This document shows positions 1 to 34,439 of a stretch of DNA of 34,439 bases, one piece after another. Both the position numbers and the translations under genes were made by a program. Within the stretch, counting starts at the first letter, position 1. Each line of letters opens with the position of its first letter. The notes under the pieces are model-generated. The model saw nothing but the letters and a program-made list of their open reading frames with translations. It made no database searches and had not been told where the DNA came from. The stretch comes from Gammaproteobacteria bacterium (GTDB taxonomy: Bacteria > Pseudomonadota > Gammaproteobacteria > Steroidobacterales > GCA-2729495), in contig JAJRXW010000056.1 of NCBI GenBank assembly GCA_024276095.1, positions 1-34,439 of the forward strand. The letters run 5' to 3'.

Positions 1-563
1 GCAACGGAACCGATTTCGATATTCTCGGTGCCAAACAGAAAATCACGCTGGGCATCGCGTACCCGGCCGCAGCGTGGGGCGTCCGATTGCAGGAAGGTTT
101 TGAAAGGCCCGACAGCCGGGTCGTCACGGTCGATGACTCGCAAAAAGCGACCCGGCATATTGTTGGTGCTTGGTACGCTGTCGAACAGAACCAGTACCGG
201 CTGGTCGGCGCTGAATGCCGTACGCAGCTGCTCTTCAACGATGTGCAGTACCTGTTTCCTGGAGCCGGCCTTGAGCAGCAGAATCGACATTTTATGGATA
301 TTGCCTGCCAGCGTGTCGTTGCTGCGTGCGACATCGACGAACTCGCGCAGTTTGCGCTCCAGCTTCAGGTTTTGCTGCCTGAGCACCGAGACCTGGCGTT
401 CTACCAGCGAGATGGCAGGCCCGCCGGTTCGATGCGGCAGCTGCAGGTCGGAAAGAAGCGCCAGGTGGTCTTCAAAGAAATTCGGGTGAGCCAGAAGATA
501 TTCGGTGATGGATTCTTCTGAAATATCGTCCAGTCCGTGTTGTTGCTGCTTGAGTGTGCTCAT
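1..563 (-). CDS. DUF484 family protein (3' end truncated by window edge)
   Basis: Reverse-strand translation MSTLKQQQHGLDDISEESITEYLLAHPNFFEDHLALLSDLQLPHRTGGPAISLVERQVSVLRQQNLKLERKLREFVDVARSND...; ATG overlaps the dapF stop; dapF-DUF484 adjacency is typical of gammaproteobacteria. Confidence 0.85.
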   Translation of the reverse strand, partial: MSTLKQQQHGLDDISEESITEYLLAHPNFFEDHLALLSDLQLPHRTGGPAISLVERQVSVLRQQNLKLERKLREFVDVARSNDTLAGNIHKMSILLLKAGSRKQVLHIVEEQLRTAFSADQPVLVLFDSVPSTNNMPGRFLRVIDRDDPAVGPFKTFLQSDAPRCGRVRDAQRDFLFGTENIEIGSV

Positions 564-1384
564 ACTTCGATTGTTCCCTCAAACACGGCTACCGCTTCCC
601 CGGTCAGCCATACCGGTGTGCCGGTGCCTTCCCAGCGGACGTTCAGCCTGCCTCCCGGGAGTTCTACTGTCACCTGACTGGCCAGCAGTCCTGCTTCGAT
701 GCCCGTGACAACAGCCGCACACGCCCCTGTTCCACAGCCCTGTGTTTCCCCCGTACCCCTTTCGTATACACGGAGCCGGATCAGCTCAGGACCGACCCTT
801 TGCATGAACCCGATGTTAGCACGGTTTGGAAACAGGTCGTGGCTTTCCAGCAGCGGTCCCAGTGTGGCGACCGGAGCCGTCGCAATATCCTCGACCTGCA
901 TCACCGCATGCGGATTGCCGATGGCAACCACCCGGATATCGACTTCGGTTCCCTGTGCATCCAGGCGATAGACCGGCTGCTGGCCAGCTGCCAGGAAGGG
1001 CACCCGGTCGGGCCTGAATTCGGGGATGCCGATGGCGACCGAAACCAGGCCGTTTGCCGCGATCTGTGCCTGAACGTTGCCGCCGGAGTGTTGCAGGGTC
1101 AGGGACCGGGTGTGATCGTCGCTCAGATAACGCGCAATACACCGGGCGCCGTTGCCGCATTGTTCGGCCGGACTGCCGTCGGCATTGAATACGCGATAGA
1201 AAATATCGGCCCCGGGGTCGGTGGCCGGCTCGAGCCAGAGCAGTTGATCGAAACCGATACCGGTCTTGCGATTCGCCATGCTGCGAATTGTTGCCGGATC
1301 GGGAGGCGGTAATTCATTCGCCGTAACAACGATAAAATCGTTTCCCAGACCGTGCATTTTTGTAAAAGAGATTTTTATGGGCAT
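560..1384 (-). CDS. dapF: diaminopimelate epimerase
   Basis: MPIKISFTKMHGLGNDFIVV..., EQCGNGARCIARY, ERGTGETQGCGTGACAA active-site Cys motifs. Confidence 0.97.
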   Translation of the reverse strand: MPIKISFTKMHGLGNDFIVVTANELPPPDPATIRSMANRKTGIGFDQLLWLEPATDPGADIFYRVFNADGSPAEQCGNGARCIARYLSDDHTRSLTLQHSGGNVQAQIAANGLVSVAIGIPEFRPDRVPFLAAGQQPVYRLDAQGTEVDIRVVAIGNPHAVMQVEDIATAPVATLGPLLESHDLFPNRANIGFMQRVGPELIRLRVYERGTGETQGCGTGACAAVVTGIEAGLLASQVTVELPGGRLNVRWEGTGTPVWLTGEAVAVFEGTIEV

Positions 1385-1445
1385 TGTATTTTGTTAAATT
1401 GACAGCTAAGTTTAGTGACCTTCTGCCAGGTTAGGGAATCGAATC

Positions 1446-2084
1446 ATGCGTCACATTATAGTGCTCAATTCAAAAGGTGGTTGTGGAAAAAGTACCTTGG
1501 CCACCAACCTTGCCGCTTACTATGCGACACAGGACAAGAAGGTTGCGCTGGTGGACTATGATCCGCAAGCCTCTTCGCTGGATTGGGTGGCGCGGCGTCC
1601 GGAGAACAGGCCGGTAGTAACCGGGGTCAACGGGGCTGCCGACGGCATGAAACATCTGCCGCGCAGTGCCGAGATCGCGATCGTCGATGCTCCGGCCCGG
1701 GCGCAGGGCAAGGAACTGACCGACCTGGTCAAGCACTCGGACACGATTATCGTGCCGATATTACCTTCCAGTATCGATATTCAGGCGGCCGGCAAGTTTC
1801 TCGCGGAACTGAAACATGTCGGTAAAGTTGAGCGCAAGCAGGCAAAGATCGCCGTTGTGGCCAACCGTGTACGCGTGAATACGCTGATTTTTGACGAACT
1901 GGACGAGTACCTCGAAAAACAACGGGTTCCCTATGTCGCGGCGTTCCGGGAAGCCCAGAACTACATTCGTGCCTACACCCGAGGGCTGGGAATTTTCGAG
2001 CTGCCGGAATACCTGGCCTGGCCGGACTGGGAAGAGTGGGAGCCGCTGTTGAAGTGGCTGAAGAGCAAGCGCAGCCAGCCATAA
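1446..2084 (+). CDS. ParA-family ATPase (orphan, no adjacent parB)
   Basis: Deviant Walker A KGGCGKST, VDYDPQASS, VDAPAR; 212 aa. Confidence 0.9.
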   Translation: MRHIIVLNSKGGCGKSTLATNLAAYYATQDKKVALVDYDPQASSLDWVARRPENRPVVTGVNGAADGMKHLPRSAEIAIVDAPARAQGKELTDLVKHSDTIIVPILPSSIDIQAAGKFLAELKHVGKVERKQAKIAVVANRVRVNTLIFDELDEYLEKQRVPYVAAFREAQNYIRAYTRGLGIFELPEYLAWPDWEEWEPLLKWLKSKRSQP

Positions 2085-2090
2085 CACGGT

Positions 2091-2274
2091 GACAGGATAA
2101 TAGCGCAGGGCCCGGTGGGCAGGGAACGGGCAGCGGCGGTAGCCCCTTCCGGGACTGTAGCCGGCTGGCTGGTATTCGCAATATTCCGCCATTCCCGGAT
2201 AGCCCGCGTGTCCCGGAAGGGGCTACCGCCGCTGCCCGTTCCCTGCCCACCGGGCCCTGCGCTATTATCCTGTC
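2091..2274. repeat. Perfect 64-bp inverted repeat (arms 2091-2154 and 2211-2274, 56-nt spacer)
   Basis: gacaggataatagcgcagggcccggtgggcagggaacgggcagcggcggtagccccttccggga is the exact reverse complement of the right arm. Confidence 0.98.
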
Positions 2275-2291
2275 GGTACGGGGCCGATTTG

Positions 2292-3503
2292 TCAGCCGGA
2301 TGCGGGTGAATCGGCTTTTAGCCGGGGAACACTGAGCGTCGCGCCACGCCCCAGCGACAGGCCCTGCTGGAATGCCAGCGTGGCCGCTTCCGATTCCCCG
2401 GTCTGGAGCATGAGTTGCCCGAGTTCGTGGTACGCAGCCGCCGACGGGCGGATGGCCAGGCTCGACTCGAGATAGCTGCGGGCTTTTCCCCATAGCTGGT
2501 TTCGCAGGCACACGCGGCCTGCCGTGAGCAGCAGTACCGGGTCTTCGGGCCGGTCTTTCAGCCACGCCTCGGTGTGGCGCAAATGAGCGGCCGGGTCAGC
2601 GGTCTCCAGTTCTCCGTAGAGCAGGATCAGCCCTTCATCCCATTGGTTTTTCAGTGCTTTGCGAATCTCCGTTTCCACCAGGCCGGTTTCGCCGCATTTC
2701 ACCAGTGCGCGTGCTCGTGCCTTGACCAGTGCCGGGTTCTTGCGCAGGGTGCGGGGTACGCGCTGATAAAGCGATTCGATGGCGGCCCGGTCCAGCCCCT
2801 CTTTGCCCAGCAGGCCGGCAAAGGTCTTGATGGTCCATGACTCCAGCATCCCGGCCGGTAGAGAGCGCTGTTTTCGCAGGGCCGGAAGTATTTTCTCCAG
2901 GGCCTGCCAGTCCTCCCGGCGCTCATGGAGACCGGCCAACAGCCGCAGTGCCTGCCCATGGCCCGGGTTGTCTTCGAGAATGCGGTTCAGGCTGGCGAGC
3001 GCCTGCTCTATTTCATCGCCCTGAAGCTGCAGCTCGGCCTGGGTCAGCAGGACGGCGTTTTTGGCGGCAGGCTCCTGCTCGTAGGCCATTTTCAGCCAGC
3101 TGTCGCGTCGTTCCGGATCGTCCTGCATCTGTGCGGCCCGGGCCGCGGCGAGATAGCTCAGCAACGCGGTATCGCTGCGTCGCGCTCCTTTGGTGAGGAG
3201 TCGCTCGCCCTGCGATATCCGCCCTTCCGCAAGAGCGATATAGCCTTTGGTCGCCTGTTGCCCGGCCCGGCGATCGCGTATCCGGGCGGCGGCTTCGCCC
3301 AGTTTTCGCGGTGCCCGCCAGATACGCACGACGAGCCGGACCAGCAGGTAGAGAACCGCCAGCAGAAACACCAGGATGGGCACCGACATTTCAATGGCAT
3401 AGCCTCTGAAATTGATCAGCACGTAGCCATTGTCTTCCAGCAGGAAATGGGTTGCGACCGACCCGAAAGCCAGGAACACAACGATGAGCAGGCCCAGTCT
3501 CAT
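2292..3503 (-). CDS. hemY: heme biosynthesis protein HemY
   Basis: N-terminal TM pair followed by TPR-like repeats (GYIALAEGRISQGERLLTKGA..); downstream of hemX. Confidence 0.9.
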   Translation of the reverse strand: MRLGLLIVVFLAFGSVATHFLLEDNGYVLINFRGYAIEMSVPILVFLLAVLYLLVRLVVRIWRAPRKLGEAAARIRDRRAGQQATKGYIALAEGRISQGERLLTKGARRSDTALLSYLAAARAAQMQDDPERRDSWLKMAYEQEPAAKNAVLLTQAELQLQGDEIEQALASLNRILEDNPGHGQALRLLAGLHERREDWQALEKILPALRKQRSLPAGMLESWTIKTFAGLLGKEGLDRAAIESLYQRVPRTLRKNPALVKARARALVKCGETGLVETEIRKALKNQWDEGLILLYGELETADPAAHLRHTEAWLKDRPEDPVLLLTAGRVCLRNQLWGKARSYLESSLAIRPSAAAYHELGQLMLQTGESEAATLAFQQGLSLGRGATLSVPRLKADSPASG

Positions 3504-3527
3504 GGTACAGGTCTCATGGCGCAGGTC

Positions 3528-4775
3528 TCACGGTACGACTGCCTCACCGCCCAGTTGCCGCAACAGTGTCAGCGAGCCGGAAATATCCGGAACATCCCGT
3601 ACAAGTTCTGCGGACATGAGTTCATCGATCGTCCCCAGTGCAGCGGACACGCTTGGCGCACTGCTGTTGAAATAGCGAACCAGGCCTGAGCGTACAGAGC
3701 TCAGAGAGTGTCGAAAGGCGCCTGTTTCATTTCGCAACAGTGCCAGCTGGGCCATTTTCAGCTCCAGGCTCAGGCCTTGCACCAGCAAAGCATTTTCTTC
3801 GGCCGACATCAGCGGCGTGACCGCCTCCTCACTGGGTTTGACGCTGACAATGCTGGAAAAAGCCTGGCGTATCATGCGCCACGCCCGGTCCAGACCGGAG
3901 TCTTCATCGTCGGAAGTGCCGGTATCCTTGCCGAACCGATCGGGCGCGCTGTCTTTCAGCGGCAGCGTGCTCAGCATTCCGTCCAGGCTTTGCAAAGTCA
4001 GCACGATTCCCTCGATATCGGGGTTTGGCATGCCTCTGAGCAGGGTCATTTCGTCGCTCAATACGGCGCGTACCGGGCCCAGCGCCGGGTCGCCCAGGTC
4101 ACGCAGTTTCTCGTCGGCCAGTTGCAGTGCCTTCAGGGCCACGTCCGTATTGCCGACCAGCGATGCCTGGCTGTTGGCGATGCGCAGGTAGTATGCGGTC
4201 TCTGCCAGCATCCACCCGCGCCGGGCGTTTGCATCGATGTTCGGCAGATTGTCGATGGCGCGCTCCAGGCGGCTGATTCTCAGCGGTAATTCCTCGATCT
4301 GCCGTTCCTGCAGGCTGATGCGCTCGGCAAGCCGGACGGCGATCGCGTCCACCTGGCCGGTCTCGGCGCCAAGGGCCTCGACCTGCACCTGCAGGCGGCC
4401 CAGCCCGGCTGACTGTTGCTCGATCTGCGTGCGCAGCGTGTCGATGAGCTGTTCCAGGTCGTTGCTGTTTTGCTGTTGCCACCAGTAGAAGCCGCCGCCG
4501 GCACTCGCTGCGACCAGCAGTGCGGTCAGCAGGACAGCCTTCCACAGCCCGGATTTCTGCCGTTCACTGGCCGGGGTTTCCGGGCCTGCATTCTGGCGGT
4601 CGGGTGTGTTCTCCCCGGAATCCGGCTCCGGGCCGGAGTCGCTTTTGTCACCGCTGTCTGCGCCGGTGCGGGTTGTGGCATCCGGTTCGGCATCCGGCCT
4701 GTTGTCCGGCGTGGTGTCCGGGCCGGAGTTTCCTTCAGCGGCTGTTTCGGCTGTCTGTGTGTCGTCCTGTTTCAT
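3528..4775 (-). CDS. hemX: HemX family protein (uroporphyrinogen-III C-methyltransferase-like)
   Basis: Acidic/Pro-rich N-term, single TM (LWKAVLLTALLVAASAGGGFYWW), coiled coil, RRGWMLAETAYYLRIANSQASL. Confidence 0.9.
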   Translation of the reverse strand: MKQDDTQTAETAAEGNSGPDTTPDNRPDAEPDATTRTGADSGDKSDSGPEPDSGENTPDRQNAGPETPASERQKSGLWKAVLLTALLVAASAGGGFYWWQQQNSNDLEQLIDTLRTQIEQQSAGLGRLQVQVEALGAETGQVDAIAVRLAERISLQERQIEELPLRISRLERAIDNLPNIDANARRGWMLAETAYYLRIANSQASLVGNTDVALKALQLADEKLRDLGDPALGPVRAVLSDEMTLLRGMPNPDIEGIVLTLQSLDGMLSTLPLKDSAPDRFGKDTGTSDDEDSGLDRAWRMIRQAFSSIVSVKPSEEAVTPLMSAEENALLVQGLSLELKMAQLALLRNETGAFRHSLSSVRSGLVRYFNSSAPSVSAALGTIDELMSAELVRDVPDISGSLTLLRQLGGEAVVP

Positions 4776-4870
4776 GACGTCGTTCTGCGGATAAACAATT
4801 GTCCATTTTGCCAGTGATCAGTCGGCTGGTGTAGAAAAATTTGCCGGGTCGAACAGCGCACCCGGCCCGC

Positions 4871-5620
4871 TTACCTGCGTCCTTTAAGCCATTGCCTGAC
4901 TGCGGCGATATGACGGCGGCTGACCGGCAACGGTTCCGCGACGTGGTGTAACCAGATGCGGTGGCCGCCATCGTGACTTTTTTCCAGCCGGTCCAGGTAA
5001 GCTGTGGCCGCCAGTGCCTTGCGGTGGATACGAATGAACCGCTCTCCGAATTCGGCAGCAAGATTTTTCAACGATTCGTCGAGCAGTTCCTCACCCTTGC
5101 GATGGTACATCCGGACGTACTTCTGTTCGGCCTGAAAAGAAAGCACCTGGTCGACCGGAACCAGCTTCAACCCGTCCCCCTGGCGCACGCAGATACTGTT
5201 TCGGGGTGCTGCGTCAGTTTCCCTGGCGAGCTCCCGCAAGCTTGCCCTGCCCAGCCTGGATGCATGTCGCAAGGCTTCGATCAGGCGCTCCCGGCGTACC
5301 GGTTTGAGTAAATAACCGACGGCATGTGCCTCGAAGGCTTCGATGGCATAGTGGTCATAGGCGGTCGTGAAGATGACGGCGGGCCCCGATTCCAGCGTTG
5401 CCAGGTGCCGCGCAGCTTCCATGCCGTCCATCTCCGGCATGCGGATGTCCAGCAGCAGGATGTCCGGTTGCAGCCGTTCGCATAATTCCAGCGCTTCCAG
5501 GCCATGACCCGCTTCTCCGACCACCTGCCATTCGCTCTGGTCTTCGAGCAGCCGGCACAGGCGTTCTCTGGCATGCGGTTCGTCGTCTGTCACCAGGACT
5601 TTGAAAACAGTGGCCGTCAT
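4871..5620 (-). CDS. algR: LytTR-family response regulator (AlgR-like)
   Basis: Receiver domain (TDDEPHARERLCRLL, DILLLDIRMPEMDGMEAA) plus LytTR DNA-binding domain; followed by hemX/hemY as in the algZR-hem locus. Confidence 0.85.
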   Translation of the reverse strand: MTATVFKVLVTDDEPHARERLCRLLEDQSEWQVVGEAGHGLEALELCERLQPDILLLDIRMPEMDGMEAARHLATLESGPAVIFTTAYDHYAIEAFEAHAVGYLLKPVRRERLIEALRHASRLGRASLRELARETDAAPRNSICVRQGDGLKLVPVDQVLSFQAEQKYVRMYHRKGEELLDESLKNLAAEFGERFIRIHRKALAATAYLDRLEKSHDGGHRIWLHHVAEPLPVSRRHIAAVRQWLKGRR

Positions 5621-5623
5621 CGA

Positions 5624-6694
5624 CTATTCCTGGTAGGGGAAACAGATGGTGACCTGGTAGTGCTCACCGGTATTGACCACATCGAGCGTCGCGCGGCCGT
5701 CAAAAGCCAGCTTCAGCCGCTCCCGTATGTTGCCCAGCGCAATCTGGTTGCCGCCGCGCCGTGCTGTGGTACCGGATCGCGGTACCGGGTTGGATACCGA
5801 AACGTAGATCATGTCGCCGTCCTGGTGGCCGTCAATAGTGACAATACCCCGGCCTGGCAGGGGTTCCACACCGTGATAAATGGCGTTTTCCACCAGTGGC
5901 TGGATGGTCAGGGCCGGAATACGCGCGCGCATGGGCAGGCTGTCGACGTCCCATTCAACGACCAGGCGTTCCCCGAGTCGTTGCTGTTCCATGCGCTGGT
6001 AGATTCGCGTGGTTTCAAGCTCCTGCTTGATCTGGGTTTTTTCATCGGAGACGTTGAGCGAGGCCCTGAACAGGTCGGCCAGGTCTTCAACGGCTTCTTC
6101 CGCGGCGGCCGGGTTGGTGCGTGTAAGTGCGGCGATGGTATTCATGCTGTTGAAAAGAAAATGTGGCCGGATGCGGGCCTGCAGTGCGTGGATACGTGCT
6201 TCGGCTTCCCGTTGTACATTGGTTTGCCATTGATCGGCGATATAGAAATAGCGCAGAACCAGGAACAGCACCAGCATGCCGACCGCAATATTCCGCGACA
6301 GAAAAAACAGGTGATTGGCGGGGAACCAGCCGGACACATCGCCGGTGATGTGCGGACCCCAGAAATAGCCAAGCCAGAAGATCGCTTCGGAAACCAGCAC
6401 GATGTTCAGTGTTACGGCCAGCACGGTCAGCAGTGTTGCGACACGCGTTGAAAAGCGGGACAGCCAGGGCCGCAGCGAACACAGCAGTGCGGCGGCCGTC
6501 AGGCCCATCCAGAGGAAGAACAGGGAGGTCCTGGCCAGGGCCTGGAAAAAGAACGGCCAGCCCGACTGGCCGGCCAGCGTAAAAACGATCGCGACCAGTT
6601 CCGAAATCAGTACCACGCCCAGTACTGCCAGCGGCGCGCACAGGTCGGGCAGGTAGAAGGAATTCGGGGTCGCCTGGTTGTCTCGCTCTGACAA
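5624..6694 (-). CDS. algZ: LytS/YehU-type sensor histidine kinase (AlgZ-like); start assigned to TTG at 6694, ORF is open to 6766
   Basis: IHALQARIRPHFLFNSMNTIAALTRTNP His-kinase motif; ALGNIRERLKLAFDGRA; adjacent to algR-like gene. The ATG at 6766 would overlap the upstream DUF4124 gene. Confidence 0.82.
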   Translation of the reverse strand: MSERDNQATPNSFYLPDLCAPLAVLGVVLISELVAIVFTLAGQSGWPFFFQALARTSLFFLWMGLTAAALLCSLRPWLSRFSTRVATLLTVLAVTLNIVLVSEAIFWLGYFWGPHITGDVSGWFPANHLFFLSRNIAVGMLVLFLVLRYFYIADQWQTNVQREAEARIHALQARIRPHFLFNSMNTIAALTRTNPAAAEEAVEDLADLFRASLNVSDEKTQIKQELETTRIYQRMEQQRLGERLVVEWDVDSLPMRARIPALTIQPLVENAIYHGVEPLPGRGIVTIDGHQDGDMIYVSVSNPVPRSGTTARRGGNQIALGNIRERLKLAFDGRATLDVVNTGEHYQVTICFPYQE

Positions 6695-6698
6695 GGGC

Positions 6699-7253
6699 TT
6701 ACTCGCCGCACCACTCCTTGACAGACCGGCGTGCCGCGATTCGCGCCGCATCGATTTCAGCGTCACTCAGGTATTCGCGCTCTCCGTTTTCACCGGGCTT
6801 GTACAGAATGTGCGCGTCGTCGTATTTTTTCAGCGTGCCGCGCGCCTGCTGGCAGTTGGCCCGGCGCTGCTCCGCGATCTGGGCCTGGTTTTCCTGCTCT
6901 GCTGCAGCATCTTCTGCCTGCTGGGCTTCTCGCAGCGCAGCCACCTCGTTTGCCTCGGCCCGCTTCGCCAGCCTCGCCTGCACGGCGCTTTTGTCGGTTC
7001 GTCTGGAGCTGATCGAAAGCAGCTCGGCATTTCCCGATACCGGCGGCCGATCCGTGTAGTGAATGGTGCCGTCTTTGTCCACCCATTTGTAGACGCTCCC
7101 CTCCTGCGCCGTGGCAGGCTGGTACATCACAAACGCTGCCAATACGGCCAGCGCGAACAGACTGCGGGCCGGAACAGCGAAGCGGCAATTCGAGAGTTTC
7201 ATGATGGGCTTCCTCTGACAGAAACGGGTGGCGGGCACAGCCCGCCACCCCAC
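6699..7253 (-). CDS. DUF4124 domain-containing protein
   Basis: VYKWVDKDGTIHYTDRPP motif after a signal peptide. Confidence 0.9.
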   Translation of the reverse strand: MGWRAVPATRFCQRKPIMKLSNCRFAVPARSLFALAVLAAFVMYQPATAQEGSVYKWVDKDGTIHYTDRPPVSGNAELLSISSRRTDKSAVQARLAKRAEANEVAALREAQQAEDAAAEQENQAQIAEQRRANCQQARGTLKKYDDAHILYKPGENGEREYLSDAEIDAARIAARRSVKEWCGE

Positions 7254-7363
7254 TATAACGAAGAATTATGCCACCATACGCCCGCAAATGGCGTTGACCG
7301 GGTTCACGTTAAGCGAGTGCCTGTAATCATTTGTTTTATAAGGTATTTATGTCGAATTTCCGG

Positions 7364-8617
7364 TCACTCGGGGGCTTCGGCGAATTCCGGATAAGCTTCC
7401 AGCCCGCATTCTCCCAGGTCCACGCCCTCGTACTCCTCTTCCTCGGATACCCGGATACCCACGATAGCATCGATCAGTTTCCAGATGGCAAAGCTGGTGC
7501 CGAAGACCCACGCAAAAATGACCACGATGCCCGTGAGCTGGGCGCCCAGCTGGTTGAGAATTCCGGACTCGTGGTTGCTGATGGCTACCGCCAGCAGGCC
7601 CCAGATACCGACGACGCCGTGGACGGAAATCGCCCCGACCGGATCGTCGATCCGGAATTTTCTGTCCATGGTCACGATGGTCGGTACCACGATCAGGCCG
7701 CCCACGATGCCGATGAACGTCGCCAGCAGCGGCGTGGGGGTGAGTGGTTCGGCGGTGATCGCTACCAGCCCGGCCAGCGCACCGTTGAGGGCCATGGTCA
7801 AATCGGCTTTGCCGAACCACAGGCGTGCCAGCAGCAAAGCGGATACCAGTCCGCCGGCCGCGGCCATATTGGTGTTCACAAAAACCATCGCAACGCTGTT
7901 GGCTTCGCCGACATCGGAAATTTTCAGCTCCGACCCGCCGTTGAAGCCGAACCATCCCAGCCACAGAATCAGCATGCCCAGCGTGGCGAGCGGCAGATTG
8001 CAGCCCGGGATGGCCTGCACGGCACCATCGGACCGGTACTTGCCCTTGCGCGGTCCCAGCACGATCACACCGGCCAAAGCCGCCGCGGCCCCGCACATAT
8101 GCACCACGCCCGAGCCGGCAAAATCGAGAAAGCCCCACTGGTGAAGAAACCCCTCGCCCCATTTCCAGTAACCCTGCACCGGATAGATAAACCCGGTCAG
8201 TACCACCGCAAACCCCAGGAATGCCCACAGCTTCATGCGCTCGGCAACCGCACCGGAAACGATGGACATGGCCGTGGCGACAAACACGACCTGGAAGAAA
8301 AAGTCCGACAGCTTCGAGTAATACTCGTCGCCGGCAAGGACCGTTGCCACGGAATGGTCGGCGCCCGAGAGCATGCTGATGCCGGGAATGAAGCCGTTAC
8401 CGTCCCCGTACATGATGCCGTAGCCGCAGACCATGTACATGATGCAGGCAATGGCGTAGAGCCCAACGTTCTTGGTCAGTATTTCGGCGGTGTTTTTTGC
8501 CCGGACGAGTCCCGCTTCAAGCATGGTGAATCCCGCTGCCATCCACATCACCAGTGCCCCGCAGATCAGAAAATAAAAGGTGTCCAGGGCGTAACTGAGT
8601 TCGACTACTCGATCCAC
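7364..8617 (-). CDS. amtB: ammonium transporter
   Basis: Polytopic; DFAGSGVVHMCGAAAALAG, GWFGFNGGSEL, HGVVGIWGLLA; followed upstream by PII. Confidence 0.97.
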   Translation of the reverse strand: MDRVVELSYALDTFYFLICGALVMWMAAGFTMLEAGLVRAKNTAEILTKNVGLYAIACIMYMVCGYGIMYGDGNGFIPGISMLSGADHSVATVLAGDEYYSKLSDFFFQVVFVATAMSIVSGAVAERMKLWAFLGFAVVLTGFIYPVQGYWKWGEGFLHQWGFLDFAGSGVVHMCGAAAALAGVIVLGPRKGKYRSDGAVQAIPGCNLPLATLGMLILWLGWFGFNGGSELKISDVGEANSVAMVFVNTNMAAAGGLVSALLLARLWFGKADLTMALNGALAGLVAITAEPLTPTPLLATFIGIVGGLIVVPTIVTMDRKFRIDDPVGAISVHGVVGIWGLLAVAISNHESGILNQLGAQLTGIVVIFAWVFGTSFAIWKLIDAIVGIRVSEEEEYEGVDLGECGLEAYPEFAEAPE

Positions 8618-8680
8618 TTGGTTTGCTCCTTGTTCAGATTATTCGGCTATCAATGATTTCTTTTTTTCCGGACGCGTGTA

Positions 8681-9037
<357 letters not shown>

Positions 9038-9664
9038 TTACTTCGCGAAAGAGATGCTTTTGCCGACCGTCAGTATGATGCTGTTGTCGCTGTCACCTCC
9101 AAGCAGCCTGCTGGTGCCATAGATCCAGCTGACGCCCACATCGACCGAGGCGATTTCCGTGCCGTAGCCTACTTCAACGTAATCGCCGTCGAAGTCCTGG
9201 CTGAACCGGCCCCAGATGGCGTAGAAATCCGAGTACTCGGCAGTCAGTGAAGTGAACGTGTAATCCTCGGATGGTGCATCGAATGCGTCCCAGACGCCCA
9301 GCGCCACGTCCAGCGTGATGAAGGCATAGCCGAGGCTCAGGTTCAGTTCCTTGTAGGTGTCATCGAAGTTATCGGTATAGAAATAACCGGTACCCCCGAC
9401 ACCGTAGCTGAAGTTCTCGAATTCGCCGCCGTAGCCCAGGTAAAGATCGACCTCTGCCCCCTGGCCGACGTCGGCCGCCCAGGTGCCCGCATAGAACCCC
9501 TGGTGTTCCATGTCGAGACCCAGCGAAACGGAGGAATCTTTCTGAGGGATACCCCGGTAAATGTATTCACTGGCCCAGCCGATATTGGCCGAGTAGTCGA
9601 CAGCGTGGGCAACCGTGGCAAAAAAGCTGCTCAATCCCAGCAGCATGGTCAGACCTTTCTTCAT
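9038..9664 (-). CDS. TorF family putative porin
   Basis: Signal peptide, beta-rich SANIGWASEYIYRGIPQKDSSVSLGLDMEHQGFYAGTWAA. Confidence 0.85.
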   Translation of the reverse strand: MKKGLTMLLGLSSFFATVAHAVDYSANIGWASEYIYRGIPQKDSSVSLGLDMEHQGFYAGTWAADVGQGAEVDLYLGYGGEFENFSYGVGGTGYFYTDNFDDTYKELNLSLGYAFITLDVALGVWDAFDAPSEDYTFTSLTAEYSDFYAIWGRFSQDFDGDYVEVGYGTEIASVDVGVSWIYGTSRLLGGDSDNSIILTVGKSISFAK

Positions 9665-9757
9665 GTTTCCCCCTGTTTATCGGTATTGCAGAACCTTGGA
9701 CCGGACGTCACCATTGATGACGGTTCAGGTTTAATTGAACGGTCACCTGGCGTATAA

Positions 9758-9773
9758 AGCAGATTCCGTGCCA
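9758..9773 (-). promoter_or_regulatory. Predicted sigma54 (-24/-12) promoter for torF-glnK-amtB
   Basis: Minus strand TGGCACGGAATCTGCT matches TGGCACG-N4-TTGCW except one base in the -12 element; about 95 nt upstream of the torF ATG. Confidence 0.72.
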
Positions 9774-9836
9774 GTTAATGTAAGTCGTCCGATTTCAGCG
9801 GCTTACGGATCCGGTGCGCAAATGGCGTGGTTGAAA

Positions 9837-9853
9837 TGCACCAGCGTGGGGCG
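9837..9853. promoter_or_regulatory. Predicted NtrC binding site
   Basis: TGCACCAGCGTGGGGCG against consensus TGCACCA-N3-TGGTGCA (7/7 and 5/7 half-site matches), ~64 nt upstream of the sigma54 element. Confidence 0.55.
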
Positions 9854-9901
9854 CTTCGCTATCGATTGCCATCCCATGGTGCAAACACAACAGAGGTAAA
9901 T

Positions 9902-10162
9902 GTGGAAAAGGAACTTATCAGCGATCTTGCCAAAAACCTGGCTGCCAGTGTCCGCAGCGTCATGCCCGATGGCCTGCGCAGCGCCCAGCTCGATCTTGAG
10001 CAGAACTTCAGGGCCATTCTCAGGTCATCCCTGGAAAACATGAACCTGGTGACTCGTGAGGAGTTCGACATCCAGCGACGCGTGCTTGAGCGGACCCGGG
10101 AGAAACTCACACGCCTGGAGGCAGACCTGGCGGCTTTGCAGGGCCGCAGCGACGATACCTGA
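9902..10162 (+). CDS. ubiK: accessory factor UbiK family protein (BMFP)
   Basis: VEKELISDLAKNLAASVRSVMPDGLRSAQLDLEQNFRAILRSSLENMNLVTREEFDIQRRVLERTREKL; GTG start preceded by AGAGG; next to comM. Confidence 0.88.
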   Translation: MEKELISDLAKNLAASVRSVMPDGLRSAQLDLEQNFRAILRSSLENMNLVTREEFDIQRRVLERTREKLTRLEADLAALQGRSDDT

Positions 10163-10182
10163 CAGGCCGTTGAACCGGTTGC

Positions 10183-11703
10183 ATGGCGATGGCAACGCAA
10201 CTGGCAACGGTACTGACGCGTGCCCGAACCGGCATGGCGGCCCCGCAGGTCACAGTAGAAGTGACGGTGAGCGGCGGCCTGCCCATGCTCGGTATTGTCG
10301 GGCTGGTGGAAACGGCGGTACGAGAAAGCCGCCAGCGTGTCCGGGCTGCGATCGAGCAATCCGGGTTCCGGTTTCCCGACGGAAAAGTGATCGTCAACCT
10401 GGCGCCGGGCGATTTGCCCAAAAGCGGCAGCCGCTTCGATCTTGCCATCGCCATCGCGGTGCTGGCGGCCAGCGGCCAGGTTCCCGCCGAGCCCCTGGAA
10501 GGCTGCGAGTTTCTCGGTGAACTGGCATTTTCCGGCAGGCTGCGTCCCGTCACCGGCCTGCTCTCGGCGCTGATACAGTCAAAGCGGGCTGCGCATACCT
10601 GCATCGTTCCTGCCGCCAGTGCCGCAGAGGCTGCATTGCTGGGCACGGAGACAGTTTTGCTGGCGGATCATTTGCTGGATGTCGTGCGTCACCTGCGTGG
10701 TGAGGAGGCATTGTCCGGAGGTGTCCGTGCCGACGTGCCTGCGCCGGCTCCGGGTGAGGACATGCTGGATGTCAGCGGCCAGTTTCAGGCGCGGCGGGCG
10801 CTGGAGATTGCCGCCGCCGGCGCCCACAACCTGTTGCTGGTAGGACCGCCGGGCACCGGCAAAAGTATGCTGGCGCGCCGCTTGCCGGGTTTGTTGCCCG
10901 ACATGACGGACGATGAAGCGGTGGAGACCGCAGCGGTGTACTCACTGCTGGGGCCGGTTGGGGAGTCACTGTGGCGCAAGCGTCCTTTCCGTGCGCCGCA
11001 TCACACGGCATCGGCCATTGCGCTGGTCGGTGGTGGCAGCAATCCGCGCCCTGGTGAGATTTCGCTGGCCCACAATGGCGTATTGTTCCTGGATGAGTTG
11101 CCCGAGTACTCGCATCCGGTGCTCGAAACGCTGCGCGAGCCACTGGAATCGGGCCGTGTCACCATCGCCAGGGCGAGCCAGACGGTAGAGTTTCCCTCCC
11201 GGTTTCAGTTGATCGCCGCGATGAACCCCTGTCCCTGCGGGTTTTCCGGCGATCCCAAACACCTTTGCCGCTGCAGTCCCGACCAGGTCATGCGCTATCA
11301 GCATCGGGTTTCCGGGCCGTTTCTCGATCGTATCGATATGCGCCTGGTGCTCAGCCGGGAACTGATGCCCCGGGACAGTGACGCTGCGCCGGCCAGTGAA
11401 TCTTCGCAGGCGATTCGCAGCCGCGTGGAACGCGCCGTCCGTTTGCAGCGGCGCCGATCGGGCTGTCTGAACGCGCACCTCGACGAAGGGCGGACGCAGC
11501 AATGGTGCATCCCCGATACTCAGGGCCGCAAGGTACTGCGCACCGCGGCGGAACGTTTTGCGTTGTCGGGGCGGGCGCAGGTGAGCGTGCTGCGCCTGGC
11601 GCGCACCATCGCCGATCTCGACGGCGGCGACGATCCCGCCATCCGGGTGTGTCATATCACCGAGGCGCTGGCGTTGCGGGCCGAGCGTGCTCCGGGTTGC
11701 TAG
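10183..11703 (+). CDS. comM: YifB/ComM family Mg-chelatase-like AAA+ ATPase
   Basis: GPPGTGKSMLARRLPGLLP, RPFRAPHHTASAIALVGGG, MNPCPCGFSGD. Confidence 0.96.
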   Translation: MAMATQLATVLTRARTGMAAPQVTVEVTVSGGLPMLGIVGLVETAVRESRQRVRAAIEQSGFRFPDGKVIVNLAPGDLPKSGSRFDLAIAIAVLAASGQVPAEPLEGCEFLGELAFSGRLRPVTGLLSALIQSKRAAHTCIVPAASAAEAALLGTETVLLADHLLDVVRHLRGEEALSGGVRADVPAPAPGEDMLDVSGQFQARRALEIAAAGAHNLLLVGPPGTGKSMLARRLPGLLPDMTDDEAVETAAVYSLLGPVGESLWRKRPFRAPHHTASAIALVGGGSNPRPGEISLAHNGVLFLDELPEYSHPVLETLREPLESGRVTIARASQTVEFPSRFQLIAAMNPCPCGFSGDPKHLCRCSPDQVMRYQHRVSGPFLDRIDMRLVLSRELMPRDSDAAPASESSQAIRSRVERAVRLQRRRSGCLNAHLDEGRTQQWCIPDTQGRKVLRTAAERFALSGRAQVSVLRLARTIADLDGGDDPAIRVCHITEALALRAERAPGC

Positions 11704-11763
11704 CCCTGCCGTCCGTCGAGTCGTACGGTCATACTCCAGATTGCGAGTCTCGCCCCAAAACCA

Positions 11764-11852
11764 GGCATTGTGTGGCCGCTGTCCCCTTTGGAGGGAATAA
11801 AGCGGACCGCAGGGAGCCATCCCGACAAAGGGGACAGCGGGCGCGCAATGCC
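11764..11852. repeat. Long-hairpin element, copy 1 (27-nt arms 24/27 complementary, 35-nt constant core 11791-11825)
   Basis: Core gagggaataaagcggaccgcagggagccatcccga identical to copy 2 at 26348-26382; arms differ between copies but stay complementary. Confidence 0.95.
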
Positions 11853-12033
11853 GGGCGATTGGCACGATTTCCCGGACCTGGTCTGTGGCAAAGTTGAAAT
11901 GGTGGCCAGCCCCCTGCCCTCTGACATCGGCGGGCGTCTTTCGGGGGGATATGACCGGGCGCCGCTGGTGCGATCGATTCCGACGCGATCAGCTATTGGC
12001 TGGAAGCGCGCCGGCTTCCGTCAGGCCGAACGG

Positions 12034-12549
12034 CTACTGAGACTCGGACACCATGTATTCAACAGCACTGTGGATCTCATCGTCAGACAGATCGGCGCGG
12101 CCGCCTTTGGGCGGCATGAAGCCTGTCTTGCCCTGGAACCCGGTGACAGCGTGCTCTTTGAGTTTATCCATGCCGGTTGCGATGCGATCGGCCCAGGCAG
12201 CCGCATCGCCGACTTTCGGGGCCCCGGCAATGCCGGGTCCATGACAGGCGGCACAGGCGGTATTGAATACCTCCAGTCCGGAAAGGGTTGCGGCGACCGG
12301 AGCGGCAGCAGCGGCTTTGGCTGCAGCCTTTTCATTCTGTCCGGCCTGGTCTCCCGGCAGGGCAACAGACCCCACGGGCTTGATGCGATCGGCAATCTGT
12401 TGCTGGTAGATGGCGCCTTCGACGATATGCCGGTCCTGGGTTTCGCTGGCCATATAGCGAGCCAGGAAAAAAATGATGATGGTGATGCCAACCAGAATAC
12501 CAATAACCAGCATGAACAAATCAAAAAACTTATGATCCTGGTTACTCAC
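12034..12549 (-). CDS. membrane-anchored c-type cytochrome (cytochrome c5 family)
   Basis: N-terminal TM, CAACHGPG heme motif, FMPPKGGRADLSDDEIHSAVEYMV. Confidence 0.9.
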   Translation of the reverse strand: MSNQDHKFFDLFMLVIGILVGITIIIFFLARYMASETQDRHIVEGAIYQQQIADRIKPVGSVALPGDQAGQNEKAAAKAAAAAPVAATLSGLEVFNTACAACHGPGIAGAPKVGDAAAWADRIATGMDKLKEHAVTGFQGKTGFMPPKGGRADLSDDEIHSAVEYMVSESQ

Positions 12550-12714
12550 GATTTTTCCTTCCCGACTAGAAACATGGTTACAAAAAAGCCTGTTGAGATC
12601 CTTCCGGCCTCAGGCAGCGCAAGTATAGGGTTAAGCTGATAGTTCCACCAGACCAGCTGCCGGATTTCTTCCGCAAGCGGTTAAATCAATGAGTTACGAT
12701 GGATCTTCGGGTGT

Positions 12715-13422
12715 CTAACTGCTCGCCAGCCTTTGTGGCGAAGTGAAATCCATGACCCCGGCCAGCGTACGCAGCGCCTCGAGGTTCGTGATCAGCGTGC
12801 AGTGACTGCCGGAACGAATGATCAACCCGCGTTTCTCCAGTTCGGCGAAGCCGCGGATAACGGTTTCTTTCTTCAGCCCGAGAAAATCGGCAATGTCCTC
12901 ACGGGTCATCGGCAGTGCGACCTCGCTGGGCTGGTCTGTGGCTTCATCGTTGGCTTCCAGCGGACGGCGCTCATTGCGCAGATGGAGCAGGAATACCGCC
13001 AGTCTTTCGATTGCGGTGCGCTGCCCAAGGCTGTAGACCGTGTCGAGCATATCTTCCACAACCCTGAACACCATCTGCAAAAAGGCTTTTTCCACTTCCG
13101 AGTCGCTTTCCAGCTTTTCGGTGAGGGCCTGCCTGGAGGTGCAGGCGACCCGGGCCGGTGTAATGGCCTGGACCGTAAAATAGTAGTGATCGGATGCCGT
13201 CAGCCCGACGAAATGGTCCTGAAATACGAAACTCAGCACCTGGCGCCGCCCGTCCCGCCCGGTACGGCTGATCATCAGCGTACCATCCACGATATTGAAT
13301 ACCTGGTCGGCACGGGCGCCGGCATTGATCAGGAATTCACCGGCCGCCAGTTCGCGCACGGGAGCGCCATCGAAAATATCCAGAAAAACGTCCCGTGGTG
13401 TAGGTTCACTGCCCATATGCAA
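12715..13422 (-). CDS. Crp/Fnr family transcriptional regulator lacking an N-terminal 4Fe-4S Cys cluster
   Basis: cNMP-binding fold followed by HTH MTREDIADFLGLKKETVIRGFAELEKRGLI; no N-terminal Cys triad. Confidence 0.92.
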   Translation of the reverse strand: MHMGSEPTPRDVFLDIFDGAPVRELAAGEFLINAGARADQVFNIVDGTLMISRTGRDGRRQVLSFVFQDHFVGLTASDHYYFTVQAITPARVACTSRQALTEKLESDSEVEKAFLQMVFRVVEDMLDTVYSLGQRTAIERLAVFLLHLRNERRPLEANDEATDQPSEVALPMTREDIADFLGLKKETVIRGFAELEKRGLIIRSGSHCTLITNLEALRTLAGVMDFTSPQRLASS

Positions 13423-13554
13423 AGCATCGCCTGCAACAGCCGCTGCTGCAAGTTTCCGTCATGGCGCAGCGCAAACACGGCCCCCCGGGCTGGAAATTCT
13501 CATCAACTGACTCTACAGTGGGGAACCACATCGGATCATTCAAAACATTTCTCC

Positions 13555-13631
13555 GCGCCCGTAGCTCAGCTGGATAGAGTACTGCCCTCCGAAGGCAGGG
13601 GTCACAGGTTCGAATCCTGTCGGGCGCGCCA
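13555..13631 (+). tRNA. tRNA-Arg (anticodon CCG)
   Basis: 77 nt cloverleaf GCGCCCGTAGCTCAGCTGGATAGAGTACTGCCCTCCGAAGGCAGGGGTCACAGGTTCGAATCCTGTCGGGCGCGCCA; acceptor GCGCCCG/CGGGCGC, encoded CCA. Confidence 0.97.
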
Positions 13632-13665
13632 TACCAGCAGGCTCCCAAAGGGAGCCTGCTGGTAT
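13631..13665 (+). terminator. Strong hairpin immediately 3' of tRNA-Arg (no clear U-tract)
   Basis: ataccagcaggctccc-aaa-gggagcctgctggtat, 16-bp perfect stem. Confidence 0.6.
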
Positions 13666-13912
13666 GGCGCGTCCAGCCCGGAAGAGCACCTTCGTTCGAC
13701 AAATTCGCGCAGCGAATTTGGACGCCGCAGGCGCCCCGCAGGGGTGACGAGCGCAGCGAGGAATCAATCCTGTCGCGCCGAAGTATCCCAGGCTCCCAAA
13801 GGGAGCCTGCCGGTATGGCGCGTCCAGCCCGGAAGAGCACCTTCGTTCGACAAATTCGCGCAGCGAATTTGGACGCCGCAGGCGCCCCGCAGGGGTGACG
13901 AGCGCAGCGAGG
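13638..13912. repeat. Two near-identical direct copies of a 124-bp module (13638-13761, 13789-13912; period 151 bp)
   Basis: caggctcccaaagggagcctgc[t/c]ggtatggcgcgtccagcccggaagagcacc...gacgagcgcagcgagg repeated with one mismatch seen. Confidence 0.95.
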
Positions 13913-14329
13913 CGGCGTAATCAGCGTTTTTTCAGCCGCGCGAGAAGAATCGCCCTTCTGCTGATCGAGTTCAACGGCCTTGCCGCCTTGCGTTCGCAGG
14001 GCCTGGATAAAGTGTACGAGGCAGCCTCGGTGGCAATCGACACGATATACGGGTCCCAGCCGGCAATTGCCGAGTCATAGTGGCGATCAGCGGATGGCGG
14101 TGTCCGCACTGGAAATTTCAGGATGCTCATAATTATTGTTATTTTTATTTGAGACTGAATCACTATAGCGGCCTGGTCCGGCGGCACAGTTGTTGTTTCA
14201 CTTAATCGCCGGAATAATGGCCAAAATGTGAACTTCATCCCGGCTGGTGGACGCATTATGTTGAATCGCCGCAAAGAAGTAGAATGAAGTACGGAAGCTG
14301 ACGGTCAGCCGGCCTTGCAGGAGCAACAG

Positions 14330-15106
14330 GTGTTGAGAAAATCGTATGTACTGATAGCCCTCGTCCTTTTCTCTGCGACAGCGGCGGCGGCGCCGGAGCT
14401 TCGTGGGAGCCCGCAGGAGCTGGAACAATATCTGCAATCCGAAACGCGCACCGTTTCGATTCGCCAGACAGCGACCGAGAACGCCTATACCGATCGCGCC
14501 AGGGTCAGCCTGACCGTGACGACGGAACACAAATCGCTGGCGGAAGCGATCCGGCTGAACCGGTCCCTGCGGCTCAGGACCATCCAGGAATTTTCTGCTG
14601 CAGGAATTTCATCTGACGACATCCGTGCCTCGAAATTTTCGACTTCGCCGCAGTACGGCTGGTTCGGAAAAGCGCCCAGCAGTTTTGAAGTGATCAATAC
14701 CATCGTTGTGGTCGTGGAAAGCGAGGAGCAATTTCAGGCCGTCGCGGCAGTGGCAGACCGGCAGAAGGAAATCCAGGTTTCCCAGACGGAGTTTGAGCAC
14801 AGCCAAAAGGACGAGTTCGAGAAAAAGGTTCGGCAAAAGGCTATGGATAAAGTCATGGAAGAGCGGCAGTTTTACGAAACGCAGCTGGGGCTTTCCCTGA
14901 GGCCGGTTTCTTTTTCGGTTTCGACCGCCCGCCCGCAACCGATGCGCCGCCGGGCGCAGGTGGAATCGCTGGCGCTGTCCGATATGGAAGGCGGGATGGC
15001 GATGGACCAGGCCATGCAGACCGGTACTTTCGACGAGATCAGGTACATGTCTTCCGTGCAGGTCTTGTTTGAGGTCGAGACGACGCACCGGTCCGGTGGC
15101 GATTGA
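14330..15106 (+). CDS. SIMPL (DUF541) domain-containing protein
   Basis: Signal peptide; VSLTVTTEHKSLAEAIRLNRSLRLRTIQEFSAAGISSDDIRASKFSTSPQYGW; GTG start with AGGAG upstream. Confidence 0.8.
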   Translation: MLRKSYVLIALVLFSATAAAAPELRGSPQELEQYLQSETRTVSIRQTATENAYTDRARVSLTVTTEHKSLAEAIRLNRSLRLRTIQEFSAAGISSDDIRASKFSTSPQYGWFGKAPSSFEVINTIVVVVESEEQFQAVAAVADRQKEIQVSQTEFEHSQKDEFEKKVRQKAMDKVMEERQFYETQLGLSLRPVSFSVSTARPQPMRRRAQVESLALSDMEGGMAMDQAMQTGTFDEIRYMSSVQVLFEVETTHRSGGD

Positions 15107-15133
15107 TCGCCCGGTGTGTACCGGGGCAGCAGA

Positions 15134-15538
15134 ATGAAGCGGGAGAATCTGGGCTCCGGTACCAAATGGGAGCCGCTGGTCGGCTATTCCAGGGCAGTGC
15201 GTGCCGGCTCGTACATACATGTTTCCGGCACGACAGCGACCGGTGCTGACGGTGAAATAGTCGGTCACGGCGATATCGCCGAGCAGACGCGGCAATGTAT
15301 CAGGAATATCGAAGCGATTTTGCGACAGGCCGGTGCAGGCCTGTCTGATGTCGTTCGAACGCGGATGTATGTGATCGATATCGGCGCGTGGGAGGAGGTC
15401 GGTCGTGTTCACAACGAGTTTTTCGGCGACATCCGCCCGGCGACCAGCATGGTGGAGGTCAGCGCCCTGATTGCCCCGCAGATTCTCGTGGAAATCGAGG
15501 CGGATGCCTGCCTGTGCCCGGGTGGTCCGGGCGCTTGA
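15134..15538 (+). CDS. RidA family protein
   Basis: [51 protein letters not shown]...[13 protein letters not shown]. Confidence 0.92.
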
Positions 15539-15543
15539 ACGAT

Positions 15544-15858
15544 ATGATGGTCAATGCCTGTTTTTCGATTGGCGATCTCGTGCACCATAAGCTGTTCGAT
15601 TACCGGGGTGTTGTCTACGATATCGATCCGCAGTTCATGCAGTCCGATGAGTGGTACCGGAAGATGGCACAGTCCCGGCCGCCAAAAGACCGGCCCTGGT
15701 ACCGTATCCTGGTTCATAACGGCATCCACGAAACCTATGTGGCGGAACGGAACCTCGAATGCGACCACTCCGGTGAGCAGGTTTCCCATCCCCTGATCAA
15801 CCAGGTGTTCAGCGGCTTCGTCGACGGCCGCTACGTCAGGCTGGAGCGGCGGAACTGA
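15544..15858 (+). CDS. hspQ: heat shock protein HspQ (YccV-like)
   Basis: FSIGDLVHHKLFDYRGVVYDIDPQF...RPWYRILVHNGIHETYVAERNLE. Confidence 0.92.
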   Translation: MMVNACFSIGDLVHHKLFDYRGVVYDIDPQFMQSDEWYRKMAQSRPPKDRPWYRILVHNGIHETYVAERNLECDHSGEQVSHPLINQVFSGFVDGRYVRLERRN

Positions 15859-16316
15859 TGGCGGAAGCCGGTGCTCCGGAACGATCCTGCCGGTTTCAGC
15901 CTGTCGAACACGGGTCTGCAGAGTACGCGGCGGAATGCGCGCTGCGCCAGAAAGTGCTGCGTGAGCCGCTGGGCCTCGATCTGTACGCAGAGGACCTGGA
16001 AGCGGAACGTGCCCAGTTGCACTTCGGTATCTTTGAGCAGGGGGAAATCGTCGCCTGCGCCGTGGTGATCGTCGAAAACGACGGTTCTGCCAGGATCCGG
16101 CAAATGGCGGTGTGCAGCGATTACCAGCGTTGCGGGCTTGGAACGATGCTGATAAGAGAAGTAGAGCAGCAGATGCTGGCGAAAAAAGTGCGAAAAATAG
16201 TGCTGCATGCACGCATCGAGGCGGTGCCATTTTATAATAGGCTGGGATATCGGGTGACGGGCGAGCAGTTTCTGGAAGTCGGTATCCCTCATTTACGTAT
16301 GGAAAAGGGTCTTTAG
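15858..16316 (+). CDS. GNAT family N-acetyltransferase
   Basis: RIRQMAVCSDYQRCGLGTMLIREVEQQM, FYNRLGYRVTGEQFLEVGIPHLRM. Confidence 0.92.
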   Translation: MAEAGAPERSCRFQPVEHGSAEYAAECALRQKVLREPLGLDLYAEDLEAERAQLHFGIFEQGEIVACAVVIVENDGSARIRQMAVCSDYQRCGLGTMLIREVEQQMLAKKVRKIVLHARIEAVPFYNRLGYRVTGEQFLEVGIPHLRMEKGL

Positions 16317-16345
16317 CGTCTTGCTGTATCTGCCGGAAATTACCG

Positions 16346-16552
16346 ATGACACTGCGTGACAGAGTCGAAGCACTGCTGCCGAACTGGGAAGCATGGTATC
16401 CCAGCCTGTTCGATGCAGCGGTGGATCTTGGCCTGCTCAGGGCGCGCACCTGTTCGCCCTCGTCGTTGCTGCTTTCGAATCGCCATTCGGCGGTGCAGAG
16501 TGAGGCATTAAAGGCTTTTCAGGAAAAATGGGGAGGCACGACAGGCGAATAG
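16346..16552 (+). CDS. small hypothetical protein
   Basis: 68-aa ORF (MTLRDRVEALLPNWEAWYPSLFDAAVDLGLL..) in an otherwise empty co-directional gap. Confidence 0.5.
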   Translation: MTLRDRVEALLPNWEAWYPSLFDAAVDLGLLRARTCSPSSLLLSNRHSAVQSEALKAFQEKWGGTTGE

Positions 16553-16573
16553 TTTCGCTGTCGGGAGGCGTTG

Positions 16574-16987
16574 ATGGCAATCATCTATCCTGTTCTGGCA
16601 ATGGTGCTGCTGACCATGGCGGCTATCGCGATACTGGGCGTCCGGCGTTTCGCTGCAGTGCGCGACCAACAGATCGATCCGGCATTCTTTCGCGCTTATC
16701 GCGATAACGAAGAGCCGGAGTCGCTCAGGATTGTTTCGCGGCACGTCATTAATTTGTTCGAAACGCCGGTTTTATTCTATGTCGTGGCGATCTTCATTTT
16801 CGTTACAGGCCAGGCAGACGGTTTGCTGACAGGCCTCGCATGGATGTACGTAGCGGCGAGATATCTGCACAGCTACGTACATTTGACTTCCAACAAGGTT
16901 ATGGTCAGGTTCCGTCTTTTCGTGCTGAGTCTGCTGTTGCTGGCCGCCATGTGGCTGCTGTTTGCGGTTCAGATTATCGTTTCGTGA
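16574..16987 (+). CDS. MAPEG family membrane protein
   Basis: 4-TM; RIVSRHVINLFETPVLFYVVAIFIF...ARYLHSYVHLTSNKVMVRFRLFVLS. Confidence 0.85.
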   Translation: MAIIYPVLAMVLLTMAAIAILGVRRFAAVRDQQIDPAFFRAYRDNEEPESLRIVSRHVINLFETPVLFYVVAIFIFVTGQADGLLTGLAWMYVAARYLHSYVHLTSNKVMVRFRLFVLSLLLLAAMWLLFAVQIIVS

Positions 16988-17053
16988 GACATGACCGCTA
17001 CAGTCATGTTTCCGGGTGTCTTTGCAAGGCCCGGCGCGGGGCCCCTGAATCAC

Positions 17054-17842
17054 ATGCCTGATCCCGGCCTCAACGGTGGTATCGGGATCAGGGCTCTGGT
17101 CGGCGTGGCGCTGGTGGCGGTGGTCGCAACATTTTTTCTGCCCGCCATTCCCCAGGATCCGCAGTATCATCTGTTTGCCGATGACCGGCTGATACTCGGC
17201 ATTCCGAATTTCTGGAATGTCGTATCCAATGTTTTCTTTTTGCCGATCGGCGGGCTGGGCCTTTTCCTGGTTCTTTCAGACAGGTGCCCTGCCGGTCTTG
17301 GCCCATGCCGCCTCGCCTGCGGAATTTTTTTCGCCGGCTTTGCGCTGGTTGGCGTGGGTTCGGCCTGGTACCACCTGAACCCTTCCAATGACACGCTGCT
17401 GTGGGACCGGTTGCCGATGAGCATCGCGTTTATGGCATTTTTCAGCTTCATTCTTGGCACCTCCGTTTCGCCGGGCTGGGGGCGCCGCCTGTTGTTGCCG
17501 CTGATTCTCGTCGGTGCGGGGTCGGTCGTCTACTGGCGCCTGACCGAGACCGCGGGCAGAGGGGATCTGCGTCTCTATGCGCTGGTGCAGTTTCTGCCGA
17601 TGGTGCTTGTTCCGATCATGCTGTGGAAATTTCGCTCGGGTGTTTTCAGGCCGGCGTATATCTGGGGCATGCTCGGGTTTTACCTGGCCTCAAAGCTTGC
17701 CGAATGGCAGGACGCCCGGATCTATTCTTTGCTGCAGGTACTGAGTGGACATTCAGTGAAACATGCGCTGGCAGCGGTAGCGGGCGTGCTGTTTTATCTC
17801 GCCCTTGTCGAACCGGCACAGGTGAGCGATGCAAAGCGGTAA
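17054..17842 (+). CDS. ceramidase-like (alkaline ceramidase/CREST superfamily) membrane protein
   Basis: Multi-TM with NFWNVVSNVFFLPIG, GSAWYHLNPSNDTLLWDRLPMSIAFMAF and GHSVKHALAA motifs. Confidence 0.72.
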   Translation: MPDPGLNGGIGIRALVGVALVAVVATFFLPAIPQDPQYHLFADDRLILGIPNFWNVVSNVFFLPIGGLGLFLVLSDRCPAGLGPCRLACGIFFAGFALVGVGSAWYHLNPSNDTLLWDRLPMSIAFMAFFSFILGTSVSPGWGRRLLLPLILVGAGSVVYWRLTETAGRGDLRLYALVQFLPMVLVPIMLWKFRSGVFRPAYIWGMLGFYLASKLAEWQDARIYSLLQVLSGHSVKHALAAVAGVLFYLALVEPAQVSDAKR

Positions 17843-18224
17843 CCGGCATTGTCTGTCGGTGTTGCCGGGGAGGCTTGCCATCGCCAGGCTGGGGCCCGAA
17901 GAGCCCCTGCCGGCATGGATCGGGGGCGGTTTTTTTTCCGTGACCCGCACCGGAAACGAATTGTCCGTAGTCTGCGAACAGCGGCTGGTGCCGGATCATG
18001 TCGAGTTCGAGCCGGACTGGGCGGCGCTCGAAGTTGCCGGGCCGCTGGCATTTTCCCAGACAGGGGTCATTGCTTCACTGGTCCGGCCGCTGGCCACGGC
18101 GGGTCTCAGTGTGTTCGTCATTTCGACTTTCGATACGGACTACCTGTTGATAAAAAGGGGCCGGCTGGCCGAGGCCGAAGCGATACTGGTTGCGGCCGGG
18201 CACAGGTTCTCTTCTGCTGGCTGA
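17829..18224 (+). CDS. ACT domain-containing protein
   Basis: GPLAFSQTGVIASLVRPLATAGLSVFVISTFDTDYLLIKRGRLAEAEAILVAAGH. Confidence 0.8.
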   Translation: MQSGNRHCLSVLPGRLAIARLGPEEPLPAWIGGGFFSVTRTGNELSVVCEQRLVPDHVEFEPDWAALEVAGPLAFSQTGVIASLVRPLATAGLSVFVISTFDTDYLLIKRGRLAEAEAILVAAGHRFSSAG

Positions 18225-18285
18225 TTGTATCCATCCGGCCTGATAATACCGGCGTGACAGCTATCAGGAGTCATGGCACACAGCG

Positions 18286-19083
18286 ATGATCATGCCGGAG
18301 ACAATGATCGGCCAGACGGTGGATGGACAACGGTTTCATCTGTCTGCCTGGCACAGGGACACGGGATCCGATCTGACGGTTTTCGTCCATGGCCTGGCCT
18401 GCAGCAAACACAGTTTTGCGCAGGCATGGCAGAGTGAGGATTTTCGGGACCAGTCGTTGCTGGCCCTGGATTTGCCCGGGTTCGGGCGGTCTTCACGGCC
18501 GGAGAACTTTTCCCACGACCTTGAGCAGCAGGGCAGGATACTGGCTGCGCTGATCGATCAGCATGCATCGCGCCGCATTCATCTTGTCGCGCACAGCCTG
18601 GGTGGCACGATAGCCGTTCTGATCCCGCGCCGCAGCCTGGCGCGTTTGCAAAGCCTGGTACTGGTTGAGGCGCGCCTGATGCGCGAGAGTTGCGGTATTA
18701 CGGCAAAAATCAGCGCCATGAGTTTTGCGCAGTTCGAACAGCAGTTCCTGCCCGAATACAAAGCCTCGTTGTCGCCCGCCCGCCGCGCGCTGTTCGATCT
18801 CGACCGGGCAGACCCGGTGGCCTTCTATCGCAGCGCCTGTTCGCTGATGCACTGGGTCGATACGCAGGAATTGCCTGCTCGGTTACTTGCGGCTCCGTGC
18901 GAAACGGCCTTCGTGTATGCGGAAACCTGTCGATGCCAGGCTGAACTGGCGGCGCTGCGGGATATTGAACAGGTGTTCATACCGGATGCCGGCCATTTCA
19001 TACCGGTGGAAAATCCGGGCGTATTCTACGATCGGCTGTGCCGAATTCAGAGCCGCTCCGGGAATTGTGATCGGGGCTCGTAG
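18286..19083 (+). CDS. alpha/beta hydrolase
   Basis: VFVHGLACSKHSF, LVAHSLGGTIAVLI nucleophile elbow, PDAGHFIPVENP catalytic His. Confidence 0.88.
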   Translation: MIMPETMIGQTVDGQRFHLSAWHRDTGSDLTVFVHGLACSKHSFAQAWQSEDFRDQSLLALDLPGFGRSSRPENFSHDLEQQGRILAALIDQHASRRIHLVAHSLGGTIAVLIPRRSLARLQSLVLVEARLMRESCGITAKISAMSFAQFEQQFLPEYKASLSPARRALFDLDRADPVAFYRSACSLMHWVDTQELPARLLAAPCETAFVYAETCRCQAELAALRDIEQVFIPDAGHFIPVENPGVFYDRLCRIQSRSGNCDRGS

Positions 19084-19202
19084 TGGGTCATACTTGCGCT
19101 TCCGGCCGGAGTGAACCGGGCTGACGAGACATGGAAGAAGACGATCTGAGGATACTGAATTGAATAATTGCCTGAATAATTGTCCGGGCGTTTAGGTATC
19201 CC

Positions 19203-20240
19203 GTGTCCTGCCGCTATATTCCATATGACCAGGTCGGCGATCATCCGCATATCATTGTAGATGGTGCGCCCTTGCCGTCGACCGTGCTGAACCTGTCGCA
19301 CTGGCCGGTCAATCGTACTCCGGAACATTTGCGCCGGGATACTTCGACCGAGACCGTGTTTGCCTGGCTTGACCAGTCCGAAGGACGCTGGCCGGTTGAA
19401 ATCGTTTCGAACAATCATTTCGATGAGGACGGACTGTTCAGCGTATTTGCCATGTGTGAGCCCGAGCTTGCGCTGGAACACCGGGAACTGCTGATCGATG
19501 CCTCCTATGCAGGAGATTTCGGCAGGTTCCGCTCTCCGGAGGCCGCCCGGCTGTGCTTCGTCCTGGAGGCCTACGGCTGTCATCTCTCGTCGCCTTTTCC
19601 CGCCGCAACCTTCGCCGGCGATGCAGCGGAGAATACCGCTGCGATGTATTTGCAAACGCTGGGCCTGTTGCCGGTATTGCTGGCCAGCCTGGATGCTTAT
19701 GAGTCTTTCTGGAAGGAACAGGATGCGCACCTGACAGAAAGCCTGCACTGGCTGGACAGTGGCCTGGTACAGGTCGAAGAGCTGCCGGAACATGACCTGG
19801 CTGTTGTTCGTATTCCGGATGAGCTGCCGTTGCGTCCGGTCAAGCGCTACTTTGAGACAGAGCTGGCGGCCGTGCATCCTTTTGCCATACACAAGGCAAC
19901 GGACTGCACGAGGCTGCTGCGCATCCAGGGCCGCAGGCTGGAGTTTCAATACCGGTATGAGACCTGGGTGCGGCTGGCTTCACGCCGCCCTGTGCTGCGT
20001 GTCCGTCTGGACCAGCTGTGCGCAGAGCTGAACCGGCTGGAAACCGGTGGAGACCGCTGGCAGCTCGACAAAGCGGACGATGTGATACCGCGGCTTCATC
20101 TCGACGGAAAAGGGCTGACAGGCATCGACAGCGACCGCGTTATCGATCTGCTGACCGAGCATCTCGCTCACCAGCCCGTAGCCTGGGATCCGTATGACTG
20201 GAAGCCGGCAGCGGGCCGGGAAACACAGGAACAGGGCTAA
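19203..20240 (+). CDS. DUF6687-like conserved hypothetical protein
   Basis: HIIVDGAPLPSTVLNLSHWPVNRTPEHLRRDTSTETVFAWL...SNNHFDEDGLFSVFAMCEPELAL; family name from memory, not searched. Confidence 0.6.
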   Translation: MSCRYIPYDQVGDHPHIIVDGAPLPSTVLNLSHWPVNRTPEHLRRDTSTETVFAWLDQSEGRWPVEIVSNNHFDEDGLFSVFAMCEPELALEHRELLIDASYAGDFGRFRSPEAARLCFVLEAYGCHLSSPFPAATFAGDAAENTAAMYLQTLGLLPVLLASLDAYESFWKEQDAHLTESLHWLDSGLVQVEELPEHDLAVVRIPDELPLRPVKRYFETELAAVHPFAIHKATDCTRLLRIQGRRLEFQYRYETWVRLASRRPVLRVRLDQLCAELNRLETGGDRWQLDKADDVIPRLHLDGKGLTGIDSDRVIDLLTEHLAHQPVAWDPYDWKPAAGRETQEQG

Positions 20241-20587
20241 CGGGCCTGCCTTAGCTCGGCGCAGTCCAAGCACTCCAGCGAGGCGGGACGTGCCTTCAGC
20301 CGTTCCGTGCTGATGGGTTCGCCACAGCTGATGCAATCGCCATAGGTGCCGGCTGCCAGCCTTTGCAGCGCTGCATCGATTGCCGCCAGTTCTTCTTTGG
20401 CCTCTGTTTCCAGTGCCGTCACGACCGCGACATTGCCCAGCTGGGCCGCCTGCTCGGAAGAGTCGGCATCGAGCGGGTCACGCGCGTGCTCGTGGATTAT
20501 TCTGACGCGTTTTTCAAGCTCCGCCTTGTGCTGAAGCAGCGATTCACGGATCGCTGCTTCAGCGGGTTCAATACGATCGTCGTTCAC
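20237..20587 (-). CDS. TraR/DksA-type C4 zinc finger protein
   Basis: ALQRLAAGTYGDCISCGEPISTERLKARPASLECLDCAELRQ. Confidence 0.9.
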   Translation of the reverse strand: MNDDRIEPAEAAIRESLLQHKAELEKRVRIIHEHARDPLDADSSEQAAQLGNVAVVTALETEAKEELAAIDAALQRLAAGTYGDCISCGEPISTERLKARPASLECLDCAELRQAR

Positions 20588-20606
20588 ATCATGCTCCGGG
20601 TGCGGG

Positions 20607-21218
20607 TCAGGCCGAGGGCTGGTTCAGCAACGACATTCGTACCAGGTCTGCCAGCGATTTTGACCCCATTTTTTCCATGACCCGGGCACGGTGAATTTCC
20701 ACCGTTCTCTGGCTGAGGTCCAGGTCCATGGCGATGACCTTGTTGGCCAGCCCGCGAACCACGCAGTCCATGACCTCTTTTTCCCTGGGCGTCAGTGTGG
20801 CGTAGCGTTGCTGCACGGCCCGCTTGCGCTGCTCTTCGGTGCGATGCTCCGAATCCCAGTTAAGCGCCCGGTTGATTCGATCCAGCAGCTCCTGGTCTCG
20901 AAAAGGTTTCTGGATGAAGTCAAACGCACCGTCCTGCATCGCTTCAACGGCCATCGGGACATCGCCATGCCCGGTGACGAAAGTGATCGGCATCGCGCAC
21001 TGCAGCTCGATCAGCTTTTTTTGCAGCTCCAGGCCGCTCATGCCGGGCATTCGAATGTCGAGGATGATACAGCCCATCCAGTCCGGGCTGTATTCGTCAA
21101 GAAAGTCCTGGGCCGATTCGAACAGCTTTGCCTGGAGTCCGATGGACTTCAGTAACAGGGCCAGCGAGTCGCGAACGGCTTTATCGTCATCAACAACGTA
21201 AACACATTGGTCGGCCAT
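20607..21218 (-). CDS. fixJ: FixJ/TtrR-like response regulator
   Basis: MADQCVYVVDDDKAVRDSLALLL...LDIRMPGMSGLELQKKL...LTPREKEVMDCVVRGLANKVIAMDLDLSQRTVEIHRARVMEKM. Confidence 0.9.
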   Translation of the reverse strand: MADQCVYVVDDDKAVRDSLALLLKSIGLQAKLFESAQDFLDEYSPDWMGCIILDIRMPGMSGLELQKKLIELQCAMPITFVTGHGDVPMAVEAMQDGAFDFIQKPFRDQELLDRINRALNWDSEHRTEEQRKRAVQQRYATLTPREKEVMDCVVRGLANKVIAMDLDLSQRTVEIHRARVMEKMGSKSLADLVRMSLLNQPSA

Positions 21219-21225
21219 CTGATGC

Positions 21226-22455
21226 CTACTCCCCTGCTGCAGCCGGATTATCGTCGGGCGTGACGTTGGTCGGCAGCGTAAAAAAGAAAGTCGCCCCGAT
21301 ACCGGGATTATCACCGGATTTCGGATTGTTGTAGTAGTCCAGTTTACCGCCATGTGTCGAAATGATCGAACGGCAAATGGCCAGCCCCATGCCCATGCCG
21401 AGTTTTTTGGTCGTAAAAAAGGGTGTAAACAGTTTTTTCTGTGCCTCTTCGCTGACACCTTGGCCCCGGTCGGAGATATCGAACCGCACCATTTCCGCAC
21501 TCTCCAGATAGACGTTCAGGCCAAGCTTGCGCTGCCCCACAGGGGTTTCGGCCATGGCATCCACACCGTTTCGCAACAGGTTCAGGATCACCTGCTGGAT
21601 CTGCACGCCGTCAACGGTCAGTTTCGGCAAATCGTCGGCCACGTTAATCGTCAGCTCCACGCTGTTGGCATTCGCATCCAGCTCCGCCAGCGCCAGTATT
21701 TCCTGGATCAGGCTGTGGATATTGACCGCACCCCGCGCAAATTCCCTGCTGCGGGTGAAATGCCGCATTCTCTGGATGACTTCTCCCGCCCGGTGCGCCT
21801 GTACGCCGATTTCCTCCAGGGCGCTGGTGATGTCATCGCGATTGTCCCGGTCCTGGTTGAGCAGGCGGACGCATGCCGCCGTATAGGTAGCGATGGCGCT
21901 GAGTGGCTGGTTGACTTCATGGGCGATCGCCGCTGCCATCTCTCCCATGGTTGTCAGCCGGCTGGTATGCATCATCTGTTCGCGATGCCGGAGGGCTTCT
22001 TCCTGGATTCGTTTTTCCTCCGACAGGTCGCGCATCAGGCCGACGAATCGTATCCGGTTGTTGACCCGGGCTTCGCCAACCGACAGCGCCGCGGGAAATG
22101 TGCTGCCGTCCCGATGGCTGGCACGCACCTCCCGGCCGATTCCGATGATCTTGCGCACCCCGGTCTCGACGTACTTCCTGACGTACTCGTCATGATGTTC
22201 CGCATCTGCCCCCTGAACCAGGCAGTTCAGGGACTTTCCCAGCACTTCCACGCTCGAATAGCCGAACATCTGCTCCGCTGCCTTGTTGAAGCGGATGATG
22301 ATGCCTTTCCTGTTGCAGACTACAATCGCATCGACGGTTGCATCGAGCAGCGCTTCGAATTCCGCTGCTGCCAGGTCGGTTTCGAAGTCCCGGCTCGGAG
22401 CTGCCTGGCCCGATTGCTCGGGCAGAGAGGTGTTGCTGGCCGTCTCCTTGTCCAT
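21226..22455 (-). CDS. fixL: FixL-like PAS sensor histidine kinase
   Basis: PAS domain with EHHDEYVRKYVETGVRKIIGIGREVRASHRDGSTFPAALSVGE; MGEMAAAIAHEVNQPLSAIATY H-box. Confidence 0.9.
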   Translation of the reverse strand: MDKETASNTSLPEQSGQAAPSRDFETDLAAAEFEALLDATVDAIVVCNRKGIIIRFNKAAEQMFGYSSVEVLGKSLNCLVQGADAEHHDEYVRKYVETGVRKIIGIGREVRASHRDGSTFPAALSVGEARVNNRIRFVGLMRDLSEEKRIQEEALRHREQMMHTSRLTTMGEMAAAIAHEVNQPLSAIATYTAACVRLLNQDRDNRDDITSALEEIGVQAHRAGEVIQRMRHFTRSREFARGAVNIHSLIQEILALAELDANANSVELTINVADDLPKLTVDGVQIQQVILNLLRNGVDAMAETPVGQRKLGLNVYLESAEMVRFDISDRGQGVSEEAQKKLFTPFFTTKKLGMGMGLAICRSIISTHGGKLDYYNNPKSGDNPGIGATFFFTLPTNVTPDDNPAAAGE

Positions 22456-22539
22456 ATGCGCTCAACGAAATACCGGGGATTCGATACCCCATTCTATCAA
22501 GATGAGCGTTGATTGCAGGAAGAGATCGGAAAAATAAGG

Positions 22540-22591
22540 AGGATAAGCGCCAATATCGAATGTATGGACGGGGGAGCTTGGCGCCTATCCT
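22540..22591. repeat. Imperfect 14-bp dyad in the fixL/moaD divergent intergenic region
   Basis: aggataagcgccaa ... ttggcgcctatcct, 13/14 complementary, 24-nt loop. Confidence 0.7.
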
Positions 22592-22873
22592 CAGAACCTG
22601 GGCCAGCTGACTATGGTCAGCCGGATGGTTTGTCTTTCATAATCCAAGCACGATTCTCGCCGCAAACCGGTGTTCATGGTTATTCGGTGATTTGCTTACG
22701 GGCCTTCGGAAAATACTTATTGACGACGTGGATAGAAGCGATGGGCGGGCTTGTGTGCGCTGCAAACAATACCGTCGGCGCGCCCGCCCGGAACCGGCCT
22801 GGCCCTGTTTGCCGCCTGATCGCGCTGCTATGATCCATTTTCAAGAGCGGTCAACGGCGTGATTGGTGACATC

Positions 22874-23113
22874 ATGATTCGTATACGGGTCGAATTTTTC
22901 GCCATGCTCAGAGAGCATGCAGGCAGGGCCAATGAAGATATCGAAACGGATGCCGGTACGGCGGCGGAGCTGTACGCGGAACTGTCCGGCCGTCATTCAT
23001 TTCCTGCGATCGGCAGTATGAAGGTGGCGATCAACCAGGAGTTTGCCGACTTGGACAGCCGTCTGGCCGACGGCGATGCGGTGGTGTTCATCCCGCCGGT
23101 GGCCGGCGGATGA
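22874..23113 (+). CDS. moaD: molybdopterin synthase small subunit
   Basis: MIRIRVEFFAMLREHAGRANEDIE...GDAVVFIPPVAGG, C-terminal GG. Confidence 0.93.
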   Translation: MIRIRVEFFAMLREHAGRANEDIETDAGTAAELYAELSGRHSFPAIGSMKVAINQEFADLDSRLADGDAVVFIPPVAGG

Positions 23114-23523
23114 GCAGTTTCGGCTTTTCCGCCGATCCCCTGGATCCGGCGCGCTACCGGCAATTGCTGATCGACGATGCCTGTGGCGGTTTCGTCAGCT
23201 TCGAAGGCTGGGTCCGGAACCATAACGACAACCGGCCGGTAGTCCGGCTCGAATACCAGGCATATGAGGAACTGGGGCGCAAGGAAGGACAACGGGTGCT
23301 GGAAGAGGCCCGGCAGAAGTTCGAGATCAGCAGTGCCTTATGCGTTCACCGGGTCGGTGCGCTTGAAATCGGCGATATGGCCGTATGGGTGGGGGTCAGC
23401 GCGCACCATCGCGATGCGGCCTTCAAGGCCTGCCGCTATATTATCGACGAGATCAAGCACCGTGTGCCGATCTGGAAAAAGGAACACTACGCGGACGGCG
23501 ATTCAGGCTGGATCAACTGCTAA
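23110..23523 (+). CDS. moaE: molybdopterin synthase catalytic subunit
   Basis: GGFVSFEGWVRNHNDNRPVVRLEYQAYEELGRKEG..., AAFKACRYIIDEIKHRVPIWKKEHY. Confidence 0.96.
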   Translation: MSSFGFSADPLDPARYRQLLIDDACGGFVSFEGWVRNHNDNRPVVRLEYQAYEELGRKEGQRVLEEARQKFEISSALCVHRVGALEIGDMAVWVGVSAHHRDAAFKACRYIIDEIKHRVPIWKKEHYADGDSGWINC

Positions 23524-23534
23524 CTAAACAGCAG

Positions 23535-23682
23535 TCCGGTATCGGGATCGGTGCAGGCGGCGTGGGCCGCTTGTGCCGAGACCCGCCGTGAACCCATCCA
23601 TGGGGGCTTGCGTCCCGCGTCCATGCGGGACACAGTCTCGGCACAAGCGGCCCACGCCGCCTGCACCGATCCCGATACCGGA
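23535..23682. repeat. Perfect 48-bp inverted repeat (arms 23535-23582 and 23635-23682, 52-nt spacer)
   Basis: tccggtatcgggatcggtgcaggcggcgtgggccgcttgtgccgagac is the exact reverse complement of the right arm. Confidence 0.98.
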
Positions 23683-23698
23683 TGACCGGTGGAGGACG

Positions 23699-24547
23699 CT
23701 ACTGGCGTTGCCGTTCTCTTTCGATGAGTTCCCCGGCGACAGCCAGCTGATCGTCGAAACTCTTGACCTCCGGTCCGTCAATGGTGTACTTGCCGTTGAC
23801 AACCAGCAGCGGCACACCCCTGACACGATAACGGCGGGTGAGATTCCTGGCCCGCTTGAGTTTGCTTTCCACTGCGAAAGACCGGAATGTCTGGTTGAAC
23901 TGCTCGGATGACACGCCAAACTCTGCAAACAGTTTCTCGATTTCGCCCTGGTCGGTCAGTTTTTTACCGTTCTGGTGCATTTCCTTGAATATGGCGGAAT
24001 GCATTTCTTCCAGTTTTCCGAGCGCTTCGGCGGTATAAAAAATCCGTGCATGTATCTCGTTGGTCGGGTTCCACATCACGGGAATGGTCACCAGGCGCAC
24101 ATCGTCGGGCAGTGTCTGGCGCCAGTTTGCCAGCACCGGTTCGAAGTTATAGCAGTGTGGGCAACCGTACCAGAAGACTTCGGCAACTTCGATGATGCCC
24201 GGCGGGCTGCTGGTGCCCTGCGAGGTGGTCAGGATCGTGAAATGGCGTCCTGGCTCGTATTTCCAGTCAACGGTTTTCGGTGCGGCGGCGGGCGGTGTGG
24301 CGTCCGCCAGCACGATTTCCGATCCTGAGTCAGCCGTTGGCACCGGTTCGGTCCCAGCCGATTCCTCAACCGCTTCCATCACCGCGGCGGCATCGGCCGG
24401 CTGCGGTGCTGCGGTATCGGCGGGCTGCTCGGCGGCGGCCGCCGGCGCGGCTTCCGGTGCAGCTGTGGGCTCGGGTTCGTTTCCGCAGCCTGTCAGCGTA
24501 ACGGCCAGAAGAACCAAGCATGAAACCAAAGTGATTCGTGAAATCAT
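23699..24547 (-). CDS. dsbA: thiol:disulfide interchange protein DsbA family, predicted lipoprotein with Ala/Pro-rich linker
   Basis: Lipobox LAVTLTGC, low-complexity linker, VAEVFWYGCPHCYNFEP active site (CPHC). Confidence 0.9.
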   Translation of the reverse strand: MISRITLVSCLVLLAVTLTGCGNEPEPTAAPEAAPAAAAEQPADTAAPQPADAAAVMEAVEESAGTEPVPTADSGSEIVLADATPPAAAPKTVDWKYEPGRHFTILTTSQGTSSPPGIIEVAEVFWYGCPHCYNFEPVLANWRQTLPDDVRLVTIPVMWNPTNEIHARIFYTAEALGKLEEMHSAIFKEMHQNGKKLTDQGEIEKLFAEFGVSSEQFNQTFRSFAVESKLKRARNLTRRYRVRGVPLLVVNGKYTIDGPEVKSFDDQLAVAGELIERERQRQ

Positions 24548-24616
24548 AGTGACACCCTCTGTCTGGTGTGAAGTCCGGGGCGCTTAACGCAGCCCTTGGA
24601 TAGCAGCCCTTGGATA

Positions 24617-25252
24617 TTAGCGCAGCCCCTGGATATATGAGGCGACAGCCTTGATCTCTTCGTCGGTCATCAAAGCGGCAATATTGCGCATCATCTGGGA
24701 GGCATCTGTCTTGCGCTGACCGCTCCTGAAGGCATTCAGTTGCGCTGTCGTATAGGCGGCATGCTGGCCGGCCAGTCGCGGGTATCCCGCCGGGCCGTTA
24801 CCGGTACCGGTCGGGCCGTGGCAGGCGGCGCAGGCACTGACACCGGTTTTCGGGTTGCCGCCCCGATAAAGCCGTTCGCCACTGACTGCCAGCGCGGCAT
24901 CGGCGGTTCCTCCGGCCGGTGTCTGGGCGGAGAAATAGGCTGCCAGGTCGTTCATGTCCTGCTCTGTCAGCATGGCCGCCTGGCCGCTCATGAGCGGGTT
25001 ATTTCGCTCCCCGGTTTTAAAGGTTTTCAGGGCGTTGACTATGTAATTCGCATGCTGCCCGGCGAGCACGGGCCATTCGGCGTTGATGCTGTTGCCGTCC
25101 TGTCCGTGGCAGGCCGCGCAGGCGACCGACTTGGATTTGCCGGCTTCGATGGAGCCCTCCGCCAGTGCCGAAGATATACCGGCCAGCATGAAAATCAGGC
25201 TGACTGCCGCCACGCCGGTTCGGTGAATGCGGGCTGAATTCTCGTTTTTCAC
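24617..25252 (-). CDS. cytochrome c4 (diheme)
   Basis: Two CXXCH motifs (CAACHGQDG, CAACHGPTG), duplicated domains; conserved order dsbA-cc4-engB. Confidence 0.93.
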   Translation of the reverse strand: MKNENSARIHRTGVAAVSLIFMLAGISSALAEGSIEAGKSKSVACAACHGQDGNSINAEWPVLAGQHANYIVNALKTFKTGERNNPLMSGQAAMLTEQDMNDLAAYFSAQTPAGGTADAALAVSGERLYRGGNPKTGVSACAACHGPTGTGNGPAGYPRLAGQHAAYTTAQLNAFRSGQRKTDASQMMRNIAALMTDEEIKAVASYIQGLR

Positions 25253-25393
25253 TTTTGCATACCTGTCCTGAAGTAAAAATTTCCGGGTGAAAGTCGTGCT
25301 AATATCGTCGTGCTGCAACCCTGTGCAGCAACCCGGGGTGCCGCGCATTCTACACTAATTTCTTTGACGCTTTTTGAGCTGGCAAACACATAT

Positions 25394-26023
25394 ATGTCTG
25401 TCTTTCCGGATGCCCGATTCCTCACCAGCGCTCATTTGCCCGAGCAGTTCGTGCCCGATACGGGCGCCGAGGTGGCTTTTGCCGGGCGATCCAACGCCGG
25501 CAAGTCCAGTGCAATCAACACCATCGTCAATCGCAAAGGGTTTGCGCGTACCAGCAAAAGCCCCGGGCGTACCCAGCTGATCAATTTTTTCGAGCTGGCC
25601 GCAGGCCGGCGCCTGGTCGATCTGCCGGGCTATGGATATGCCCGGGTTGCAAAGTCGCTGCAACGGCACTGGCGGGAACTGATGGGGGAATACTTCTGCA
25701 ACCGCGAATCCCTGTCAGGCCTGATCCTGGTGGTGGACGTCCGGCGGCTGCTCGGTGATTTCGACTGGCAGATGGTGGACTGGTGCGCCGAGGTGGGCTG
25801 TCCGATCCATGTGCTTTTGACCAAAGCCGACAAGCTGAAACGTGCCCAGGCGGCTAAGGCACTGGCGACGGTCAAGCAGGAACTCGCCGGGGCGGCAACG
25901 CTGCAGCTTTTTTCCGCGCTGCGGCCGCAAGGCACCGATACGGCGCGTACCCGCCTGCAGGACATGCTGGGCAGTGCCGGCGAGGGTGTGGCCCGGGCCT
26001 CCGGCGCTGCTTCTGAAGTCTGA
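25394..26023 (+). CDS. engB: ribosome biogenesis GTP-binding protein YihA/YsxC
   Basis: FAGRSNAGKSSAINTIVNRKGFARTSKSPGRTQLINFFEL, VDLPGYGYARV, LLTKADKL. Confidence 0.96.
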   Translation: MSVFPDARFLTSAHLPEQFVPDTGAEVAFAGRSNAGKSSAINTIVNRKGFARTSKSPGRTQLINFFELAAGRRLVDLPGYGYARVAKSLQRHWRELMGEYFCNRESLSGLILVVDVRRLLGDFDWQMVDWCAEVGCPIHVLLTKADKLKRAQAAKALATVKQELAGAATLQLFSALRPQGTDTARTRLQDMLGSAGEGVARASGAASEV

Positions 26024-26076
26024 GCGAGGGCCTGGGGGCGAGCCGGCAATGAAAATGGCGCCGTAATAACGGCGCC

Positions 26077-26122
26077 AAAAAAAAGGCCCCGGGCACAGTT
26101 TTCAGGGGGAGTGCCCGGGGCC
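26077..26122 (-). terminator. Rho-independent terminator on minus strand
   Basis: GGCCCCGGGCAC-TCCCCCTGAAAACT-GTGCCCGGGGCC-TTTTTTTT. Confidence 0.92.
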
Positions 26123-26201
26123 GACAGTCCACCGGCTTGGGGAAACCGGCTTGATTGTCACCCGCTTAGGGAGGATAGCGGGGGTGTGCATTCCGCACCC
26201 A
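26077..26201 (-). ncRNA. Candidate trans-acting sRNA at the spf/ErsA locus (polA-engB intergenic), ~125 nt
   Basis: Minus strand: sigmaE-like promoter GGAACTT-N16-TCCAA, three compact hairpins with C-rich loops, then 12-bp GC terminator stem plus T8; synteny with Spot 42 (E. coli) and ErsA (P. aeruginosa). Confidence 0.7.
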
Positions 26202-26206
26202 TATGG

Positions 26207-26234
26207 TTGGAACCGCCGTTGCAGAAAAAGTTCC
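26207..26234 (-). promoter_or_regulatory. sigmaE/AlgU-like promoter of the candidate sRNA
   Basis: -35 GGAACTT (26234-26228), 16-nt spacer, -10 TCCAA (26211-26207). Confidence 0.65.
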
Positions 26235-26322
26235 GCAACAGTGCCGGTCGGGCGCCGATCGTTTCGGCAGTGTCCAAATTCATCGGGATCGAGCCGCCGA
26301 CAGGAATCCGGCAGCAAACGCA

Positions 26323-26407
26323 GGCAGTACCTGGGGGCTCCCCTTTGGAGGGAATAAAGCGGACCGCAGGGAGCCATCCCGACAAAGGGGAGGCGCCAGG
26401 TGCTGCC
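26323..26407. repeat. Long-hairpin element, copy 2 (25-nt arms 22/25 complementary, 35-nt core 26348-26382)
   Basis: Core identical to copy 1; different arm sequence. Confidence 0.95.
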
Positions 26408-26475
26408 GAACGATTGGCACGATCATCCGGCTCATGACGCAGCGCCCAAACCTCAAAATGGCGGCAAGCCCCCCG

Positions 26476-26560
26476 AGGAAGCGCACTGGTTGCCCTTTCC
26501 GGCGGATGGCTCCCTGCGGTCCGCCTTATTCCGCCTCCAAGGGCAACCAGCACGCTTCCT
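26476..26560. repeat. Long-hairpin element, copy 3 (inverted orientation; 22-nt arms 20/22 complementary)
   Basis: Reverse complement of core ggaggcggaataaggcggaccgcagggagccatccgccgga closely matches cores 1/2. Confidence 0.9.
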
Positions 26561-26668
26561 CTGACATCGGTGGTCAACCCCCATGTTTCGGCGCAGCAAG
26601 ACCGGACACTGCCGGAACGATCGGTTTCAGCCTGATACAACCAGGCCGATACAACCGCCCCAATACAA

Positions 26669-29371
26669 CTAGTGTGCCTCGTCCCAGTTCGCTCCGGCGC
26701 CCAGATCCACCTTGAGCGGCACCTTCAGGTCGGCGGCGTTGGTCATCAATATTTCTACCTGTTCCCGCACTGTGGCAAGGCAATCTTCGCGAACTTCCAG
26801 CACCAGCTCGTCGTGCACCTGCATGATGATGTTCGCCGCGATGCCGCTTTTCGTCAGCCAGGCATCCACGTCGATCATGGCGCGCTTGATGATGTCCGCT
26901 GCGGTTCCCTGCATGGGGGCGTTGATCGCCGCCCGTTCGGCGTATTGCCGCCGCTGTGCTTGGCGTGCCGTGATTTCGGGCAGATACAGCCGTCGCCCGA
27001 ATACGGTTTCGACAAAGCCCTGTTCCCTGGCCATTTCGCGAGTGTGTTCCATATAGTGGGCGACGCCCGGGTAGCGCTCGAAATACTGCTCGATATAGGC
27101 CTGCGCCTCGCCCTGGCGGACTTTGAGCTGGCGGGCCAGTCCGAAGGCGGACATGCCGTAGATCAGGCCGAAGTTGATGGCCTTGGCCGAACGTCTTTGA
27201 TCCTGGGTGATATCGTCGACCGGTACGTCGAATACCTCGGCGGCGGTGGCGCGATGGATGTCCTGGTTTTCTGCAAAGGCGCGCAGCAGGCCGTCATCGC
27301 CGGACAGGTGGGCCATGATGCGCAGCTCTATTTGCGAATAGTCGGCGGCGAGCAGCAGGTTGCCCCGGTCGGCGATAAAGGCCTGGCGAATGCGGCGTCC
27401 CATTTCATTGCGAATGGGGATGTTCTGCAGGTTGGGGTCCGAAGAAGACAGGCGCCCGGTGGCCGCCACTGCCTGGTGATAGGAAGTATGGATGCGCCCG
27501 GTTTTTTCGTTGATCTGGGTGGGCAGCTTGTCGGTATAAGTCGATTTCAGTTTGCTCAGACTGCGGTAATCGAGAATCAGCTGCGGCAGGGCATAGTCGA
27601 CAGCCAGTTCCTGGAGCACGTCTTCAGCTGTCGATGGCTGGCCCTTGGGTGTCTTGCGGATTACCGGCAGCTCGAGTCGTTCGAACAGGATTGCCTGCAG
27701 CTGCTTGGGTGAACTCAGGTTGAACGGACTGCCGGCCTCGTCATGCGCCTGTCGTTCCAGCTCGGCCATTTTTTTCGCAAATTCGACACTCAGTCTGCCG
27801 AGCAGCTGCCGGTCCACCAGTACGCCGCGGTACTCGATTTTTTCCAGCACGCTCACCAGTGGCTGTTCGATGTCGGTATACAGTTTTTCCAGTGCCTCGA
27901 CCGCCTGGATCTGCGGCCACAGCGCCTGGTGCAGGCTGAGGCAGACATCGGCATCTTCTGCGGCATAGGGTGCTGCCTGTTCCAGCGGCACCTCGTCGAA
28001 CCTGATCTGCTTTGCCCCCTTGCCGGCGACATCTTCGTAGTGAACGGTTTCGATGCCGAGATACTTGCGCGCGACCGAGTCGAGGTCGTGCCGCGAGGCC
28101 GTGCTGTTGAGCACATAGGATTCCAGCATGGTGTCATAGCGCATGCCGGCGAGATCGATGCCGTAGTTTCTCAGGATATGGGCGTCATACTTGAGATGGT
28201 GTCCGACTTTGGCGCGGGATGCGTTTTCCAGCCAGGGCTTCAGTGCGTCGAGCACAGCTTCGCGTGCCAGCTGCGGCGTGGGATCCGTATGGGCCACCGG
28301 CAGATAGGCGGCTTCCCCGGGCGTGACCGAGAACGACAGGCCGACCAGTTCCGCCTCCATGTAGCGGATGCTGGTGGTTTCGGTATCGAGCGCCACCAGC
28401 TCGGCTGCGTTGAGACGTTCCAGCCACCCGTCGAGCTGTTGCCGGGTCAGAATGGTCGTGTAATCGCGTGCCGGGTGCGCGGGTGTCTGCGCAGCAGCGC
28501 TTCCCGGTGCATTTTCTTCGTCTTTTGCCAGCCCTTTCAGCAGGCTGCGCAACTCCAGGTCCCGGTACAGCGCAGTCAGCCGGGCAGTGTCCGGTTCGCC
28601 TGCAACCAGTTCATCGGGCTCGATATCCAGAGCGACGGAGCAGTCGATGGTTGCCAGTTTCCGCGACAGTTCCAGCTGGTCGAAACTGGCTCTGAGGCTT
28701 TCACCCACCTTGCCCTTGATGGCTCCGGCGTTGGCCTTGATATTGTCGACGCTGCCGTACTGCTGCAGCCATTTCGCGGCCGTCTTGGGCCCGACCTTCG
28801 GCACCCCGGGAATATTGTCCGAGCTGTCGCCTACCAGCGCGAGGTAGTCCACCATTTGTGCCGGCGTCACGCCGAATTTTTCTTCCACACCGGATGCATC
28901 CATGCTGCGATCTTTCATAGTGTCCATCAGCGTGATGCGTTCTGTCACCAGCTGCGCCATATCCTTGTCGCCGGTGGAGATGACCGTTTGTATCCCGGCA
29001 TCGCTGGCCTGGGTGGCCAGCGTACCGATGACATCGTCGGCCTCTACGCCGGCGACCTGCAGCAATGGCAGCCCCATGGCGTCTATGGCTTCCAGCAACG
29101 GCTCGATCTGCGCCTGCAGCTCGTCGGGCATCGGCGGCCGGTTGGCCTTGTATTCCGCGAACAGCTCATCGCGAAAAGTTTTTCCCTTTGCGTCCATCAC
29201 CACGGCAAACAGGTCGTAGCGATGCTCACGCTGGAGCTTGTGCAGCATGTTCAGGACACCGACGATAGCGCCGGTAGGTTGCCCGGCAGCCGTGGTCAGT
29301 GGTGGCAGTGCGTGAAAAGCGCGATAGAGATAGGAGGATCCATCCACCAGCATCAGGGATTTTGGCTGCAT
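26669..29371 (-). CDS. polA: DNA polymerase I
   Basis: 900 aa; 5' nuclease, 3'-5' exonuclease (LVALDTETTS) and polymerase motifs (ADYSQIELRIMAHLSGD, QVHDELVLEV). Confidence 0.99.
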   Translation of the reverse strand: MQPKSLMLVDGSSYLYRAFHALPPLTTAAGQPTGAIVGVLNMLHKLQREHRYDLFAVVMDAKGKTFRDELFAEYKANRPPMPDELQAQIEPLLEAIDAMGLPLLQVAGVEADDVIGTLATQASDAGIQTVISTGDKDMAQLVTERITLMDTMKDRSMDASGVEEKFGVTPAQMVDYLALVGDSSDNIPGVPKVGPKTAAKWLQQYGSVDNIKANAGAIKGKVGESLRASFDQLELSRKLATIDCSVALDIEPDELVAGEPDTARLTALYRDLELRSLLKGLAKDEENAPGSAAAQTPAHPARDYTTILTRQQLDGWLERLNAAELVALDTETTSIRYMEAELVGLSFSVTPGEAAYLPVAHTDPTPQLAREAVLDALKPWLENASRAKVGHHLKYDAHILRNYGIDLAGMRYDTMLESYVLNSTASRHDLDSVARKYLGIETVHYEDVAGKGAKQIRFDEVPLEQAAPYAAEDADVCLSLHQALWPQIQAVEALEKLYTDIEQPLVSVLEKIEYRGVLVDRQLLGRLSVEFAKKMAELERQAHDEAGSPFNLSSPKQLQAILFERLELPVIRKTPKGQPSTAEDVLQELAVDYALPQLILDYRSLSKLKSTYTDKLPTQINEKTGRIHTSYHQAVAATGRLSSSDPNLQNIPIRNEMGRRIRQAFIADRGNLLLAADYSQIELRIMAHLSGDDGLLRAFAENQDIHRATAAEVFDVPVDDITQDQRRSAKAINFGLIYGMSAFGLARQLKVRQGEAQAYIEQYFERYPGVAHYMEHTREMAREQGFVETVFGRRLYLPEITARQAQRRQYAERAAINAPMQGTAADIIKRAMIDVDAWLTKSGIAANIIMQVHDELVLEVREDCLATVREQVEILMTNAADLKVPLKVDLGAGANWDEAH

Positions 29372-29376
29372 GATGA

Positions 29377-29814
29377 TTATTGCCCGGGAGGGGCAGTCGT
29401 TCCCGGGGAGCTGTCCTGCGTTTTGTCGTCTTCTTCTACCGGGGGCGTGCCCGGTGTGCCGGACTGTCCGGTTTCCGATTCATCCGGTGCAGAGGCTTCT
29501 GCTCCGGGCTCGTCTGTTCCGGGCTGGGCTACCCCGGGTTGGTTTGCCCCGGGTTGGCCTGTTCCGGGTTGGTCTGCCCCGGGCTGGTCTGTCCCGGGTC
29601 GATCTGCCGCAGTGCTGTCGGTGCGGGGCTCATTTGCCTGCGCTTCATCGACAGCGGATGCGCTGGCCTGCGGTTCGTCAGCCACCGGCTCGTCATCCGG
29701 CAGGTACAGATCGCCTTTGAGCCCGCAACCTGCGATCAGTGTCAGCAGAAAGGCCAGGGCAGCGAGGGTGGTCCTGCGTGCCTGGTTGCGTTTTCCCGGG
29801 TGGGAATGATTCAT
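29377..29814 (-). CDS. lptM: LptM/YifL-like lipoprotein with expanded repeat tail
   Basis: Lipobox LTLIAGC followed by CGLKGDLYLPDD signature; 145 aa with PG-x-x-Q repeats. Confidence 0.8.
   Translation of the reverse strand: MNHSHPGKRNQARRTTLAALAFLLTLIAGCGLKGDLYLPDDEPVADEPQASASAVDEAQANEPRTDSTAADRPGTDQPGADQPGTGQPGANQPGVAQPGTDEPGAEASAPDESETGQSGTPGTPPVEEDDKTQDSSPGTTAPPGQ
29504..29608. repeat. 15-bp in-frame minisatellite, 7 units, inside lptM
   Basis: ccggg[t/c]tggtctg.. units start at 29504, 29519, 29534, 29549, 29564, 29579, 29594. Confidence 0.92.
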
Positions 29815-29834
29815 TGCCTGTCAGTCATCCCTGT

Positions 29835-31025
29835 TCAATTTTTTTCGTTCAATTCTTTCGCGACGCGACGGTAAGCTTCGCGGAAGCTGATGCCCTCTTC
29901 GACTACCATTCGATTCGCTTTGCCGGCAGCATACACCGAGGCGTCCATCCGGATATTGCCGGGGATAAACTCCAGCTCTGCGATCAGATGGCACATGACG
30001 TCACAGGAGCCGGCGGCAAGATCGATGGCCCGGAACAACGGCGCTTTGATCCGCTGCAGGTCCCGCTGGTAACCCGAGCCGAGTTTGGCGGGCAGGTTGA
30101 TGATTTCCAGCAGCGCCGATTGCAGCGTGCATCCCGCGCCGCGCACCAGTTCGAGCACGTCGGGGTTTCTTTTTTGCGGCATGATGGATGACCCGGTTGT
30201 CATCGCTGCGGGCAGTTTTACAAAGGCAAATTCCTGCGTGTAGAACAGCAACAGGTCTGCGGCCATTCGTCCCATATCCTGCGTCAGCAGGCACAGCTCG
30301 AAGCTCAGTCCGGCTTCCGCCTTGCCTCTTGCCAGCTGTACCGCCGTGACCGGTGCATGCACTGCGTCGAAACCGAGTGCCTGGCGGGTGGCCTCGCGAT
30401 CGATGGGCAAACCCGGTGTGCCATACCCTGCCGCACTGCCCAGCGGGTTCTTGCTGATACGCCGCCTGCTGGCAGCGATTCCTTCGGCATCGTCCCGGAT
30501 CTCCGCGGCAAAAGCCTCCGCCCAAAGCGCCACGGAACTGGGCATGGCCTGCTGCATATGCGTGTAACCGGGCAGCGGTGTATCCGCTTCGCGCTGCGCA
30601 AGTACATCCAGCGACTCGGCCAGCGTGTATGCGGATGCTTCGAGCAGGTTCGCTGCGTCCAGCAGATAAAGGCGCAATGCGGCCAGCACCTGGTCATTGC
30701 GCGATCGTCCGAGATGGATTCTTTTGCCCGGCTCGCCGATCAATGCCGTTAGCCGCTGTTCGAGAGCGGTGTGCACATCCTCGTCCTCGAGACCGATCTG
30801 CCATTTTCCGGCGGCATGCTCTGTTGCCAGTTGCTCCAGTCCGGCGGCTATGGCCTCGAAGTCCTGTTTCGACAGCAGCTGCTGATCGTGCAGCATATTG
30901 GCATGGGCGATCGATGCACGAACGTCGTAGGGTACGAGACGCTCATCCAGCAGGTGATCTTCCCCGGCGGTATAGCGCAGCACCCGCGCATCCAGTGGCT
31001 CACCTTTGTCCCAGAGACGTTTCAC
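29835..31025 (-). CDS. argH: argininosuccinate lyase
   Basis: EDEDVHTALEQRLTALIGEPGKRIHLGRSRNDQVLAALRLYL, GSSIMPQKRNPDVLELVRG. Confidence 0.96.
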   Translation of the reverse strand: MKRLWDKGEPLDARVLRYTAGEDHLLDERLVPYDVRASIAHANMLHDQQLLSKQDFEAIAAGLEQLATEHAAGKWQIGLEDEDVHTALEQRLTALIGEPGKRIHLGRSRNDQVLAALRLYLLDAANLLEASAYTLAESLDVLAQREADTPLPGYTHMQQAMPSSVALWAEAFAAEIRDDAEGIAASRRRISKNPLGSAAGYGTPGLPIDREATRQALGFDAVHAPVTAVQLARGKAEAGLSFELCLLTQDMGRMAADLLLFYTQEFAFVKLPAAMTTGSSIMPQKRNPDVLELVRGAGCTLQSALLEIINLPAKLGSGYQRDLQRIKAPLFRAIDLAAGSCDVMCHLIAELEFIPGNIRMDASVYAAGKANRMVVEEGISFREAYRRVAKELNEKN

Positions 31026-31031
31026 GATCGG

Positions 31032-31979
31032 TCAGCCTCCCGCCGATTGCGATTGCTCGGCAGCAGACAGGGTATCGACATTCTCCACGACCAGCGTACC
31101 GGTTCCTTCATTGGTAAAGACTTCCAGCAGCAGGCTGTCGGGAACGAGATAGGAGATGATATGCACTCGCGGAACATGGCCCCTGATCGCGGTCTCGATC
31201 GCCGTTGCTTTCGGCAGCATGCCGTCGGCCAGCGAGCCGCTTTCGCGCAGCCGCTGCAGCCCGTTCAGGTCGACATAAGACACCAGCGATCCCGGGTCAT
31301 TCCGGTCCTCGAGAATGCCGGGTGCACCAGTTGCCAGAATCAGCTTGCTGGCGCCCAGTTCCGCTGCCAGTGCGGCCGCCACCGTGTCGGCGTTGATATT
31401 GAGCAGGACCCCGTCGGAATCTGCAGACAACGGGCTGATCACGGGCATCAGGCCGTTTTCGAGCTGCGTATGCAGCACATCCGCATCGACGGATTCGATG
31501 TCGCCGACAAAACCGTAGTCCACGGGACCGCCATCAGACCCTTTCATCGAGACCGGCGCGCGCCTGTGGGCCTTGATCAGGCCTGCATCTACTCCCGATA
31601 TACCGACTGCCGGCAGGTCCAGATCGCGGCAGGCCGCCAGGATCTGGGTGTTGATCTGTCCGTTCAGCACCATGGCCGCGACTTCGAGGTTTTTTTCGCC
31701 GGTCACCCGCCGCCCTTCGACGAACTCGGTGGAAATGCCCAGCGCTTCGGCAAGCCGGGTCGACTGGGGGCCGCCGCCATGAACCAGTACCACGCGAATA
31801 CCGACCTGGTGCAGGATGGCAACCTGTTCGAGCAGTGCCCGTGTCGATTCGGTGCTGGTGAATACTTCACCGCCCGCTTTCAGCACGAATATCTTGCGCT
31901 TGAACATGCGCACATACGGTGCTGCGTGTTTCAGCGCGGCGACTACAATATCCCTGTTGTGTGTGGTGTCCATCGTCAT
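31032..31979 (-). CDS. argB: acetylglutamate kinase (amino-acid kinase family)
   Basis: FVLKAGGEVFTS, VVLVHGGGPQSTRLAEALGISTEFVEGRRVTGEKNLEVAAMVLNGQIN, LLNINADTVAAALAAELGASKLIL. Confidence 0.92.
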   Translation of the reverse strand: MTMDTTHNRDIVVAALKHAAPYVRMFKRKIFVLKAGGEVFTSTESTRALLEQVAILHQVGIRVVLVHGGGPQSTRLAEALGISTEFVEGRRVTGEKNLEVAAMVLNGQINTQILAACRDLDLPAVGISGVDAGLIKAHRRAPVSMKGSDGGPVDYGFVGDIESVDADVLHTQLENGLMPVISPLSADSDGVLLNINADTVAAALAAELGASKLILATGAPGILEDRNDPGSLVSYVDLNGLQRLRESGSLADGMLPKATAIETAIRGHVPRVHIISYLVPDSLLLEVFTNEGTGTLVVENVDTLSAAEQSQSAGG

Positions 31980-32983
31980 TCACCCGATCCCATCATATGA
32001 TAGAGTACCGCCATCTGGGCATACATGCGGTTTTGGGCTTCCTGGATGACTACGCTGCGCGGTCCGTCGAGTACCCGGTCGCTGACGACCACACCGCGCC
32101 GGACGGGCAGGCAGTGCATGAAGCGGCATTCCGGGTCTGCCGATTCGAACCACGGGTCGTCGATACACCAGTCTTCCAGGCCGGTGCGCAGTTTCTGGTC
32201 GCCCATCCTGTCGCCGTAGTGGCGTGTCGATGACCATGACTTGGCATAGATGACATGAGCACCTGCCAGTGCTTCGTTGCGATCAGAGGTCTCACGGACC
32301 GATCCGCCCGCCTCGGTCGCCGCCTGCCGGGCTTTTTCCATGATGGGCTCCGGCAGCTCGAACCCGTCCGGTCTCAGAACCGTAACATCCATGCCGCGCA
32401 TGGCTGCCATATGAACCGTAGCCGAAGGCACCGCCAGCGGCAGCGCTTTCGGGTGGTAGGCCCAGCTCAGCACGAACTTGCCACCCTGCGCCGGGATGTT
32501 CAGGTCGTCCATGGTTTTCCAGTCCGCCAGGCTTTGACAGGGATGATTGATCGCGGACTCCATGTTGATCAGGGGCGTCTCGCACAGGTCGCCGAGCCCT
32601 TTGTATTCGGTGTCGGCGATATCGGCGTCGATATCCCGGCGTTCGGCGAACGCCCGGATGCCGATGGCGTCACCGTAAGAAGCGATCACCGGCACCGCTT
32701 CGCGGATGTGCTCGGCTGCCGTGCCGTCCATGACGATACCGGGCCGCGTTTCAAGACCGTGGATGGACATGTCCGGTGAAATCACGAAAGTGGCGCCGCC
32801 CAGTCTCGCCATGCCCGCCTGAAACGAAGCCAGCGTGCGCAGCGACGGGCTGAGGAACAGCAGCGAGAGTACCTTGCCCTCCAGGGCGTGGGGGTCCGGG
32901 TGGGCCTGCAGCCTTCTGGCAGTTGCCAGCAACCTGCCGACTTCCTCGGTACCGCAATCGGCCAGATCGTAGAATTGTTTCAT
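31976..32983 (-). CDS. argF': N-acetyl/N-succinylornithine carbamoyltransferase-clade enzyme
   Basis: LSPSLRTLASFQAG, MDGTAAEHIREAVPVI, HPCQSLADW, SWAYHPKALPLAVPS, HCLPVRRGVVVSD resemble AOTCase/SOTCase rather than canonical OTC. Confidence 0.88.
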   Translation of the reverse strand: MKQFYDLADCGTEEVGRLLATARRLQAHPDPHALEGKVLSLLFLSPSLRTLASFQAGMARLGGATFVISPDMSIHGLETRPGIVMDGTAAEHIREAVPVIASYGDAIGIRAFAERRDIDADIADTEYKGLGDLCETPLINMESAINHPCQSLADWKTMDDLNIPAQGGKFVLSWAYHPKALPLAVPSATVHMAAMRGMDVTVLRPDGFELPEPIMEKARQAATEAGGSVRETSDRNEALAGAHVIYAKSWSSTRHYGDRMGDQKLRTGLEDWCIDDPWFESADPECRFMHCLPVRRGVVVSDRVLDGPRSVVIQEAQNRMYAQMAVLYHMMGSGE

Positions 32984-33005
32984 TTCGTTTCCTCGTTCGA
33001 ATACT

Positions 33006-34166
33006 TCAGTCTTCAGGCAGCGCTGCGAGCGCTGCGGCCAGTTTGTCTACATGATGTTGTTCCAGGATCAGCGGCGGCAGCATGCGGATCACATGCGGGT
33101 CAGCGCTCGTTCCGACCAGGATATTTTTTTCCAGCAGCTCGTTACGCACCGCCGCTGCCGGTCGCCGGCAACGCAGTCCCAGCAACAGGCCCCTGCCCTG
33201 AACGGACTCGACCGGTCCGGTGACGCAGCTTGCCCTGATTTGCGCCGAGCGCGCCCGGACATTCTCCAGCAGATTGTCCTGCTCGATCACCTCGATCACC
33301 GTCTGGATCATGCGGCAGGCCAGTGGTCCGCCGCCGAATGTGCTGCCCAGGTCGCCCGGTCTGGCGCTGGCGGCGATATCGTCGGTGACCAGCATTGCGC
33401 TGCAGGGAAAGCCGCCGCCCAGCGCCTTTGCGGTCGTGAGAATATCGGGCCGGATGCCATATAAATCGGTGGCAAAGGGTTGCCCGCAGCGCCCGACTCC
33501 GCTTTGTACTTCATCGACGATCAGCAGTGCGCCATTGCGCCGGCACAACTCGGCGATGCCGCCCACGAACTCCGGATCGAGATCGACCGCGCCGGCGATG
33601 CCCTGCACCAGCTCGAGTATCACCGCCGCCGTATTCTCGCCGATGAGTTTCCGGGCACTCTCCACGCTGTCACGAACGATAAAATCCACATCGAACGGCC
33701 GGCGCGGAAAGGCGTACCATTTTTCCGACCCCCAGGTGACCGCACCTGCCGCAGCCGTGCGTCCATGAAAGCCGTGTTCGATAGCGACGACCCGGTTCCG
33801 GCCAGTCAGTCGACAGGCCAGGCGCAGCGCATTTTCATTGGCTTCCGCCCCGCTGTTGCCGAAAAAAACCGTATCCAGTCCATCCGGCGCAAAAGCCGCC
33901 AGCGTGGCTGCCGCCCGGGCACGGATATCCAGTGCGACCGCGTTGCTCTGGAAAAACAGCGTGTGCGCCTGTGCCGCCAGCGCTTCGACCACGACCGGAT
34001 GTGCATAGCCAAGCGACGCGACAGCATGGCCACCGTAGAAATCGATAACCTGGCGGTCGCCGCAGTCGAGCATGATGCCGTGTGCGCTGACCGGTTCGAT
34101 GGGCAGCTGTCCATAAACCTGCAGCAGGTGCTGCGCTTCGGCTTGTCTGGCGGTGGGTTGGTTCAT
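33006..34166 (-). CDS. argD: acetylornithine/succinylornithine aminotransferase (class III PLP); internal ATG at 34166 assumed
   Basis: FFGNSGAEANENALRLACRLTGRNRVVAIEHGFHGRTAAAGAVTW, LIVDEVQSGVGRCG, TTAKALGGGFP; the longer ORF start would overlap argC. Confidence 0.93.
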   Translation of the reverse strand: MNQPTARQAEAQHLLQVYGQLPIEPVSAHGIMLDCGDRQVIDFYGGHAVASLGYAHPVVVEALAAQAHTLFFQSNAVALDIRARAAATLAAFAPDGLDTVFFGNSGAEANENALRLACRLTGRNRVVAIEHGFHGRTAAAGAVTWGSEKWYAFPRRPFDVDFIVRDSVESARKLIGENTAAVILELVQGIAGAVDLDPEFVGGIAELCRRNGALLIVDEVQSGVGRCGQPFATDLYGIRPDILTTAKALGGGFPCSAMLVTDDIAASARPGDLGSTFGGGPLACRMIQTVIEVIEQDNLLENVRARSAQIRASCVTGPVESVQGRGLLLGLRCRRPAAAVRNELLEKNILVGTSADPHVIRMLPPLILEQHHVDKLAAALAALPED

Positions 34167-34230
34167 TTCTGTGGTGACGGCTCCGGCTACGGTCAGGTGC
34201 TGCTCATGGAGTGCGGCATTGCCCTCGCGG

Positions 34231-34439
34231 CTAGGTCCACGCTGCTCCAGGTGCGGTGAGGCCGGTTGTTTCATCGAACCCCAGTTTACGATTCATCCAT
34301 TGAATGGCGCCGCCGGCGGCGCCTTTGACCAGGTTGTCGATCACCAGCATCACTGCCACGCTGTCGTTCTCGACGACGGCCGCCAGATGGCAGTAGTTGC
34401 TGCCGACCACATCCTTGATACGCGGTGGCTGATCGCGGA
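34231..34439 (-). CDS. argC: N-acetyl-gamma-glutamyl-phosphate reductase, C-terminal part (truncated by window edge)
   Basis: RDQPPRIKDVVGSNYCHLAAVVENDSVAVMLVIDNLVKGAAGGAIQWMNRKLGFDETTGL*. Confidence 0.92.
   Translation of the reverse strand, partial: RDQPPRIKDVVGSNYCHLAAVVENDSVAVMLVIDNLVKGAAGGAIQWMNRKLGFDETTGLTAPGAAWT

Follow-up and report, generated by a model that had tools for sequence, protein, structure and literature searches.

Several small RNAs described in separate lineages of the Gammaproteobacteria (a name used here in the GTDB sense, Burkholderiales included) bear on the locus analysed here. The sX13 RNA of Xanthomonas is encoded downstream of polA, is 115 nt long and folds into three stem-loops with C-rich loops (PMC3771888). 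These loops act against G-rich motifs near the start codons of mRNAs, which sX13 represses, and Hfq is dispensable for this activity (PMC3771888). The 2013 paper on sX13 raised two questions: do other bacteria also encode sRNAs at their polA loci, and do those with a related structure act in the same way (PMC3771888)? In Burkholderia, ncS04, or anti-hemB (Rfam RF02837), is a 105-nt transcript that was probed by Northern blot, was reported to bind Hfq and was unchanged under the conditions tested (PMC5688073). ErsA of Pseudomonas is strictly dependent on sigma22 and responds to envelope stress (PMC7565897).

We analysed a 34,439-nt stretch of DNA (hereafter the window) from a Gammaproteobacteria bacterium (Steroidobacterales; GCA-2729495) of an uncultured lineage, comprising positions 1-34,439 of the forward strand of contig JAJRXW010000056.1 in assembly GCA_024276095.1. 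A preliminary description, made from the sequence of the window, had placed a candidate sRNA on the minus strand, downstream of polA, on its strand and facing engB, with the motif GGAACTT-N16-TCCAA followed within about 125 nt by a 12-bp GC-rich stem and T8 and no ORF in between. The coordinates and the fold agreed with this reading (Table 1), both neighbouring genes exceeded their NCBIfam equivalog cut-offs, and the sole ATG ORF to start at the inferred 5' end comprised 14 codons and was unconserved. The 5' end of the sRNA was inferred to lie 5-7 nt past the -10 element and the 3' end was placed at the T run. The window has a single occurrence of the promoter motif, where shuffles predict 0.01, and the 126-nt fold has a free energy of -63.3 kcal/mol (z = -5.5), with none of 200 shuffles equally stable. 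The terminator stem (26122-26085) is GC-rich and perfect over its 12 bp, with a 14-nt loop, and the T8 run spans 26084-26077. Loop 1 itself contains CCUCC, the anti-Shine-Dalgarno core. On the evidence of its sequence and that of its relatives, the locus holds a real, structured and formerly unannotated small regulatory RNA with a sigmaE-type promoter and C-rich loops. The second terminator-like hairpin listed in Table 1 was not evident at the same place in the sister species L003. An algZ/algR-like gene pair, also mentioned in the preliminary description, is present as a LytTR response regulator and histidine kinase pair, for which no NCBIfam equivalog cut-off was reached.

Table 1. Features of the sRNA locus and other genes in the window
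Feature	Position	Strand	Basis or remark
-35 element GGAACTT, sigmaE-type promoter	26228..26234	-	same type, with 15-17 nt spacing, in 122/186 homologues
Promoter spacer, 16 nt	26212..26227	-	
-10 element TCCAA (class consensus TCNNA)	26207..26211	-	
sRNA, ~125 nt	26077..26201	-	fold z, homologues, covariation
5' hairpin, sequence variable among relatives	26183..26200	-	fold and alignment
Stem-loop 1, loop AUCCUCCCUA	26161..26182	-	fold, alignment, covariation
Stem-loop 2, C-rich loop region UUUCCCCAA	26131..26150	-	fold, alignment, covariation
Intrinsic terminator with C-rich loop UCCCCCUGAAAACU on a perfect 12-bp stem, followed by T8	26077..26122	-	
Second, back-to-back terminator-like hairpin: TGGCGCCGTTATTACGGCGCCA, then TTTTCATT	26056..26077	-	directly after first terminator
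polA, DNA polymerase I, upstream neighbour	26669..29371	-	same strand as sRNA; NF004397 1227 bits, TIGR00593 976 bits
engB (yihA/ysxC), convergent neighbour	25394..26023	+	TIGR03598 218 bits, cut-off 124
LytTR response regulator and His_kinase (PF06580) pair, AlgR/AlgZ-like	4871-6751	-	

A lack of conservation of promoter and terminator in relatives had been set beforehand as grounds for dropping the candidate. The candidate passed this check by a wide margin. When 60 related genomes were searched at the DNA level, the sRNA was found in 22, located between polA and engB in all 22, and a sigmaE-type promoter preceded 19 of 22 family sequences; a broader covariance model detected it in 39 of the 41 genomes of the window's family. 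Across 22 aligned family sequences, CUCCCU in the loop of stem-loop 1 and CCCCA in that of stem-loop 2 were invariant, all three C-rich hairpin loops varied hardly at all, and the stems were compensated within the family (covariation 0.240, compared with 0.162 +/- 0.010 when shuffled and at most 0.09 in slid controls). As the preliminary description had proposed, we built a covariance model from relatives, using these 22 sequences (R1), together with a broad model wider than R1 (R2); E-values from both are rough. In a sample of 291 genomes taken evenly across the class, one per species, R1 matched at least 104, a count that is a floor because stricter filters drop weak matches. Class-wide covariation was 0.532, compared with 0.162 when shuffled and at most 0.09 in slid controls, with two-sided changes in 20 of 21 pairs, a figure that leans towards the model since the class-wide alignment was fitted to it. 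Among these class-wide homologues, 86% of hairpin loops contained CCC (29% in shuffles), and 62% of the RNAs had three or more such loops (1% in shuffles). In the reverse direction, 80 named loci were picked by the EngB protein alone and then searched with the model for the sRNA; a match with E < 1e-3 was present in 32, all of them converging with engB just past the 3' end of that gene.

The preliminary description had presented the RNA as a positional counterpart of Spot 42 and ErsA and as an ErsA-like envelope-stress sRNA. The Rfam models of both, which it had named as a check, scored the window below their gathering cut-offs (Spot 42, RF00021, 16.9 bits against 80; ErsA, RF01719, 17.2 bits against 50), as did the sX13 model (RF02232, 20.2 bits against 50), and these scores were no better than those of unrelated families such as 6C (21.5). 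The anti-hemB model gave 36.7 bits (E 7.7e-7), also below its gathering cut-off of 49.5. By sequence, the nearest catalogued family is thus Burkholderia anti-hemB, not Spot 42 or ErsA. Matches to ncS54, 6C, Scr3202 and PVT1_2 were below cut-off and reflected terminator or composition only.

The resemblance to anti-hemB comprises the terminator and a stem-loop 1 that is almost identical letter for letter (CCCCGCU..UCCUCCCU.AGCGGG), including the loop CCUCCCU flanked by CCCGC and GCGGG, whereas the aligned Rfam consensus lacks the C-rich second loop. When searched against the same 291 genomes, RF02837 independently picked largely the places found by R1 (13 genomes above its cut-off), and the two models coincide in many genomes, among them the majority of those above the cut-off. 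The best-scoring anti-hemB match (L133) has neither the sigmaE motif nor the polA/engB neighbourhood. We rejected a second anti-hemB-like match in the same genome (C187) as a paralogue, as it consists of a terminator with a CCCCC loop after a 513-aa ORF and has no stem-loop 1; being a plain terminator, it indicates that about 32 bits with the anti-hemB model can mean a terminator alone.

Next in likeness is sX13, with which the window RNA shares its position downstream of polA and three stems with C-rich apical loops. R2 scored both sX13 loci at 35.6 and 35.5 bits (E ~1e-6), and one of four tandem copies in genome G239 scored 51.2 bits with R1 and 48.3 bits with the sX13 model (cut-off 50). 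The two RNAs differ in that sX13 has no sigmaE motif upstream. ErsA adjoins engB in two named Pseudomonas loci, so that the claim of a common locus stood, and it resembles the window RNA in its C-rich loops; its sigmaE-type (AlgU/sigma22) control corresponds to that predicted for the window RNA from the promoter motif. R2 matched ErsA at three loci, with scores of 28.5-30.1 bits and E-values from 2e-5 to 5e-5; no match remained when the terminator was left out, and for this reason we kept ErsA as a weak match. It is tied in, weakly, through locus, promoter type, C-rich loops and terminator hairpin, not through sequence elsewhere. The comparison with Spot 42 held for position: E. coli spf was found between polA and yihA, on the polA strand as is the window RNA, but it lacks the C-rich loops and scored 15.6 bits (E 0.07) with R2. 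The preliminary reading was otherwise supported, with a conserved sigmaE-type promoter and both RpoE and an RseA_N protein encoded in the genome.

Taking these comparisons together, we consider it highly probable that the window encodes an independently transcribed, sigmaE-controlled, trans-acting sRNA whose C-rich loops repress G-rich translation starts and which belongs to a class-wide polA/engB family. Under envelope stress, RpoE (sigmaE) would be freed from its RseA-type anti-sigma factor and would start the sRNA at the GGAACTT-N16-TCCAA promoter. The predicted fold of the RNA of about 125 nt consists of a 5' hairpin, two hairpins that expose UCCUCCCU and UUCCCCAA as C-rich loops, and a terminator whose own loop is the third to be rich in C. 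At the translation starts of target mRNAs, these loops would pair with sequences that are G-rich or of Shine-Dalgarno type, and most of the mRNAs, by analogy to sX13, would be repressed through occlusion of their ribosome-binding sites. Such targets would be expected to carry AGGGAGG or GGGG where translation starts. From the evidence on ncS04, sX13 and ErsA, and from the CCUCC in loop 1, the RNA is inferred to be a repressor, driven by sigmaE, that acts on G-rich ribosome-binding sites; transcription in the window's organism, its trigger by stress, the pairing of the loops and the targets are likewise predicted. In the window's genome the leader of hfq, which sX13 targets, contains just an ordinary Shine-Dalgarno sequence, and hfq was rejected as a conserved target, as mostly ordinary Shine-Dalgarno sequences precede it across the window's family. 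The same RNA might instead have protein titration, in place of mRNA pairing, as its main mode of action, the protein being Hfq or a regulator that binds C or U. Three repeated C-rich loops do resemble repeated protein sites, and ncS04 is reported to bind Hfq (PMC5688073), but repression by sX13 depends on C-rich motifs in the sRNA together with G-rich ones in the mRNA and can dispense with Hfq (PMC3771888), and the loops contain no GGA, so that the RNA is not a CsrA/RsmA sponge; we regard titration as unlikely, if the best placed of the alternatives to mRNA pairing by a sigmaE-controlled sRNA.

Control by sigmaE is suggested by the promoter region. A scan of the 100 nt upstream of 186 homologues with the pattern [GA]AAC[TC][TAC]-N15-17-TCNNA identified a sigmaE-type promoter in 122, compared with 2.4 (maximum 6) in shuffles and 2 on the reverse strand. 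The spacer was 16 nt in 101 of these 122, the distance from the -35 element to stem-loop 1 was roughly 40-55 nt in almost every promoter-bearing homologue, and the sigmaE-regulon form GGAACTT-N16-TCNNA was conserved in homologues. The window's genome encodes RpoE (equivalog, 303.7 bits, cut-off 236), with the RseA_N anti-sigma protein after it, and the sequence GAACTT-N16-TCTAT upstream of rpoE would, as expected, fit autoregulation. A strict promoter pattern applied genome-wide gave 3 matches and 3 in the control, with no enrichment; we set this count aside as evidence for a regulon, as the pattern is too rare to show one. The sigmaE motif is not universal, being missing in some lineages, including a few members of the window's family and Xanthomonas sX13. 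It could therefore be argued that the RNA is under housekeeping sigma70 in the window's organism and that its sigmaE-like motif is ancestral or coincidental. Sigma70-like -10 elements do stand in place of the sigmaE motif in L011, L015 and L021 (genus g3 of the window's family), and sX13 and several other homologues have such elements or nothing recognisable upstream. However, the window motif is a full sigmaE consensus, no sigma70-like site was found within 25900-26800, and the RpoE-RseA pair is intact in the genome. Sigma70 control thus seems somewhat less likely still than protein titration, and we retain sigmaE control. Within genus g3, the upstream sequences of L009, L018 and L019 can be read as either sigmaE- or sigma70-type, an apparent promoter turnover when set beside L011, L015 and L021.

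We retrieved all places matched by R1 in the 104 class genomes and examined their neighbourhoods within a radius of 1.5 kb. The sRNA lay within this distance of polA and/or engB in 84 of the 104 (both genes in 44, polA only in 14, engB only in 26, neither in 20). Among the 20 with neither, ORFs compared by eye indicated that five (G070, G232, G174, G318 and G196) have retained a cytochrome c gene resembling the one after engB in the window, and that G242 keeps a DsbA-like gene. The orientation was standard in 80 genomes, and in 4 the cassette was inverted between engB and polA. The inverted cassettes (L060, L081, L103 and L122) lie between the same genes and one of them, L060, has an evident sigmaE-type element (GAACTT...GTCATA), which argues that the sRNA cassette is a self-contained unit. 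Tandem cassettes were present at L056 (in G239), L078, L087, L115, L118, L154, L178 and L020/L024, as two copies or, in G239, as four, and such duplication arose repeatedly in unrelated families. L154, with two copies, belongs to the culturable Ectothiorhodospira mobilis DSM 4180. In L066 and L076 (G269 and G129) the homologue has moved beside an apparent rimO gene and has kept an evident GAACTT...ATCTTA promoter.

These arrangements bear on whether the RNA is nothing but the polA transcription terminator, or is derived from the polA 3'UTR, with no promoter of its own. It does lie downstream of polA on the same strand in most genomes, and its terminator hairpin is strong. Such a reading is nevertheless very improbable in view of the conserved sigmaE-type promoter directly upstream, the two further hairpins with invariant loops that precede the terminator, the inverted and tandem cassettes, the 26 genomes in which the sRNA neighbours engB but polA is absent from the surrounding 1.5 kb, and the discrete transcript formed by the Burkholderia homologue (PMC5688073). 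An independently transcribed sRNA that is conserved at this locus could still serve in part as the polA terminator. Promoter, structure, loops and locus are all conserved by computational analysis. There is hardly any prospect that the RNA encodes a small protein, as Spot 42 encodes SpfP: a 14-codon ATG ORF does stand at the inferred 5' end (MGAECTPPLSSLSG), but it is missing or different in relatives, the spacing from loop to loop varies in all three frames, and we rejected a coding function as no reading frame is conserved among relatives.

The class-wide family appears to unite RNAs of Burkholderia and Xanthomonas and, less firmly, of Pseudomonas that earlier work had described apart from one another. 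We think it probable, with less assurance than we have in the function proposed for the window RNA, that anti-hemB, sX13, probably ErsA and about 100 mostly unannotated homologues form one ancient polA/engB family. Its ancestor would have been sigmaE-controlled with C-rich anti-Shine-Dalgarno loops, and its members would have undergone repeated promoter change, inversion in place and tandem duplication; in enterics, Spot 42 would have taken over the locus or diverged there. Rfam models placed few of the 291 genomes above their cut-offs (anti-hemB 13, sX13 2, ErsA 1 and Spot 42 none), whereas a homologue was present in at least 104. The member in the window is itself new, and its kind is already known. 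The unification across the class and the conserved stress promoter appear to be unpublished in the open-access literature searched, in which no paper named ErsA and sX13 together and the phrase 'downstream of polA' occurred with an sRNA only in the sX13 paper (PMC3771888). To the first question raised in that paper our data answer yes, class-wide, and they supply a common model and a common promoter as well as species suited to tests. If the unification is true, the sigmaE-controlled C-loop sRNA would rank among the stress RNAs most widely retained in the Gammaproteobacteria, and one that is largely unannotated.

A REP/BIME-like palindromic repeat, GCGGACCGCAGGGAGCCATCC, was observed in the window at 26359-26379 (+), 26504-26524 (-) and 11802-11822 (+). 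The genome carries 37 copies of it, frequently paired in inverted orientation at a distance of about 145 nt, and the presence of one such pair between polA and the sRNA helps to explain the long 470-nt spacer in the window's genus.
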